NCBI GenBank assembly: GCA_029559035.1
Contig: JAKQCT010000001.1
Coordinates: forward strand, 1 to 64,000
Source of the DNA: Acidobacteriota bacterium
GTDB taxonomy: Bacteria; Acidobacteriota; UBA4820
Direction: 5' to 3'
Length of the DNA: 64,000 nucleotides
Below are positions 1 to 64,000 of the stretch, in pieces. Both the position numbers and the translations under genes were made by a program. The notes under the pieces were generated by a model. That model did no database searches and was not told the origin of the DNA. It was given only the letters and a program-made list of their open reading frames with translations. How positions within the stretch are numbered: position 1 is the stretch's first letter; the number at the start of each line of letters is the position of its first letter.

Positions 1-530
1 GGGAGGACGCCCCTCGATATCTCCTTCGCAAGGTTCTTTTCTATCAGCCTGTTATAGGCTTCGTAGCAGCTTTTGTTCATCTCCCTGATCATGGCCGCGA
101 TCTCTTTCGCCTCCCCCTCTTCGAAAGGTTCGGGCGAGCGGCCCTGCTTGTTGGACGTGCTCTGCGGCGCGACGACAGACTCGTCGGGAACGTAGAACTC
201 CTCCTTCATTATCGAGTATCTTCCGGAGATCTCGTTGACCCTGGCCGTCCTGTGCCTTATCCACTGCCGGGCGACAAAGATGGGGAGCTTTACGTGGAAT
301 GTAAGTACGACCTGCTCGAACGGGCTCGTATGGTCGTTCATCAGCAGGTAGTTGATCAGCATCCTGTCCTCGCGGAAGGTCTTCGTTCCCGCGCCGTAGG
401 AGACCCTCGCGGCCCCGACTATTCGGGAATCGGAACCCATGTAATCGACCAGCCGGACAAAGCCGTGGTCGAGGACCCTGAGTTCGTGATCAAGTATCTC
501 GTCCGCTTCTTTCGTGTGGTCGTGCGCCAT
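1..530 (-). CDS. thyX: Flavin-dependent thymidylate synthase ThyX (3' end off window)
   Basis: Not in the ORF track because its stop lies beyond the left edge. I translated the reverse strand from the ATG at 530: MAHDHTKEADEILD..., then the ThyX signature RHRTARVNEISGRYS, the family's RHRxxSxNExSxR flavin/dUMP motif with A in place of the first S. ThyX converts dUMP to dTMP using FAD, NADPH and methylene-THF. The start lies 2 nt after the carD stop, so the two are almost certainly one transcript. About 176 residues are visible; the C-terminal part is missing. The motif leaves little doubt about the family. Confidence 0.93.
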   Translation of the reverse strand, partial: MAHDHTKEADEILDHELRVLDHGFVRLVDYMGSDSRIVGAARVSYGAGTKTFREDRMLINYLLMNDHTSPFEQVVLTFHVKLPIFVARQWIRHRTARVNEISGRYSIMKEEFYVPDESVVAPQSTSNKQGRSPEPFEEGEAKEIAAMIREMNKSCYEAYNRLIEKNLAKEISRGVL

Positions 531-532
531 GG

Positions 533-1021
533 CTACTTCCCTTCGAGCGCCGCCTGGATCTCAGTTTCGATCTTCGGCCTGGGGGTGTTCTTGACGAGGG
601 CCGCCTCGGAGCTCATGAGCAGAAGGCAACGCTGGTACATCTTTTTCTCCCTGAAGGAGAGCGGCTTCTTGAGGTTCTGCATGTAAAGCGATTTGAGCAC
701 CCTCGCTATCGAAATGAGGTCTCCTTTAGCGACCATTACAGTGTGTGCGGTGAAGCGGTCCTTCCAGGTGGCGAACGATTCAGGGACGCCGTTCTTCAGG
801 AATTCGAAGGCTTCTTTTACGACTTTCGCGGAAGAGGGCTGCCTCAGTCCCACTCCTTCTATGCTGGAGTTGGGGATCATGACCTTGGAGACGTTCTCGG
901 TGTCGGTGAAGGCGAGGACCAGAAAAAGCTCCTTCCTGCCGCTCAGGTCCTTCTCTTCTATGGAGTTGACCTGTCCCACCCCGTAACCCGGGTAGACGAC
1001 TCTGTCTCCTATAGAAAACAT
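533..1021 (-). CDS. carD: CarD/CdnL-family transcription regulator
   Basis: The N-terminus FSIGDRVVYPGYGVGQV is the RNA polymerase-interacting (CarD/TRCF RID) Tudor-like domain, which binds the beta subunit. The helical C-terminal half corresponds to the DNA-binding domain that stabilises open promoter complexes. About 162 aa, normal for CarD/CdnL. The ORF track starts at 1069, but family proteins begin almost at the FxxGDxVVYP motif, so I prefer the ATG at 1021; the ATG at 1042 is also possible and would be nearly leaderless. It is followed at 2 nt by thyX. Confidence 0.9.
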   Translation of the reverse strand: MFSIGDRVVYPGYGVGQVNSIEEKDLSGRKELFLVLAFTDTENVSKVMIPNSSIEGVGLRQPSSAKVVKEAFEFLKNGVPESFATWKDRFTAHTVMVAKGDLISIARVLKSLYMQNLKKPLSFREKKMYQRCLLLMSSEAALVKNTPRPKIETEIQAALEGK

Positions 1022-1048
1022 GGTTCCAAGCTTAGCGCCCATATCGTC

Positions 1049-1057
1049 ATTATACCA
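1049..1057 (-). promoter_or_regulatory. Extended -10 promoter for carD-thyX
   Basis: On the minus strand the sequence reads TGG-TATAAT, a perfect -10 box with the TGn extension. No convincing -35 box sits upstream, as is usual for extended -10 promoters. Transcription would begin around 1040-1042, very close to the carD start. Confidence 0.6.
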
Positions 1058-1076
1058 CCTTTCCCCCAAAAACCAC

Positions 1077-1105
1077 TTGACCGCAAGGAATAACTCCCAT
1101 ATCCT
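1077..1105 (+). promoter_or_regulatory. Sigma70-type promoter for the 1114 gene
   Basis: TTGACC (1077-1082), a 17-nt spacer, then TATCCT (1100-1105). The predicted transcription start is only a few bases before the ATG at 1114, so the message would be leaderless or nearly so. No Shine-Dalgarno is visible before that ATG. It diverges from the carD promoter. Confidence 0.5.
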
Positions 1106-1113
1106 AGTGAACT

Positions 1114-2241
1114 ATGAGAAAAGCGCTTTTAATCCTCGCGGCAACGCTATTATTTGTTTCCGGCCCGGTCCTTGCTGACGAATGGTTCGACATCGAGATG
1201 CGGGTTATGACCACCGGGGAGAACCAGCCGCAGCGGGAGATCGGAGTCTTCGGAGCCGAGCTTCCCCTCAGCGGCAAGGGATACCTGGAAAGGTCCCTCA
1301 CCGTAAGGAACATGTCCCGGAACACAAGCAACGTGGTCGATTTCAAGCTCACGATGAAGCCCGAAAGGGGCAGGCAGGGGGAACTCCACCTCATTTTCAC
1401 CTCCGATGCAACCCCGAAGACCGGCAAACCGGAAAGCAGGTTCAGGGACCTGGTTTTCGATAAGCCCGGCGGCCAGATAGTCGAGATCTTCAGCGACCCG
1501 CAGACCGGGACAAGGCTCATCATTTCCTTATTGTTGAAACCAAAGGAGATAAAGGAAGAGCTCACGGCGAACCTGAAGGTTCTTTGGAAAAGCCGCGTCG
1601 AAAAGGTCTCGAGAACAGGGAAGGAACAGATCGACTCTTTCGACCTTCGCTCCGTGGGGAGCGCTCCGGTGGGCAGGACTCTTACCCACAGCGTGCCCGT
1701 CTGGGTCCCGGGAGAGGGCGGAGAACTCAAGGTTGAGGGGTTGAAAGACCTCGACAAAGCCACTACGATAGTTACAGTCAAGGCCGGTGAAGGGTTCACC
1801 TACACTCCGGAAACTTCAAAGAAAGAGGCCCGGAAAAAGGAAAAGGAAGAAAAGAAGAGGAAAAAGGACAGCCGTTTGCCTGCGTTCCTTCAGCAGGAGG
1901 AAAAAGAGGCGCCGGAAGAGGTCCAGGCTTCCGAAACTCCCCCTCCGGATGCCGGTGTCGTCAAGTCCACAGAAGAACCACAGCGGGGCGAGCCTCCGGG
2001 GTCTTACAACTGGGAGAAGGAGGATTTCAGCTTCGACGTGGTCAGCGAAGCCGAGCCCGGGGGGACGGTCAAAGCTACTGTAAGGATGAACGGATCTATC
2101 TTTGACCAGGAGAAGAAAACTCTGGTCGTGCTCCCCGAGAAAACTGAAACGCGCTCTTTTTCGAACGGCGAGATAGCCGTTCTCCACACGTCTGACGAAG
2201 CCGGAGAAGGCTACTCGCTCACGCTCCAGGCCCAGTTCTGA
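1114..2241 (+). CDS. Secreted protein of unknown function
   Basis: The protein opens with a clear Sec signal peptide (MRKALLILAATLLFVSGPVLA). Residues 20-230 look like a beta-rich domain with no motif I recognise. A highly charged K/E segment follows (about 232-285, runs such as KKEKEEKKRKK), then a Pro-rich linker and a C-terminal beta domain of about 80 residues ending in a terminal Phe (LTLQAQF). The terminal F could point to outer-membrane association, but the whole is not a recognisable barrel. lolA follows 26 nt later on the same strand, so envelope function is likely by context only. I cannot name a family. Confidence 0.75.
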   Translation: MRKALLILAATLLFVSGPVLADEWFDIEMRVMTTGENQPQREIGVFGAELPLSGKGYLERSLTVRNMSRNTSNVVDFKLTMKPERGRQGELHLIFTSDATPKTGKPESRFRDLVFDKPGGQIVEIFSDPQTGTRLIISLLLKPKEIKEELTANLKVLWKSRVEKVSRTGKEQIDSFDLRSVGSAPVGRTLTHSVPVWVPGEGGELKVEGLKDLDKATTIVTVKAGEGFTYTPETSKKEARKKEKEEKKRKKDSRLPAFLQQEEKEAPEEVQASETPPPDAGVVKSTEEPQRGEPPGSYNWEKEDFSFDVVSEAEPGGTVKATVRMNGSIFDQEKKTLVVLPEKTETRSFSNGEIAVLHTSDEAGEGYSLTLQAQF

Positions 2242-2267
2242 AATCCTTGTCCGTTCGGAGGTGTTAC

Positions 2268-2963
2268 ATGAAAAAAACCGCGACGAGCCGCCTGACGGTT
2301 TTTTTTACCGTCATCCTGATCGGGGCGGCGATGATGTCCGCCGGCGCGCCGGGAGGCGGATGCGCCGATGCCATGGCGCTTCTCGATGAGACCATCCTGA
2401 AGTTCTCCTCATGGGAGTGCTCTTTCAACCATACAGTCAGTATGGTTTCGGGAGGTTTCACGGAGACCGAGGAAGGGAGATTGTGGGCGGAAAAGGGGGG
2501 GAAGATGCGCTGGGAATACTCGGCCCCCGCCGGCAAGCTTGCCGTAACAGATGGGAAGACCGCCTGGATCTACCTTCCTGATGAAAAAAGAGCTTACAAG
2601 CTCAAGGTTCCGTCACGGAAACACCTTCCCGTTCCGCTGCGGCTGTTGTCAGGCAGATCGAAGCCCTCCGGGGAATTCTTTTGCGTGTCGTCATCGAGCT
2701 CGGGAGGGGTAACGACCATAGAGCTGGGCTTCAAGGAGAAGGACGTGAAATTCAGGAGGCTGGCCGTCTCCCTCGACGAGCGCGAAAGGTCCATCACCGG
2801 GATAAGCTACGTTGACGAGCTGGACAACAAGGTCTCCTATTCCTTTTCTGGCGGAGTAAAGAACGGGAAGATCGATCCGCGGCTTTTCTCTTTCACGCCC
2901 CCGGCTGGAACGAGGATATCGGAAGAAGCGGACGACGACGTCCTGCGGACGATCGAAAAATGA
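2268..2963 (+). CDS. lolA: Outer-membrane lipoprotein carrier LolA-like protein
   Basis: Signal peptide MKKTATSRLTVFFTVILIGAAMM, then the LolA fold: FNHTVSMVSGGFTETEEGRLWAEKGGKMRWEYSAPAGKLAVTDGKTAWIYLPDEKRAY. This matches the family pattern in which a polypeptide 'G.l...rPgkmRWeY..P' is followed by 'v.DG..lwiY'. LolA shuttles lipoproteins from the LolCDE transporter through the periplasm. I start at 2268 rather than the track's 2247 because GGAGG lies 6 nt before that ATG and the signal peptide begins there. LolC/E and LolD are encoded at 28.9-30.8 kb; no LolB is visible. Confidence 0.85.
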   Translation: MKKTATSRLTVFFTVILIGAAMMSAGAPGGGCADAMALLDETILKFSSWECSFNHTVSMVSGGFTETEEGRLWAEKGGKMRWEYSAPAGKLAVTDGKTAWIYLPDEKRAYKLKVPSRKHLPVPLRLLSGRSKPSGEFFCVSSSSSGGVTTIELGFKEKDVKFRRLAVSLDERERSITGISYVDELDNKVSYSFSGGVKNGKIDPRLFSFTPPAGTRISEEADDDVLRTIEK

Positions 2964-3060
2964 ATGGGCAGAATAGCAGAAATCGGTAAGCTGTGAAGTA
3001 CATAAGGGATATCAATTCCACCATCCTAAAATTTTCACTTTTCAATTTTCAATTTTAAAT

Positions 3061-3087
3061 CCTTGAAAACGCCAGCCGTTTTCAAGG
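3061..3087. terminator. Hairpin between convergent lolA and folE
   Basis: Perfect 11-bp inverted repeat CCTTGAAAACG / CGTTTTCAAGG around a 5-nt loop. It overlaps the folE stop codon. An AT-rich low-complexity tract lies on the lolA side but there is no clean T-run, so it is at best a weak bidirectional terminator. Confidence 0.45.
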
Positions 3088-3645
3088 CGTCGGAATCTTG
3101 AACCCTCTCCCGACGAGCGCGAGGAATTCGAGCCTCGTCCTCTCGTCACGGAGGAAACTTCCCCTGAGGGCGGAAGTCACGGCCACGCTGCCTTCCTTCT
3201 GGACGCTCCGCATGACCATGCATAGGTGGGTCGCCTCGATGAGCACCCCGAGGCCTTCGGGCTTGACAAGCCCGTGAAGCGTCTCAGCTATCTGCTGGGT
3301 CATCCTCTCCTGTACCTGGAGCCGCCTTGAGAAATGCTCGACTATTCTGGCCAGCTTCGAAAGTCCTATGATCTTCCCGTCGGGGATGTATGCTATGTGG
3401 GCCCTGCCGAAGAAGGGGAGCATGTGGTGCTCGCACAGGCTGTAGAACGAAACGTCCCTCACCAGGACCATCGCCTGGGAAGGCTCGTCGAAAATCGACC
3501 CGGCGCATATTTCATCTAGGCTTTCCCTGGAGCCCTTCGTCAGCTCGAGAAGGCTTTCCCCGACACGCCTCGGGGTCTGAAGCAGTTCGGGACGGTCGGG
3601 ATCTTCGCCGATTTTTTCCAGGATTTCTCTGATAGCCTTTTCCAC
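3082..3645 (-). CDS. folE: GTP cyclohydrolase I
   Basis: Makes 7,8-dihydroneopterin triphosphate from GTP, the first step of folate synthesis and also of queuosine/7-deazapurine synthesis. Seen: EDPDRPELLQTPRRVGESLLEL, SLCEHHMLPFFGRAHIAYIPDGKIIGLSKLARIVEHFSRRLQVQERMTQQIA and ATHLCMVMRSVQK. These contain the zinc ligands (Cys-Glu-His-His and the later Cys). The ORF track begins at a GTG at 3678. The GTG at 3645 has GAGGAG exactly 5 nt upstream and gives the usual FolE N-terminus (VEKAIREILEKIGEDP), so I choose it. queF lies at 41.7 kb; the intervening queuosine genes are not in the window. Confidence 0.95.
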   Translation of the reverse strand: MEKAIREILEKIGEDPDRPELLQTPRRVGESLLELTKGSRESLDEICAGSIFDEPSQAMVLVRDVSFYSLCEHHMLPFFGRAHIAYIPDGKIIGLSKLARIVEHFSRRLQVQERMTQQIAETLHGLVKPEGLGVLIEATHLCMVMRSVQKEGSVAVTSALRGSFLRDERTRLEFLALVGRGFKIPTP

Positions 3646-3791
3646 TTCATCTCCTCGGGGGCACAGCTCGCCCGGCACTTCTTCTATTCTGGCACAAAGG
3701 GAACGAAATATCCAATGGCTTTTACGTCCTGTCTCATTTGCTTTTGATTCTTCAATGCCCGTATAATTGTCGCGGTCGGGAAGGAGCTTTC

Positions 3792-4901
3792 GTGCCCCAG
3801 AAAAACTCGAACATGCCGCCGATACTGCATATCAACACTGAAAAAGGTTTTCGTGGAGGGGAAGTCCAGACCCTCGAGATCGCCAAAAGGCTCAGGGACA
3901 AGGGTTATCCCACCCTCCTGATGTGCCGAAAGCAGGGGATGCTCTGTCAGAAGGCGATCGCCGAGGGCCTTGAAACGATGGAATTCTCCCCCCGGGGCGA
4001 ACTGGACATACTCAGCGCCCTGAAAATAAAAAAGACCGCCTCCCAGTTCGGCGCCCGGATCGTCCACGCGCATACTTCGCAGGCCCTGGGCCTTGTCTAT
4101 CTTTCCAGGGTCCGAAAGGCAGGCTGCCGCGTCATCGCGACCCGGAGGGTCTCGTTTCCTTTCAAATCCAGGTATTCGATCAGAAAATACCTGGCCGCGG
4201 ACAGGGTGATCGCGGTGGCCGAAGAGGTCGCCATAGGCCTGATGAAGGATGGCGTCCCGCAGGATAAGATCACCGTGATACATTCCGGCGTCAACCTCGA
4301 ACCGTTCAGGAACCTTGCCGAACCCTCCAAGGTAAAGGACCGGCTAGGCGTGGGCAGGCATTTTCCGGTGATCGGCGTCGTCGGAGCGCTCGCCCACCAC
4401 AAGGGCCACCAGACATTCCTCAAGGCGCTGAACAGGATCTGGACGAGATTCCCCGGCGTTATGACGATCTTCGTCGGCGACGGGCCGGCGGCGGACGACA
4501 TCAGGAGGTCGGTGGAGTCCAGGGGGCTGCCGTCTCTTTTCACGGGCCACGTAGACAACGTGGCGCCCATCTACAGGGCTTTCGACTTGTTCGTCCTCCC
4601 ATCATCTTCGGGCGAGGGCTCTCCGGGTGTCATAAAGGAGGCGGCCGCTTCGATGGTCCCCGTCGTCGCGACGAACGTCGGGGGGACCAGGGAGATCCTG
4701 CGCAACGGAACGGAAGCCATCCTCGTCCCTCCTTCCGAGCCGATAAGGATGGCGGAAGCCATAATGACCTTGGTAAACAACGAGGAGCTCAGGACCAGGC
4801 TCGCACTCGCCGCCAGGGAAAGAGTCAGGGAGTTCTCTTTCGAAAAAGTGGTCGAGCAGCACGAGCTGGTCTACAGGAAGGCGCTGGAACCGAAAACCTA
4901 G
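3792..4901 (+). CDS. GT4-family glycosyltransferase
   Basis: Two-Rossmann (GT-B) protein of about 369 aa. The N-terminal acceptor domain carries HINTEKGFRGGEVQTLEIAKRL. The C-terminal nucleotide-sugar domain carries GVVGALAHHKGHQTFLKAL, FVGDGP, FTGHVDNVAPIYRAFDLFVLPSSSGEGSPGVIKEAAASMVPVVATNVGGTREIL, the GT4 pattern with the conserved E (GSPGVIKEA). It probably acts in LPS or cell-surface glycan assembly in the cytoplasm; the sugar is unknown. I start at the GTG at 3792 because AAGGAG sits 5 nt upstream; the track's 3738 has no ribosome site. Its end overlaps the convergent MerR-like gene by 4 nt. Confidence 0.88.
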   Translation: MPQKNSNMPPILHINTEKGFRGGEVQTLEIAKRLRDKGYPTLLMCRKQGMLCQKAIAEGLETMEFSPRGELDILSALKIKKTASQFGARIVHAHTSQALGLVYLSRVRKAGCRVIATRRVSFPFKSRYSIRKYLAADRVIAVAEEVAIGLMKDGVPQDKITVIHSGVNLEPFRNLAEPSKVKDRLGVGRHFPVIGVVGALAHHKGHQTFLKALNRIWTRFPGVMTIFVGDGPAADDIRRSVESRGLPSLFTGHVDNVAPIYRAFDLFVLPSSSGEGSPGVIKEAAASMVPVVATNVGGTREILRNGTEAILVPPSEPIRMAEAIMTLVNNEELRTRLALAARERVREFSFEKVVEQHELVYRKALEPKT

Positions 4902-5467
4902 AACCGGGACTTGCCGAACATCCCCCTGACGAGCTTTGAAAGTTCCTTCCCGTCGACAGGTTTCTGGAGGACTTCGTAGAACCCGGCTTTTTCAGCCTCG
5001 GAAACAAGCTGCAGGTCGACGGCACTGGAAACCCCCAGAATGTTGATGTGCGAGAGCTCGGGATTAACCCTTATGATCCTCCCGACTTCTTTCCAGTCGG
5101 AACCGCCGCGGTCCATGTCCGCGATCACGAGAGCGGGGTCGAGCTTCAGCATCAGGAATCCCGTTTCAACGCCCGTGGAAGCTGCGAAGCATTGAAATCC
5201 CTTCAATCCGCCCTCGATCCTTTTCCTCTCGACCCTCTCCCCTGAGAAGCCCGACAGCAGGGCGCGCCATTTGCCGCCGAAGATCTTCTCCGGGATCGGC
5301 ATCCTGTTCTTCTTCAGGAAATCGTCCAACTCCTCGAGTTTGATCCTTCTGTGCCCTCCCGGAGTGGAATACGCCGGAAGGATCCCTTTTATTATCCAGA
5401 GGCGGATCGTGTAAGGGCTGACCCCGATGAGCCTGGCGGCATCGAAAGTCGTGAGGACCTTCTTCAT
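4898..5467 (-). CDS. MerR-like helix-turn-helix protein with receiver-like C-terminus
   Basis: Residues 1-55 are a winged helix of the MerR/excisionase type (TTFDAARLIGVSPYTIRLWIIKGILPAYSTPGGHRRIKLEELDDFLKK). The GGHRRI wing is typical. The C-terminal about 110 residues (PALVIADMDRGGSDWKEVGRIIRVNPELSHINILGVSSAVDLQLVSEAEKAGFYEVLQKPVDGKELSKLV) resemble a response-regulator receiver fold: a D in the beta3 position (ADMD) and a KP pair near the end. The usual acidic pair is not obvious, so phosphorylation is uncertain. The 4-nt overlap with the upstream bactofilin gene indicates co-transcription. Confidence 0.75.
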   Translation of the reverse strand: MKKVLTTFDAARLIGVSPYTIRLWIIKGILPAYSTPGGHRRIKLEELDDFLKKNRMPIPEKIFGGKWRALLSGFSGERVERKRIEGGLKGFQCFAASTGVETGFLMLKLDPALVIADMDRGGSDWKEVGRIIRVNPELSHINILGVSSAVDLQLVSEAEKAGFYEVLQKPVDGKELSKLVRGMFGKSRF

Positions 5468-5817
5468 TTCCTTTTTTCCGCTTCGGCCTGGGTATTCAGC
5501 TGGCTAGTCATCTCCGTTTGGACCTTTCCCGCGAGGATCCCCCCGTCCTCGACGTGGAGGTGGCCGGTCTTGAGATCGCCCTGTATCTTCCCGCGGGCGA
5601 ACAGCTTCGTGCTCTCGGTGGAGTAAACGTTTCCTTCAACTATTCCCGCTATCTCGATCTCTCTCGAAGATACAGGCCCCCTTACGACGGCTCCTTTCGC
5701 TACGACTACTTTGCCGGTCGTGGCGATCCCTCCTTCCACCCTTCCTTCTATGAGTATGTCTTCCCTCGCTTCGATGTTTCCCTTGAGCACCGTCGAAGGT
5801 TCTATTCTTGTGGTCAT
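5464..5817 (-). CDS. Bactofilin
   Basis: About 117-aa right-handed beta-helix protein: STVLKGNIEAREDILIEGRVEGGIATTGKVVVAKGAVVRGPVSSREIEIAGIVEGNVYSTESTKLFARGKIQGDLKTGHLHVEDGGILAGKV. The short repeating G-x-I/V turns are typical of bactofilins (DUF583), cytoskeletal filaments that position wall enzymes and polysaccharide machinery. I start at 5817 (MTTRIEPS) because GGAGG lies 4 nt upstream; the track's 5835 does not have one. It shares an ATGA overlap with the MerR-like gene. Confidence 0.9.
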   Translation of the reverse strand: MTTRIEPSTVLKGNIEAREDILIEGRVEGGIATTGKVVVAKGAVVRGPVSSREIEIAGIVEGNVYSTESTKLFARGKIQGDLKTGHLHVEDGGILAGKVQTEMTSQLNTQAEAEKRK

Positions 5818-5905
5818 TCGGCCTCCAGGCTTCAATTATTCACATTTACGCGATTATCGCAAGACCCGCCCGCCTGCTTTTCCGGAGAATGTCCCGCAAT
5901 CATGC

Positions 5906-5921
5906 CGGACAGTGCTGTCCG
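5906..5921. promoter_or_regulatory. Candidate operator palindrome between divergent genes
   Basis: CGGACAG-TG-CTGTCCG, 7-bp perfect arms with a 2-nt centre. It lies between the bactofilin/MerR-like pair (minus) and the TPR gene (plus), just before the likely -35 region (TTCAAT 5923-5928) of the latter. The neighbouring MerR-like regulator is a natural but untested candidate binder. Confidence 0.4.
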
Positions 5922-5922
5922 C

Positions 5923-5951
5923 TTCAATATAAGGGTTTTTTGATGTAGAAT
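5923..5951 (+). promoter_or_regulatory. Candidate promoter of the TPR gene
   Basis: TTCAAT (5923-5928), 17 nt, TAGAAT (5946-5951). The -35 is weak, the -10 is reasonable. GGAGG follows, 7 nt before the ATG at 5974. Confidence 0.35.
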
Positions 5952-5973
5952 ATTTCAGTTTGGAGGAATTGAC

Positions 5974-8028
5974 ATGAGCGATCCGAGAATAGAAAGCGCT
6001 AAAGAAGCCCTTCAGAAAGGCGCGTTCGACCAGGTCATCCAGACCCTCAAGCCGATGCTGGGAGAAATGCCGGACAATATCGAGATAAGAAATATCCTCA
6101 CGGAAGCGCAGGAAGGCATGATGCTCCGGCTCCAGCTATCCGGGAAGGTGAAGAAGGCTTCGGAACTGCTCGGCGCCGGCGACGCGGAAGGCGCGAAGAA
6201 AGTCGTGTACGATGTCCTGAAGCTTGATCCGACGAACCCCGAAGCGCTCGAGATGGAAAAGGTGTTCCAGGCTCCGCCGGTTGAAGACCTGAGCGAGACC
6301 ATCGACTTCGGGGTTTCCGACGACGCTTTCCACGATTCTATCTCGGCGCCGATCCAGCAGACAAGGGACGGCTCTGAACTTGACGAGTTGGAGGATTTCA
6401 GCCTCCCGACGGAAGGGTTCGGGCAGCAGGCGGCGGAGTCTCCCCTCGAAAGCACCAGGAACTCGGACAGTCATCCGCCGCAGGTGCAGGGATCGGACCA
6501 GATGGAACTCGAGGATTTCGGGGGTGCCGTGCCGCCGGCACAGCCGCCGGCGGATTCCGTTCCCGAGCTGGAGGATTTCGGTGGATCACCCCTTTCGGAG
6601 GATTTCTCTCTTCCGTCCGCTCCGGGCGCCGCGCCGGTGGAATCCACCGTTCTAAGTTCCGACGCGGTCGTGCCGTTCTCCTTCGGGGGGGGGGGCGGGA
6701 AGGTCGAGGCATTCATTTCTGAAGGAAGATCGCTCATTTCTGCGGGTCAATACCAGGAAGCGATAGATGTGCTTACAAGGATCTTCATTCTCGACGAGGA
6801 GAACCAGGAAGCTCAAAAACTTATAGACCAGGCGAAAGAACTCGAGGTCAACAGGGAGCGCGAGATAAATCTGATACTCAACGAGGCCATAAGCGCGTAC
6901 GACGCGAAAAGCTACGACAAGGCGAAATCTCTTTTCCAGAAAGTTCTCGCCATACTTCCGGGGCACAGGGAAGCGGATTATTACCTGAAGGAAATCGAGA
7001 ACTCCACGGGCAGTACGGCGCCGGCTTTCCAGCTGGAAACCCCTTCGCCGCAACCCTCATCTCCGTTCCAACTGGACGGAGGCCCGGGGGAATTCTCTTT
7101 TGACGCGGCGGGCGGTGCGAGCGGCGAAGATCTCGCCTCTCTCGTGGGACATCCGGCGCCGCCTCCCGCAGCTCCCCCGCCTGCCGGGGAATCATTGCCA
7201 ACGTCTGATTTTTCACAGCCGGAAATACCTGCTCCCATGATCCCTCAGAAAGCGCAACCGCAGGGCCAGAAATTAAAGAAGAAGAGCGGTAAGGGCGCCC
7301 CGGTCGGCATCATAGCAGCGGTACTGGGCGGGCTTCTTGTCGTAAGCTCTATTTTCTTCGTGGGACCCATGCTTTGGGAGAAGATGTTCTCGCCCAAACC
7401 CAAGGCGATGAGCATTCCGCCGGCAAAGCCTGCGAAAGAGCCGGCACAGCCCAAGCCCCAGGTCCCGGCCGCTCCCCAGGCGCCTCAGAAAAGCCTCGCC
7501 GAACTTGTCGCCGAATCGAAGGTAGCCATGCAGGAGAAACAGTACCAAAAAGCTGTGGACCTCCTTACGGAAGCTGAAAAGCTGGACAAGAACAACCTTG
7601 AGATCAGGGCGGCGCTGCCGAGCGCCCGCGAGGCGCTCGCGGTGCAGCAGGCGGAGGCGGCCAAAAACCAGAAGTTCATAGTCGATTACGAAAAGGCCGT
7701 CCAGTATTTCAAGATGCAGGAATACGGGGAGGCGCTCCGCATCTCCTGGAGGCTTGTATATCCGGACGACACCCTGGCCAAGCAGATGGGGAAGGCCGAC
7801 ACGATCCGCAAGATTATCAGGAACGGCTACTACAACTGGGGAGTGAAAGAGCTCAAGGCCGGGAATCCGCTCGCGGCGAAAAAGAACTTCCAGGACCTGC
7901 TTGATTCCGCTCCCGACCCGAAGGGCAGGGAACTTCTGGAATTCTCGAAGAAGTACAATTCATCCAACTTGGACGAGAAGTACAGGAGCTATGTCCAGGA
8001 ACTGAGCTTCAGGTCGCTGGAGGAATAG
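5974..8028 (+). CDS. TPR-repeat membrane protein with repeated ELEDF motifs
   Basis: 684 aa. Residues 1-100 form TPR-like helices (EALQKGAFDQVIQTLKPML, GDAEGAKKVVYDVLKLDPTNPEALEME). Residues about 130-220 are an acidic, Pro-rich disordered stretch with recurring LDELEDFSLP, MELEDFGG, PELEDFGG and SEDFSLP. A second TPR block lies at about 245-345 (GQYQEAIDVLTRIFILDEENQEA; KSYDKAKSLFQKVLAILPGH). A Pro-rich linker is followed by a transmembrane helix at about 443-464 (VGIIAAVLGGLLVVSSIFFVGPMLW) and periplasmic TPRs at the C-terminus. No enzymatic domain is seen. A run of 11 G's lies inside the frame at 6685. Envelope scaffold is my inference from context. Confidence 0.8.
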   Translation: MSDPRIESAKEALQKGAFDQVIQTLKPMLGEMPDNIEIRNILTEAQEGMMLRLQLSGKVKKASELLGAGDAEGAKKVVYDVLKLDPTNPEALEMEKVFQAPPVEDLSETIDFGVSDDAFHDSISAPIQQTRDGSELDELEDFSLPTEGFGQQAAESPLESTRNSDSHPPQVQGSDQMELEDFGGAVPPAQPPADSVPELEDFGGSPLSEDFSLPSAPGAAPVESTVLSSDAVVPFSFGGGGGKVEAFISEGRSLISAGQYQEAIDVLTRIFILDEENQEAQKLIDQAKELEVNREREINLILNEAISAYDAKSYDKAKSLFQKVLAILPGHREADYYLKEIENSTGSTAPAFQLETPSPQPSSPFQLDGGPGEFSFDAAGGASGEDLASLVGHPAPPPAAPPPAGESLPTSDFSQPEIPAPMIPQKAQPQGQKLKKKSGKGAPVGIIAAVLGGLLVVSSIFFVGPMLWEKMFSPKPKAMSIPPAKPAKEPAQPKPQVPAAPQAPQKSLAELVAESKVAMQEKQYQKAVDLLTEAEKLDKNNLEIRAALPSAREALAVQQAEAAKNQKFIVDYEKAVQYFKMQEYGEALRISWRLVYPDDTLAKQMGKADTIRKIIRNGYYNWGVKELKAGNPLAAKKNFQDLLDSAPDPKGRELLEFSKKYNSSNLDEKYRSYVQELSFRSLEE

Positions 8029-8086
8029 GCCCTGAGCGATCTCTTCCGCCGGGGCGGCTGGTGCCGCCCGGAACGGGTGACATGAA

Positions 8087-9727
8087 ATGAAAATAAGATC
8101 GACCGCCGGGGTATTTCTTTTACTCCTGGTCTCGTGCGCGACCCCTCAGAAAAAACCGATCCGGCCCGTAGAACCGGACAACTCCCCGAAGATCAGCAGT
8201 GCCCGCCAGCTGTCGGAGGATATCTCGGTCCTGCTCGGGACTCTCGAAAACACTTCGTCCGGGGAAGCCTCCGGGAAAGAACTCGAGGCTTCGATGGAGG
8301 ATCTCCTTGACCGCTACCTCTCGCTACCCCGGGAAGAGCAGAAAGATCTCCGGCTCCAGGGTTCGATAGAGAGGCTTTTCGAAGAATCCCGCCGGCTGGC
8401 GATAGCGGCGAACAGGGCTCCGGAGGCTGTCCCGGGGGAAGAACCGCCGGCTCCGGAAGACGAACTTCTGGAAGTCACGACATTCCTCTCCCCCGACGAA
8501 TTGAGGGCGACGCTCGAAGCAGTCAGCAAGGCGAAGGAAAGGCTTCAGCTCGGCATCCAGATCCCCGAGGACAACGACGAGGTCCTCGGCTACGTGAGGC
8601 TCTATCAGACCAAGCTGAAAAAGTGGTTCACGGGAGCTCTCGAGAGAGGCGGCCCCTACATCCCCGAGATGAAGAAGATATTCAAGGACGAGGGTGTTCC
8701 CCCGGAACTGGTCTACCTGGGGATAGTCGAATCTGCGTTCAAGAGCAACGCCAGGTCCCGCGCCAAAGCCCTCGGAATGTGGCAGTTCATGGAAGGGACC
8801 GCCAAGCGCTACGGGCTCACATGCGACTTCTGGGAAGACGAGAGGCTCGATCCATGGGAATCGGCGAGAGCCTCCGCCACATACCTGCGGACCCTGCACG
8901 ACATGTTCAACGACTGGAATTTCGCCCTGGCTTCCTATAATGCCGGCGAAGGCAAGGCGATCAGGTATCTTAAAAAATTCCCCGGCAATGATTACTGGGC
9001 GATGCGCAAGAGCAAATACCTCCGCAGAGAGACCAAGGAATACGTTCCGGCGATCCTGGCCTCTATCCTGATCGCCTCCGACCCCTCCTCGTTCGGGATC
9101 GAAACGCCAAAACCGGCGAAGCTTGAGCCAACGGCCTCCATCCCCGTGGACAGGCCGGTGGACCTCAGGATACTGGCCAGGCACCTGAAGATGCCGGTCG
9201 AGATGCTCTCCGCCCTGAACCCGTCGCTCAAGAGGATCGTTACGCCTCCCAGGCCTTACGATCTCAAGGTGCCGGCGAGCATGTACGAGACGGCGGACCA
9301 ATTCCTGGCCGGACATGTGGCGGGCGACAGGCCGGACTATGTGGTTCATACCGTCCGCAAGGGGGAGACTATCAAGACTATCGCGAGGAAATACAAGAGC
9401 GACCCGGTCGAGATCCAGAGCGTCAACCTGGGGACGACCGGAAAGCTGAGAAGGGGAACGCAGATATTGGTGTTCCCGGGCGACGGAGTGAAAGCCCCGG
9501 GTATCGTGGCTGAAAAAAAGGCCGGCGAAGAAAAGGCTGAAACCGCGGGTAAAAAGCCGGATCAGGCGGCGGAAGCGGATTCTCCCGAAACTCACGTTGT
9601 CCGGAAAGGCGACACGCTCGGGAAGATCGCGAAAAAATACGGCACGACCGTCGGAGAACTATGCAGAGCCAACCGGATCACGGCCAAGACCACTCTGCGC
9701 ATAGGACAAAGGATCAGGATACCCTGA
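8087..9727 (+). CDS. Membrane-bound lytic murein transglycosylase (MltD-type) with two LysM domains
   Basis: Lipoprotein signal (GVFLLLLVSCATPQKK). A catalytic SLT/goose-lysozyme-like domain at about 195-330 contains ELVYLGIVESAFKSNARSRAKALGMWQFMEGTAKRYGL, where the E of VESAF is the catalytic acid, plus FALASYNAGEGKAIRYL. Two LysM peptidoglycan-binding modules follow: YVVHTVRKGETIKTIARKYKSDP...FPGD and THVVRKGDTLGKIAKKYGTTVGELCRANRI...IRIP. It cleaves glycan strands with formation of anhydromuramic ends at the inner leaflet of the outer membrane. It heads a wall-related run with the small membrane protein and RlpA downstream. Confidence 0.92.
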   Translation: MKIRSTAGVFLLLLVSCATPQKKPIRPVEPDNSPKISSARQLSEDISVLLGTLENTSSGEASGKELEASMEDLLDRYLSLPREEQKDLRLQGSIERLFEESRRLAIAANRAPEAVPGEEPPAPEDELLEVTTFLSPDELRATLEAVSKAKERLQLGIQIPEDNDEVLGYVRLYQTKLKKWFTGALERGGPYIPEMKKIFKDEGVPPELVYLGIVESAFKSNARSRAKALGMWQFMEGTAKRYGLTCDFWEDERLDPWESARASATYLRTLHDMFNDWNFALASYNAGEGKAIRYLKKFPGNDYWAMRKSKYLRRETKEYVPAILASILIASDPSSFGIETPKPAKLEPTASIPVDRPVDLRILARHLKMPVEMLSALNPSLKRIVTPPRPYDLKVPASMYETADQFLAGHVAGDRPDYVVHTVRKGETIKTIARKYKSDPVEIQSVNLGTTGKLRRGTQILVFPGDGVKAPGIVAEKKAGEEKAETAGKKPDQAAEADSPETHVVRKGDTLGKIAKKYGTTVGELCRANRITAKTTLRIGQRIRIP

Positions 9728-9733
9728 AGAAAG

Positions 9734-9973
9734 ATGCCTGAATTCCTGTTCAGATGGCTTAAAGCGCTCATCTTTTTCCTCAACCAGTTCCTGGGCAACA
9801 TAGGTTTCGTCAAGTGGCTGAAGGACATGGTCACAGGCGTGGACAAGCCGCCCGCGTTCATTTCGCTGTTCCCGATCGCCTTCGTGATAGCGGTCGGCCT
9901 TGTCATCTGGCTGCTCTTCGTCACGAGGATTCTGGGTCCAAGAAAACCCAGGACCCAGAAGGCGGTCAAATGA
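9734..9973 (+). CDS. Small membrane protein of unknown function
   Basis: 79 aa with an amphipathic/hydrophobic N-terminus (MPEFLFRWLKALIFFLNQFLGNIGF) and one strong transmembrane helix (PAFISLFPIAFVIAVGLVIWLLFVTRIL), then a basic tail. It lies 6 nt after the transglycosylase gene and its stop overlaps the start of rlpA, so it is part of that operon. I recognise no family. Confidence 0.65.
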   Translation: MPEFLFRWLKALIFFLNQFLGNIGFVKWLKDMVTGVDKPPAFISLFPIAFVIAVGLVIWLLFVTRILGPRKPRTQKAVK

Positions 9974-10638
9974 TGAAAGCAAGGGCAATCATTCTGCTCG
10001 CGCTTCTTGCGCTTGCTTTCTCCTGCGCAAAAAAACCTATGAAGCCGTCCGACGTTTCGAAGAAATGGAGCGAGAAAGGCACGGCGTCCTGGTACGGCGA
10101 CGAGTTCAAGGGAAAGCCGACCGCCAACGGAGAACCCTTCGACCCCGAAGGGATGACGGCCGCCCACAAGACGCTGCCCCTGGGAACGGTCGTGCTGGTT
10201 ACCAACCTTGACAACAAAAAGCAGGCCGAGCTCAGGATAAACGACAGGGGCCCGTTCGTCCGCGGCAGGATAATCGACTGCTCGAAAAAAGGCGCGAGGG
10301 TGCTCGGTTTCCTCGGGCAGGGGACGGCTCCGGTCAGGGTCGAGATCGTGAAGGTCGGTAAGGGCAGGACCGGCAAGTCGCCGACGCAGGTGATAGGCGG
10401 AAACGACAGCAAGCTGGACGGGAGTTTCACGGTGCAGGCCGGGGCGTTCATGGAGAGGGACAACGCGCAGAAATTCAGGGACAAGCTGGAAAAGAAGTTC
10501 GGCGATTCCTACATCGTGAAGTTCCGGGACTACTACCGCGTGAGGATAGGCCACTTCGCCGACGAAAAGGACGCGGACCAGGTCCTGCACACACTGACTA
10601 AGAACGGGCTCGAAGGTTTCGTGACGAGGAACGACTGA
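9970..10638 (+). CDS. rlpA: RlpA-like septal ring lipoprotein (DPBB + SPOR)
   Basis: The track ORF (from 9814) is too long. The ATG at 9970 gives a proper lipoprotein signal (MMKARAIILLALLALAFSC). The double-psi beta-barrel follows (GTASWYGDEFKGKPTANGEPFDPEGMTAAHKTLPLGTVVLVTNLDNKKQAELRINDRGPFVRGRIIDCSKKGA). It keeps the YG-G-PTANGE, H and NDRGP residues of RlpA lytic transglycosylases. The C-terminal SPOR domain (GSFTVQAGAFMERDNAQKFRDKLEKKFG...VRIGHFADEKDA) binds denuded septal peptidoglycan. About 222 aa. It overlaps the genes on both sides by a few bases. Confidence 0.92.
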   Translation: MMKARAIILLALLALAFSCAKKPMKPSDVSKKWSEKGTASWYGDEFKGKPTANGEPFDPEGMTAAHKTLPLGTVVLVTNLDNKKQAELRINDRGPFVRGRIIDCSKKGARVLGFLGQGTAPVRVEIVKVGKGRTGKSPTQVIGGNDSKLDGSFTVQAGAFMERDNAQKFRDKLEKKFGDSYIVKFRDYYRVRIGHFADEKDADQVLHTLTKNGLEGFVTRND

Positions 10639-11390
10639 TGGACGGAAGCGGCTTCTCCTCAGACCTCTTCTGGATCATCGCCGACGCCCACCTTTCCGCG
10701 GGCGACGGGACGGCGGCGTCAAAATTCGAAGGATTCCTCGACCTTTTCGAAAAGGACGGGCCCCGGCGGCTCATGGTCCTGGGAGACCTCTTCTCGAGCT
10801 GGATCGCGATGAACAACGCGCTCTCCGATTACGAGAAAGGAGTCCTTCTGCGCTTTTACAAGCTGAAGAACAGGGGGAAGGAGGTCGTCTTCATCACGGG
10901 GAACAGGGACTACTACGTGGAAGAATTGACGTCGGAACCATTTGTTTTCACGGGGGAGGCGTTCAGGGAGAAGCTTCCTTCGGGAAGGACCGTCCAGTTC
11001 GAGCACGGCGACACGATAAACCTCGACGACAGGAACTACCTTGCCTGGCGCGGGGTCTCGAGGAGCGGGGCTGTCAGGGCTTTGATGGGAGTATTGCCGG
11101 CGGGTGTCGTGAAGAAGGTCAGGTCGGGCCTCGAAGAAAAACTGGCAGAGACGAACCCGAATTACAGGATCGACCTCCCCGTCGAGCACCTCGGGAAATA
11201 CGCGGCGGCTCTCAGGGAGGAAGGCGTCGACATCCTCGTGCTCGGCCACTTCCACAGGGAGCAGAGGCTCGCTTTGGGCGGCGTGGATGTCCGCATCCTT
11301 CCCCGCTTCGCCCCGAAGGGCGAGTTCTGCAGGATCACGGCTAACGAAGAGATTCTTATTCAAAACTTGGAAATTGCTTCCAACGAATAA
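10638..11390 (+). CDS. lpxH: LpxH-like metallophosphoesterase (UDP-2,3-diacylglucosamine hydrolase)
   Basis: Calcineurin-like phosphoesterase of 250 aa with all metal-binding blocks: IADAHLS (DxH), LGDLFSSW (GD), GNRDYY (GNRD, the LpxH variant of GNHD), FEHGDTI and LGHFHRE. LpxH removes UMP from UDP-2,3-diacylglucosamine in lipid A synthesis. The window has no LpxI next to lpxA where many relatives keep it, which supports this assignment. The start overlaps the rlpA stop (TGATG). The inserted cassette begins 2-3 nt after its stop. Confidence 0.8.
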   Translation: MDGSGFSSDLFWIIADAHLSAGDGTAASKFEGFLDLFEKDGPRRLMVLGDLFSSWIAMNNALSDYEKGVLLRFYKLKNRGKEVVFITGNRDYYVEELTSEPFVFTGEAFREKLPSGRTVQFEHGDTINLDDRNYLAWRGVSRSGAVRALMGVLPAGVVKKVRSGLEEKLAETNPNYRIDLPVEHLGKYAAALREEGVDILVLGHFHREQRLALGGVDVRILPRFAPKGEFCRITANEEILIQNLEIASNE

Positions 11391-11392
11391 AC

Positions 11393-11723
11393 GCGCAGGG
11401 AAAGATGCTTCCGCATCTTTTCTCGGTTTCGCTAAATGCTCTTCAATGAGCAAGCTCCTTCCGAGCCTTTAGCTCACCTCTTTCAGCTTCGAGCTTCCCC
11501 CTGCGCTTGATTGATAAATAAATGAACATCCACCCCCCACACCGTACCATGCGCCGACGGCGATGGAGCGAACTGCTTTGTCAGCCTGCGGGGTCCAAGG
11601 CCCTCCAAGTACATCCCAGTACATGTCGGGCTTGTCCCCCTTGCCTTCCTCGCATGCCGCCCATCGGCGTCGGGACGCGGCAAGTAATGCTTGCCCATCC
11701 TTTTTTCAACCCTTCTGCAAATT
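11393..11723 (-). repeat. Structured repeat, left copy (minus strand)
   Basis: Read on the minus strand it starts with ATTTGCAG (11716-11723). It passes a GGCAAG/CTTGCC hairpin, the block GTCCCGACGCCGATGGGC (11659-11676), the near-palindrome GTACTGGGATGTACT, then CGTCGGCG and GGGGGTGGATGT. It ends in a module closed by GCGCAGGG/CCCTGCGC (11393-11400 with 11499-11506). That module holds three hairpins, including AAAGATGC-TTCC-GCATCTTT. It lies just downstream of, and on the same strand as, the orphan gene. It could be a non-coding RNA or a DNA-hairpin transposon end. Confidence 0.65.
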
Positions 11724-11766
11724 GAAAACGAACGACCTCGAGAGAGGATTTGCCGATCGTGACATT

Positions 11767-13131
11767 CTATTGTGTCCCTTGAATTCGCGGAGGGGGCTCG
11801 GCCATGATCTTATGATGCAACTCTCTTGTACTTTCATAGCTGTCATATTCAATTTCTTTTAGGATTCTTTTCGATAAGGCGCCATTGTTGTAAAGAATTT
11901 CCACAATATCGCACCGATGTATCCCGCAAGTCAGCTTTTCGTACAAGACCTCTAGCGGCTTTCTGCATTCAAGCGTCTTGTTTCTTTTATAAATGGCAAT
12001 GTAAGCCCACACCATAGAATGAAGGACATCATCTTTTTTGTGCCTTTCCGCGATTTTGGTCAGTAGCTTCCAGTCTCCCTTCATGTAGTTCGATACCAGG
12101 AGATAAAGATAATCGGCAGGATTGTTCGTTATTTTAAGTTTTCTGATTGCAAACTCTCTGATGTCATCGGCCTTAAAATATTGCAATGCTTCACAGGCAA
12201 ACTCAACAAGGCGGTTTTTTCGGCTGTACCGGCTTTTCGCGAGCTCGAGAATCTGATGGTAATCGAAAGGAAACTTCCTTCTCGAGAATATCCTTAGATA
12301 CCTTTCTTGTTTAATTGGGTCAGTTTCTTTTAAAAAATCTTGTGCCAGCCTTTTAATATCTCTTTCCTTCAGTTGCTTGACCCCAAAAAGCACGAAATGG
12401 CGCGCTGTGTCCCTATCAATATTGTTCTTGACGATTTGATAGGTGTATCTCGGCTTTTGGGGAATCGTCAGTATTGTCTTCTTATCTGCCAATATTTTAG
12501 ACCAGTACTTTTTAATATAAGGATTGCTTTTTGATGCTTTCTTCAACTCGTCATAAACCTTAAGCTCCGGATGCTTATCTTGAAAATCATCGACAAGATA
12601 GCTATCGCCCTGATCGTCTTCCGGATTATTCATGAGGGCTTTGCCCCTTTCAACTGCAATTCGTTTTAAGCCCGCAAAACCATCAATACTGAGGATCGCA
12701 TCATCACCTACCCATTCAGCATATTCAATCGTCTTCTTATGAAATCTCGCATATATGGCTTTACTGGCTTTTTGATTGCCTTCCTTGGCAAAAATTGCCG
12801 CAAGCTCAAATAGCTGGTTTAAAGTCCAACAATTATCCCGTTCTTTGGCAAGCGCATTTAAAACGCTTGCCACAATTTTATCTTTTTTACCACTCAGGTT
12901 TATCAACTGAGAGAGATAATGCGCGCGGTCTCCTTCCGCTTGTCCATCGTATGCGAAATTAAATGTGGCCGCTTTTATTATGTCCCTCGAAAAATCCACT
13001 TTCGGGTTGTCCTTTAAGATGAAATAAGCCTTCCCGGTTCCGCACCTTATCGATTTTCTGAACTCTTTTTTAGTATTCAACATCTCTTCGCTGCCGCGAT
13101 ATGGGATTTTTCTACAATCCTCTTTTCCCAT
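11767..13131 (-). CDS. Orphan helical-repeat protein, AT-rich cargo gene
   Basis: The track ORF (to 13434) runs back through the flanking repeat. The protein-like part begins at MGKEDCRKIPYRG, with GGGAGG 10 nt upstream of the ATG at 13131. About 454 aa, soluble, Lys/Asp/Glu rich and mostly alpha-helical; the spacing of helices (for example RKSIRCGTGKAYFILKDNPKVDFSRDIIKAATFNFAYDGQAEGDRAHYLSQLI) resembles HEAT-like repeats. I recall similar uncharacterised proteins with a GxGTGxAYxILK motif but no function. Base composition is far more AT-rich than its neighbours, indicating transfer. No catalytic motif is visible. Confidence 0.7.
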   Translation of the reverse strand: MGKEDCRKIPYRGSEEMLNTKKEFRKSIRCGTGKAYFILKDNPKVDFSRDIIKAATFNFAYDGQAEGDRAHYLSQLINLSGKKDKIVASVLNALAKERDNCWTLNQLFELAAIFAKEGNQKASKAIYARFHKKTIEYAEWVGDDAILSIDGFAGLKRIAVERGKALMNNPEDDQGDSYLVDDFQDKHPELKVYDELKKASKSNPYIKKYWSKILADKKTILTIPQKPRYTYQIVKNNIDRDTARHFVLFGVKQLKERDIKRLAQDFLKETDPIKQERYLRIFSRRKFPFDYHQILELAKSRYSRKNRLVEFACEALQYFKADDIREFAIRKLKITNNPADYLYLLVSNYMKGDWKLLTKIAERHKKDDVLHSMVWAYIAIYKRNKTLECRKPLEVLYEKLTCGIHRCDIVEILYNNGALSKRILKEIEYDSYESTRELHHKIMAEPPPRIQGTQ

Positions 13132-13164
13132 TCTTTTAATGCCTCCCGTGATCATTATATCCCC

Positions 13165-13486
13165 ATTTGCAGGACGTTCGATATTCGAGCCCGGCGGCGA
13201 AGCCGCTGACGTCCCGACGCCGATGGGCCAGATACTAGGAAAACGAGACGGCCGCACCGGAAGTGTACTGTGATGTACTCTGAGGATGCGGATGTCGAAG
13301 TTTGACAACGTAGATGGTCCGTTGTCGTCGGCGTGTGGTTGGTTAGGTGGGGGTGGATGTATCTTTATTGTCTGGCGCAGGGAAAGCCGAAGGCTGAAAT
13401 AGAACGAAATGAAGTCTCGTGGGTGCTCGCACACAAAGAGACTTTATAGAAGTTCGCAAAAGACGCGTAGCGTCTTGCCCTGCGCC
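13165..13486 (+). repeat. Structured repeat, right copy (plus strand)
   Basis: Homologue of the left copy in opposite orientation. It has ATTTGCAG (13165-13172), a GCGGC-GAA-GCCGC hairpin, the identical 18-mer GTCCCGACGCCGATGGGC (13211-13228), GTACTGTGATGTACT, CGTCGGCG and GGGGGTGGATGT. The terminal module is closed by GGCGCAGGG/CCCTGCGCC (13374-13382 with 13478-13486). That module holds AGCC-GAA-GGCT, AAGTCTC...GAGACTT and AAGACGC-GTA-GCGTCTT. Spacing between the first blocks equals that of the left copy (38 and 36 nt). It points away from the orphan gene. Confidence 0.65.
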
Positions 13487-13522
13487 CTTTGATAGAAAAA
13501 AAGGCGGGTTTGGAATCTGCCC

Positions 13523-14182
13523 CTACAGGCCGTTCCGTTTTTTAACTTCTTTAAGGATCTGGTCGGCGCGGGGAACGCTGCGGTGCGCCCAAAGATCCAG
13601 AAGTTCCGCCTTCTCGTCGTCATCGAGAGTGCAATTCCTGATCCGCTCGTTCTTGAGCAGCGCGTAAATGAAAATGGCGCTCGCGACGGAAACGTTGAGG
13701 CTTTTCGTGAAGCCGTGATGCGGTATCGTGAATTTCATGTCGGACGCTTCGACAAGCTCCCTGCTCAGTCCCGCGTGCTCGCTCCCCAAAAGGAGCGCGA
13801 CAGGCTCGCCGCCTTCATAGTCCAGAGGGTCGATACCGTCCTCGTCGGGCACCGTAGCCGCCACCTTGTATCCCTTCGCCTTAAGCCTGTCGACAAGCTC
13901 TATCGGCTTTTCTTTCCTTTTGACCGTCAGCCAGCATTCCGAGCCGAGAGAGATGTCGGGATTCAGTTCCTCCGGGTATGTTCCCGCGAGATAGACGTAC
14001 TGGAGCCCCATCGCTTCGGCGCTCCTAAGTATCGCGGAAATGTTGTGGGGGTCGTAAAGGTTCTCGAGAACGAGGACGAGCCCCTTGGTCCTCCTGTGAA
14101 TGACCTCCGCTATCCGGCTCTTCCTGCCCTCCTCCATGAAGGGGGCGAGAAGTTCGTAGGTCCTTTTTTCCTTCAGGGTCAC
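13523..14182 (-). CDS. trmH: TrmH/SpoU-family tRNA 2'-O-methyltransferase
   Basis: SPOUT knot methyltransferase with the three signature motifs: ENLYDPHNISAILRSAEAMG (motif 1), VALLLGSEHAGLS (motif 2) and IPHHGFTKSLNVSVASAIFIYAL (motif 3). It transfers a methyl group from SAM to a ribose 2'-OH, most likely Gm18 of tRNA. The C-terminal extension with RADQILKEVKKRNGL is the TrmH-type tail. The track ORF (to 14509) includes out-of-family sequence. The GTG at 14182 overlaps the stop of the upstream gene (GTGA) and gives about 219 aa, normal for TrmH. Confidence 0.88.
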   Translation of the reverse strand: MTLKEKRTYELLAPFMEEGRKSRIAEVIHRRTKGLVLVLENLYDPHNISAILRSAEAMGLQYVYLAGTYPEELNPDISLGSECWLTVKRKEKPIELVDRLKAKGYKVAATVPDEDGIDPLDYEGGEPVALLLGSEHAGLSRELVEASDMKFTIPHHGFTKSLNVSVASAIFIYALLKNERIRNCTLDDDEKAELLDLWAHRSVPRADQILKEVKKRNGL

Positions 14183-14610
14183 TCCGTCTCGATGGTCAGG
14201 AGGAAGTACTTCGCGTCCATCAGGCGGGACTTGACGTTGTTGAAACCGACGACGACCTTCTCCTCTTTGCCGGCCCTCGTGTAGCCGAACTTGCTTGCTG
14301 TGGTGCCGCAGCCGACGAGGTTGTCCTGGGAATCGAAGAGGGCGATCGCGAGCTTCACCTTCACGGCCGCGTCCCCATAGTTCTTGAAGTTGACGACGGC
14401 CTGGGGCACGCCCTTGATGTCGAGCTTCTTCGGCCCGATGTAGGAGGGGAACTCGAACTTTATGTCCTGCACGGTGACGGGTTTGGGGCCTTCCTGTATC
14501 CTTATCCACCCTTCAAGGCTGATATCGTACTTCCTGCAGAAGAACTCGGCGTTTAGAGGGACGAGGAAAAGGGCGAGCAGGGCCGCGATCACCAGTACTT
14601 TAGCTTTCAT
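14179..14610 (-). CDS. Small secreted protein, FxLYD-like
   Basis: Signal peptide MKAKVLVIAALLALFLVPLNA, then about 120 residues of beta-sandwich character (AVVNFKNYGDAAVKVKLAIALFDSQDNLVGCGTTASKFGYTRAGKEEKVVVGFNNV). The pattern, an added beta domain describing a change in a variable with DSQxNLVG, resembles FxLYD-type domains, whose function is not settled. The start at 14610 has GGAGG 5 nt upstream; the track's 14652 lies inside ttcA. It overlaps ttcA at its start and trmH at its end. Confidence 0.7.
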   Translation of the reverse strand: MKAKVLVIAALLALFLVPLNAEFFCRKYDISLEGWIRIQEGPKPVTVQDIKFEFPSYIGPKKLDIKGVPQAVVNFKNYGDAAVKVKLAIALFDSQDNLVGCGTTASKFGYTRAGKEEKVVVGFNNVKSRLMDAKYFLLTIETE

Positions 14611-15418
14611 CTGAACCTCCATCTTCGTTCTCGGGGGAGAACCTCTCCCCAATGAAATTATGCCACTTTTCGTCCGCCAAGTAACGGGGCTCGATATTTT
14701 TAAGCGCCGCGAGTGCGGACTGCCTTGCTTTCGGATACCGGGCTGAAAGTTCCTCCACGAGTTTTTTCATCTCCCTGCGCTCCCCCAGCTTGTCGCAGGA
14801 GAGGTAACAGCCGCAGTCGATCAGCGGGAACCCCTTCTCGTCCCTATACTCGATCAGCATGCTCTCGGGGACGAAATAGAGAGGCCTGATGAGGACGATC
14901 CTCTCCTTCTCCGCGCGCAGTACCGGCGGCATCGCCTTGATCGCCCCCTGAAAGAAAAAGTTCATGAGAAGCGTCTCGATGCAGTCGTCGAGGTGGTGGC
15001 CGAGCGCCAGCTTGCTGCAGCCGAGCGACAGCGCGGCCGAATAGAGGGCGGCGCGCCTCAGCCTCGCGCAGAAGGCGCAGGCGAAGGAACCGGACCTCAG
15101 CTTCTCCCTGACGATGTTCATTATCTCGGTTCTTTCAAGGTGGAAGGGGACTCCGAGCGCCGAGGCTTCGCCTTCTATCTTTTCCCACTGGAACATCGGG
15201 CTACCGTTGTGCGCCGTAAGGCCGACGAGCTCGAACTTCACGGGGGAATTCTTTCTCAGTTCGCACAGAAGATGCAGCAGGCTGTAAGAATCCTTGCCGC
15301 CCGAGAGCCCTACGGCGATCCTGTCCCCCTGCTCTATCATTCCGAACTCCTTGACCGCCTTCCCGACCTTCCTAAGGAGGACGCCCTGGAGTCTTTTCCC
15401 GCCCGCTTTTTTCTCCAT
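14600..15418 (-). CDS. ttcA: TtcA-family tRNA 2-thiolation PP-loop ATPase
   Basis: ATP pyrophosphatase fold: IAVGLSGGKDSYSLLHLL (PP-loop SGGKDS), FACAFCARLRRAALYSAA (CxxC), LALGHHLDDCIETLLMNFFFQG and a later GCYLSCD. TtcA proteins bind an Fe-S cluster through the CxxC plus another Cys and thiolate C32 of tRNA. About 272 aa from the ATG at 15418, which has a CAAGGG-like site; the track's 15460 ATG has none and would sit in the lon promoter region. It is transcribed divergently from lon. Confidence 0.87.
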   Translation of the reverse strand: MEKKAGGKRLQGVLLRKVGKAVKEFGMIEQGDRIAVGLSGGKDSYSLLHLLCELRKNSPVKFELVGLTAHNGSPMFQWEKIEGEASALGVPFHLERTEIMNIVREKLRSGSFACAFCARLRRAALYSAALSLGCSKLALGHHLDDCIETLLMNFFFQGAIKAMPPVLRAEKERIVLIRPLYFVPESMLIEYRDEKGFPLIDCGCYLSCDKLGERREMKKLVEELSARYPKARQSALAALKNIEPRYLADEKWHNFIGERFSPENEDGGSDES

Positions 15419-15425
15419 GAAACCC

Positions 15426-15454
15426 TTGCCTTTCGCCCTTAAGCAGTGTATCTT
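15426..15454 (+). promoter_or_regulatory. Promoter of lon
   Basis: TTGCCT (15426-15431), exactly 17 nt, TATCTT (15449-15454), then AGGGGAG upstream of the ATG at 15480. It looks like a housekeeping promoter; I see no clear heat-shock sigma box. Confidence 0.5.
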
Positions 15455-15479
15455 AATCATTTAAGGGGAGATTTGCAAC

Positions 15480-17843
<2,364 letters not shown>

Positions 17844-17864
17844 CGAAACCCTTTAGAGAGGGGA

Positions 17865-17897
17865 GAGGGGAGGCAGGAAGCCTCCCCTCATTTTTTT
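17865..17897 (+). terminator. Rho-independent terminator after lon
   Basis: GAGGGGAGGC-AGGAA-GCCTCCCCTC, a 10-bp perfect stem, followed by ATTTTTTT. Confidence 0.9.
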
Positions 17898-17934
17898 CGT
17901 TGAACCGCGAAGCCGGGCGAAGCTCCGCCGTCGG

Positions 17935-18756
17935 TCATTTTTTCAGAAGGGACTCGATCTGTTTGTCGAGCTTTTCTATGGTGCCGGGCCCGTAACCGGC
18001 GGAGAAGTATGTTATCTTCGAATCCCTGCCTATTATCATGTGGGTCGGGAAACCCGTAACTCCGTATGTCCCCGCCACGGCCGTGCTGTCAGGGACTATG
18101 TTGTATCTGAACTCGTTCTTCTCGAGGAACTTCTCCAGTTGCGTCTTGCTGTTGGTGGACATCCCGAGGAATACCACGTCCTTGCCCTTGTACTTGTCGA
18201 CAACCTTGTTTAGCTCGGGGATCTCCATCCTGCAAGGTTTGCATTCCATGAACCAGAAATTGACGACGACTATCTTTCCCTTCAGCTTATCGAGGGAGTG
18301 TTTTTTACCCTTCATGTCCGTCACGGAAAAGGGCTTCGCGTCCATCCCCTGAGCGGGTTCGCTTTCACTCTCCTCCTGTTCCATCATTGAAAGGAACTGC
18401 TTTTTCTCTTCCGGGCTTGCCGCTCTGAAAACGAACGCCTTTATTTCCTTGTCATTGTCGAGGTAGGGTTCCGGAACATAGTCTCCCGACATTATCGATT
18501 CCATGAATTCCTTGCCCTCGAGCCTCTTCCCGTCGGGGAGGTACATGGGCATCACATCGGGGTTCAGCAATATCTGCTTGTTCGGGTCGAGGTCCCCTGT
18601 TTCCGCCTTTTTCAGGCCTTGAAGCTTTTCCGCGAGAGAAGGGTTGCTTCCGCTATCCGCCTCAGCGGGGGGCGTCCCATCGCGGGCGGCCAGCGGGCAG
18701 GCCCACATCACAGAGGCAATTGTCAAAACAATCATCATCGTTCTGAAATCATTCAT
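17935..18756 (-). CDS. TlpA/ResA-like thioredoxin-fold protein
   Basis: Exported (N-terminal hydrophobic segment MMIVLTIASVMWACPLAA). The C-terminal about 140 residues form a TlpA-type thioredoxin fold: FSVTDMKGKKHSLDKLKGKIVVVNFWFMECKPCRMEIPELNKVVDKY, with a CKPC redox centre, and a cis-Pro in GVTGFPTHMIIG. A roughly 120-residue N-terminal region (DVMPMYLPDGKRLEGKEFMESIMSGDYVPEPY) is of unknown role. It is likely a periplasmic or membrane-tethered disulfide reductase. AAGGAG and GGAG lie just before the ATG, and a TATAAT box is at 18785-18790 on the minus strand. Confidence 0.85.
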   Translation of the reverse strand: MNDFRTMMIVLTIASVMWACPLAARDGTPPAEADSGSNPSLAEKLQGLKKAETGDLDPNKQILLNPDVMPMYLPDGKRLEGKEFMESIMSGDYVPEPYLDNDKEIKAFVFRAASPEEKKQFLSMMEQEESESEPAQGMDAKPFSVTDMKGKKHSLDKLKGKIVVVNFWFMECKPCRMEIPELNKVVDKYKGKDVVFLGMSTNSKTQLEKFLEKNEFRYNIVPDSTAVAGTYGVTGFPTHMIIGRDSKITYFSAGYGPGTIEKLDKQIESLLKK

Positions 18757-18827
18757 GTCTCCGACTCCTTAAGACGAAACATTAATTATAATGCAAAAAA
18801 AAGCCCATGCAGACAGACACGAAAAGG

Positions 18828-18855
18828 AAAAAAGGGGCGGGCATGAACCCGCCCC
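18828..18855 (-). terminator. Terminator of the M16 peptidase pair
   Basis: On the minus strand GGGGCGGG-TTCATG-CCCGCCCC followed by TTTTTT. It lies just beyond the stop of the second M16 gene and upstream of the thioredoxin promoter. Confidence 0.85.
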
Positions 18856-18879
18856 CTGATCAACAGAGATCCGTGAATA

Positions 18880-21003
18880 TTATTTCAGTCCGAGCGCTTC
18901 CTTGTCGGCAGCCTGCGGCTCCACGTTGAGTGCCGCTGATGAATAAAAAGTCTGTTCCGACACGTTGCCGCCGTCGAAAGTCCTCCTGACGAATGGAACC
19001 AGGAGCCCCTGGACGACCCTGAAATCGCCGTATACCTCCACGAGATCTTTCGGTCCTTCATGAGTGTTCTGCCTCGTCCCGACCCCTATCAACATACCTT
19101 CAGCGATGTATAGTTTTACCGGGGCGTTCTCGATCGTAACGACGACAAGTTCGGCCTTGCGGGAGTCGATCTCCTTCGGCCCGATATACTGGCCTTGGAG
19201 CTTTCCCGAGATCACATCCCTCAGTATGTTGGCGCCGGCCAGAGAAAGGTACAGGGATCTTTTCGCTTCCTTGAGCTGGCTTTCCGGGATAACCTTTTTC
19301 CTGCCATTCATGGTCCTGTAGCCTTCGGAACCCTTCACTACCTCCTCAATTTTCCCCATGGGGCTTTCGATCTCGACCCGGGACTTGTCCGGGAAGACGA
19401 AAAGGCCTTTCTGCTTCACCGAGAAATCGCCCATGGGCGTCTTCATGGTCGTCGTGCATTCGAAAGAGAAGTTCTTCAGGTCTGTCAGCTGTTTTTCGCC
19501 GACTTTGACGGCCGCGGCCTTCAGAAGCTCCGTGCCTTTCTTCATGGTCTCGGGCGTCGGCTCGGGAAGGACCTCCTTGACCGGCTGATCGGGTATCGTG
19601 ATGTCGATGACGCCGACGCTCCCGAACGATCCGAGCTGGTCCCTGACCTCCTTTTTGCCGACCACCAGAACGGCGAGCTTGTCGTCGAACAGGTGCTTCC
19701 CCGCCGCGGCAAGGATGTCATCGGCAGTCACCTTCTCTATCTTCCCCCTCAGCTCCTCGTTGAACTTTTCCGGATATCCGTAGAACTTGTAGAGAAGCAT
19801 TCTTCTCGCGATCTTTTCAGTCGAGTCGAATTCGAAGGCGAAGCTGTTCATGTAGCCGTCCCTGGCCCTGGTGAGCTCCTCGTCGGTGACCTTCCCTGTC
19901 CTCACCTTCTTGATTTCGTCCAGGATGGTCTGCAGGGCTTCCCTCGTTGATTCCGGCTTTGTCGAAGTGTAGAAGTAAAATGCGCCTTTGTGGTCGTAGG
20001 CGGGCATCATGTAGCCTCCCGCGCCGTAAGCCAGGCCTTTCAGGGTTCTCACCTGCGTGAATATCCTCGAGGCCATCCCTCCGCCCAGAACCTCCGAAAG
20101 CATGTTGACCGCCGGGTAATCTGGATCGTCAAGCCTCAGGCCGAGGTGGCCGAGAAGGATCGTCGACTGCTCCACGTCGTTCTTTTCGATGAAGCTGACG
20201 GAAGCCTTAGGCTCCGGTATGTTCGGGACAGCGAAAGCGGGCGCGATCGTTCCGTTCTTCCATCCCCCGAGAAGCTTCCCGAATGTCTCCTTCATCTCCG
20301 GGGTGTCGAAATCGCCCACTACGGCGATGATGGTCTGCTCGGGGCGGAAGAACTTGTCGTGGAACCTGAGGAGGTCAATCCTCTCGAGAGCTTCCACGTC
20401 CGCGTATTCAAGCTGGCTCGCGTAGGGGGAGTCTGCCCCGTAAACCAGTTTCATGAACTCTCTTCGGGCGAGGCCGTTGACGTTGTCGTTCCTTCTTGAT
20501 ATCTGGCTGTTCATCTGGGTCTTGGCAAGCTGGATCTTCTCTTCTGGGAACGCCGGAGAAACAAGGAATTCAACGAAGAGCGGGATAACCTCCTCCCTGT
20601 TCTCCCTGAGCATCTTCGCCCTTACGGTGACCGCAGCGTCGCCCGAATAGGTCTCTATCTCGGCGCCGATGTTCTCCAGGAACTCGTCGACCTTGTCTCC
20701 GCTCATGGACTTCGTTCCTCCGCTCCTCAGGACCTCGCCGAAAAGCTCGGCCTGCCCCGCTTTGCTCTCGTCGACTCCGCCTCCGCGGATCATCGCCGTC
20801 AGGCTTATCAGGGGAAGCTCGTGCTTTTCGAAGAAATAGACCTGGAGGCCGTTATCAAGAACGGTTTTCTCGAAAACGGGGTTTTTTATCGGGTTAAGCG
20901 GGGGAACTTTGACGGTCTCGAACGGCCGGGGTTTCTTTTCTGCGCCCTGGAAGCACAGGGAAAGAGACAGCAGAACGACGGAAACTATCATGAGCTTTTT
21001 CAT
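18880..21003 (-). CDS. M16 peptidase-like subunit lacking the zinc motif, with LolA-like C-terminus
   Basis: Signal peptide MKKLMIVSVVLLSLSLCFQG, then two M16 repeats (PVFEKTVLDNGLQVYFFEKHELPLISLTAMIRGGGVDE; LGGWKNGTIAPAFAVPNIPEPKASVSFIEKNDVEQSTILLGHLGL). Where active members have HxxEH this one has ELFGE (AGQAELFGEVL), so it cannot bind zinc in the usual way. The last about 220 residues (NFSFECTTTMKTPMGDFSVKQKGLFVFPDKSRVEIESPMGKIEEVVKGSEGYRTM) resemble a LolA/LppX-type outer membrane lipoprotein-sorting fold, an unusual fusion. It probably pairs with the active M16 protein encoded immediately upstream, 1 nt apart. Confidence 0.88.
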   Translation of the reverse strand: MKKLMIVSVVLLSLSLCFQGAEKKPRPFETVKVPPLNPIKNPVFEKTVLDNGLQVYFFEKHELPLISLTAMIRGGGVDESKAGQAELFGEVLRSGGTKSMSGDKVDEFLENIGAEIETYSGDAAVTVRAKMLRENREEVIPLFVEFLVSPAFPEEKIQLAKTQMNSQISRRNDNVNGLARREFMKLVYGADSPYASQLEYADVEALERIDLLRFHDKFFRPEQTIIAVVGDFDTPEMKETFGKLLGGWKNGTIAPAFAVPNIPEPKASVSFIEKNDVEQSTILLGHLGLRLDDPDYPAVNMLSEVLGGGMASRIFTQVRTLKGLAYGAGGYMMPAYDHKGAFYFYTSTKPESTREALQTILDEIKKVRTGKVTDEELTRARDGYMNSFAFEFDSTEKIARRMLLYKFYGYPEKFNEELRGKIEKVTADDILAAAGKHLFDDKLAVLVVGKKEVRDQLGSFGSVGVIDITIPDQPVKEVLPEPTPETMKKGTELLKAAAVKVGEKQLTDLKNFSFECTTTMKTPMGDFSVKQKGLFVFPDKSRVEIESPMGKIEEVVKGSEGYRTMNGRKKVIPESQLKEAKRSLYLSLAGANILRDVISGKLQGQYIGPKEIDSRKAELVVVTIENAPVKLYIAEGMLIGVGTRQNTHEGPKDLVEVYGDFRVVQGLLVPFVRRTFDGGNVSEQTFYSSAALNVEPQAADKEALGLK

Positions 21004-21004
21004 T

Positions 21005-22507
21005 TTATTCCTCCTCCCCCTGCGTTTCGATCATCGCCACGGTCCTGTTGTTCCGTATGAACATCTCCTTGGAGACCCGCTTGATGTCGTCCTGCGAAAC
21101 GGCCTCGATCTTGTCAAGCTGGGCGAAAAGCTCGCGCCATCCGCCGCGCACGTTCTCCGCCATCGCGAGCTGGATCGCCAGGCCGAGGTTGCTGTTTATG
21201 CCGCTGAGGAAACGGGTCTTGGCGCGCGCCTTGACGCCCTTCAGCTCGTCCTCGGTGACCTTCTCGGAACCGATCCTTTTCAGCTCATCGTAGATGGCCT
21301 TCTCGCACTCCTCGTTCTTCACCCCCTTGTTGGGGACGCAGATTATAGTGAAGAGGCCGGGGTATTTTTCCCCCTCGAAAGTAGGCATGGCCTGCACTTC
21401 CATGGCCAGCTTCTTCTCCTTGACGAGGGACTTGTAAAGCCTCGACGACCTTCCGCCTCCGAGGATGTCGGAGATGGCGGAATAGACCGCGTCGTCCTTG
21501 TCGGTGACCGCGGGCCTGTGGTATCCGATGACGAGGAAAGGTTGGGACGGGTCTTCCATGATCATCCGTTTTTCAGCTCTCTGCGGGGGGTCGACGCTGA
21601 TGGGGGGTTCGGGCTTTTCTCCCGAAGGGATCCTGCCCATGTATTTCTCCAGGACGGGGACCGCCTTCTCAGGATCGAGGTCCCCGACTATGACCGCCGT
21701 GAGGTTTTTAGCGCAGTAATATTTCCTGAACCACGCCATCGCCTGCTCCCTCGTTATGTTCTTGAGGTCCTCCATGTTGCCTATTATGTACGAGCGGTAC
21801 ATGTGAGCCTTGTAGGCCAGCGGGAAGAAATCGTCGAACAGCCTGCCCATAGGGCTCGACTCCCCCATCCTCTTCTCTTCCATGATGACGTCCTTCTCCT
21901 TGTAGAACTCGTGAAGGACGGGATTGATGAACCTCTCAGACTCCAGCGCGGCCCAGAGCTCGAGCTTGTTCGAGGTCATCGAGTAGAAATAGACGGTCTG
22001 GTCGAAGCCGGTGAAGGCGTTCAGGTTCTGCGCGCCCTCCCTCTCCAGGACCTTGTCGTATTCGCCCGTCTCGACCCATTTCTGGGCTTCCTCGCCGGCT
22101 TTTTTGAAGTTCTCCTCGAGGGTTTTCAGTTTTTCGGGGTCGGGATTAAGTTTGAGCCTTTCGGCCCTGAGGGCCAGGAACGCTTCGTCCTCCCTGTCCA
22201 TGGCCGCCTTCTCCTTCGCGTAATCCTTGGTGCCGAGGGTGTCCGTCCCCTTGAACGCCATGTGCTCGAAGATGTGCGCGAGCCCCGTCGCGTCCTGCTC
22301 TTCGTTGACCCCGCCCACGTCCGCGTAGATCACGAAAGAAGCCACGGGCGCGTCGTGCCTCGGGACCATGATGACCTTCAACCCGTTCGAGAGGGTCTTT
22401 TCGACTACTCTTTTCTCCATCGCCCTGTAGCTGTCGTCAGCCGCGACGGCGGATAGCGAAAAGAGGATCAGCAAAACACTCGCTACTGCCAGCCATTTGT
22501 TCTTCAT
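21005..22507 (-). CDS. M16 family zinc peptidase (catalytic subunit)
   Basis: Exported (MKNKWLAVASVLLILFSLSAVAA). It contains the inverted zinc motif HxxEH in DATGLAHIFEHMAFKGTDTLGTKDY, with the downstream Glu in the expected helix, and a second M16 domain (YYCAKNLTAVIVGDLDPEKAVPVLEKYMGRI). Periplasmic M16B enzymes of this type act on peptides as heterodimers with an inactive partner. Here that partner follows directly downstream. Length 500 aa fits a two-domain M16B subunit. Confidence 0.92.
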   Translation of the reverse strand: MKNKWLAVASVLLILFSLSAVAADDSYRAMEKRVVEKTLSNGLKVIMVPRHDAPVASFVIYADVGGVNEEQDATGLAHIFEHMAFKGTDTLGTKDYAKEKAAMDREDEAFLALRAERLKLNPDPEKLKTLEENFKKAGEEAQKWVETGEYDKVLEREGAQNLNAFTGFDQTVYFYSMTSNKLELWAALESERFINPVLHEFYKEKDVIMEEKRMGESSPMGRLFDDFFPLAYKAHMYRSYIIGNMEDLKNITREQAMAWFRKYYCAKNLTAVIVGDLDPEKAVPVLEKYMGRIPSGEKPEPPISVDPPQRAEKRMIMEDPSQPFLVIGYHRPAVTDKDDAVYSAISDILGGGRSSRLYKSLVKEKKLAMEVQAMPTFEGEKYPGLFTIICVPNKGVKNEECEKAIYDELKRIGSEKVTEDELKGVKARAKTRFLSGINSNLGLAIQLAMAENVRGGWRELFAQLDKIEAVSQDDIKRVSKEMFIRNNRTVAMIETQGEEE

Positions 22508-22727
22508 ACACTACCTCCCTCAAAGAATTAAAAAAAATGGTAAATACGGGTGCTCGCGGATAAAAGTTTCTCCCCGCCGAGCCATGACACTATGAAAAAG
22601 AGCCGACGGAACTGCATTGTGTTATATTAACATAACAACAGGCTATTGCGTAAGCCGCTCCGGTATGTCTATAATGTTGACTGGCAGATGTTTTCATGCT
22701 TTGGGACCATGTGAAGAGGAAACTGAT

Positions 22728-24614
22728 TTGTGGAATAACGAAGAAAGCCCGATACAGCTAAAGGTGATACTTCCCAACAACGTGACGCTCAGCATATTCC
22801 TGCACGGAGACGGCCCGTGGGTGATGGGTGCGGCTCCCGACTCCGACCTGCCGGTGAAGGCGAAGGGGGTCTCGCGCAGGCATCTCGAGCTGAGCCGCAG
22901 GGACGGAGAGCTGTATTTCAGGGACCTTCAGAGCACCAACGGCACCAAGCTCAACGGGCAGAGAGCCGAAGAAGGGCTGCTGGGCAGGGAATCGATCATC
23001 CAGATCGGGGACGCCCTTGTCAGGCTCGGGGGAACCGACACTGACGACCTTCGGTCCCGGGGCGCGGATCCCGACCTCTACTTGGACAGCTACATGGACA
23101 TTCTCTGGGAGGGGGCGAACCTTCCTTCCAGCGAACCGACCAAGAAGCTGATCAATTTCGAGTTCATGACGAGCCAGGTCGAAAAATTCCTGTCCGGAGT
23201 ACCGCCGATAGAGGCCTCCGGGACATACGCCAACTTCATGATGGAGCTCCTGCAGTGCCGGGGGGTAAGGCTTTACCACAGCTTCGAAGACAGGAACATC
23301 CTGTTCGGGGAGGCCGGGGATTTTCCCCAGGACAGGCTGAAGCCGGACCAGCTCGACATAATGCTCGCGTCCGGAAGGGTCTCGGGATTCATCCTGAGCG
23401 ACAAGACGGAACCGCTTTATTTCCTTTGCTTCCCGATGCGCCTGGACAGCGAAATGAGGGTTGTTTTCATAGGAGCGATGCCGTATTTCCAGAACATCAT
23501 GCTGCAGAACCAGGAGGTTATACCTTCCTTCTACATACAATCCAGGCTCCTGGGGCAGTGGTCGTGGGAGATCACGAAAAAACAGAACGCGGTGAACGAC
23601 CTTCAGAAAAAACTTGCGGTGGTCGAAGCCGGCGTCAGCACTTCACCGGACGCGCTGGAACCCATCGTCGGGCAGAACGCGAAGCTGCTGAAGGAGATCG
23701 AAACTGCGGACCGGTTCGCCCCGACGGACACTCCGGTCCTGATATTCGGGGCCACGGGGACGGGAAAGGAACTTTTCGCGAGGCGGATACACAAGAAATC
23801 CCGCAGGTTCGAAAAGCCGTTCGTCGCCATCAACTGTGCCTCCATACCGGAGAACCTTCTCGAGAGCGAATTGTTCGGCGTCGAAAAAGGCGCCTACACG
23901 GGCGCGGACAAGAGCCGTATCGGCTATTTTGAAAAAGCGGACGGCGGGACGCTATTCCTCGACGAGATAGGCGACCTGCCGATTTCCCTGCAGCCGAAGC
24001 TCCTGAGGGTACTGCAGGAAAAACAGCTCTCGCCTCTCGGAAGCACGAAGGTCCGCCAGATCGATGTCCGGCTGGTGGCGGCGACGAACCAGGACCTCTT
24101 TTCCGCGGTGGGCAAGGGAGTTTTCAGGCAGGACCTTTTCTACCGGCTCAGCGAAGGGATCCCGATACACCTTCCGCCGCTCGCCGAGAGGGGCGACGAC
24201 ATACTTCTGCTCGCGAACTATTTCGTAAACATCGCGAACAAGGAATTCGGGAAGAACGTCGCGGGATTCGATGACAGGGCAGTGCAGGTCTTGAAAAAGC
24301 ACAATTGGCCGGGCAACGTGAGGCAGATGCAGAGCATAGTCAAGCAGATGGTCCTTCTGTGCAACGACAGGTTCATCACTGGTGAACTTGCCGAGGAGTC
24401 CATGGTCCGACACATGCTACCGGAGGATTGTCAGGCGGGGCTCCCCTTCTGGACCATGCCCATAGCGGAGGCGAAGGACGCCTTCGAAAAAGAATACCTG
24501 ACGCGGCGCCTCGCCGCCCGCGACGGGTCGATCTCCGCCCTCGCGAGGGAGCTGGGGATCGCCAGGCCCAACCTCTATATCAAGCTGAAACGATGGGGAC
24601 TCGGCAAGAAGTGA
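22728..24614 (+). CDS. FHA-domain sigma54-dependent activator
   Basis: N-terminal FHA phosphothreonine-binding domain (WVMGAAPDSDLPVKAKGVSRRHLELSRRDGELYFRDLQSTNGTKLNG, with the S-R-H and N-G core). A middle region has no recognised fold. The AAA+ sigma54-interaction domain carries Walker A GATGTGKE, GAYTGA in place of GAFTGA, LFLDEIGDLP and NWPGNVRQM. A Fis-type HTH closes the protein (ISALARELGIARPNLYIKLKRWG). Phosphopeptide input probably comes from the Ser/Thr kinase encoded 36 nt downstream. The start is ambiguous: TTG at 22728 has AGAGGA upstream and removes a non-conserved 37-residue head of the track ORF. Confidence 0.88.
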   Translation: MWNNEESPIQLKVILPNNVTLSIFLHGDGPWVMGAAPDSDLPVKAKGVSRRHLELSRRDGELYFRDLQSTNGTKLNGQRAEEGLLGRESIIQIGDALVRLGGTDTDDLRSRGADPDLYLDSYMDILWEGANLPSSEPTKKLINFEFMTSQVEKFLSGVPPIEASGTYANFMMELLQCRGVRLYHSFEDRNILFGEAGDFPQDRLKPDQLDIMLASGRVSGFILSDKTEPLYFLCFPMRLDSEMRVVFIGAMPYFQNIMLQNQEVIPSFYIQSRLLGQWSWEITKKQNAVNDLQKKLAVVEAGVSTSPDALEPIVGQNAKLLKEIETADRFAPTDTPVLIFGATGTGKELFARRIHKKSRRFEKPFVAINCASIPENLLESELFGVEKGAYTGADKSRIGYFEKADGGTLFLDEIGDLPISLQPKLLRVLQEKQLSPLGSTKVRQIDVRLVAATNQDLFSAVGKGVFRQDLFYRLSEGIPIHLPPLAERGDDILLLANYFVNIANKEFGKNVAGFDDRAVQVLKKHNWPGNVRQMQSIVKQMVLLCNDRFITGELAEESMVRHMLPEDCQAGLPFWTMPIAEAKDAFEKEYLTRRLAARDGSISALARELGIARPNLYIKLKRWGLGKK

Positions 24615-24650
24615 GCCTGGAACTCGTTCCTCGTCCTTCGGAGAAGCGCC

Positions 24651-27350
24651 TTGGTGGTTAAGAGCCCGCCTTCCTCCGGGGGAGGCGATCCGACCTCGAC
24701 CTTCGTCGACGAGGGAGGAAGCCCCTCCGTCATTTACCAGGCTGGACATGTGATGGCGTCAAGGTACGAAGTGATCTCGATACTGGGGTCGGGGGGCTAT
24801 GCCGTCGTCTACCGTTGCAGGGACATGGAACTGCGGCGGGAAGTCGCTTTGAAGCTCCTCATAAGATCCGGGCCGGCGACGGAAGCCCGGCTGAGAAGGG
24901 AAGCCGCTGTCGGATCCACGATGGAACATCCCCACCTGCTCCGCCTTTACGATTTCGGAACGCACGAAGGGACGCCCTTCATCACGATGCCCGTCGCGGA
25001 AGGCGGGACGCTCTCTCAGAAGCTCTCGGTGACTGGTCCTCTCCAGTTCCGTGAAACCTACGACCTGTGCTGCAGGATACTGGAGGGGCTCAAGTTCCTT
25101 CACAGGCATGGCTTCGTGCACAGGGACATCAAGCCGTCGAACATCTTTTTCGACGAAGCGGGCGTCGTGAGGCTGGGGGATTTCGGCATAGTCTGGAGCG
25201 AAAAGGACACGCGCTACACGGTCGAGGGGAACACGCCCGGAACTCCGCAGTACATGCCTCCCGAATTCCTTACGGGACAGCAGGTCACTTTTTCGTCCGA
25301 CCTCTGGTCGTTCGGCCTCACGGTCAAGGAGATGCTCGGTATAAGGGCCTTTGAATCCGCGCGTCCCGACGTGCCGAAGTGGTTCTTGAAATGGCTTTCG
25401 GGGCTTGTCCAGGTCGACCCATCCCGCCGTTTCAGGGATGCCGCAAGCGCGCTCCATGCGCTCAGGAAACACCGCGCCCCGCCCGTGATCGTCAGGAGAA
25501 GGATCGTCGCGGCTCTCGCGACCGCTTTCGCCGCCGCCACCCTGATCCTGGCGTGGCGTCTCCCGGAAATAGTTCAGTTTAAGAGCAGGACGGCCGATTT
25601 CACGAAGGTGGAAGGACATAAAGTCAAGGGGTTAGCCAGGGACGGGAGCCTTTCCTGGGAGGTTTCTTTCCCGGCAAAGGTCGGCCTGTCAGCCGATTTC
25701 GACAGGAACCCGGGGGCGGCGCCGCGTTTCCTTGTCCTGTACGGCGGGGCGGAAAGCCGGACCAGGCCGTCAAGCATCACCCCGCGGGCGGCGATCCTTT
25801 CATCAAAAGGCAAGCTGCTGGCGGAACTGGACCTGCTGCGTGAATTCAACCCGTTCAGGGGGTCGTTCGACGAGGGGTTCTTCAAGGCCGAGCTTCTCGG
25901 CGTGGACGACGCCGACGGCGACGGCCGCCCGGAAGCTTTCGTAAACTGCAAGCACAACATGTATCCCGACATCCTCTACACCCTGACATCCTCGACCATG
26001 TCCCTGAGGAACGCGCTCGCGAACTCGGGACACATTCACCTGGTTATCGTTTCAAAGGAGAAATCCAACTACCTGTCGGGCGCGAAGATGACGTACGTGA
26101 TCGGAATGAACAACAAGATGGGCCACCAGGAGGTGGCGATCCCCTTCGGCTCTCCCGCCGGCTTCCGCATGTCGCCGGACATGGACGATTTCTCCGACGC
26201 TTCGCATGTCATAGCTTACGTTCCGATAGGAACAGTGAACAACAGGAGCTTCAGGGACGCGGAAGTCGACGCCGAAGACAGGCTGGTCATCTCCTCGGAC
26301 GACGGCAGGAAGATCACCGTCGACAAGTTCGGAAGGCTCGAGAAGAACCTGAAGAACACGTCTTACGGCACCATGGAAGCTGCCGAAAACTACCTGGAAA
26401 TATTTTATCTGAATGTCAGGAGGGTAAGAAAACTCATTTTATCCGGGCGGGCGGATGAAGCGATGGAATGGTCCGACGATGTCATAAAGGATTCCCCCTG
26501 CAAAGAGCTTGAGCTTGCGGCGAGGTTCGCGTTTTCGGACGCGTACCTGGATGTGGGAGATATTGGAAAAGCCCTTCTTGTCCTGCCGGCGGACCCGCAG
26601 AAATGCGTCAATCCCAAGACCGTTCAATTGAGGAAAGCCAGGCTGCTTAATTTACAGGGAAAGTACGGAGAGGCGGTCCGTTCAGCATTGCAGTCAAGGA
26701 GCCCTCTGGGCATGAATCACTGGTACGGGATCTCCGATGCCGCGGCGGGAGAGATCCTGAAAGGAGCGGCTCCCAAGGAAGTCTGGAAGTTCATGGACGA
26801 GAATTACAACCAGTACCTTGCGACGCCTTCCGTAAATTCGTGGCTCCTTCAGTCCGGGATCCTCAGGGGGGAAAGCCCCGAGGCCCTGGAACTTGTCCGA
26901 GGGATGATGCGGAGCCAGGACAATTCGCTCGTCGAATACGACGAGAAAGTGCTCTTTCCCGCGATGGGGGAGCTCTGGATGCCTTTCGCGATGATCGACG
27001 CGGGAATAAAGGGGACAGTGCTGCCTTCAAAGACGAGCGTGGACGAAGCCTTGGAAGAGGAGAGAGAAAGAGAGTACCTTCTCCTGCTGGCCTTCTGGGA
27101 ATACAGGATGGGGGACAAAAAGAAGGCTTTGACCGGCCTGAAGAAGTCATTCGGGGAGCTTCGCAAGGCCGCGAAGCGCGATTCCTCCGCGCTTGTCCCG
27201 TATGTCATATCATCATTTTACTTCGGCTTCGCTTCCGCGGAAGCAGGGAACAAAGAGGACGCCGCGTCGTCCCTCCGGGAAGCCCTTCGCCTCTATCCCC
27301 GCGGGCCCCTCGCGGAAAAGGCCCGCAGCATTCTCAATCGATTGAAATGA
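24651..27350 (+). CDS. Membrane Ser/Thr protein kinase with C-terminal sensor/TPR region
   Basis: Hanks-type kinase at about residues 38-275: GSGGYAVVYRCRD (P-loop), VALKLL (Lys), FVHRDIKPSNIFFDEAG (catalytic loop near 156), LGDFGIV and the activation segment GTPQYMPPEFLTGQQ. One transmembrane helix at about 285-303 (RIVAALATAFAAATLILAW). The outer part has a beta-rich FG-GAP/PQQ-like section (LLGVDDADGDGRPEAFVNCKHNM) and TPR-like helices to the end. It starts at a TTG (24651) or the adjacent GTG. It follows the FHA-sigma54 gene closely, so the two probably form a phosphorylation-to-transcription switch. Confidence 0.92.
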   Translation: MVVKSPPSSGGGDPTSTFVDEGGSPSVIYQAGHVMASRYEVISILGSGGYAVVYRCRDMELRREVALKLLIRSGPATEARLRREAAVGSTMEHPHLLRLYDFGTHEGTPFITMPVAEGGTLSQKLSVTGPLQFRETYDLCCRILEGLKFLHRHGFVHRDIKPSNIFFDEAGVVRLGDFGIVWSEKDTRYTVEGNTPGTPQYMPPEFLTGQQVTFSSDLWSFGLTVKEMLGIRAFESARPDVPKWFLKWLSGLVQVDPSRRFRDAASALHALRKHRAPPVIVRRRIVAALATAFAAATLILAWRLPEIVQFKSRTADFTKVEGHKVKGLARDGSLSWEVSFPAKVGLSADFDRNPGAAPRFLVLYGGAESRTRPSSITPRAAILSSKGKLLAELDLLREFNPFRGSFDEGFFKAELLGVDDADGDGRPEAFVNCKHNMYPDILYTLTSSTMSLRNALANSGHIHLVIVSKEKSNYLSGAKMTYVIGMNNKMGHQEVAIPFGSPAGFRMSPDMDDFSDASHVIAYVPIGTVNNRSFRDAEVDAEDRLVISSDDGRKITVDKFGRLEKNLKNTSYGTMEAAENYLEIFYLNVRRVRKLILSGRADEAMEWSDDVIKDSPCKELELAARFAFSDAYLDVGDIGKALLVLPADPQKCVNPKTVQLRKARLLNLQGKYGEAVRSALQSRSPLGMNHWYGISDAAAGEILKGAAPKEVWKFMDENYNQYLATPSVNSWLLQSGILRGESPEALELVRGMMRSQDNSLVEYDEKVLFPAMGELWMPFAMIDAGIKGTVLPSKTSVDEALEEEREREYLLLLAFWEYRMGDKKKALTGLKKSFGELRKAAKRDSSALVPYVISSFYFGFASAEAGNKEDAASSLREALRLYPRGPLAEKARSILNRLK

Positions 27351-27394
27351 TGGCGTTTTTAACCTATAATTGCCTTTATTCCAAAAAAATCGTC

Positions 27395-27461
27395 ATTTTT
27401 TTGGAAATTTTAAATTTTAAGTTTTAAATTTGAAATTTTAAATTACCGGCGAAGCCGGTAC
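27395..27461. other. AT-rich low-complexity tract and hairpin before lysS
   Basis: Near-repeats of AAATTTTAAATTTTAAG run to 27444, followed directly by TACCGGC-GAA-GCCGGTA (27444-27460), a 7-bp hairpin whose end is 1 nt from the lysS ATG. No Shine-Dalgarno is visible outside the hairpin. It may control translation or simply be a short insertion. Confidence 0.4.
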
Positions 27462-28961
27462 ATGTCGGAGGATCTCGTGGAAGACGAACTTATCCAGCAG
27501 AGAAGGTCGAAATGGGACAAGTGGGAGGAAGCTTTCGGGGAGAGGCTTCCCGAAAGGTTCCCCGTCGATAAAGAGATCAGCGGACTTGTCGGGCTGTACG
27601 GAAACTCGTCGAAGGAAGAGCTCGAAGCGAAAAAGATCCCCGCGCGCTCCGCGGGGAGGATGATCTCCTTCAGGAGGATGGGCAAGCTCTGCTTCGCGCA
27701 CATCTCCGAGGGAAAGGGGAAGATCCAGCTTCTTTTCGAAAAGGGGGTCGTCGGCGAAGAATGGTTCGAGAAACTCTCGCTTCTCGACATAGGGGACATC
27801 ATCGGCGTCGAAGGCTATCTTCTGAAGACCAGGACCGGGGAGCTCTCGATCGCTGTCGAAAAATACACCCCTCTGTCGAAATGCCTGAGGCCCCTGCCCG
27901 AAAAATGGCACGGGCTGCAGGACATCGAGCAGATCTACAGGCAGAGGTACCTCGACCTCATTATCAACGGAGAGAGCAGGGAGCGCTTCATCAGGAGGGT
28001 AAAGCTCATCGAGGCCATCAGGGGTTTCATGACAGCCAGGGGTTTCATGGAAGTGGAGACACCCATGCTCCAGCCGATCGCGGGCGGAGCGGCGGCCAAG
28101 CCTTTCGTGACGCACCACAACGCGCTGAACATGGAGCTCTTCCTCAGGATCGCCCCGGAACTTTACCTGAAAAGGCTCGTCGTGGGCGGCTTCCACAAGG
28201 TGTTCGAGATCAACAGGAACTTCAGGAACGAGGGGATAGACACGAGGCACAACCCCGAGTTCACGATGATGGAGTTCTACGAAGCGTTCTCTTCGATGGA
28301 GGATTTCGTCAGGCTTACGGAAGAGATGCTCTCCGAGGCCGCCGTCAGGGTGCTGGGAACGACTGACGTCAAGCACGGAGAAAAGACCATCTCCTTCGCG
28401 GCGCCCTACCCGAGGATCTCGCTAAGGGATGAGGCGAAGAAGGCCCTCTTCTCGAAAGGGATCCCCGAAGAAGAGTGGAAGGACCCAGAAAGGCGATCGC
28501 GGCTGATCCAGAGCCTCGACCTCAGCAGGGAGAAGGCGAGGAGCGAGGAAAGGTTCCTCGTCGAAGCTTTCGACGAGTTCGTTTCCCCCTCTCTCATCCA
28601 GCCCACCTTCGTCACCGATTTCCCTCTCGAGGTCTCGCCCCTTTCGAGGAAAAAGGACGAGAAGACCGTCTCCCGCTTCGAACTGTACATCGCGGGGATG
28701 GAGATCGCGAACGGCTTCTCGGAGCTGAACGATCCGGACGACCAGAGGAAAAGGTTCGAGGACCAGGCGCGCGAGAAAGCGGGCGGAGACCAGGAAGCGA
28801 TGGGGTACGACGAGGACTACTGCGGGGCCCTCGAGTACGGGCTTCCTCCTACCGCGGGAGAGGGCATCGGCATCGACCGGGTGGCGATGCTCCTTGCGGA
28901 CACCGAATCGATCAGGGATGTTCTCCTGTTCCCGCTCCTCAAGCCCCGCCAGGCGGAATGA
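27462..28961 (+). CDS. lysS: Lysyl-tRNA synthetase, class II
   Basis: OB-fold anticodon-binding domain (GRMISFRRMGKLCFAHISEGKGKIQLLFEKG) and class II catalytic core. Motif 1 is near RGFMEVETPMLQPIAGGAAAKPFVTHHNAL, motif 2 is FRNEGIDTRHNPEFTMMEFYEAF, and motif 3 is GEGIGIDRVAMLLADTESIRDVLLFP. 499 aa, normal length. It charges tRNA-Lys. Its stop overlaps the start of the Lol permease (ATGA), the classic lysS-lolC/E arrangement. Confidence 0.97.
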   Translation: MSEDLVEDELIQQRRSKWDKWEEAFGERLPERFPVDKEISGLVGLYGNSSKEELEAKKIPARSAGRMISFRRMGKLCFAHISEGKGKIQLLFEKGVVGEEWFEKLSLLDIGDIIGVEGYLLKTRTGELSIAVEKYTPLSKCLRPLPEKWHGLQDIEQIYRQRYLDLIINGESRERFIRRVKLIEAIRGFMTARGFMEVETPMLQPIAGGAAAKPFVTHHNALNMELFLRIAPELYLKRLVVGGFHKVFEINRNFRNEGIDTRHNPEFTMMEFYEAFSSMEDFVRLTEEMLSEAAVRVLGTTDVKHGEKTISFAAPYPRISLRDEAKKALFSKGIPEEEWKDPERRSRLIQSLDLSREKARSEERFLVEAFDEFVSPSLIQPTFVTDFPLEVSPLSRKKDEKTVSRFELYIAGMEIANGFSELNDPDDQRKRFEDQAREKAGGDQEAMGYDEDYCGALEYGLPPTAGEGIGIDRVAMLLADTESIRDVLLFPLLKPRQAE

Positions 28962-30187
28962 GACTTCCGCTCTTTATCGCGAAAAGATACCTCTTCGCGC
29001 GGAACAAGGGAGCTTTCATAAGCTTCATAACCGTGATCTCGATCACCGGGGTCACCGTCGGCGTGGCGGCCCTCATAATCGCCCTCGCGATATCGAACGG
29101 CTTCACCGAAACGATGAAAAGCAAGCTGAACGAGTTCTACGCGGACATCAACGTCATGGGCTTTTCTTCAGAGATGGATGAGAAGGCCGCAGGGGAGGTC
29201 CTTGAAAAACTGAGATCGGACCCGGAGGTGAAGGGAGCCACGCCCATAATCCTTGGAATGGGACTTCTGACCGACGGATTCTCCGGCGTTCCCAAGGTCG
29301 CCAGGGCGGTCGGTATCGAGAAGGAAAGCCACGGGGACGTCGTCGACCTTTACCGCCATGTCGCGGGCGGGGGAGAGCTGACCGAGTTCGAGGACGGCGC
29401 GCACGGAGTGGTGATGGGTGCCGACCTCGCGCGAAGCATGGGTCTCGAAGAGGGAGACACGGTGGAGCTTGTCGTCCCCCGGATGACGCTGAGCCCCTTC
29501 GGAGCGGTTCCGAAGATCGTGGTCCTTAGGGTCACCGGCGTCCTGAGGTCGGGTTATTACCTTTTCGACAACGAGTTCATCTACATGGATTACGCGCTTT
29601 CGAAACGGCTATTCACGAGGGGAGGGACGAGCGCGGTCGAGGTCAGGCTGAAGGACCCTTCCGGGATCGCCGACGTAAAATCGAGGCTCGGCAGGGACCT
29701 CGGGGCGGACTTCCGGATACTGGACCTCATGGAGACGAACAGCGAGTTCTTCAAGGCTCTCAAGCTCGAGAGGCTCCTTTTGTTCCTCGCGATCGGCCTC
29801 ATCGTGATCGTGGCGGCTCTCAACATCGTCTCTACCCTCATACTTATGGTCATGGAGAAGGTCAGGGATATCGGGATCCTCAGGAGCATGGGCGCCTCCC
29901 CGGGGGACATAAGGCTGATATTCATGCTCCAGGGCCTCTTCATAGGCGTTCTCGGGACGGCGATCGGCGTCGCGCTGGGGACCTCCGCCGCGATGGTACT
30001 CGACAAGTACAGGGTCATCCCGCTCTCCCTCGAGGTTTACCCGATCCCCTATGTCCCGTTCCACACGGGCGCGGGGCAGGTCCTTCTCGTATCGGTCTTT
30101 TCCGTGGCCATAAGCCTTGTCGCCACGGTATACCCTTCTCGGAAGGCGGCCTCGCTCTCGCCGATGGAAGCCTTGAGGTACGAGTGA
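28958..30187 (+). CDS. LolC/LolE-type lipoprotein-releasing permease
   Basis: The track ORF (from 28475) is extended through lysS. The ATG at 28958 overlaps the lysS stop and gives the standard N-terminus MRLPLFIAKRYLFARNKGAFISFITVISITGVTVGVAALIIALAISNGF. About 409 aa: one N-terminal helix, a large periplasmic MacB-like domain (about 50-270), and three C-terminal helices (LLLFLAIGLIVIVAALNIVSTLILMVMEKVRDIGILRSMGAS). It extracts outer membrane-destined lipoproteins and hands them to LolA. Only one permease gene is present, so it probably works as a homodimer (LolF-like). Confidence 0.9.
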   Translation: MRLPLFIAKRYLFARNKGAFISFITVISITGVTVGVAALIIALAISNGFTETMKSKLNEFYADINVMGFSSEMDEKAAGEVLEKLRSDPEVKGATPIILGMGLLTDGFSGVPKVARAVGIEKESHGDVVDLYRHVAGGGELTEFEDGAHGVVMGADLARSMGLEEGDTVELVVPRMTLSPFGAVPKIVVLRVTGVLRSGYYLFDNEFIYMDYALSKRLFTRGGTSAVEVRLKDPSGIADVKSRLGRDLGADFRILDLMETNSEFFKALKLERLLLFLAIGLIVIVAALNIVSTLILMVMEKVRDIGILRSMGASPGDIRLIFMLQGLFIGVLGTAIGVALGTSAAMVLDKYRVIPLSLEVYPIPYVPFHTGAGQVLLVSVFSVAISLVATVYPSRKAASLSPMEALRYE

Positions 30188-30846
30188 TGCTGAAGGTGAG
30201 AGGGCTTTTCAAATCGTTCGGCCCCCCCGGCGGCAAGATAACCGTCCTGAGGGGCGTGGACCTGTCGCTGGAAAAAGGCGATATCGCCGCCCTGATGGGG
30301 CCGTCCGGAGTCGGCAAAAGCACCCTGCTCCACCTTGTCGCTGGGCTGGAGCCCCCCGATTCCGGGGAGGTAGAGGTCGGAGGCCGCGCCCTTGGAACGA
30401 TCGCCGGCGAAGAGCTCGATTCATTCAGGAACAGGGCCATCGGGATCGTCTATCAGCACCATTACCTGCTCCCGGAGTTCACGGCCCTCGAGAACGTCAT
30501 GGTCCCGACTCTCAAATCTGGACCCGCCGTGGACGGCAGGAGGAAAGCGGCGGAGCTGCTCGAAGCGGTCGGCCTGAAGGACAGGCTCGGCCATTTCCCC
30601 TCGCAGCTTTCGGGGGGGGAGCAGCAGAGGGTTTCGCTCGCGAGGGCGCTGGTGATGTCCCCGAGGCTTGTCCTCGCGGACGAGCCCACGGGCGACCTGG
30701 ACGAAACGACTTCGGACATGGTCTTCGACCTCATCTTCTCGCTTTCGAGGGCGAGGGGGATCACTCTGCTGATGGCCACGCACAACGTGAGGCTCGCCGA
30801 AAAATGCGACAGGATAATGAGGCTCCACGGCGGCAGGATCGAGTGA
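30187..30846 (+). CDS. lolD: LolD-type ABC transporter ATPase
   Basis: ATP-binding subunit: Walker A GPSGVGKST, Q-loop VYQHHYLLPEFTALENV, signature LSGGEQQRVSLARAL, Walker B LVLADEPTGDLDE and H-loop MATHNVRLA. The LPEFTALENV and GDLDE patterns are typical of the LolD/MacB group. It starts at ATG 30187, overlapping the permease stop by one base (GTG at 30184 is possible). Confidence 0.94.
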   Translation: MLKVRGLFKSFGPPGGKITVLRGVDLSLEKGDIAALMGPSGVGKSTLLHLVAGLEPPDSGEVEVGGRALGTIAGEELDSFRNRAIGIVYQHHYLLPEFTALENVMVPTLKSGPAVDGRRKAAELLEAVGLKDRLGHFPSQLSGGEQQRVSLARALVMSPRLVLADEPTGDLDETTSDMVFDLIFSLSRARGITLLMATHNVRLAEKCDRIMRLHGGRIE

Positions 30847-30872
30847 CAAAATCGATAGAAAAGTGATATACT
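30843..30872 (+). promoter_or_regulatory. Promoter of bamA-ompH-lpx operon
   Basis: GTGACA (30843-30848), 18 nt, TATACT (30867-30872) with an upstream TGA forming an extended -10. It overlaps the lolD stop codon, so the outer-membrane assembly genes can be transcribed separately from lysS-lol. Confidence 0.55.
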
Positions 30873-30915
30873 TAGCGACTTGAAATTTCCCATTGAAGGG
30901 AATTGGAAAGAGGAC

Positions 30916-33276
30916 ATGGATAACAGGCCCCTGGTAGCGAAAAAGGTGATGAAATACGGATCATGCGCCGTTTTTTGTGCCGCCCTTCTTTTTCTGCTCT
31001 TCTCGGTCCCGGCCGCGTGCCAGGAGAAGACGATCTCCAACATCGTGCTCGAAGGCGCCGACAGGATCACCCAGGAAGCTTTTCTCGCGCTGACCAGCCT
31101 CAGGCCGGGCCAGGCCTACGACGAGGAGTACATAAAAAGGGAGTTCAAGAGGATCTGGGATTCCGGGCTTTTCGAAGACCTGACCGTCGACGAGGAGGAA
31201 ACTCCCGAGGGGGTCAGGATAACTTTCAGCGTCAAGGAGAGGCCGATCATTTCCTCCGTGGAATACAAGGGGTCGAAAAGACTGACTGCGACCACGGTTC
31301 TCGACAAGCTGAAAGAGAACAAGGCCGACGTAAGGACCGGGACCATCCTCGATTTCGGGGTGATAAAGAGGGCGGAAGCGGCCCTCAGGTTCATGGCGGC
31401 TGAAAAGGGTTATCCCGAAGCTGTGATCTCCTCGGAGATCAAGAACCTCGGAAAGTCACAGGTCGCGGTCATTTTTCATCTCGACGACGGCCCGAAGGCA
31501 AGGATAAAGTCCGTAAAATTCCTCGGAGCGAACGCGTTCAGCCAGAGGAAACTTCGCCGCACCTTCAAGAAGACGAGGCCCCACTGGTGGTTCTCATGGG
31601 CGAGCCGACACGACATCTACTCGGAGAGCAGGTACCAGGAGGACGAAAAGCTCCTCAGGGACCTTTACGAGAGTCAGGGGTTCCTGGACATCGAGATCGG
31701 CGATCCGATCGTCGATTCGAGGATCACGGACGGCGGAAAGAAAAAAGAGATAGACATAACGATCCCCGTCAAGGAAGGCGTTTCCTACAACATGGGCAGA
31801 GTGGAGATCGAGGGGAACACCGTCATCGCGGACGAGGAGCTGATGAAGGGCATGCGTTTCACGGAGGGAAAGACCTTCAACAAGCCCGGCTTCGACGGAG
31901 TGCTCAGGGTCTTCGAGAAAAAATACGGCGAAAAGGGGTACATTTACGCGAGCGCCGTGCCCATCTTCGATAAGGACCCCGAGGCCAAGAAGGCGGACGT
32001 CACCGTTTCGATAACCGAGAACGAACAGTATTTCGTCAACCGGATCGAGTTCCTGGGCAACATGACGACGAGGGATTACGTCCTCCGCAGGGAGATGCAG
32101 GTTTACGAGCAGGAACTCTTCAACTACAAGAGGTACGAGAAGGGTCTCTACAGGGTCAAGATGGGCGGGATCTTCGAGATCAAGGAGGATCCCCTCATCA
32201 CCAAGCTTCCCGACGAGAACAAGGTCGACATAAGGATCACGGGCACGGAGGCCAACAAGAACGAGCTGCTTTTCGGGGGAGGTTACGGAGGGGTCAACGG
32301 CTTCTTCCTGACCGGCCAGTTCAAGACTTACAATTTCATGGGGAAGGGGACCACCCTGAGCCTCAACGCGGATTTCGGGGATGTCCAGAGATTATATTCC
32401 ATCAATTACAGCGACCCGTGGTTCTTCGGGAAGAGGGTCGGCTTTTCGACGTCGCTCTTCAACAGCGAGCTCGAGTACCTTCAGTTCGACCAGGCCTCGA
32501 CCGGCGGTTCCATGGCCGTCACCTGGCCGCTCGGCAGTTTCGGAGGATTCCAGACAGGCTACAGGATGGAGCGCTCGAAGGTAAAGAACGTCGAGAGCTA
32601 CCTCTCTTCCTCCTCTTATTACTACGGCCTTTACAACAACAACACGCTGACATCCGCGGTGTTCATGTCCCTTTTCTGGAATTCCGTCAACAACCCCTTC
32701 AGACCGTCCCGCGGCTGGTCGGCATACCTCAACAATACGGTAGCCGGCGGAGCCCTCGGCGGGGACAACAATTTCATCAAGCCGGGATTCGAGGGAAGCC
32801 TTTTCCTTCCGACGATGAGGAAGCAGAACGTCGCCTTCCGCCTCCAGGTGGGGTACGTGACTCCTTACGACGGCGACGAGATCCCGTTGTGGGAAAGGTA
32901 CTTCCTGGGCGGGGAGGATTCCCTCAGGGGGTTCGGCGTGAGGTCGGTGTATCCCCTGACGAAGGACGAAAGGTATTTCGTGGACCCGGAGAGCGGAACG
33001 ATCGAGGGCGGCAACCGTTACCTGCTCGCCAACATAGAATACGTGTTCCACCTGACCGAGCAGGTCGATCTCGCTCTCTTCTCGGACATCGGAAACACCT
33101 ACCACGAAAGGCAGAAGTGGGAAATATCGAACTACCGGGCGGACGCGGGCGTCGAGATCCGGTTCTTCATCCCCATGTTCAACGTTCCCCTCAGGCTCAT
33201 CTGGGCCAAGAACCTGAAGGAAAAGCCGGGGGACGATTTTTCAAAGTTCCAGTTCACTATCGGATTGACGTTCTAA
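30916..33276 (+). CDS. bamA: Outer membrane assembly factor BamA (Omp85)
   Basis: Exported (VMKYGSCAVFCAALLFLLFSVPAACQ), five POTRA-like domains (each beginning like ISNIVLEGADRITQEAF, ISSVEYKGSKRLT, IKSVKFLGANAFS, MGRVEIEGNTVIADEEL, VNRIEFLGNMTTRDYVLRREM), then a 16-strand barrel. The barrel has the conserved WERYFLGGEDSLRGFGVRSV (the RGF motif of strand-16 lid loop L6) and ends FSKFQFTIGLTF with the terminal aromatic signal. It inserts barrel proteins into the outer membrane. The exact start is uncertain: 30880 TTG, 30916 ATG or 30949 ATG. I prefer 30916, as 30880 is at the predicted transcription start. Confidence 0.95.
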   Translation: MDNRPLVAKKVMKYGSCAVFCAALLFLLFSVPAACQEKTISNIVLEGADRITQEAFLALTSLRPGQAYDEEYIKREFKRIWDSGLFEDLTVDEEETPEGVRITFSVKERPIISSVEYKGSKRLTATTVLDKLKENKADVRTGTILDFGVIKRAEAALRFMAAEKGYPEAVISSEIKNLGKSQVAVIFHLDDGPKARIKSVKFLGANAFSQRKLRRTFKKTRPHWWFSWASRHDIYSESRYQEDEKLLRDLYESQGFLDIEIGDPIVDSRITDGGKKKEIDITIPVKEGVSYNMGRVEIEGNTVIADEELMKGMRFTEGKTFNKPGFDGVLRVFEKKYGEKGYIYASAVPIFDKDPEAKKADVTVSITENEQYFVNRIEFLGNMTTRDYVLRREMQVYEQELFNYKRYEKGLYRVKMGGIFEIKEDPLITKLPDENKVDIRITGTEANKNELLFGGGYGGVNGFFLTGQFKTYNFMGKGTTLSLNADFGDVQRLYSINYSDPWFFGKRVGFSTSLFNSELEYLQFDQASTGGSMAVTWPLGSFGGFQTGYRMERSKVKNVESYLSSSSYYYGLYNNNTLTSAVFMSLFWNSVNNPFRPSRGWSAYLNNTVAGGALGGDNNFIKPGFEGSLFLPTMRKQNVAFRLQVGYVTPYDGDEIPLWERYFLGGEDSLRGFGVRSVYPLTKDERYFVDPESGTIEGGNRYLLANIEYVFHLTEQVDLALFSDIGNTYHERQKWEISNYRADAGVEIRFFIPMFNVPLRLIWAKNLKEKPGDDFSKFQFTIGLTF

Positions 33277-33299
33277 ACTCGAATAGATGGAGGATTTAA

Positions 33300-33812
33300 A
33301 TGCGTAAGTTTCTCGTAGTTCTCGCAGCACTGGTTATCTCGATGCTTTCCCTGTCGGTCTTCGCCCAGCAGGTGAAGATCGCCGTGGTCAACCCGCAGCA
33401 GATCATCGAAAAGTCCAAAGAGGGCCAGAGGATAAAGAGCTTTCTTCAGACATTTTTCGATTCCAAGCAGACCGACATCAACGCCAAGGAGACCGAACTG
33501 AAGGCCCTGGATGAGAAGATAAAGGACCCGAAGATCGCCGAGGACAAGAAGGAGGACATGAGGGCCCAGTTCCAGCAGAAGCTTTACGAGGCCCAGGCGT
33601 TCGCCAAGGCGGCCCAGGACGAGATGGACCAGAAGAGCGGCAAGATGAAGGAAGAATTCGGCGTTAAGCTCGACGAGGTGGTAAAGAAATACGCCACTTC
33701 CAAGGGGATCTCCATCGTCCTCGAGAAGGGCATCACGCTGTACAGCGCCGACGCGATGGACGTGACCACCGAGATCATCGCCGAGATGGACAAGGCCTAC
33801 CCGGGCAAATAA
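33300..33812 (+). CDS. skp: Skp/OmpH periplasmic chaperone
   Basis: Signal peptide MRKFLVVLAALVISMLSLSVFAQ, then a 145-residue mostly coiled-coil protein beginning QQVKIAVVNPQQIIEKSKEGQRIKSFLQTFF and ending with the short beta segment GISIVLEKGITLYSADAMDVTTEIIAEMDKAYP, the OmpH/Skp fold. It shields nascent outer membrane proteins on the way to BamA. GGAGG lies upstream of the ATG; 23 nt after bamA, 4 nt before lpxD. Confidence 0.93.
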   Translation: MRKFLVVLAALVISMLSLSVFAQQVKIAVVNPQQIIEKSKEGQRIKSFLQTFFDSKQTDINAKETELKALDEKIKDPKIAEDKKEDMRAQFQQKLYEAQAFAKAAQDEMDQKSGKMKEEFGVKLDEVVKKYATSKGISIVLEKGITLYSADAMDVTTEIIAEMDKAYPGK

Positions 33813-33816
33813 CCGG

Positions 33817-34833
33817 ATGAAGCTCAGGGAACTCGCCAGAGATCTCGATGCCGAACTAAGGGGAGAGGGAGACCGCGAAATAACGACGCTGTCCTCCCTC
33901 TCTTCAGCAGAAGGAAACTCCCTCACTTTCCTCGCCAATCCGAAATACAGGGAAGCGGCCGCGAAGAGCGGAGCCGGGGCGATACTATGCTCGTCCCCTG
34001 AAGGCCTCGAGGGAAAGGCCCTGCTCCTTCATCCCAACCCCTACGCCGCCTGGGCGAGGGCGCTCGAGCTATTCCATCCGCCCAAGAGCTTCCCGGCGGG
34101 GATCCATTCCACGGCGGTCATCGGCGACGGGGCGTCGGTCTCGGAAAGGGCGTACATCGGCCCCTGCGCCGTTGTAGGGAAGGGCAGCAGGATCGAGGAG
34201 GGCGCGGTCGTCGAAGCCGGCTGCGTCATAGGCGACAACTGCGTCGTCGGGAAGGACGCGCGGCTTTTTCCCAGGGTCGTGCTGTACGACAATGTCGAGA
34301 TAGGAGAGAGGTCGATCCTCCATTCGGGAGTCGTGGCGGGTTCGGACGGTTTCGGCTACGCCGAGGAGAACGGAAGGATAAGGAAAGTTCCCCAGATCGG
34401 CAGGGTGGTCGTCGAGAGCGACGTCGAGATAGGAGCCAACACGACGATCGACAGGGGCGCCCTCGAAAAGACGGTCATCGGGTCTGGAAGCAAGATAGAC
34501 AACCTCTGCCAGATAGCCCACAACGTGCGGCTCGGAAAGAGCTGCGTCATAATCGCCCAGTCGGGGATAAGCGGCTCGGCGGAACTGGGGGACGGAGTGA
34601 TAATGTCCGGCCAGTCCGGCGCGGTCGGCCACATAAAGATAGGGAGCTTCTCGAGGATCGGGGCGAAATCCGCTGTCACGAAGGACGTGCCGGAAAAAGC
34701 CCATTTCACGGGCATCCCCGCGCAGGACCACAGGAAATGGCTCAGGGAAAGGGCCCTCGTGCAGAAGATCGGGAAGATCTATGAAGTTTTGAAAAGGAAA
34801 GATTTTTTCGGGACGGAGAATGAAGATGATTGA
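33817..34833 (+). CDS. lpxD: UDP-3-O-acylglucosamine N-acyltransferase LpxD
   Basis: N-terminal uridine-binding domain ([32 protein letters not shown]) and left-handed beta-helix hexapeptide repeats. The catalytic His is within [30 protein letters not shown], and [48 protein letters not shown] is diagnostic for LpxD. It adds the N-linked acyl chain in lipid A synthesis. 338 aa. Confidence 0.97.
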
Positions 34834-35263
34834 CATCGAAGGGATCATGTCCATACTTCCCCACCGCTACCCTTTCCTGCTTGTCGACAGGATCGTCGAG
34901 ATGGAGCCGGGAAGCAGGATCGTGGGGATCAAGAACGTCACCTTGAACGAACCGTTCTTCCAGGGGCATTTCCCGGGGAAGCCGGTGATGCCGGGAGTGC
35001 TGATGATCGAAGCTATGGCGCAGGTCGGGGCTGTCCTTCTCCTGAAGGATATCGAGGACCGCGACGAGAAGCTGGCGCTGTTCGCGGGGATAGACGAGGC
35101 TCGCTTCCGAAGGCCCGTCGTACCGGGAGACCAGATCCGTTTCGAACTGGAGGTCCTCAGGAAAAAGGCCACGACGGCGAAGCTTCACGGCAAGGCGACG
35201 GTGGACGGAGAGATGGCTTGCGAGGCGACGGTCATGTGCGCGCTGGTGGACAGAAAGAAATGA
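34820..35263 (+). CDS. fabZ: 3-hydroxyacyl-ACP dehydratase FabZ
   Basis: Hotdog fold with [19 protein letters not shown] and [30 protein letters not shown]: the catalytic His of PHRYPFL and the Glu of the central helix are intact. It dehydrates 3-hydroxyacyl-ACP, competing with LpxA/LpxD for the same substrates, which explains the conserved neighbourhood. Overlaps lpxD by 14 nt. Confidence 0.97.
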
Positions 35264-36042
35264 GCGGGGTACATCCGACCGCGGTCGTGGAAACGGGGGC
35301 AAGGATAGGCGATGGGTGCGAGATCGGCCCCTTCTGCTTCATAGGCTCCGAAGTGACGCTGGGAAAGAGCTGCGTGGTCGGCCCCTCCTCGGTCATCCAC
35401 GGGAAGACCACCATCGGCGACAACAACAGGTTCGTTTCCCACGCGGCCGTCGGGGGGCCTCCCCAGGACATCAGTTACAAGGGCGAGCCGACCGAGCTGG
35501 TCATAGGCGACAACAACATCTTCCGGGAGTTCGTCACCGTGAACCGCGGCACCGTGAAGGGCGGAGGCGTCTGCATGATAGGAAGCGACTCGCTGTTCAT
35601 GGCCTACTGCCACGTGGCTCACGACTGCCACGTCGGCGACGGCGTCATCTTCGCCAACAACGCCACTCTCGCGGGCCATGTTACCGTGGGTTCTTTTTCC
35701 ACCGTCGGGGCCCTCTCGGCCATCCACCAGTTCTGCACGGTTGGAGAGCACGCCTTCATCGGGGGAGGTTCGATCCTGACCAGGGACGTCCTGCCTTACG
35801 TGAAGACCGTGGGCGCGAGGGGAGAAGGCAGGATATTCGGGATCAACACCATCGGCCTCGAGCGGAAAGGCTTTCCGAAAGAGGTCATAGAAGCCTTGAA
35901 ATCAACCTACAGGATACTGTTCAATTCGAAGCTTCTCCTTTCGGAAGCGGTCGCGGAAGCGAAAAAACAGTTCGGCTCCGTGAAAGAGGCGGCGTACCTG
36001 ATAAGGTTCATCGAAGAATCCAAAAGAGGGATCCAGAGGTAA
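35260..36042 (+). CDS. lpxA: UDP-N-acetylglucosamine acyltransferase LpxA
   Basis: Left-handed beta-helix acyltransferase; [48 protein letters not shown], the catalytic His in [32 protein letters not shown], and [16 protein letters not shown], then a helical C-terminal domain. First step of lipid A synthesis. The ATG at 35260 overlaps the fabZ stop (ATGA); the track's 35218 is too early. Confidence 0.97.
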
Positions 36043-36045
36043 AAG

Positions 36046-36984
36046 ATGCCGCTTAAAATGGCCGTCGTAGGAGTGGGTTCTCTCGGACAGCATCACGCCA
36101 GGATACTGTCGGGGCTCGAAGGAGTCGAACTGGCCGCCGTCGTGGACAAGAACCCTGAAAGGGCGAAGGAGATCGCGGAAAAGTTCGGCACGAAGGCTCT
36201 GGGAGACTACCGCGAGCTCGAGAAGCTCGACGGGGTCGTGGTCGCCTCGCCGACCGTATTCCATCTGGAGCACGCATCGTACTTTCTGAAAAAAGGCACG
36301 GCCGTCCTCTGCGAAAAGCCGATGGCGTCATCGCTGGAGGAGTGCGACGGCATCCTCGAAGCGAGGGACGAAACGGGCGCTCCCCTGCTCATCGGCCACA
36401 TCGAGCATTTCAACCCTGCGGTGGAAGCCGCGGGAGAGAAGATAACCGCGCCGGGGTTCATGGAGATAGACCGCCTGGGAGTCTTCACGGGAAGGTCTCT
36501 TGACGTCGACGTGGTGTACGACCTGATGATCCACGACATAGAGATAAGCATGAGCCTCGTGAAAAGGCCGGTTGAGAAGATCGACGCGATCGGTGTGTCG
36601 GTGCTTTCCGACCACATCGACATAGCGAACGCCAGGCTGACCTTCGATGGAGGCTGTGTCGCCAATCTCACCGCAAGCAGGATCTCCAGGGACAAGATCA
36701 GGAAGCTGAGGCTGTTCGAGAAAAATTCATACTTCTCCATCGACTACGCCGACCAGAGCGTCGAGGCTTTCAGGGTCGAGAAGGCAGGGGAAAAGAGGAA
36801 CATCCTCCCCCTCGAAGTCCCGGTCGAAAAGAAGGAACCGCTGCTCGCGGAGCTCGAACATTTCGTTTCCGTCATCGGCGGAGGAACTCGGCCCAAGGTG
36901 GACGGAGACGCCGGACGGGAAGCGGTCAGGATCGCCTCCCGGATCGTGGATGCCATAAACGCCAAATGGCAAAAGACGGGCTGA
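36046..36984 (+). CDS. Gfo/Idh/MocA oxidoreductase, GnnA-like by context
   Basis: NAD-binding Rossmann N-terminus (MAVVGVGSLGQHHARILSGLEGVELAAVVD) with CEKPMASSLEECD, the family's EKP motif, then GHIEHFNPAV and DLMIHDIEISMSLVKRPV in the catalytic C-terminal domain. A Gfo/Idh enzyme directly after lpxA is a known arrangement; GnnA oxidises UDP-GlcNAc so that GnnB can aminate it for N-linked acyl chains. No gnnB aminotransferase is in the window, so the GnnA assignment is inference only. Confidence 0.8.
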   Translation: MPLKMAVVGVGSLGQHHARILSGLEGVELAAVVDKNPERAKEIAEKFGTKALGDYRELEKLDGVVVASPTVFHLEHASYFLKKGTAVLCEKPMASSLEECDGILEARDETGAPLLIGHIEHFNPAVEAAGEKITAPGFMEIDRLGVFTGRSLDVDVVYDLMIHDIEISMSLVKRPVEKIDAIGVSVLSDHIDIANARLTFDGGCVANLTASRISRDKIRKLRLFEKNSYFSIDYADQSVEAFRVEKAGEKRNILPLEVPVEKKEPLLAELEHFVSVIGGGTRPKVDGDAGREAVRIASRIVDAINAKWQKTG

Positions 36985-38027
36985 CCTCCTTAAAAAACGA
37001 AATTCTTTTTGAAAGCCCGGGCTGCGCCCTGCTCGTTTCTGGGGGCAAAGCCGGCGAACGCGTGTCCTATGGCGGCAGGTCTCTGCTGGAACCCAAGGAG
37101 ATCGAGCTTTCGGAGGATACGCTTTTCGACCTCGCCTCGCTCACGAAGCCCCTCTGCACGGCTCTTCTTGCGCTGAAAGCCCACTCTTCGGGACACATGG
37201 ACATTTTCGGACCGGTGGCCGGGGCGAGAGCGAAGTGCACTCCGCTCGACATTCTCAGGCACGAGGCCGGATTTCCCGCCTGGGAACCCCTCTACCGTTT
37301 CGGATCGAGGGGCGAGGCGGAGAGGCACCTTCTGGAATCCGTTCCGTTGAAAGAACCGGGGACTGAAGCGGTCTATTCTTGTCCGGGGTACATCCTTCTG
37401 GGGTTTCTCTTGGAAAAGGAGTTGGGAGCTCCGCTCGACGAGCTGTTCGATAAACTGATCAGGGAGCCCCTCGGTATAGGAAAAGGGGACGCCCTTTTCA
37501 GGCCGGCCGCCGAACTGCGTCCGAGGATCGCGGGAACCGAGATCGACGGAGGATACGAAAAAGAGATGGCTCAGCCTTTCGGATGTTCTCCTCCGCCTGT
37601 CCCCGGGGACGGCCTCTGGGGGACAGTCAACGACGGGAACGCCAGGTTCCTCGGAGGAGTCGCCGGGAACGCGGGGCTTTTCGCGACGCTGAGAGGGACT
37701 TTCGCGCTGACGAAAGCGTTCCTCCGGACATCCTCCTTCCTCCCGCCCGAAATCCTCGGCCTCGTGTATAATAGGGGAAGGGCAAGAGCGGGGGAATTGA
37801 GAAGCGCGGGGTTCAAGATGAAGGGCAGCCCTTCCTGGGAGACAGGCGAAGCCCTGCCGGAGGGAAGCATCGCACATGAAGGCTTCACGGGAACTTTCGC
37901 CGCGATCACGGGAGAAGGAGAGATAATGATACTCCTCACCAACAGGATCCATCCGAGGCACCCGGGAAAACCCTTCACCTCCGCAAGAATCTCTTTCATA
38001 AAGGGAGCGGCGGAACTTCTCAGATGA
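36966..38027 (+). CDS. Serine hydrolase of the beta-lactamase/class C family
   Basis: Penicillin-binding-like fold: TLFDLASLTKPLCTALLAL with the SxxK nucleophile (SLTK), LRHEAGFPAW, YSCPGYILLGFLLEKELGAPLDELFDKLIREPLGI where the second motif Tyr-x-N is YSC, and HEGFTGTFAAI in the KTG position. No signal peptide is visible, so it is either cytoplasmic or exported otherwise; substrates of this family (amidase, esterase, transpeptidase) cannot be read from sequence. It overlaps the oxidoreductase by 19 nt and the next gene by 4. Confidence 0.82.
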   Translation: MAKDGLTSLKNEILFESPGCALLVSGGKAGERVSYGGRSLLEPKEIELSEDTLFDLASLTKPLCTALLALKAHSSGHMDIFGPVAGARAKCTPLDILRHEAGFPAWEPLYRFGSRGEAERHLLESVPLKEPGTEAVYSCPGYILLGFLLEKELGAPLDELFDKLIREPLGIGKGDALFRPAAELRPRIAGTEIDGGYEKEMAQPFGCSPPPVPGDGLWGTVNDGNARFLGGVAGNAGLFATLRGTFALTKAFLRTSSFLPPEILGLVYNRGRARAGELRSAGFKMKGSPSWETGEALPEGSIAHEGFTGTFAAITGEGEIMILLTNRIHPRHPGKPFTSARISFIKGAAELLR

Positions 38028-39106
38028 CCCCCCGCGAATTCCTTACCTTTATTTTGGACAAGCTGAGACCTTACAGGGACAGGTGGGTCTCGCCCGTCTC
38101 TTTCTTGATAGCGGTCGTGATCCACCTCCTGATCATAAGCCTCGGCACGAGCCATTACACGGGCGCTTCCAGTCACCCCGAAAGGTCCAACCAGGCCGTG
38201 CAGAAACTGGAAACGGCCCTTAAGAACAAGGGGGTCCGCTTCGTTTATGTCAAGGACATGCCTGAGGGAAAGAACCTCGAGAGGATGCCGGCTCCGGGCG
38301 CCCCTCTTTCCGACAGGGACAGGCTGGGCTCCAGCCCGGACGGCGGAAGAGGGACGTCGTGGGACCCGTATTCCGAAGGTAACTCCCCGCAAAGGCAGTT
38401 CGGCTCACCGTCTCCGCGGCAGGCTCCGCCTTCTCGCCCCGGCGGCCCGTTCGAGAGCAGGGGATCGAAGGGACAGAAGCCGTCGGAGTCGTCCTCCTCC
38501 AATGAACTCGAGAAAAACAGCCTCTCCCGAAAGGCTTTGGATGAAGCTCAAAGATCGGGCGCCGGATATCCGGAACCTTCCGGGGTCAGGACGAAGGCCG
38601 CGGAAAAGGGCCTTCCGGTCAAGGGAGAGGAGAACGGAGGAACCCCCGGCAAGAAAGCCTCGGGGGCGCAAGAACATCCTGCGGGGCTCACATCCCAGCT
38701 CGGGGAAATGATGGTCCAGAGCCTTCAGGGAGGTTACAGGAACCTCAACGCGAGCAGGCTGAACCAGGGAGCCGTTTCCTTCGAGACATCCGGGTGGGAC
38801 CTCGGGCCTTACGCGAGGATCGTCCAGGAAAAAGTGGAGAGCAACTGGAGGATGCCGGCAGTGCAGGAGGTCCTCAGGCAGAAGGGGTGGGTGGCGATCC
38901 GTTTCGACATAATGAAGGACGGCAGGGTCGAGAACCTCGAGATCGTCAGGACATCCAGGATCCCGTCGTACGACCAATCCGCGAGGAACGCGCTCCTGTC
39001 CTCGAATCCGTTTCCTCCGCTTCCCGACCAGGTGACCGTGCCGAAAATTTCAGGAACGTTCAGGTTCTTTTACAACATGTGGTCCGAGGACGAGGACGCT
39101 CCATAA
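38024..39106 (+). CDS. TonB-like energy transducer/envelope protein
   Basis: One N-terminal transmembrane helix (VSFLIAVVIHLLIISLG), a long disordered Pro/Ser/Gly/Lys linker (about 50-250), and a C-terminal TonB-type domain (YARIVQEKVESNWRMPAVQEVLRQKGWVAIRFDIMKDGRVENLEIVRTSRIPSYDQSARNALLSSNPFPPLPDQV). This matches TonB/TolA C-terminal pattern W-x-P with G-x-V. No exbB/exbD is in the window. ATGA overlap with the serine hydrolase gene. Confidence 0.82.
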   Translation: MTPREFLTFILDKLRPYRDRWVSPVSFLIAVVIHLLIISLGTSHYTGASSHPERSNQAVQKLETALKNKGVRFVYVKDMPEGKNLERMPAPGAPLSDRDRLGSSPDGGRGTSWDPYSEGNSPQRQFGSPSPRQAPPSRPGGPFESRGSKGQKPSESSSSNELEKNSLSRKALDEAQRSGAGYPEPSGVRTKAAEKGLPVKGEENGGTPGKKASGAQEHPAGLTSQLGEMMVQSLQGGYRNLNASRLNQGAVSFETSGWDLGPYARIVQEKVESNWRMPAVQEVLRQKGWVAIRFDIMKDGRVENLEIVRTSRIPSYDQSARNALLSSNPFPPLPDQVTVPKISGTFRFFYNMWSEDEDAP

Positions 39107-39122
39107 TATGAAAGGACTTCGC

Positions 39123-41126
39123 ATGAAAAGAATTCTCGTGTTGTCGATCATGTTCCTGGCCGCGTCGGCGGCCTTCTGCCAGGAGACCGCGAAACCGAAC
39201 TTCGTCGTGATCTCGCTTGACACCTTCAGGGCCGACCGGCTTCAGGCTTACGGGTCAAAGAAGAGCCCGGCTCCCAACCTGGACGCTTTCGCGAAGGAAG
39301 CCGCCGTGTATGTCAACTCGATGACTCCGTCTCCCGTGACGCTTCCGGCTCACGGGACTCTTCTGACGGGATGCTTCCCGGAGAAGACCGGCCTCTTCGA
39401 CAACGGGGTGGGAGTGCTCTCGCCCGGCGTGAAAACGATGGCGGAAGTTCTCAGGGAGAGCGGCTATGACACCAGGGCGTTCATCGCGGCGGATGTCCTC
39501 AAGGCGAGATTCGGCCTTTCCAGGGGCTTCGCGGTCTACGACGACCAGGTCGGCTCCGCGAAGAGGCGTTTCGGGTTCCAGATAACGGACATGGCCGTGG
39601 CGTACATGCATGGCGGGAAGAAGGGGCCGTTCTTCCTTTGGGCGCACTACTTCGACACTCACCAGCCCTACCTCACGCCCGAAGACCCTCCGGAAAGCGT
39701 CGATGGAAGGTACGACAGAGCCGTATCCTATGTCGACGCCCAGGTGAAAAGACTCCTGGATGCCGTCCCGCCCAACACCTTCGTTTTCATCGTGTCGGAC
39801 CACGGCGAAGGATTGGGCGACCACGGCGAGCTTACTCACGGCCTTCTGCTGTATCAGCCGACCGTGTCAGTGGTGGTCATGGCGAAAGGGCCTGGACTGA
39901 AACCTTCGATCAGCAAAGGGTTCAGGTCCCTCGCGGACATCGCTCCCACCATTTACGGGAAAGCCGGGATCCAGGTGCCGGGATTGGACGGTTACCCTCT
40001 TGATTCGGAAGAGAAGAGATCCGTTCCCCTCTCGGTCCTGCTTCCTCTCAACGAATACAGGTGGAAGCCGCTCTTCGGAGCTTCGGACGGAAGGTACAAG
40101 TGGATAAGGGGGGACAAGACACGCCTGTTCGACATTTCGGGAGACCCGGGCGAGACGGCTGACATTTCCGCGATGGCTCCCGGGGAAGCCAGGAAACTGA
40201 AGTCTCTGATGTCTTCCTACGAAGCCATAAGGGGGCGGATCGACCTGGCCTCATTCTCCGGCCTCGGATACCTTACCGGCACCCCTTCAAAAGACACGCA
40301 GATAGATAAGATGCCGGACCCTGAATCGATGCTCGGGGTCTTTCGCGGCATAGACGAGGTCAAGACCCTCAGGGAGAACGACAAATTCGCGGACTCCGTC
40401 GTCAGGCTTAGAGAACTCGTCAAGAAAGACCCGGGGAACCCCTCCCTCCTTTTCGCTTTGGGGGATTCGCTGAGGCATGTCGATCAGCTGGACGAAGCGG
40501 TCAGGTGGCTGGACGAATCTTTGAAATTCTCGCCCGCGCTTGTCCCTGCGTGGATATCGAAAGCCCTCGCCCTTCTGGGAAAAGAAAGGAAGGAGGAGGC
40601 CATCCTATCTCTCGAAAAGGCGCTCGCTCACGACCCCGACAGCATCGAGGCTGTGAACATACTGGCCGCGGCCTGCCTCGACCTGGACAGACCGGAGAAA
40701 GCTTTCCCGCTGATCGAGAATGCCATTGCCCGGGGCCTGGCGGACACGGACACCTATCTCATGCAGGGGAGGATACACCTGTTCCAGAAAAAGTACGAAG
40801 CCGCCGCCGGGGACTTTGAAAAAGCCCTCCTACATTCGCTCGACCCGAGGGCGACCCGCAAGGCCATATCGGACAAGTACCTGCTTTACGGCTACGAAGA
40901 TTACGGGCTGAGATACCTGAACGCGAGCGTCGCGATGTATCCCGACTACGCTCCCTATTACCTCACGCTCGGAGCTTTCCACATCGCCCGCGAGAATTAC
41001 CCGGCGGCTCTTCAGTTCTTCGAGAAGGCGCTATCCTGCCCGATGAAGGATGAGGACAGAAAGAACGTCACGGAGATCGTGGACGAGCTTAAAAAAGGAA
41101 TTGAAATGGAGAGAAATCAGAAATGA
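39123..41126 (+). CDS. Sulfatase-fold (alkaline phosphatase superfamily) protein with TPR tail
   Basis: Signal peptide MKRILVLSIMFLAASAAFC. The catalytic domain has FVVISLDTFRADRL (metal-binding Asp), SPVTLPAHGTLLTG, and FIVSDHGEGLGDHGELTHG (Asp-His pair). At the sulfatase C/S-x-P-x-R position it reads T-L-P-A-H, so there is no formylglycine precursor; Thr is the likely nucleophile, as in phosphoester-acting members. The C-terminal 270 residues are TPRs (LLFALGDSLRHVDQLDEAVRWLDESLKFSPALVPAWISKALALLGKERKEEAILSLEKALAHDP). Start chosen at 39123 for its signal peptide and AGGA site. Confidence 0.85.
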   Translation: MKRILVLSIMFLAASAAFCQETAKPNFVVISLDTFRADRLQAYGSKKSPAPNLDAFAKEAAVYVNSMTPSPVTLPAHGTLLTGCFPEKTGLFDNGVGVLSPGVKTMAEVLRESGYDTRAFIAADVLKARFGLSRGFAVYDDQVGSAKRRFGFQITDMAVAYMHGGKKGPFFLWAHYFDTHQPYLTPEDPPESVDGRYDRAVSYVDAQVKRLLDAVPPNTFVFIVSDHGEGLGDHGELTHGLLLYQPTVSVVVMAKGPGLKPSISKGFRSLADIAPTIYGKAGIQVPGLDGYPLDSEEKRSVPLSVLLPLNEYRWKPLFGASDGRYKWIRGDKTRLFDISGDPGETADISAMAPGEARKLKSLMSSYEAIRGRIDLASFSGLGYLTGTPSKDTQIDKMPDPESMLGVFRGIDEVKTLRENDKFADSVVRLRELVKKDPGNPSLLFALGDSLRHVDQLDEAVRWLDESLKFSPALVPAWISKALALLGKERKEEAILSLEKALAHDPDSIEAVNILAAACLDLDRPEKAFPLIENAIARGLADTDTYLMQGRIHLFQKKYEAAAGDFEKALLHSLDPRATRKAISDKYLLYGYEDYGLRYLNASVAMYPDYAPYYLTLGAFHIARENYPAALQFFEKALSCPMKDEDRKNVTEIVDELKKGIEMERNQK

Positions 41127-41150
41127 ATCTCGTGCTCTCGCTGATGCTAG

Positions 41151-41182
41151 AAAAAAAGGCGGACTTCGGTTCGCCTTTTTTT
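41151..41182. terminator. Bidirectional terminator
   Basis: AAAAAAAGGCGGAC-TTCG-GTTCGCCTTTTTTT, a long stem capped by a UUCG tetraloop, with A-run and T-run on either side. It serves the convergent sulfatase-fold gene (+) and ogt (-). Confidence 0.92.
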
Positions 41183-41205
41183 ATCGTTCCGAATCCCGTG
41201 CCGTC

Positions 41206-41679
41206 TCAGCGGGCTGATTTTTCCAGAAGGAGCAGTTTCCTCTTGGTTGACATCCCCTCTTTTCCCGCGTAGCCTCCTAGCCCGTTCTCCGCGACCACCC
41301 TGTGGCAGGGGATGATGAAGGGGAGCCGGTTCGCCTTCATCGCGTTCCCGACCGCCCTTGCCAGCTTCGGGTTTCCCAGCTTTTCGGCGATATTCTTGTA
41401 GGTGATGGTTTTTCCGTAGGGGATTTTCGATGTTATCTTCCACACCTTCTCCTGGAACTCGGTGCCTTTCGGAAGAGGCAGGAAATCGACGTCGAAGTCT
41501 TTTCTTTTGCCTTTCGAATACTCGTCGAGCTGTTTCCCGAATCTTGCAGCCGGGGGGGCGGTCTTTTTTTCTTCGCAGGGCGCGGCTTTCCAGAGGAACT
41601 CGATCGAATTGATCCTTTTTCCGTCGTGCGTGATCCTGAGCGGCCCGTAGGCCGTGACGATGACCTCTTCCATCTTCAT
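41206..41679 (-). CDS. ogt: Methylated-DNA-[protein]-cysteine S-methyltransferase
   Basis: Suicide alkyl acceptor that repairs O6-methylguanine. Seen: FQEKVWKITSKIPYGKTITYKNIAEKLGNPKLARAVGNAMKANRLPFIIPCHRVVAENGLGGYAGKEGMSTKRKLLLLE, with the active-site PCHRV and the recognition-helix motif RAVGNAMKANRLP. The track ORF (to 41889) runs into queF. ATG 41679 overlaps the queF stop (ATGA); ATG 41673 has better spacing from GGAGG. About 157 aa. Confidence 0.93.
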   Translation of the reverse strand: MKMEEVIVTAYGPLRITHDGKRINSIEFLWKAAPCEEKKTAPPAARFGKQLDEYSKGKRKDFDVDFLPLPKGTEFQEKVWKITSKIPYGKTITYKNIAEKLGNPKLARAVGNAMKANRLPFIIPCHRVVAENGLGGYAGKEGMSTKRKLLLLEKSAR

Positions 41680-42080
41680 TCTCCTCCGAACCCTGTTTCC
41701 CTGTCGTAAGAGGCGACCACGGAGCAGTTTATCCCTCCCCTCGAATTGAAGACGCCCGTGAGCGAAGCCTTCACCGGATCCACCGCCTTGACGATGTCCC
41801 TCAGGATCTTGTTGATGGCGTTCTCGTAGAAGATGCCCAGGTTCCTGTATTCGAGGAGGTAGAGCTTGAGGGATTTCAGCTCCACGCACTTCCTGTCGGG
41901 GGTGTACCTCAGTACGAGAAGGCCGAAGTCGGGAAGCCCGGTCTTCGGGCAGACCGAGGTGTATTCCGGGACTTCGATGGTAATCTCGTAGGAAGGGAAT
42001 TGGTTCTTCCAGGTCTCGATCTCTGGCATCTTCGCGTCGATGCCTCTTTTCGCGTGCCGTTCAGTGTATCCTTTCGCCAT
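41676..42080 (-). CDS. queF: preQ0 reductase QueF (NADPH-dependent)
   Basis: TSVCPKTGLPDFGLLVLRYTPDRKCVELKSLKLYLLEYRNLGIFYENAINKILRD holds the nucleophilic Cys and Asp and the QueF signature E(S/L)K-S-x-K-Y-x-x-x-x-R-N. It reduces preQ0 to preQ1 in queuosine synthesis. About 134 aa, a unimodular (YkvM-type) QueF. The ATG at 42080 has GGAGG 5 nt upstream; the track's 42092 is slightly early. It lies 45 nt after the efflux outer membrane factor, perhaps read through from the tetR promoter. Confidence 0.95.
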   Translation of the reverse strand: MAKGYTERHAKRGIDAKMPEIETWKNQFPSYEITIEVPEYTSVCPKTGLPDFGLLVLRYTPDRKCVELKSLKLYLLEYRNLGIFYENAINKILRDIVKAVDPVKASLTGVFNSRGGINCSVVASYDRETGFGGE

Positions 42081-42125
42081 CTTCTCCTCCAACGGGAAAA
42101 TATACCATCCGCGGGCACCGTCCTG

Positions 42126-43517
42126 TCAATCCGCTCCGCCGCCGAGCGCCTTGTAGAGCGTGACCTGGTTGCATATCTTAAGGAGCCTCGCGGAGATCTG
42201 CTGCTGCTTCGCCGCGTAGAGGGACCTCTGCGCGTCGAGCACGCTGAGATAGCCGTCTATCCCGCTCTGGTACCTGAGGTCCGCGAGGCGGGCCGTTTCG
42301 GCGGACGCGCTGACAAGCTTCTCCTGCGCGTCGATCTGCTCGTCGACCGTCTCTTTCTGGGCGAGCGCGTCTGCGACCTCCCTGAAGGCGGTCTGGATCG
42401 CCTTTTCGTACTGGGCCGTAGCTATCTTCTTGTCCACCTTCGACGCCTTCAGCTGGTTCCACCTTTTCCCGAAATCGAATATGGGAAGGTTGATGCCGGA
42501 GGAGAATAGCCATGTCCCCGTACCCGACTCGAAGAGCCCGGAAAGCTCGCTTGTGGCGGAACCGAAGCTCGTGGTGATCCCGATGAACGGGAAGAACGCG
42601 GCGCGGGCGGCCCCGATGCTGGCGTTCGCCGACATCAGGACATGCTCCGCCTCCATTATGTCGGGACGCGTTAGGAGTATCTCCGAAGACGAACCAGGGA
42701 AGACCTCGCCGGGCAGGGTCAGAGAACTTATGTCATCGGGAAGAAGCTCGGGAGGAAGGATGGTTCCCGCCACCACGTCGAGGGCGTTCTTGTCCTGCGT
42801 CGCGGCGGTCCTGTAAAAGGCGGCCTGCACCCTTGCCGACTCGAAGCTTGCCCTGGCCTGGTTCAGGGCGATCTCCGACGCCAGCCCGATGTCGTACCTC
42901 CTCTGCATCAGTTCGAGGGCCTGTTTCCTTGTTTCGAGGGTCGACTCGGCGAGAGCGAGGTTCTCCCTGTCGGCCGCAAGCGTGTAAAAAGCAACCGCCG
43001 TCTGCGCCACGAGCGAAAGCTTCGCTCCCCTGAAACCTTCCCGGGTGGAGAAATAACGCTGGAGGGCGGCCTTGTTGAGGCTTCTCACCCTGCCGAAAAG
43101 CTCGAACTCCCAGGAGGCTACTCCGAGCCCCGCGGAATAATACTCGTCTATCCTGGGCTCGGGATCGCCAGAAACCGCCGGAGGCACTTTTTCCTTGCGC
43201 GAATACCCTGTGGCGTCGATCCCGGGAAGAAGGTTGGCCCGCTGGACCCTGTAGAGAGCCTGTATCCTCTCGACGTTGAGGGCCGCCACCCTTAGGTCGC
43301 GGTTGTTCTCCAGGGCTATCTCGGTGACCTTGACAAGTTTTTCGTCCTTCAGGAAATCCCGCCATCCGATCTCCGAAACGGCTCCAGCCTCCTCAGAAAC
43401 CGGCGAGGAGGGCAGGTTCTCGGGGACCGGCATTTCGGGCCTTTTGTATCTCGGCGCCATGGAGCACGCCGTTAAGAGGATCAGGAGAGATACCAGCATG
43501 TATCGTATTTTAAACAT
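42126..43517 (-). CDS. RND efflux outer membrane factor (NodT/OprM-type lipoprotein)
   Basis: Lipoprotein signal MFKIRYMLVSLLILLTACSMAPRYKRPEMPVP, two TolC-type repeats of long helices (VAALNVERIQALYRVQRANLLPGIDATGYSRKE; LTRPDIMEAEHVLMSANASIGAARAAFFPFIGITTSFG), and LRYQSGIDGYLSVLDAQRSLYAAKQQ near the end. 463 aa as expected for OprM/NodT channels. The start at 43517 has GGGAGG 5 nt upstream and overlaps the pump stop by 8 nt. Confidence 0.94.
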   Translation of the reverse strand: MFKIRYMLVSLLILLTACSMAPRYKRPEMPVPENLPSSPVSEEAGAVSEIGWRDFLKDEKLVKVTEIALENNRDLRVAALNVERIQALYRVQRANLLPGIDATGYSRKEKVPPAVSGDPEPRIDEYYSAGLGVASWEFELFGRVRSLNKAALQRYFSTREGFRGAKLSLVAQTAVAFYTLAADRENLALAESTLETRKQALELMQRRYDIGLASEIALNQARASFESARVQAAFYRTAATQDKNALDVVAGTILPPELLPDDISSLTLPGEVFPGSSSEILLTRPDIMEAEHVLMSANASIGAARAAFFPFIGITTSFGSATSELSGLFESGTGTWLFSSGINLPIFDFGKRWNQLKASKVDKKIATAQYEKAIQTAFREVADALAQKETVDEQIDAQEKLVSASAETARLADLRYQSGIDGYLSVLDAQRSLYAAKQQQISARLLKICNQVTLYKALGGGAD

Positions 43518-46500
43518 TTGAGCCTCCCTCCCGCGAAGGAGCGGCCTCGTCCGTCTTCCCCTGCTTTTCACCGAAGAAGCGGTAGACCAGCACGAAGAAG
43601 AGCGGGATGAAGTAGATGGCTATGAACGTGGCCGACAGCATTCCGCCGATGACCCCGGTCCCGATCGCCTTCATCGCTCCCGCTCCCGCGCCGTGGGCGA
43701 TGAAGAGCGGAACGACGCCGAGGACGAAGGCCATGGATGTCATGATGATGGGCCTCAGCCTGAGCCTCGACCCTTCGAGCGTGGCTTCGATGAGGCCGTG
43801 CCCCTTCTCCATCTGGTCCTTGGCGAACTGGACGATGAGGATCGCGTTCTTGGCGGTAAGGCCCAGCGTCGTCAAAAGGCCGATCTGGAAATAGACGTCG
43901 TTGGCGAATCCGCGGAGCCATGTCATCAGCACGGCGCCGAAGACGCCGATCGGAAGAATGACAAGCACCGCGAAGGGAATCGACCAGCTCTCGTATAGGG
44001 CCGCCAGGCAGAGGAATATGACGAGGACCGAGAACGTGTAGAGCATCACCGTCTGGCCTCCCGCCATTTTTTCCTGATAGGATAGTCCGGTCCACTCGAA
44101 GCCTATGCCCTGCGGAAGTTTTTCCGCCATCCTTTCCATCGCTTCCATCGCTTCGCCGCTGCTCTTCCCCTTCGCGGCCTCGCCGAGGATGTTCATCGAC
44201 GGGAATGAATTGTAGCGCTGCAGGTTCGGAGATCCGTATGTCCACCTGCCGGTCGTGAACGAAGAGAAGGGGATCATCGCCCCCGTATTGCTGTGGACGA
44301 ACCATTTTCCCATGTCCTCCGGCAGCATCCTTGAATCGGCCTGGCCCTGCATGTATACCCTCTTGACCCTGCCCTTCTCGATGAAGTCGTTTATGTATGA
44401 GCTTCCCCAGGCGGACGAGATGGTGTCGTTTATCTCGCTTATGTTCGCCCCCAGGGCTCCGGCCCTTCCCCAGTCCACGTCGAGCTTGTATTCGGGCTGG
44501 TCGTCCATGCCGTTCGGACGGATGTAAGCCAGGGCTTTCTCATCCCTCGACATTCCCAAAAGCATGTTGCGCGCTTCCATCAGCTTGGCGTGGCCGAGGC
44601 CGCCGCGGTCCTGGAGCTGGAAATCGAACCCCTTTGACGTGCCCAGTTCGATGATCGCGGGGGGGGCGAAAGCGTAAGCCATCCCATCCTTTATTCCGGA
44701 AAACACGGCCATGGCCCTGCCGGAGACCGCGTCTGCCCTCAGCCTGGATTTGTTCCTAAGATCCCAATCCCGCAGTTTCACGAAAGCAATGCCGTTGTTC
44801 TGCCCCCGGCCAGCAAAGCCGAACCCGGATGCCGTCATTATCGCTTCGACGGCATCCTTCTCTTCGTTGAGCAAATAATCCCTCATTGTTGCAAGGACTG
44901 CGTCCGTTCTGTCGAGCGTGGCGCCGGGGGGTAGGGTCACCTGGCACATCAGTATCCCCTGGTCCTCATCGGGAAGGTAGGATGTGGGAAGCCTCAGGAA
45001 GATGATCCCCGTCACGACGACTATCGCCATGTAGATCAAAACAAAACGCTTCTTGCGGCTCAGGACCCTGAAAACTGCGGATTTGTAAGTCTCCCTAACC
45101 TTGTAGAAGTATTCGTTGAACCAGTTGAAGAAACGCCTCGCCTTCGCCAGGAACCCTGTGCCCGATTCGTCGTAGTGCTTCAGCGGCCGCAGCATTGTCG
45201 CGCAAAGGACCGGCGTCAGGATGAGTGCAACAACCACGGAGAGAAGCATCGCGGATATGATGGTTATCGAGAACTGCCTGTATATGATTCCGGTCGAGCC
45301 TCCGAAGAATGCCATCGGGCCGAAGACCGCGGAAAGGACCAGACCGATCCCGATGAGCGCTCCGGTGATCTGGCTCATTGATTTTCCGGCGGCCTCTTTA
45401 GGTGACAACCCCTCGTCGTGCATAAGCCTCTCGACATTTTCGACCACGACTATGGCGTCATCGACGAGAAGCCCGATCGCGAGAACCATTGCGAACATCG
45501 TCAGCATGTTTATGGAGTACCCGAAGGCTCCCAGTATGGCGAAGGTCCCAAGGAGCACAACGGGGACGGCTATCGTCGGTATGAGCGTGGCCCTGAAACT
45601 GCCGAGAAAGAGAAACATTACGATGAAGACCAGGATAATAGCCTCGATCAGCGTCTTGACCACTCCCTTCATGGCGACCCTCACGAATGGAGTAGTATCG
45701 TAGGGATAAACGACTTTCATTCCCTTGGGGAAGTATCTCGACATCTCGGCCATCTTGGCCTTTATCGCGTCGGCTGTATCCAGAGCGTTGGCGCCGGAGG
45801 CAAGCCTTATGAACAATCCGGCTGCCGGCATCCCGTTGTACAAGGGGTTGACGTCGTAGCTCTCCGATCCCAGCTCCATTGTGGCGACATTTTTCAGGTA
45901 GATCGTCGAGCCGTCGCGGTTGATACGGACAGGTATCTCTCCGAACTGGTCAGGCGTCTGGAGGAGGTCTTGGACGTTCACGGAAACGTTCAACTGCTGG
46001 CTCTCCACGGCAGGCTTGCTTCCGAGCTGTCCGGAGGAGACCTGCGCGTTGTATGCCTTGACGGCCGTCCTGATATCAGCCGGGGTCAAGCCGTAGCTGA
46101 CCAGCTTGGCGGGGTCAAGCCATATCCTCATCGCGTACTGGCCGCCCAGCGTCATGGCTTCCCCGACCCCGTCGACCCTGCTGAGAATGCTCTGGATATT
46201 GGTATTTATATAGTCGGAAAGGTCGTCCTTGTTCATGCTCCCGTCTTCCGATATGATCGCGACGATCATTAGGATGTTCCTTGTGGATTTCATGACGGTT
46301 ATGCCCATTTGCTGAACGACTTCTGGCATAAGCGGCTTCGCTCCCTCCAACTTGTTCTGGACCTTCGACCAGGCGATGTCCGGGTCGGTTCCCGGCTTGA
46401 AAGTGAGCTCCACGCTCGCGTTGCCGGACGAATCGCTCTCGGATGAGAAATAGAGCAGGTTGTCGAGCCCGGTCATCTTCTCTTCGATGATCTGCGTGAC

Positions 46501-46680
46501 GGTGTTCTCGACGGTCTGGGCGGACGCGCCCGGATAGCGCGCGTTGACCGTTATCGAGGGCGGTGCGATGTTCGGATACTGGGAAATTGGAAGGTTTCCG
46601 ATGGCCAGGATACCCAGTAGCATAATAAGTATCGCGATGACCCAGGCGAATACGGGACGTTCAAGAAAGAAATGCGACAT
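43510..46680 (-). CDS. RND efflux pump, HAE1 (AcrB/MexB) family
   Basis: 1056 aa with twelve expected membrane helices: FFLERPVFAWVIAILIMLLGILAIGNLPISQYPNIAPPSITVNARYPGASAQTV, then the proton-relay Asp pair in AIGLLVDDAIVVVENVERLM, and the second half GLTAKNAILIVQFAKDQ. Porter domain and the hexapeptide-like GIIFLRLPTSYLPDEDQGILM are typical of HAE1 drug pumps. It extrudes amphipathic compounds through the OMF. 12 nt after the adaptor gene. Confidence 0.97.
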   Translation of the reverse strand: MSHFFLERPVFAWVIAILIMLLGILAIGNLPISQYPNIAPPSITVNARYPGASAQTVENTVTQIIEEKMTGLDNLLYFSSESDSSGNASVELTFKPGTDPDIAWSKVQNKLEGAKPLMPEVVQQMGITVMKSTRNILMIVAIISEDGSMNKDDLSDYINTNIQSILSRVDGVGEAMTLGGQYAMRIWLDPAKLVSYGLTPADIRTAVKAYNAQVSSGQLGSKPAVESQQLNVSVNVQDLLQTPDQFGEIPVRINRDGSTIYLKNVATMELGSESYDVNPLYNGMPAAGLFIRLASGANALDTADAIKAKMAEMSRYFPKGMKVVYPYDTTPFVRVAMKGVVKTLIEAIILVFIVMFLFLGSFRATLIPTIAVPVVLLGTFAILGAFGYSINMLTMFAMVLAIGLLVDDAIVVVENVERLMHDEGLSPKEAAGKSMSQITGALIGIGLVLSAVFGPMAFFGGSTGIIYRQFSITIISAMLLSVVVALILTPVLCATMLRPLKHYDESGTGFLAKARRFFNWFNEYFYKVRETYKSAVFRVLSRKKRFVLIYMAIVVVTGIIFLRLPTSYLPDEDQGILMCQVTLPPGATLDRTDAVLATMRDYLLNEEKDAVEAIMTASGFGFAGRGQNNGIAFVKLRDWDLRNKSRLRADAVSGRAMAVFSGIKDGMAYAFAPPAIIELGTSKGFDFQLQDRGGLGHAKLMEARNMLLGMSRDEKALAYIRPNGMDDQPEYKLDVDWGRAGALGANISEINDTISSAWGSSYINDFIEKGRVKRVYMQGQADSRMLPEDMGKWFVHSNTGAMIPFSSFTTGRWTYGSPNLQRYNSFPSMNILGEAAKGKSSGEAMEAMERMAEKLPQGIGFEWTGLSYQEKMAGGQTVMLYTFSVLVIFLCLAALYESWSIPFAVLVILPIGVFGAVLMTWLRGFANDVYFQIGLLTTLGLTAKNAILIVQFAKDQMEKGHGLIEATLEGSRLRLRPIIMTSMAFVLGVVPLFIAHGAGAGAMKAIGTGVIGGMLSATFIAIYFIPLFFVLVYRFFGEKQGKTDEAAPSREGGSNV

Positions 46681-46692
46681 GGCGGCGCTCCT

Positions 46693-47928
46693 TCAGTTCT
46701 TTCCCCCGGAAGCGGGCGCGCCGCTCCCGGAACCGTTTCCCGGTGTGAACGGCACGGGTGTTACTTCCATGCCCGGCCGAACTCTTTGGGTCCCCTCCAT
46801 TATCAACTTGTCGTCCGCCTTCAGCCCTTCAAGGACAAGCCAGTCAGGTCCTATTGCCCTGTCTATTTTGAGGAGCCTCTGGTCAACTTTGTTGTCGATG
46901 GTTACCACCATGGCGTAGGGATTTCCCTTCGGATCGCGAGAAACGCCCTGCTGGGGAACAAGTATCGCGTTTCCTGCGATACCTTCCTCTACGACAACCT
47001 TGACGAACATCCCGGGAAGAAGGACTCCCTCGGCATTTGGGAAGACCATCCGGCAGATGAACGAACCCGTGCTCTGGTCCACCGATATGTCGGCGAACTT
47101 GAGAACTCCTTCGTGCTGGTATGTTGTTCCATCCTCCAGGATCAGCTTGACCTTGGCGCTGTCCGGGGACTGGTCAGTGATCTTGCCGTCCAGCTTGCTC
47201 TTTTTCAACTTGAGAAGCTCCGAGCTGGATTGAGTGGCGTCGACGAACACTGTGTCTATCTTCTGGACGACCGCCATGGGGTTTGGCTGTCCCGCCGTGA
47301 CAAGGGCGCCGACCGTCACGCTCGACCTTCCTATCTTTCCGCTGATCGGCGATTTGACAGCGGTGTAGTCGAGGTTGATCCTCGCCGCGTCCGCAGCCGC
47401 CTTCCAGTAGGCCACATCTGCTTCGGCGGCCTTGAAAGCCGCGTCCGCGTCATCATATTCCTGTTGCGATACGGCCTTGGACTCCAGAAGGCCTTTGTAT
47501 CTTTCAGCGCGCATCCTGACCGTGTAGAAATTAGCCTCGGCTCTCGCGAGGGAAGCCCTCGCGTTGTCGTAGGCCGCCTTGTACTGCGCAGGATCTATGA
47601 GATAGAGTGTGGAGCCTGCCTTCACCTCCGCGCCTTCCTCAAAGTACCTCTGTTTAATGATGCCGCTGACCTGCGGCCTGATGTCCGCGACCAGGTTTGC
47701 CGCGACGCGGGCCGGAAGCTCGGTGGTCAACACGACTTTCTGCGTCTTTATCTCCGTCACCGAAACCTCGGGGGTGGGATAGGCCGGAGGGCCGCCTTTT
47801 CCGCACGAGATAAGGATCACGAGGGACGCGAGGAGGAACGGGGCGGCAGGGATTCTTTTCTGTAAAGCGAAATTCATGCTCGACATGCTGTTGCTCCTAT
47901 CTGCATTTTCAACAAGATCAGTCTTCAT
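46693..47928 (-). CDS. RND efflux periplasmic adaptor (AcrA/MexA family)
   Basis: Lipoprotein signal (AAPFLLASLVILISCGKGG), lipoyl and hairpin region (LPARVAANLVADIRPQVSGIIKQRYFEEGAEVKAGSTLYLIDPAQYKAAYDNARASLARAEA), VKSPISGKIGRSSVTVGALVTAG and membrane-proximal beta-barrel. It bridges pump and channel. ATG at 47928 overlaps the tetR stop (ATGA), so the regulator is transcribed with the pump it probably represses. Confidence 0.95.
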   Translation of the reverse strand: MKTDLVENADRSNSMSSMNFALQKRIPAAPFLLASLVILISCGKGGPPAYPTPEVSVTEIKTQKVVLTTELPARVAANLVADIRPQVSGIIKQRYFEEGAEVKAGSTLYLIDPAQYKAAYDNARASLARAEANFYTVRMRAERYKGLLESKAVSQQEYDDADAAFKAAEADVAYWKAAADAARINLDYTAVKSPISGKIGRSSVTVGALVTAGQPNPMAVVQKIDTVFVDATQSSSELLKLKKSKLDGKITDQSPDSAKVKLILEDGTTYQHEGVLKFADISVDQSTGSFICRMVFPNAEGVLLPGMFVKVVVEEGIAGNAILVPQQGVSRDPKGNPYAMVVTIDNKVDQRLLKIDRAIGPDWLVLEGLKADDKLIMEGTQRVRPGMEVTPVPFTPGNGSGSGAPASGGKN

Positions 47929-48509
47929 TTAATTACGCTCAACCATGCGACCTCGGCGCTCATCAGAATTGTCTTGTCGTCAAGTCTTATAAAACCGAGG
48001 GCGTGTTCGCGAGCCAACGCGATCAGCGGCCCAAACACATGAGCCATCAACACTTGATTCGGAAGATCTTTTATCTCTATTTCCTTTTTTGCTACACCTT
48101 CCCGAAAAATACCGCTCAACGGTGATGGATCTGCTTCTTTCCCGGATAAAGTGTCTCTTCTCAAAGAAATACCATAAGGTGAGTTTTGATATTGCTCCAA
48201 ATACCTGAAGTGAAGAGGATTTGCAGCCATGTGACTAAGGACGCTCTTGTAAAAAATAATAAATTTATCTTTTGTGGTATCTGCTTTAAGAATTTCTTTT
48301 TCGTATAGATTCATCATTTCATTCCGAAGCTCAATAAAGATTGCTTCAATCAGGTCGTCTTTACTGTTGAAATATGTGTAAATAGTACCCGCAGCCACAC
48401 CTGCTCTGTCGGCAATCTTTGACATCGGCGCGGCGTGGAAGCCGTGCTTTGTCAGCAAAATCATTGCCGACTTGATTATTTTGTCTCTTTTACCCATTTT
48501 TTCTTTCAT
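47925..48509 (-). CDS. TetR/AcrR-family repressor
   Basis: 194 aa. N-terminal HTH: KIIKSAMILLTKHGFHAAPMSKIADRAGVAAGTIYTYFNSKDDLIEAIF, the AcrR/TetR pattern. The variable C-terminal ligand domain has ANPLHFRYLEQYQNSPYGISLRRDTLSG. It heads the efflux operon and lies directly under a promoter with the palindrome GAATGAACGGCCATTC, repeated near other genes in the window, so it is likely autoregulated. GGGAG is present upstream of the ATG. Confidence 0.93.
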   Translation of the reverse strand: MKEKMGKRDKIIKSAMILLTKHGFHAAPMSKIADRAGVAAGTIYTYFNSKDDLIEAIFIELRNEMMNLYEKEILKADTTKDKFIIFYKSVLSHMAANPLHFRYLEQYQNSPYGISLRRDTLSGKEADPSPLSGIFREGVAKKEIEIKDLPNQVLMAHVFGPLIALAREHALGFIRLDDKTILMSAEVAWLSVIK

Positions 48510-48529
48510 TTTCAGCTCCCGCCTGCCAA

Positions 48530-48582
48530 GAATGGCCGTTCATTCGATTTGATATCATATTTTTCCTGACATGTTTTGTCAA
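48530..48582 (-). promoter_or_regulatory. TetR regulon module 1 (own promoter)
   Basis: Minus strand: TTGACA (48577-48582), 17 nt, TATGAT (48554-48559), 8 nt, then the operator GAATGAACGGCCATTC (48530-48545), arms GAATG/CATTC. The operator lies at the start of the transcript, where a bound repressor would block initiation. Confidence 0.75.
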
Positions 48583-48615
48583 GCATACCACCCGGCAGGA
48601 TTTATTCACCCTTCT

Positions 48616-49161
48616 TCACGAATTTCCATCCAACGGAATAACAACCCTCAATGCCACGCTTTCGGCCCCGGGATTATAATCTGAAATGCCCCCGTTGGAA
48701 TAGTGATAAAAAGACATTAATAACATCACTTTTCTTGATATTCTATAAAACAGGTCCACACCGCTTCGAAATTCGGTTTTTGAACCGAGATCGAGATTTA
48801 TATTCGAAAATCTCCCTATTCCCGTAGATATCGCAATTTTAATTCTGCTTGACAACCGTTTCTCGGCGGATACGCCAAGACCGATATATTTCTCATCTTT
48901 CTCCCCCTCAAGGACCACATTGCCGGTAAAAATGACATCCTTATGCCTAATAATGGGTTTTCTCAGCTCAAAGGACACATACCCCCCCCGCGGACTGTCG
49001 AGAATGTTGCCGACACCCGTCCCGGCTAGCATGTAAAGATCAGTCTGCCCCAGAACCGCTGATGAAAAGGAACTTAAAAATATTGCTACTCCGATGGTGA
49101 ACGTTGCCTTCGTTGTCATTGTATTCAGGATCATCTTCTTGCCTTTAATCGCTTTCACCAT
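48616..49161 (-). CDS. PagL-like lipid A 3-O-deacylase
   Basis: Exported (ATFTIGVAIFLSSFSSAVLGQ), about 160-residue beta-barrel ending SFYHYSNGGISDYNPGAESVALRVVIPL, which matches the PagL H-x-S-N-x-x-x-S-x-x-N-P-G-x-x-S region carrying the catalytic His-Ser pair. PagL removes the 3-O acyl chain from lipid A in the outer membrane. The start at 49161 has AAGG upstream; the track's 49194 lies within the operator. Sits in the opposite direction to nothing nearby: it is a single gene with its own TetR-type module. Confidence 0.8.
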   Translation of the reverse strand: MVKAIKGKKMILNTMTTKATFTIGVAIFLSSFSSAVLGQTDLYMLAGTGVGNILDSPRGGYVSFELRKPIIRHKDVIFTGNVVLEGEKDEKYIGLGVSAEKRLSSRIKIAISTGIGRFSNINLDLGSKTEFRSGVDLFYRISRKVMLLMSFYHYSNGGISDYNPGAESVALRVVIPLDGNS

Positions 49162-49176
49162 TATCAAACCTTGTGA

Positions 49177-49228
49177 GAATGAACATTCACTCAAAACGAA
49201 TGCTACAGTAATTTGTTTTAGTTGTCAA
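49177..49228 (-). promoter_or_regulatory. TetR regulon module 2 (PagL-like gene)
   Basis: Minus strand: TTGACA (49223-49228), 17 nt, TAGCAT (49200-49205), then GAGTGAATGTTCATTC (49177-49192). The operator covers the predicted transcript start. Confidence 0.8.
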
Positions 49229-49299
49229 CCCCTCGCTAAAAAGCGCGCATGTTGATATCATCTTCCGCATATTGAAGAAATGGCACCCGGATATCCGCC

Positions 49300-50217
49300 T
49301 TAGGATGTCCGTCCTTTCCCCTTTTTCTCCATCAATTCCCTAATCCTCGGGATTGCCTCCGTTGCTGCGGCCTCGCCCGCCACAATCAGTTCTTCTCTCT
49401 GAGAGAAATCTTTCAGGCTGACATTCGGGCATTTCGGCCATATAACGACATCAGTATCTTTCAGCATGTATTCCGTAATCCTGGAAAACAGCACATTCAT
49501 ACTGTGCTTGAATATTTCGACTGCTTTCTGCGGTTGTTCCTGGGGAGTTTCCGGTGGGATCGCAACAGCAATGACGATATCCATTCCCTTTTCTTTCAGT
49601 ACATCAACCGGAACAGGATCGGACATACCTCCGTCCACATAAGTTCTCTCTCCTATCCGTACCGGCTGGAATATTCCGGGTATTGCGCAGGAAGCATGGA
49701 CCGCAGTTTCTATATTTCCGTTTTCGAATACCTTTTTTTGCCCGGTCATGAGATCGGTGGCAACAATTGCCAATGGTATGGGAAGGTCCTCTATAGCCTT
49801 GTGACGCAGATTGTTCCTAAGAAATTCCTCCATCTTGTCACCCTTTATCAATCCCGGTCCTTTTAAAAGAGAAAGGATATGCACGTCAAGGACATCATCC
49901 TTTTCTATTGTTTCAGCGTGATAGTCCAGGTCGACAACACTTCCTGCATCGCAATATAAAGCCCCTATCATGCTGCCGACAGAAGTTCCTGAGACATGTG
50001 AAATCGGAATATTTTCTCTCTCCAGCACCCTCAGCACTCCTATCTCGGCGAAACCTCTTGCTCCGCCGCCGCCCAGGGCCAGGCCGATCTTCACGCTGGA
50101 GGGTTTCTGGGGGGAGACAGGCGCGAATAATCGCAGTATTTGCTTCGGATGACAGGAAATAATGAAAACCACTATTACTAGAAGAAGGGCACAAGTTATC
50201 ACTCTTTTCTTATTCAT
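49300..50217 (-). CDS. Patatin-like phospholipase lipoprotein
   Basis: Lipoprotein signal (VITCALLLVIVVFIISCHPKQ). Patatin core: IGLALGGGGARGFAEIGVLRVLE (oxyanion loop GGGARG), VSGTSVGSMIGALYCDAG (nucleophile G-x-S-x-G, Ser in GTSVG) and TYVDGGMSDPVPVDVL (catalytic Asp in DGG). Acts on phospholipids or acyl esters at the envelope. The start at 50217 overlaps the tail of a 12-codon GTG-initiated peptide that has GGAGG; the track's 50232 has no ribosome site. Last gene of the run that starts with the C39-like protein. Confidence 0.9.
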   Translation of the reverse strand: MNKKRVITCALLLVIVVFIISCHPKQILRLFAPVSPQKPSSVKIGLALGGGGARGFAEIGVLRVLERENIPISHVSGTSVGSMIGALYCDAGSVVDLDYHAETIEKDDVLDVHILSLLKGPGLIKGDKMEEFLRNNLRHKAIEDLPIPLAIVATDLMTGQKKVFENGNIETAVHASCAIPGIFQPVRIGERTYVDGGMSDPVPVDVLKEKGMDIVIAVAIPPETPQEQPQKAVEIFKHSMNVLFSRITEYMLKDTDVVIWPKCPNVSLKDFSQREELIVAGEAAATEAIPRIRELMEKKGKGRTS

Positions 50218-50266
50218 TCGATTGTCGACCATAAAATCTTTTCTTTCTTCACAATTGCCTCCTTTT

Positions 50267-50630
50267 CTCGAAGAGCCCCCTCCTCAAGATTATTTATTTA
50301 CTTCACGATGAAGACAAGCCTGTCTGTGTCTGTGGCTATGCGGCTTGGTAGATTGCCGTCAGTGGAAAGAGAAAGAACATTTCTGCCTGGGCTTAGCGGA
50401 AGATTAACAGTTTCGTGATTTCCGGCTGTCGGGCTGAACAGGTTAGTAATGTCAACGCCGTTCATCGAAGCCTTGAAAGTGCTCGTAATCGCGTTGTTTC
50501 CATAGAAGATCATTAGAGGAAATGTCGTTGTCCCGGTTGACAGATCGGTCTGGCTATCGGAGGGGTTTGCATAAGTCAGGAACTTGTTCACATCCCTCGG
50601 CCTCTGCCCGCCGCCGTCGAAACCACCGGA
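50267..50630 (-). repeat. Tandem-family repeat, copy 3
   Basis: About 364 bp nearly identical to 51185-51550 and 52117-52482. It covers the last about 110 codons of the paralogue, its stop, and the spacer ending ...CTCTTCGAG. Identity in the untranslated spacer means recent duplication or gene conversion. Confidence 0.9.
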
Positions 50631-51173
50631 AAGAGTGCCGCCCTGAATATAGGAACTGTCATAATGGAAGAGAAATTTATTGACCATGCCAGGGCCAGTT
50701 GGAATATTTTTAATAAATTGTTTGAAACGAGCAGAGGCTGAATTTCTTGTGCGGACTTCCATATCATATTTGCCAAGCTGCGTGCCTGTACCCACAACTG
50801 TAACAAGATAATCCCCATTAATGGCGCCAATGATATCAAGATATTTGTCGTTGGGATTCCCTCCACCGACAGAGCCGCCCTCAGCCGAGCGGGGTATCTC
50901 AGCGTATATTTTATTCGCGCTGGGATCAGTACCCATTTTCCTTCCTAAGGGATCAACAACATAGGCTTCCACAGGACAAAGGGGATGATATTTTGGATAA
51001 AGACCGAAGCTAATAAAATTGAGCACATCCTTAGTAGGCGGTGGCGTAACATTTTTGGCAGAATCTGCTCTCTTATGGCTACTTCCCTTGATGACAGTTT
51101 GGCTATTTAAAAAGACGACTGAAAGAGAAGTCAGAAAAATAATTACCACTACTAAAGAAATGTATCTTTTCAT
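50298..51173 (-). CDS. Secreted paralogue 3 of the tandem family
   Basis: Signal peptide MKRYISLVVVIIFLTSLSVVFLNSQ. Middle part has ISFGLYPKYHPLCPVEAYVVDPLGRKMGTDPSANKIYAEIPRSAEGG, a pattern (VxDPxGRxxGxDPxxxxxYxEIPxxxYGG) shared by all three copies. The C-terminal about 110 residues (SGGFDGGGQRPRDVNKFLTYANPSDSQTDLSTGTTTFPLMIFYGNNAITSTFKASMNGVDITNLFSPTAGNHETVNLPLSPGRNVLSLSTDGNLPSRIATDTDRLVFIVK) are almost identical to the others. I do not know its function. Confidence 0.8.
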   Translation of the reverse strand: MKRYISLVVVIIFLTSLSVVFLNSQTVIKGSSHKRADSAKNVTPPPTKDVLNFISFGLYPKYHPLCPVEAYVVDPLGRKMGTDPSANKIYAEIPRSAEGGSVGGGNPNDKYLDIIGAINGDYLVTVVGTGTQLGKYDMEVRTRNSASARFKQFIKNIPTGPGMVNKFLFHYDSSYIQGGTLSGGFDGGGQRPRDVNKFLTYANPSDSQTDLSTGTTTFPLMIFYGNNAITSTFKASMNGVDITNLFSPTAGNHETVNLPLSPGRNVLSLSTDGNLPSRIATDTDRLVFIVK

Positions 51174-51184
51174 CTTGCCTCCTT

Positions 51185-51550
51185 CTCGAAGAGCCCCCTC
51201 CTCAAGATTATTTATTTACTTCACAATGAAGACAAGCCTGTCGGTGTCTGTTGCTATGCGGCTTGGTAAATTGCCGTCAGTGGAAAGAGAAAGAACATTT
51301 CTGCCTGAAACAAGATTGATATTAACAGTTTCGTGGCTTCCCGGATTTGGATTGAACAATGAAGTGACATCAACGCCGTTCAAAGAAGCTTTGAAAGTGC
51401 TCGTAATTGCATTGTTTCCATAGAATATCATCAGAGGGAAAGCAGTAGTCCCGGAAGGAAGGTCAGTCTGGCTATCTGATGGGTTGGCGTAAGTCAGAAA
51501 TTTGTTCACATCCTTTGGCCTCTGCCCTCCGCCGTCGAAACCACCAGAAA
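51185..51550 (-). repeat. Tandem-family repeat, copy 2
   Basis: Same unit as at 50267-50630: shared C-terminal coding block plus the spacer AAATAATCTTGAGGAGGGGG. Confidence 0.9.
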
Positions 51551-52103
51551 CAGTTGTCGCCGAGAGATTGGCGCTGTCGTAATGGACGGAATAGACATGT
51601 ACAATATTTGGCAATATTGGAATGTCTTTCGCCAACAATTTATCAAAGCTTTGCCTTGCGGTGTTATGGGTGCTTACACCAATCCCATACTTACCATTTT
51701 TTGTTCCTGTTACTTTAATAATGTAATCACCGTTGATAGCAGCTACGATCTCAATTTCTTTGGGTGGGTTTAACGCTTCAGTTGGAGTAGAGCCTCTTAC
51801 GGGGCCTCCGTACCCAGACCGAGGTATCTCGTCATATCGCTTCTTTTTAATTGGGTCGTATCCAAGTTTTCTTCCAAGTGGATCAATTACAAGCGCCTCT
51901 AATGAACAGCAAAAGTCAAAGTGTATCCCGTTCATCATATCTGTGAAATCTTCATGTCCGCCAACAGCAGCCGGTTTTGAAGTTGAAACTGTTTTCTTTC
52001 CAGCTTTACCACCAGCGAGCGTTTGACTTTTAAGCAAGATTCCGGCGCCGACAAGTGAAAGAAGAAGGAAGAAGAATGTTAATAATTCAATATTCCTTTT
52101 CAT
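51216..52103 (-). CDS. Secreted paralogue 2 of the tandem family
   Basis: Signal peptide MKRNIELLTFFFLLLSLVGAGILLKSQ, then GGHEDFTDMMNGIHFDFCCSLEALVIDPLGRKLGYDPIKKKRYDEIPRSGYGGPVRGSTPTEALNPPKEIEIVAAINGDYIIKVTGTKNGKYGIGVSTHN and the shared C-terminal block. Beta-rich, no enzymatic motif. Downstream of the C39-fused copy by 44 nt. Confidence 0.8.
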   Translation of the reverse strand: MKRNIELLTFFFLLLSLVGAGILLKSQTLAGGKAGKKTVSTSKPAAVGGHEDFTDMMNGIHFDFCCSLEALVIDPLGRKLGYDPIKKKRYDEIPRSGYGGPVRGSTPTEALNPPKEIEIVAAINGDYIIKVTGTKNGKYGIGVSTHNTARQSFDKLLAKDIPILPNIVHVYSVHYDSANLSATTVSGGFDGGGQRPKDVNKFLTYANPSDSQTDLPSGTTAFPLMIFYGNNAITSTFKASLNGVDVTSLFNPNPGSHETVNINLVSGRNVLSLSTDGNLPSRIATDTDRLVFIVK

Positions 52104-52116
52104 GCTGCCTCCTATT

Positions 52117-52482
52117 CTCGAAGAGCCCCCTCCTCAAGATTATTTATTTACTTCACAATGAAGACAAGCCTGTCGGTGTCTGTAGCAACTCGGGACGGAA
52201 GATTGCCGTCTGCAGAGAGAGAAAGAACATTCCTTCCTGGGCCCAGAGGAAGATTCACAGTTTCGTGATTGCCGGCTGTCGGACTGAAAAGGTTGGTAAT
52301 GTCAACGCCGTTCAACGAAGCTTTGAAAGTGCTCGTAATCGCGTTGTTTCCATAGAAGACCATTAGAGGAAATGTCGTCGTCCCGGCAGGTAGATCGGTC
52401 TGGCTATCGGAGGGGTTGGCGTAAGAAAGAAATTTGTTAACATCCTTCGGCCTCTGCCCGCCACCGTCAAAGCCGCCGGAGA
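52117..52482 (-). repeat. Tandem-family repeat, copy 1
   Basis: Same unit as at 50267-50630, here at the end of the C39-fused gene. Confidence 0.9.
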
Positions 52483-54013
52483 CATAGGTCGCAGAGAGAT
52501 TGGAGCTATCGTAATGCACGCTGTAAGAATGTACTTCATTGGGTGAAGTCAACACGTTGTTTGCTAGAGTGCTGCTATGACTTTGACGAGAAGCACTGTG
52601 AGTACTGACACCAATTCCGTATTTCCCAATGGCAGTTCCTGTGATTTTTAGAAGATAGTCACCGTTTATTGCTGCAACAATTTCTATTTCTTTCGGTGGA
52701 TCAAGCAATTCAGCTTGGCTCAAATCTCTAAGAGGACCACCATACCCTGACCATGGAATTTCATCATAAGTTTTATTATTAACGGGATCATATCCTAGCT
52801 TCCGTCCAATCGGATCTGTCACGAAAGCTTCGATTGGGCAATAGAAGTCAAAATGTATCCCGTTAAGTCTGTCAGTAAAATCCTCCTGAGGACCTGAAAA
52901 AGCAATTTCATCATAGAGACGATATGCATATCCGTTTACACCACCTGATGGATCAATTGTTTTCCAAAGATAAAGATCCTCAGTTTTCCCTACTGCCGTC
53001 ACCCAATGACGAGGGTTATCTCTTATTTCCGCCATTTGTGGGCCATATTTGCATAGATCATCAACAAGTTCATCTGATGTGGGGGCGCGCAGTAATCGCC
53101 CTCGGAATTGCACATTTACACCTTTCGAAAAAGCGTAATCGGCTATCTTGTAAGGTAAGATTGACCCTCCATTATCTAGGCCATCATATTTTGTATATCC
53201 ATTATTTGAGATAAGCCACTGGTTTAAGGTAGGAGGATCAACAATGACGCCGTGGTATCCAAGAATAGTACATGCCGCAGTTAATGCACACCCTTGATCT
53301 GCTATTGAAAAATGGAACATGCTCGTGTCGTCAGCAGCACAATATACTACTTTGTTGTAATCAGCAGGATTGTGGCAGATATGATCGTAGTTGTCGTAAT
53401 AGTTCAATTGGCTATACTTCTGCGGGAACCTGCTCTCATCCACCTGCGGCAGGATATTGATCTGTTTTGTCGCGTATATCACTCCGTTGTGAGCCAGGTC
53501 AACTGTCCACACTCCCGTGTCGCTGCACTGAATCGTCGTGTAAAAGGTAAAAATATTGGTGGATATGTACGGCGGCCAACCGCATTCGCAGGTATACCAA
53601 AGCCCGCCGTAAAAGCACCCGTTCTGGTATGTCAGGGTGGATGTGCCTTTGACTGCGCCTGTCGGGCTTGTCCAAGTCGCGCTCCATGTTTCCCCGCTCT
53701 CGAGGCCGCTGCAGTTGACGGTTATTGCCGCTCCCAGCGCGACATCCCTGAAATGAGCCGTGTAATTTCCGTCCGTACCCGGTTGCAGCTGGGGCGCGAA
53801 TTGCCACTCCTCGGCATTGAAGCTGCCCGCCTCGGCAGGCCAGTACCAAAGGTAGTCAAAGGTTGTTGCCGCGGCTTCAATCCGGTCATTCCTGCCTATA
53901 GTAGAAGGTTTTGAACCCTTTATAACACCGTAATTCTCCTGGGTTGCTGATAAAGCGCATATTGAAATCATTGCCATCATAATTGCAAATACTGCCAGCT
54001 GTTTTTTGAACAT
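52148..54013 (-). CDS. Secreted C39-like cysteine peptidase fused to tandem-family domain (paralogue 1)
   Basis: Signal peptide MFKKQLAVFAIMMAMISICALSA. A beta domain at about 30-190 has four or more Cys (NGCFYGGLWYTCECGWPPYIS). A C39-type papain-fold domain follows: DQGCALTAACTILGYHG (Gln and nucleophile Cys), HWVTAVGKTEDLYLWKTIDPSGG (His and Asp). The C-terminal 250 residues are the paralogue module. Start at 54013 has GGGGAG upstream; the track's 54043 is earlier. First gene of a four-gene run ending with the patatin-like gene. Confidence 0.85.
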   Translation of the reverse strand: MFKKQLAVFAIMMAMISICALSATQENYGVIKGSKPSTIGRNDRIEAAATTFDYLWYWPAEAGSFNAEEWQFAPQLQPGTDGNYTAHFRDVALGAAITVNCSGLESGETWSATWTSPTGAVKGTSTLTYQNGCFYGGLWYTCECGWPPYISTNIFTFYTTIQCSDTGVWTVDLAHNGVIYATKQINILPQVDESRFPQKYSQLNYYDNYDHICHNPADYNKVVYCAADDTSMFHFSIADQGCALTAACTILGYHGVIVDPPTLNQWLISNNGYTKYDGLDNGGSILPYKIADYAFSKGVNVQFRGRLLRAPTSDELVDDLCKYGPQMAEIRDNPRHWVTAVGKTEDLYLWKTIDPSGGVNGYAYRLYDEIAFSGPQEDFTDRLNGIHFDFYCPIEAFVTDPIGRKLGYDPVNNKTYDEIPWSGYGGPLRDLSQAELLDPPKEIEIVAAINGDYLLKITGTAIGKYGIGVSTHSASRQSHSSTLANNVLTSPNEVHSYSVHYDSSNLSATYVSGGFDGGGQRPKDVNKFLSYANPSDSQTDLPAGTTTFPLMVFYGNNAITSTFKASLNGVDITNLFSPTAGNHETVNLPLGPGRNVLSLSADGNLPSRVATDTDRLVFIVK

Positions 54014-54263
54014 TTTCGTGGTCTCCCCATAATAAGCAACCATTGTAACTCAATTAGTTTTGACGGTTTTCATTGAATATGATCTTTGTAATGTTTTAGT
54101 GGCGGAGGGCGTGATTTTTGGATCAGCAGATGAATTCCCGCCAGAAAAGAATGACCGGAACCATAGTATGGCCATGGGAGGCGGAAAGCACCAACGGATT
54201 TTTTGCCTCTTAAAGTAACCATTGCCGCCTCATGAGAAAAAAGCAATTCGATTCTTCGCAAAT
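54014..54263 (-). other. Long 5' leader of the C39/paralogue operon
   Basis: About 250 nt between the module-3 operator and the C39 start. The only structure I see is an inverted repeat GAGGCGG (54178-54184) with CCGCCTC (54225-54231). A 63-aa ORF here (54070-54261) has no support and I do not call it. Confidence 0.4.
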
Positions 54264-54264
54264 T

Positions 54265-54319
54265 GAATGAACATTCATTATAAGAGGCAATGCTACAACA
54301 AATGGAATTCCCTTGTCAA
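54265..54319 (-). promoter_or_regulatory. TetR regulon module 3 (C39/paralogue operon)
   Basis: Minus strand: TTGACA (54314-54319), 18 nt, TAGCAT (54290-54295), then TAATGAATGTTCATTC (54265-54280), containing AATGAA-TG-TTCATT, the most symmetric copy. Confidence 0.82.
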
Positions 54320-54328
54320 CATGAAAAT

Positions 54329-54348
54329 CCCCCTCCTTTCGGAGGGGG
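54329..54348 (-). terminator. Hairpin upstream of module 3
   Basis: CCCCCTCC-GAAA-GGAGGGGG on the minus strand, followed by ATTTTC. It probably ends transcripts from the transglutaminase gene. Confidence 0.65.
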
Positions 54349-54461
54349 ACGATGCCGGGAAAAGGGAGGCTTAATCCGGCAATATGTGAGGCTCCCCGTT
54401 TCATGGTATATCTTTAAAGGAAATGTCGTAAATGCTTCTTGATTATGGAACGTATTCCGTC

Positions 54462-54480
54462 AGGCGGCTCTTTTCCGCCT
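54462..54480 (-). terminator. Small hairpin after the transglutaminase-like gene
   Basis: AGGCGG-(7 nt)-CCGCCT, 6-bp stem about 30 nt beyond the stop codon. Weak; the stronger hairpin lies at 54329-54348. Confidence 0.35.
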
Positions 54481-54508
54481 CACTAAAGGATATTTCTTCC
54501 GGGTATTC

Positions 54509-56293
54509 CTACTTCTTCTGTTCATTTGCGAGGGTGGCAAGGTTGTCTTTCCGTTTGCCTGGTTTATAAGCGTTTTTCAAAATGAGAGGCAGCCCATTAA
54601 ACGAAATATCCTTGAATTGCTCCTGCTTGAAAGGGGTCTCCAATATGCCGCTTTTGAAGGTTTTTCTGCTTTTCAGCCACTTGACCCAGTTCTTCCGTGC
54701 GTTTTTCATGACTCTGTTCCAGCCAGTATTCGAAGTTTCGGAAATATATGATAGACATTGCGCCGCAGAATGGTCGCAGAATCCCGATGACAAGTCTCCG
54801 ATGAACGAAAAGGTTCCATCACACCCGGGGCTTTCGTTGAGCGAAAGATAGGGCACTCCGTCCGCTACGTTGGGGAAGCGCCCTTTGGCGAGATCTTCAT
54901 ATTCAGGGAAAACAACGGATACATAAATGTTGCTGAACTCATGACTTGTGCCGGGGTAGGCAACTTCCATAGCTTGGATCCATCCGGAGCCGGGAATGTA
55001 TGCCTGTACCCAGTAGTGGGTCTGCAATGGAACGGCGTCATTAAAGTAGCCGGAAAGTATCCGCGCCGGGATGCCGCAGGCCCTTAAAATGGCGGCAAGC
55101 CTGTTGGCGTCACCTGTGCAGACGGAGGATTTTTCCAGCACAACGCTTGAACGCTGGGAAGCAGTCGCTCCATAGGTTTTCTTCCCGATGGCGCTGCTGA
55201 GAAGGTACGCCTCTTTAATGATGCCGGCAAGGTCGCTGTTTATTGAGCGTATTTCGCCGGCGATGGCTTTGAAGCGGGAGTCATCTGATTCAACGGAATA
55301 GGTGCTTTTCAGCCAGGGCCGTACTTCTCTCGGCCAGCTCCTCGGAAAGGCTGCCTTTTCGGGCAGCGATACGGGCTTGGCAGGCGCGCATAGGACCATT
55401 GAACTCCATTTGACGGAAACGGGCATGTCAGGTTTAGCTTCGGCAAGGAACGCTTCGCAAACCCAGTTGCCCGGCTTATCTTCATATACGCGACTTTTCA
55501 GAAGGGCGGTCGCCGGTGTCGTCCAAAGCTTGAAAGTGAGCGGCACCTGCCCGTCATTTGCCAATGGGAGCGGGAAAAGGATCGGGACATTGGAAATATC
55601 CTTTTCGGGTTTTACTTGAAAACTTCCTTTTACTTCTACGATCCCGGGCCCGACCTCAGGCTTCAGAGCAGGCGGTTCAACCGGGCGCATCGACAAACCG
55701 TCGAACCAGGTTTCACCGAAATCGTTTTGTAAAAGCCCGACAGAGACCTGTTTGATATCCGGCCTGACCGGTATTACTGCCTCGATCATTGTCCAATCGA
55801 AGTCGCCTTTTAGCAACCGGTCGTAAAATGTGCTCGAATATAGCGAAGACCTCATCGGGTCGGAACTTTTACCGACAACGACTATCCAGGCGCCGGAAAC
55901 GCCTTTGCCCTTGACCCAAACTGAAAAAGACAGCGCCTTTATTCCTGATGGAACATCTATCTTATTGCTTCTCCATCCGATGGTTTTTACCCCTACATTC
56001 CCGGCCGACATGTGGAAACAGCTCCCGTCATTGCGGCCTCCGCTTTTATTCCACTCTACTGTACAAGGTATATCAGGAGAATCCTTCCCGATTATCTTCC
56101 ATCCTTCTTTTTCAGGGTCGCTTGAAGGCATCAGATCTACTTGCTGGGCATGAATATGCGAAGGAAGAACGATAAACACGATAAAAAGCAACGTGGCGAT
56201 CCACGATGGATTTGGCTTTATAATTATCTCGAACCCACATGATTTATTTTTCGCCGTTTCCAGGTCCTTTATCAGTTCTTCTTTAGCCGCCAT
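54509..56293 (-). CDS. Secreted transglutaminase-like protein
   Basis: An N-terminal membrane/signal segment sits unusually far in (residues 30-50, PSWIATLLFIVFIVLPSHIHAQ). Residues 55-200 form a carbohydrate-binding-like beta domain (VPSGIKALSFSVWVKGKGVSGAWIVVVG). The transglutaminase core is at about 370-450: SSVCTGDANRLAAILRACGIPARILSGYF (Cys), QTHYWVQAYIPGSGWIQAME (His). Where the family has Asp (WVPvDPT) this protein reads QAME, so the triad is incomplete or Glu-substituted. The role could be peptide-bond or crosslink hydrolysis, or binding only. Confidence 0.82.
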   Translation of the reverse strand: MAAKEELIKDLETAKNKSCGFEIIIKPNPSWIATLLFIVFIVLPSHIHAQQVDLMPSSDPEKEGWKIIGKDSPDIPCTVEWNKSGGRNDGSCFHMSAGNVGVKTIGWRSNKIDVPSGIKALSFSVWVKGKGVSGAWIVVVGKSSDPMRSSLYSSTFYDRLLKGDFDWTMIEAVIPVRPDIKQVSVGLLQNDFGETWFDGLSMRPVEPPALKPEVGPGIVEVKGSFQVKPEKDISNVPILFPLPLANDGQVPLTFKLWTTPATALLKSRVYEDKPGNWVCEAFLAEAKPDMPVSVKWSSMVLCAPAKPVSLPEKAAFPRSWPREVRPWLKSTYSVESDDSRFKAIAGEIRSINSDLAGIIKEAYLLSSAIGKKTYGATASQRSSVVLEKSSVCTGDANRLAAILRACGIPARILSGYFNDAVPLQTHYWVQAYIPGSGWIQAMEVAYPGTSHEFSNIYVSVVFPEYEDLAKGRFPNVADGVPYLSLNESPGCDGTFSFIGDLSSGFCDHSAAQCLSYISETSNTGWNRVMKNARKNWVKWLKSRKTFKSGILETPFKQEQFKDISFNGLPLILKNAYKPGKRKDNLATLANEQKK

Positions 56294-56432
56294 GATTTCC
56301 TCCTGCTAAGAGTGGAACAAGACAGCAATATAACAGAAAATAAACAAGGATCATTTGGAGATATCATATCAGGCAGGTCATTCATAATTACCGTTCCTCC
56401 GCGACATGTTCATTTGCCTCCAAGCTTATACT

Positions 56433-56486
56433 GAATGAATGTTCATGGCAAGTACAAATGCTACTATGAATGCAATTAGCTGTCAA
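56433..56486 (-). promoter_or_regulatory. TetR regulon module 4 (transglutaminase-like gene)
   Basis: Minus strand: TTGACA (56481-56486), 17 nt, TAGCAT (56458-56463), then CCATGAACATTCATTC (56433-56448). Divergent from the small membrane protein gene at 56552. Confidence 0.8.
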
Positions 56487-56551
56487 ATCAAAGCAGACGC
56501 TTCCCTTTTTGGAAAAGAAAAAGGGTATAATGACCAAGGAGGTGGGAAAAA

Positions 56552-56935
56552 ATGGGTTTGCCCGAACCATGGCCTTTAATCCTATTCTTACTTGTGCTTT
56601 TCTTACACTTCTTGCAGCTCGGCTTCTTCTGGCGAAAACTCCCCGACAAAATGTCTTTCCAATTCGATCTGTTCGGCGAACCCAATTATTACTGCTCGAA
56701 AAAGGTGTTTCTGACGCTTGGGGCAATTTTTCTTTCGGCTCTCTCCGTGACTCTTTTTTTGGCCCAATCTTCCATTCCTCTAGTTCTCAGCACAATGGTG
56801 CTGTTCTGCCTCCTTCTGATGATGCAGATGGTGATTTATGCCAATATCAGGAGCGATCGCCTTCCTGTCCTTGGATTCCTGGCGATTGTTGCGGTTCTGA
56901 TAGCCGCTACAGTCTTTTTTAGCAAAGGAGCCTAG
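56552..56935 (+). CDS. Small membrane protein, DUF1648/SdpI-N-like
   Basis: 127 aa with four likely helices. LPDKMSFQFDLFGEPNYYCSKKVFL matches the P-x-H/F-x-x-x-G-x-x-x-x-x-x-S-K pattern of DUF1648, usually the N-terminus of SdpI-type immunity or membrane proteins. AAGGAGG lies upstream. A TATAAT box occurs at 56526-56531. Function unknown. Confidence 0.75.
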   Translation: MGLPEPWPLILFLLVLFLHFLQLGFFWRKLPDKMSFQFDLFGEPNYYCSKKVFLTLGAIFLSALSVTLFLAQSSIPLVLSTMVLFCLLLMMQMVIYANIRSDRLPVLGFLAIVAVLIAATVFFSKGA

Positions 56936-57004
56936 TAAAATGGGTGCGTTGTATTTAGGGTGTAAAGAGGCGCACGCAACAACATTAATTAAAAGGGGAA
57001 GCAG

Positions 57005-57706
57005 ATGAAGAAAGATTGTTGGCAGATGTTAGAGCTTAAAAATCACCTTGATAATTACAAGAATGATGTCTTTTTAGATTCAAGAAATGTTTTTCTTACG
57101 AATCCCGCCAACAAAGCGAAAATTGATGAAGTATTTCAGAATTATGCATGGCCTGCTATAATTAGAACCTTGTCAGGAACTCCTATTCGCTTGTTTCATG
57201 TTGGAGATGAAGACCCTCTCTTAAAAATTGAGGATTTAAGGCATGAATATGCAACAAGAGCATTATTGTTTGTTCTTGAAGACAAAAACAATCCTTTAAG
57301 AAGAGATTCAACATCCCCTTGGTATTTTAGAGGAGAGATTCGGTGTTCTGCTCTTGATTATATGATTTCATCAGATTTTCACCTTTATCTTCCCCCAATC
57401 ATTGGCATCGATAATCTATTAAATCTCTTGAAGGATCCCGCTTTTAACGGATGCCCACCAACATTAAGCTTTGAAATCTCATATAAAAAACAAGAGTCAT
57501 GGATCGTTGAATTCCATTCAGGATCAGGTGCCGGCTGGGGAATTACAAGTTATCAGCAATTCTCGGATCATGTTAGAAAAGAGATACTTAAGGCATTAAA
57601 ATTAATAGAAGCCACCTATAGATTAGAGGAAGATTACTCAAATATTATGGCGTTCAAAATGCTTAGAAATGTACTCAGAGACACTTATGGGACCAACATT
57701 TCCTAA
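57005..57706 (+). CDS. AT-rich orphan protein
   Basis: 233 aa, soluble, no signal peptide, no motif I recognise. Sequence such as RTLSGTPIRLFHVGDEDPLLKIEDLRHEYATRALLFVLEDKNN and ESWIVEFHSGSGAGWGITSYQQFSDHVRKEILKALKLIEA suggests an alpha/beta domain. Base composition is much more AT-rich than the flanking chitosanase-like gene, so it was probably acquired. RBS AAAAGGGG upstream of the ATG. Confidence 0.65.
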   Translation: MKKDCWQMLELKNHLDNYKNDVFLDSRNVFLTNPANKAKIDEVFQNYAWPAIIRTLSGTPIRLFHVGDEDPLLKIEDLRHEYATRALLFVLEDKNNPLRRDSTSPWYFRGEIRCSALDYMISSDFHLYLPPIIGIDNLLNLLKDPAFNGCPPTLSFEISYKKQESWIVEFHSGSGAGWGITSYQQFSDHVRKEILKALKLIEATYRLEEDYSNIMAFKMLRNVLRDTYGTNIS

Positions 57707-57737
57707 ATTTATAAAGCTTTCTTTTTAAGGAGCCTCC

Positions 57738-58439
57738 ATGCCTCTTTTCCTCGCCCCTCCTCATAAATCCCTGATCTTCCGGGTGGTGAACTGTTTCGAG
57801 ACTGGATCGCCCGAGGGGAACTACTCGGCGCTGGTTGTTTGCGCGGACGGGCCGCACGGAATCAGGCAGATAACCTACGGGCGGTCGCAGGCGACGGAGT
57901 ACGGGACGCTCCGCCTTCTTCTCTCAAGGTACATCGCGGCAAAGGGGGAATTTGCTTTTCAGCTCACGGAGTATCTGGATGATGTTGGGAGCGTTCCTCT
58001 CTGCGATAACAAGGGGTTCAAGGCGCTCTTACGGACGGCTGGGAAGAAGGACCCGGTGATGTGGAAGGTTCAGAACGCCTTTTTCGAGGAGGAGTATTTC
58101 AAGCCGGCGCTGAGGTGGGCCGAGAACGAAGGTTTCACTCTGCCCCTTTCGATGCTGGTTATCTACGATTCGTTCATCCACAGCGGCTCGATCCTCTGGC
58201 CCATAAGGCGGAAGTTCCCCGAAGTGCCGCCCTCGAAGGGCGGGAAGGAGAAGGAGTGGATAACCGCCTATGTGAAGGCGCGCCACGAATGGCTGTCGGG
58301 AAGCAGGAGGAAGCTGGTGAGGACTTCGGCCTACCGGACAAAGGACCTTCTCAAAATGATCGATGACGGCAACTGGAACCTCGACAAATTGCCCTTGATA
58401 GCCAACGGAAGAAAGGTGTTCCCGGATTGCCCTTTTTGA
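57738..58439 (+). CDS. Chitosanase-like hydrolase (GH46 family)
   Basis: 233 aa. LIFRVVNCFETGSPEGNYSALVVCADGPHGIRQITYGRSQATEYGTLRLLLSRYI resembles the N-terminal lobe of GH46 enzymes: Glu in ETGSPEG as acid and Asp in ADGPHGIRQITYG as base. SMLVIYDSFIHSGSILWPIR is the helical core. No signal peptide is visible, so export would need a holin-like or other route, or it may act on wall fragments inside. AAGGAG 7 nt before the ATG. GC-rich, unlike the gene before it. Confidence 0.75.
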   Translation: MPLFLAPPHKSLIFRVVNCFETGSPEGNYSALVVCADGPHGIRQITYGRSQATEYGTLRLLLSRYIAAKGEFAFQLTEYLDDVGSVPLCDNKGFKALLRTAGKKDPVMWKVQNAFFEEEYFKPALRWAENEGFTLPLSMLVIYDSFIHSGSILWPIRRKFPEVPPSKGGKEKEWITAYVKARHEWLSGSRRKLVRTSAYRTKDLLKMIDDGNWNLDKLPLIANGRKVFPDCPF

Positions 58440-58454
58440 AACGAAAATACAGCC

Positions 58455-58509
58455 TTGACAAAAGATAAAAATCGGGTATAGCATAACCTCTTGTAATGAA
58501 CGCTCATTC
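58455..58509 (+). promoter_or_regulatory. TetR regulon module 5 (surface protein operon)
   Basis: Plus strand: TTGACA (58455-58460), 18 nt, TAGCAT (58479-58484), then AATGAACGCTCATT (58495-58508, arms AATGA/TCATT). An AAGGAG immediately follows. Confidence 0.8.
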
Positions 58510-58525
58510 ATTAAGGAGTAGCGAA

Positions 58526-58561
58526 ATGACCCTTTTCAAGCCGCATTTAGGTGCTTATTGA
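58526..58561 (+). CDS. Possible 11-residue leader peptide
   Basis: ATG at 58526 with AAGGAG 8 nt upstream gives MTLFKPHLGAY then TGA. It is too short for the ORF track and overlaps the GTG of the next ORF. Position just below the operator and a clear ribosome site make a translated leader plausible. No homology claim. Confidence 0.35.
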   Translation: MTLFKPHLGAY

Positions 58562-58910
58562 TTTCCGCCCTCTTAAATGCAAGCTGGAGACTCAATATTT
58601 GACAACATCTCGAAAGATAGAGTCACGATGCAGGAATGACCGTTTTGTAGAGATAAATGGTTTTTTGTCCGGGGCATCGGATATCGTTAATGACTTGAAG
58701 AAGGCAGTGCATAAAGAAATTGTCAGGCAGTTGCATTCTAATGACTTATCTATACAAAGCGTTTTTCAGCAGGCCGCTATCGGAACAAATTATAGTAGGG
58801 AAGTGATATCTTTTGTTGGATCAAAGAAACATCTGTCCCGTTCCCCGCCCACAACATATATACGAAATAGCTTCCTGCAAGCAGGCAATCTATTTTTGAG
58901 GCTGGAGTGA
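58551..58910 (+). CDS. Hypothetical protein, uncertain
   Basis: GTG-initiated ORF of 119 aa (IDFRPLKCKLETQYLTTSRKIESRCRNDRFVEINGF). No signal peptide, no known motif. It fills the gap between module 5 and the surface protein gene, but no ribosome site precedes its GTG. It may be non-coding leader. Confidence 0.3.
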   Translation: MLIDFRPLKCKLETQYLTTSRKIESRCRNDRFVEINGFLSGASDIVNDLKKAVHKEIVRQLHSNDLSIQSVFQQAAIGTNYSREVISFVGSKKHLSRSPPTTYIRNSFLQAGNLFLRLE

Positions 58911-58925
58911 AAGGAGGGTAGGAAA

Positions 58926-61900
58926 GTGAATAAAACGGTTTTAATTCTTATGATAGGATTCTTATTGGTATCTTTTAATGCATCAGGGCAGACGGCGCTT
59001 TGCGCAAGCACCGATTACAACTCCTTTTTAATGAGCCGGGGGACAACAGGACCGGCCGATTTGATCAATGAAGAAGCCTACGAAACCAAAACGCAGAAAT
59101 TCGATCTCCGTTATGACCTCATCAATCTAACTCCGGATGTCTTGCAGGCAAGGATTGAGCTCTATCGTTATCTTGATGAAGATGCACCCAATGAAGGATG
59201 GATACTAGAAGAGACAAACTATTTCAATCCGCCGTTTTCTTCTTCAATCCCGGTGCTATTTCAGGACTTAAAAAGAGGAAAAACGTATTCCATTACCCTA
59301 ATCGTTGTGACCGATATGCCGAACCTCTCTTTGCAGGACGGATCGTCCCCGATTGATATGACGGTGAAAACTGTATATTTTCTTTGGCCGAAGGAACACG
59401 GGATGCACTTGTCGGCGACAACCTCCTTTGAAGGAGAACCAAGGAGAGAGCATTTCAAGATGAAATGGTCGGGTGCCGCCAGCGCGGCAACAACAAAAGT
59501 CAAAGCCAGGCATACAGACAACACGGAAAATCCCATCGTCGTATCTTCAACTGGTGGGGAGCTTACATTCACGCGGGAGGAAGTTTGGAACTGGCCTGCC
59601 GATAACCTTTCCTCTGTCTCTGTTGATGCTTTGGATTCCAGTGGGAACATTATCGGCACGGCAGGCTTTATAATAAGCCCCATCCCACCCATCAAGGATT
59701 ATAAGATCCTTCCATGTATCCCACCGCCGGTTACGCCCGAAGAACCTGAAGCTTACGACCCCGATAGGAAATGGCTTAATGATGGCAGGATTAAAGTGGT
59801 TGTCTCCAATCTTTATGGCGGTGCCTTCATGGCGATCAGACTGCTTGATTTTAAAGATGCCAGCGGCAATCCATATAACCTGGTAAATGACATAGGCAAA
59901 GCATCAGATAACAACTACGGAGTGAATGGCCTTTTGTGCCAAACGGCAATCACAAGAAAAAACGACAAATGGACCCAATATGACGGCAGCGACAGCTATG
60001 ATTCAATGGAGGAATGGGAAAATAATGATGCCGGTTCATATTCACCCCAATGTATGGATGGTTTTGATTCTAACCCGAGCACGAAGTACAAGTTCCACTG
60101 GAATCCTACACAGGGAGGACCGCAGGAAGGTTCAAAAACCAAATGCAATGTGACACCTGAGAACTCCGACCAATGGAATGAGACATACCTGAATCACGAA
60201 GGAACCGGGGAATGTGCTCAAATGCTGTCACAGAATCTTAATAGCTGTACATGGGCGACAACATACCCCCCCTTCAAGGCAGACACAAATAATACAACCC
60301 CGATCAAATATCGTTCCATGTTCAAACACTGGCTTCCTCTTGGGGAAGTTCCCGAAGGATACCGCGAACAGCCGCAGGTTGTTATGGAATCGACAGTTTC
60401 ACTTATTGATTCTCTCGCCGGGAGTGACAGCTCGGGAATAGAGATAATCTCAAAATACAGGCTCCACTGTCCTTGCGGAAACACCGGCGGTACTCCGAAT
60501 GATTGCCACTGCGCCGACACGGGTGACTTTTTCAGCAGATATGACAGTTATGAGCAACTGGCATATAATTATGAGGCGGCGATTCAGGACTGGATATTTT
60601 TCGGCGGCGAGCAGGTTGCCCATGCCTTTAAATTTAATCCCGATTACACTACAAATGATTACGGGATGGAGCCTTTCATTCCTCCATGCGAAGCTGGAGA
60701 AAACACATGTCTTGAGGATGAAGGTTGGAAAAATGGCACTAATATTCCAGGTTATGTTAACCCTAATTGGGTTCCCTACGCCCTGATGAGGACCGATGCC
60801 GATTCCGACGGGACAAAAGCTTGGATTCTTATTTACAACGGCACAAATTACTGGGACAATGATGAAGAGATGGAACTGAGAAGGATATGGCAGGCAAGAT
60901 CGAAGGCTAGTGACGGTGTGGTTGGTTATGTTACGGCGCCGATCACGAGGATCAAGCATCTGACCACTGATGATTGGAGTCCGTCGTCAACAACGGTCAT
61001 TTTCGTAGGCGAAGATATGGATTCGGTAATGAACCATCTCGGCAACTACACAGGCTGGGTGTGGCCCCGCTGCACAACAACCACAACCTATTCAATCTCC
61101 GGCACAGTGAGCGGCGCGACCGCTGTGACCGTTTCCTGCACCGGTCAGACCGACATCACGACTTCCGGCACCTATACTTTTAGCGGTCTGGTCAACGGAA
61201 CATATACGGTCACCCCCAGCAAGAGCGGGTACACTTTCTCTCCTGCCAGCTATACCATCACGATCAGCGGAGCGAACCAGACCGGTAAGAACTTCACGGC
61301 AACTGCCATCCCTACCTATAGCATTTCCGGTACAGTAAGCGGAGCCACATCGGTCACCGTAGCTTGCACTGGACAGGCAAGCGTTACTACATCCGGCACT
61401 TACACTTTCAGCGGTCTCACCAACGGCAGCACCTACACGATTACACCAAGCAAGAGCGGCTATACATTTTCTCCTGCCAGCTACACCGTTACAATCAACG
61501 GGGCCAATGTGGCCGGCAAGAACTTTACGGCAACTGCGATTTCCACATATTCAATTTCCGGAAGAGTCTATTCTGTGAGCGGTACCGGCCTTTCAAGCGT
61601 GACTGTGAAAGCCGGGTCCTATTCCGCCACTACCGCCAGCAATGGAACATATACCATTTCCGGCTTGATTAACGGATCTTATACGATGAAGGCTTCAAGG
61701 AACGGGTATACATTCAACCCGGAAAGCACATCGGTAACTGTAAATGGCGCCAATGTTGCGGGCATATATTTTACCGCCGACACACCGCTCACAAATGGAG
61801 TTGGTATAACCGGTTCTGTGACGGCTTCCTCTTGGAAATACTATTCTATCTATGTCCCCGATGGCACTACAAGCCTGACAATAACTCTTACCGGCTTGAG

Positions 61901-62384
61901 CGCGAACGTAAACCTCTATGACAAGTCCGCCTCCCTGGGCTTTACGGCCGCACACCCCACTCTATCGAATTACACGGCCTGTTCGACCAATACCGGCACG
62001 ACAAAAGAAACGCTGGTACATACGAGCCCGCAAATGTGGGGAACATGGTCGATCGGAGTATACGGATACAACGCAGGTTCCTATACCGTCACGGCAACTT
62101 ATTCGACGGGAACAAATCCTCCGACCAATGCAATCCAGGGAACGGTTGCAGACTCGCAGGACATTGGAGTCTCCGGCATCAAGATGAAAACCGGTAATGT
62201 GACAACCACGACAGACGAAACGGGAGGTTTTATTTTTGCAGGTCTTGAAGAGGGCGACTACACTCTTGAGCCTGGCGAGGATGCTGCGGTGATTTACACT
62301 TTCGACCCTGCCAGCCGCAAGATAAAAATCAAGAAGAACGATGATCCGCATACCGGACAGGATTTTAAAGCTGCACCAAGGTGA
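58926..62384 (+). CDS. Giant secreted surface protein with carboxypeptidase-regulatory-like repeats
   Basis: 1152 aa, GTG start with AAGGAGGG upstream. Signal peptide MNKTVLILMIGFLLVSFNASGQ. Residues 25-700 are a large unassigned beta region rich in Asn/Asp and Cys. Three tandem repeats follow at about 720-950 (YSISGTVSGATAVTVSCTGQTDITTSGTYTFSGLVNGTYTVTPSKSGYTFSPASYTITISGANQTGKNFTAT), CarboxypepD_reg/SdrD B type. A PPC-like domain comes next (SSWKYYSIYVPDGTTSLTITLTG), then one more regulatory-like repeat (IQGTVADSQDIGVSGIKMKTGNVTTTTDETGGFIFAGLEEGDYTLEP). No enzymatic motif. Probably cell-surface or secreted. Confidence 0.88.
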   Translation: MNKTVLILMIGFLLVSFNASGQTALCASTDYNSFLMSRGTTGPADLINEEAYETKTQKFDLRYDLINLTPDVLQARIELYRYLDEDAPNEGWILEETNYFNPPFSSSIPVLFQDLKRGKTYSITLIVVTDMPNLSLQDGSSPIDMTVKTVYFLWPKEHGMHLSATTSFEGEPRREHFKMKWSGAASAATTKVKARHTDNTENPIVVSSTGGELTFTREEVWNWPADNLSSVSVDALDSSGNIIGTAGFIISPIPPIKDYKILPCIPPPVTPEEPEAYDPDRKWLNDGRIKVVVSNLYGGAFMAIRLLDFKDASGNPYNLVNDIGKASDNNYGVNGLLCQTAITRKNDKWTQYDGSDSYDSMEEWENNDAGSYSPQCMDGFDSNPSTKYKFHWNPTQGGPQEGSKTKCNVTPENSDQWNETYLNHEGTGECAQMLSQNLNSCTWATTYPPFKADTNNTTPIKYRSMFKHWLPLGEVPEGYREQPQVVMESTVSLIDSLAGSDSSGIEIISKYRLHCPCGNTGGTPNDCHCADTGDFFSRYDSYEQLAYNYEAAIQDWIFFGGEQVAHAFKFNPDYTTNDYGMEPFIPPCEAGENTCLEDEGWKNGTNIPGYVNPNWVPYALMRTDADSDGTKAWILIYNGTNYWDNDEEMELRRIWQARSKASDGVVGYVTAPITRIKHLTTDDWSPSSTTVIFVGEDMDSVMNHLGNYTGWVWPRCTTTTTYSISGTVSGATAVTVSCTGQTDITTSGTYTFSGLVNGTYTVTPSKSGYTFSPASYTITISGANQTGKNFTATAIPTYSISGTVSGATSVTVACTGQASVTTSGTYTFSGLTNGSTYTITPSKSGYTFSPASYTVTINGANVAGKNFTATAISTYSISGRVYSVSGTGLSSVTVKAGSYSATTASNGTYTISGLINGSYTMKASRNGYTFNPESTSVTVNGANVAGIYFTADTPLTNGVGITGSVTASSWKYYSIYVPDGTTSLTITLTGLSANVNLYDKSASLGFTAAHPTLSNYTACSTNTGTTKETLVHTSPQMWGTWSIGVYGYNAGSYTVTATYSTGTNPPTNAIQGTVADSQDIGVSGIKMKTGNVTTTTDETGGFIFAGLEEGDYTLEPGEDAAVIYTFDPASRKIKIKKNDDPHTGQDFKAAPR

Positions 62385-62402
62385 TGCCTATGAGCAATTC
62401 AC

Positions 62403-62434
62403 AAGCCTCCGCCGGTCTTCCCGGCGGAGGCTTT
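62403..62434 (+). terminator. Terminator after the surface protein
   Basis: AAGCCTCCGCCGG-TCTTC-CCGGCGGAGGCTT, 13-bp perfect stem, followed by T. Short T-run, but the stem is very strong. The next gene's ribosome site begins 4 nt later, so attenuation is possible. Confidence 0.75.
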
Positions 62435-62447
62435 AATGGAGGTTGAA

Positions 62448-64000
62448 ATGAAGCTTTCCATTAGGCTTTTTCTCCTGATAACCGTGTTTTGCATCATCCC
62501 CACCGCCGCTATTACCATGGAATCTCTTCCCGGACAAGTTCTCGGCATTTACGGGGGATCGGGCGATGATATGGGCTACAAGATTGCCAACGCGCCGGAT
62601 GGAGGGTTCCTTCTTTGCGGGACGACAGAAAGCTTCGGCAACTCAAGGTATGATATTCCCGACATTCTCGCGATAAGGGTGGATTCCCAAGGTCGAATTG
62701 TATGGCAGAAGGATTTCGGAGGGACGGGAAGCGAGTACCCATTCGGTCTGATAAGGACAAGGGATGGGGGCTATATAATTACGGGTGCCTCCTACAGTTT
62801 TTTCGATTTCATTGCCGCGTGGGTAATAAAGATTACCGACGGCGGCGATGTTGTCTGGCAAAAAGCAATAGGTCCATATGCCTATGCAGCAGATATGACG
62901 GAAGAGATGGCTGACGGAAGCGTGATTTTATCCGGCGCCTGGTATGACGAGCATTCTTATGATCACCCATGGATAGCAAAAATAGACCAAAACGGGAATA
63001 TTGTCTGGCAGAAGGCTATTATGACACCCTATGGCGATAACTGCCAAAACATTCTTGGGCTTGACGACATGGGTGTGGTCATCGGGACATTCTGCGGGAT
63101 TTATCGTTTTGACAGGGACGGGAACATGGCATGGGGCAAGATCCTAAGGGACTTTTCAAATGAGGAGGAAGGTTTCTACATCTCGGACATCGCGAAGGCG
63201 CAAACCGGGGGCTTTTTGCTGGCGAACGGCCGCCAATGGAAGGATGATAAGTACTTTAGGGCGGAACTGATGCGCGTATCGGAAGAAGGGGAGGTGATGT
63301 GGACAAAAAGCCATGATAATGACAATAGTGATACCGATGCTGGAACATGGCTGTATCAGATACTGTCTGTGGGCAACGGGAAGTATTACGCATGCGGCAA
63401 AGGTAATTATAACAACAATATTGGCGTGACTATGTTTTCGTTCGACGAGACTAGCGGCACAAATGAAGATTTTAAGATTTATTCTTCGTCCCTATTTATT
63501 CAAATTAACACATGGTTCAGTAAATTCGCGACAGTTGCCGCTGACGGCAATATTGCTTTTGCAGCTGATAGTTGGATAGGGGATTGGCAGGACAAGCGAT
63601 GGCAAATTGTTCTTGTCAAAACCGGGCTCGAAAATAGAATATCGGGTGGTTGCGCCGATACTTTAGAAGCCCCCATATCCTGGGAAGATATCTCAATTGC
63701 AGCACAGTCTGTCACTTATGATTTAAACGATGTAAATCCTGGGTGCATTGACACTGCGCCCTATAATTACTTAAATGAATCGCAGGCCAGTGGGATCAAC
63801 ACATTCTGTCCGGTGATCTACTCGGTCAGAAAGCTACAAAATCCATTGCGGCTGGAAATTATTGGCGATAATTTTACACTAAAAGGGGGCTATCAACAGT
63901 TTGATATAACTGTAGATGGCGTCGCCGTCCCGAATACGACCTGGAAAAGCGCATACAGGTTAATAGCTAAAAAAGGGGAGTCTCTTAAAGCCATGCTTCC
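62448..64000 (+). CDS. Secreted WQK-repeat/beta-propeller-like protein (3' end off window)
   Basis: Absent from the ORF track because no stop lies inside. I translated it from ATG 62448 (GGAGG 5 nt upstream): signal peptide MKLSIRLFLLITVFCIIPTAA, then repeats such as YGGSGDDMGYKIANAPDGGFLLCGTTESFG, IVWQKDFGGTGSEYPFGLIRTRDGGYIITGASYS and VVWQKAIGPYAYAADMTEEMADGSVILSG, a known repeat style in secreted proteins thought to form propellers. From about residue 470 an IPT/TIG-like domain (LRLEIIGDNFTLKGGYQQFDITVDGVAVPNT) begins. At least 517 aa. Confidence 0.82.
   Translation, partial: MKLSIRLFLLITVFCIIPTAAITMESLPGQVLGIYGGSGDDMGYKIANAPDGGFLLCGTTESFGNSRYDIPDILAIRVDSQGRIVWQKDFGGTGSEYPFGLIRTRDGGYIITGASYSFFDFIAAWVIKITDGGDVVWQKAIGPYAYAADMTEEMADGSVILSGAWYDEHSYDHPWIAKIDQNGNIVWQKAIMTPYGDNCQNILGLDDMGVVIGTFCGIYRFDRDGNMAWGKILRDFSNEEEGFYISDIAKAQTGGFLLANGRQWKDDKYFRAELMRVSEEGEVMWTKSHDNDNSDTDAGTWLYQILSVGNGKYYACGKGNYNNNIGVTMFSFDETSGTNEDFKIYSSSLFIQINTWFSKFATVAADGNIAFAADSWIGDWQDKRWQIVLVKTGLENRISGGCADTLEAPISWEDISIAAQSVTYDLNDVNPGCIDTAPYNYLNESQASGINTFCPVIYSVRKLQNPLRLEIIGDNFTLKGGYQQFDITVDGVAVPNTTWKSAYRLIAKKGESLKAML

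Follow-up and report, generated by a model that had tools for sequence, protein, structure and literature searches.

MITEs are normally thought to conserve their ends only, with bodies that drift, and such repeats are usually regarded as junk; large structured bacterial RNAs of unknown function are characterized by a conserved multidomain fold with covariation, which is likewise seen in the element described here. ERIC, NEMIS, and CIR are MITEs with conserved RNA folds, and ERIC can destabilize upstream mRNA (PMC2229807, PMC10969869). TIME elements have Tn3-family ends and duplications of 5 to 6 bp, and in the TIME and TIME-COMP composites (PMC4133298), as in mobile insertion cassettes, two MITE copies bound unrelated genes with no transposase.

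The 64,000-nucleotide stretch of Acidobacteriota DNA that we analyzed (the window) contains two copies of an element that resembles ERIC/IRU/RU-1, CIR, and NEMIS/Correia in being a short, multicopy, intergenic, noncoding repeat with a stable RNA fold (predicted in the present case) and spread by transposition, but it is approximately three times longer than ERIC and other structured MITEs and has a three-domain fold, a four-way junction, and a different sequence. When one E. coli ERIC locus was scored with our covariance model for the inner module, the best overlap reached -0.2 bits, and kinship of this module with ERIC was rejected. As in TIME-COMP, pairs of copies bound unrelated genes in the absence of a transposase, but here the body is structured, no duplication was seen around the composites, and each pair comprises two sequence types. 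In a sister family, copies in two genomes (G004 and G006) share their terminal sequence and a 9-bp duplication with an IS4-family transposon (L148, in genome G012), whereas the structured element carries no transposase and the ends of the copies in the window are different. In contrast to the large structured bacterial RNAs, the element is a dispersed, mobile repeat present in many copies, and Rfam, searched at the gathering cutoff and at E values up to 10, returned nothing relevant. We suggest, with a probability of roughly 0.6, that it is a nonautonomous MITE-like element, the body of which conserves a single-strand fold and would serve as a structured RNA, and that pairs of copies form composites.

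Architecture and distribution of the element

The two copies, each of approximately 325 nt, lie inverted with their 5' ends inward around a 454-aa gene, and each consists of a 5' hairpin, a long hairpin with internal loops, a G-rich linker, and a four-way junction (Table 1). Pairing in the 5' hairpin is retained while its sequence varies among copies and genera, and the G-rich tract is found in copies from several genera.

Table 1. Positions of the two copies, their domains, and the intervening gene in the window
Feature	Position	Strand	Basis
Right copy, read from inner to outer end (5'-to-3' direction of the strand that folds)	13164-13486	+	blastn family, alignment; z = -7.1 for 13180-13500
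Left copy, inverted relative to the right	11393-11724	-	blastn, alignment; own-strand z = -6.4 for 11390-11700
Outer four-way junction, right: closing stem 13374-13382/13478-13486, three hairpins	13374-13486	+	Folds, covariation
Outer four-way junction, left	11393-11506	-	Folds, covariation
Inner module, right: long, irregular hairpin containing the invariant AGGAA/UGAC core	13216-13334	+	Covariance model R1, 126.4 bits; covariation
Inner module, left: second sequence type, GGGCGGCATGC	11551-11671	-	R1, 112.2 bits
5' hairpin, right: GGCGGCGAAGCCGCT	13193-13207	+	Sequence
5' hairpin, left: GGCAAGCATTACTTGCC	11679-11695	-	Sequence
Linker between inner module and junction, G-rich tract GGTGGGGGTGGATG	13335-13373	+	Sequence
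454-aa gene between the copies, without known family	11767-13131	-	Profile and homologue searches

A first-pass annotation had drawn attention to two four-stem modules with compensatory changes, and these modules are the outer domains (3' part) of the two copies of this longer repeat. Folded as a single sequence, the right module (13374-13486, +) formed the GGCGCAGGG/CCCTGCGCC closing stem and three branches exactly where they had been placed (MFE, -51.0; z = -6.4), and three branches closed by a stem of 5 bp or more arose in just 5 of 200 dinucleotide shuffles; the left module (11393-11506, -) has the same shape (z = -5.1; 7/200 shuffles). The first and last hairpins of both modules agree with those originally quoted, and the right middle stem, AAGTCTC/GAGACTT (+), stands; CTCGG/CCGAG (-), proposed as its homologue on the left, is an alternative pairing in the single-sequence MFE, and alignment A2, as we read it, gives GCTAAA(G)GCTC/GAGC(A)TTTAGC, which contains a single mismatch, as the left homologue. 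Two copies alone constitute little proof, and the family was therefore collected. When 23 outer modules were folded singly, the majority displayed the closing stem and three branches as the MFE structure, compared to approximately 4% of dinucleotide shuffles; C7 and C88a adopted another MFE structure and C6 formed four branches, while the pieces from genomes G007 and G011, which also deviated, had both been cut too widely.

In the host genome, blastn located the element at 20 places, the full copies having all four parts, from 5' hairpin to outer junction, in common, and the inner-module covariance model recovered 19 copies. The same model found 24 copies in G003, 32 in G004, 17 in G006, 20 in G007, 41 in G008, 18 in G011, and 12 in G012, with 4 to 41 copies in most genomes of the host's order and no match in G001, G002, or G010. 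Across the phylum, it matched 34 of 396 Acidobacteriota genomes, from 23 genera, although some of the weakest matches (E near 1e-4) may be due to chance; the named matching records are metagenome-assembled genomes (MAGs) of Acidobacteria, Candidatus Aminicenantes among them. Searches of plasmids and phages gave no match to the element, and a pattern scan of viral contigs gave none; six pattern matches in other phyla (L084, L088, L097, L101, L110, and L116) were dismissed as chance, the rest of the fold being missing. The family was previously uncatalogued and is best labeled a new structured-MITE family with composites and a putative RNA function.

The inner module also occurs alone, within terminal repeats in other families (L222 in G273; L223 in G257, with AACCCGGATTATTCATGAAG ends) and as solo modules at C53 and C58 of the host genome, and the two domains are therefore separable. 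At L031 (6380-8040; G000:C39), an IS256-family (Transposase_mut) insertion sequence encoding 413 aa interrupts one copy in its 5' part. The window contains other repeats: three copies of a 300-nt stretch (50265-52414; 80 to 83% identical, spaced by approximately 920 bp) within adjacent minus-strand open reading frames (ORFs), one of which (50298-51173) matched no family when searched in Pfam, adjoin an ORF for a patatin-like phospholipase (49300-50232), and a 137-nt direct repeat (61200-61567; 76%) lies within a 1,152-aa ORF with CarboxypepD_reg and SdrD_B domains.

Covariation in the outer and inner modules

In the set of 18 outer modules, drawn from the host genome plus a single relative, pairing held for 91.6% of cells and 14 of 24 pairs had double-sided changes; none of 500 shuffles equaled the covariation score, the number of double changes, or the pairing percentage, while the number of further pair types was not significant (124/500). 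These statistics, like those for the inner module, ignore phylogeny, and identical or related copies inflate the cell counts. Controls in which the partners were slid were 32 to 57% paired. The inner module, which lies outside the coordinates originally annotated, is better supported than the outer: 95.5% of cells were paired and 33 of 37 pairs were double changed (0/500 shuffles) in an alignment of 82 distinct sequences (A3) that leans toward the model because it was fitted to it, and pairing fell to 29 to 40% when partners were slid. A second alignment of 21 inner sequences (A1) was made with MAFFT without the use of structure.

The closing stem of the junction illustrates the extent of the rewriting. 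It reads GGCGCAGGG/CCCTGCGCC or AATGTCGGG/CCCGACATT in the host genome (G000), GCAAATGGCT/AGCCATTTGC in G003, GGCCGGGCC/GGCCCGGCC in G004, ATCCGGCCC/GGGCCGGAT in G007, GGGCAGGCCGG/CCGGCCTGCCC in G008, and GCCGATGGGCG/CGCCCATCGGC in G011, and pairing is retained in all of these genomes and in G006, which goes with G004. The body of approximately 300 bases has an elaborate predicted single-strand fold that is preserved despite almost complete change of sequence. The earlier proposal that selection acts on the fold, as RNA or as single-stranded DNA, gains support from the strong covariation of both modules in these larger alignments and from the evidence of transposition in relatives, where copies combine repeated termini with target duplications of exactly 9 bp.

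Terminal sequences, target duplications, and composites

Single copies in G004 and G006 have terminal inverted repeats and end in CATGgCTGTCCAAAA; the end pattern ATGNCTGTCCAAAA was found 20 times in G004 and 24 times in G006, and a reversed control pattern was not found in either. These copies are approximately 393 bp long, number 17 to 32 per genome, and contain no transposase. Their flanks show a sharp peak of target duplication at 9 bp (identity, 0.537 versus 0.290 +/- 0.019 when permuted), with nothing comparable at 8 or 10 bp and with 16 elements matching at 9 of 9 positions. The element in G012 encodes an IS4-family transposase of 402 aa (NCBIfam IS4, 247.9 bits against a cutoff of 115), has ends that match those of the G004 and G006 copies, with the common terminal sequence CA..(G/C)CTGTCCAA(A/G)A, and is flanked by the 9-bp duplication GGTCCAAGT; a similar IS4-type element in G009 has the duplication ACCTTGAGT. 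The single copies in G004 and G006 are bona fide MITEs.

In the host genome, as in G004 and G006, the element is short, multicopy, and devoid of a transposase gene; terminal inverted repeats are present in G004 and G006 and, by reading, in G008, and target duplication and an autonomous element with matching ends are provided by G004 and G006 and by G012, so that membership in the MITE class, seen in relatives, may by extension be assigned to the host's copies. The latter have at most a weak TCAA..GCAGG similarity at their ends, the flanks of the window's copies showed neither a target duplication nor a clear long terminal repeat, and no DDE_Tnp_1 (PF01609) transposase was found in the host genome; mobility there is therefore inferred from the relatives. 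At the site upstream of pyrG, 12 relatives provided no empty site and are not syntenic. Ends vary by genome: CTAGGGCTGTT in G008, AACCCGGATTATTCATGAAG around the inner module alone in G257, and a shared TTTGCAGGA..TTGAA at the 5' end in G000 and G003. Internally deleted forms of approximately 128 bp (lacking inner module and junction) and 290 bp (lacking the inner module) share their deletion junctions and occur at L117, L135, L137, L079 (G006), L118 (G004), and L123 (G006). Most have their own target duplication, and the fold is therefore probably dispensable for movement, although the deleted forms may instead have arisen by deletion at microhomology after insertion.

Four pairs of copies lie within 2.5 kb of each other in the host genome, where approximately 0.3 would be expected (P ~3e-4). 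All four (C3, C43, C74, and C99, the last being the window) have their 5' ends inward, the second C74 copy being truncated, and in every pair a GGGCGGCATGC-type copy is matched with a copy of the other type, which, given just four pairs, does no more than hint that left and right ends are distinct. Cargo orientation followed no pattern with respect to copy type (two versus two), and a link between them was rejected. The window's pair encloses the 454-aa gene; the others enclose genes of 128 aa and 212 aa and, in one case, an IS630-like fragment accompanied by two additional ORFs. The 454-aa protein had no Pfam family above the cutoff (one subthreshold match), no match in PADLOC or NCBIfam, and no homologue in 99 relatives or in viral contigs; the lack of a PADLOC match led us to reject the idea that the cargo consists of defense genes. 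The inner flanks of some copies share GGGGGACACAATA-like sequence (L033, ~6.84 to 7.0 kb, in G000:C6; window, 11725-11800), as would be expected if passenger DNA in separate copies came from one source. We recognized no target duplication on reading the flanks of the composites at the window or C43, the copies of which look old. The composite cassettes probably move, or once moved, as units.

Nature of the folding strand and significance of the element

Folding z-scores relative to shuffles are approximately equal on the two strands (forward lower in 16 of 26), and choice of strand by this measure was rejected. Non-Watson-Crick cells in 44 nonredundant sequences, read along the inner-to-outer strand, comprise 134 G-U and 27 A-C combinations, or 54 and 25 when pairs that are mostly G-U are excluded. 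Neither AGGAA nor the UGAC opposite it varies among the 21 divergent sequences of A1; by inference, the two form tandem G.A pairs. In most copies, the loop of the second hairpin is CUUG or CUCG (CUYG), although the stem changes. The excess of G-U over A-C, the CUYG loops, and the invariant non-Watson-Crick core favor RNA, in the inner-to-outer orientation, as the form in which the fold works.

It is unlikely, by comparison, that the fold is a single-stranded DNA or cruciform structure required by a recombinase, as in IS200/IS605, RAYT/REP, and integron attC systems. Very stable hairpins are predicted on both strands, RAYT-type Y1 transposase genes are present in the host genome and its relatives, and one such gene (Y1_Tnp) adjoins a partial inner module at L164/L237 (G000:C78), but the terminal inverted repeats and exact 9-bp duplications of the relatives are typical of double-stranded-DNA transposition and argue for a DDE enzyme, copies without most of the fold still carry target duplications, and the excess of G-U over A-C also counts against this reading. 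A trans-acting noncoding RNA (guide, scaffold, or ribozyme-like) used by a protein, with the MITE ends as a vehicle only, would accord with the large multidomain fold, its invariant core and CUYG loops, the occurrence of the inner module alone inside other terminal repeats, and the retention of the body while ends vary among genomes; we nevertheless consider it improbable, as no partner gene recurs, the proteins beside the copies are unrelated, and Rfam holds no match. Least probable is a purely mutational origin of the compensatory changes, through template switching at quasi-palindromes that alters the two arms together, with no selection on the fold: the closing stems are near-perfect palindromes rewritten wholesale between genomes, but invariant unpaired positions, conserved loops, the G-U asymmetry, and a long helix with conserved asymmetric loops are left unexplained.

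The likeliest reading is the structured MITE. Movement would depend on a transposase supplied in trans that works on the terminal repeats, and in the host genome two inverted copies bound unrelated genes as a composite cassette. Transcription of the inner-to-outer strand, which would then act as a structured RNA, is the likeliest reason that the fold persists, and its simplest role, by analogy with ERIC and NEMIS, would be on transcripts that cross the insertion site, through processing, stability, or insulation. In the host genome, outer ends mostly abut the stop codon of a neighboring gene to which this strand is mostly antisense, so that an effect on the neighbor's own mRNA would need the other strand.

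More tentatively, and at somewhat less than even odds, the element may represent a new class of large multidomain RNA that is dispersed by mobility in the Acidobacteriota, swaps its ends, has a separable inner module, and here bounds and disperses genes without known relatives. Compensatory change that preserves a body across genera, even as the ends vary, marks an RNA that has a function. With this element, selection on an RNA encoded by a MITE becomes testable, the Acidobacteriota would gain a new RNA family, and genes that lack known relatives may have a means of dispersal in the phylum.
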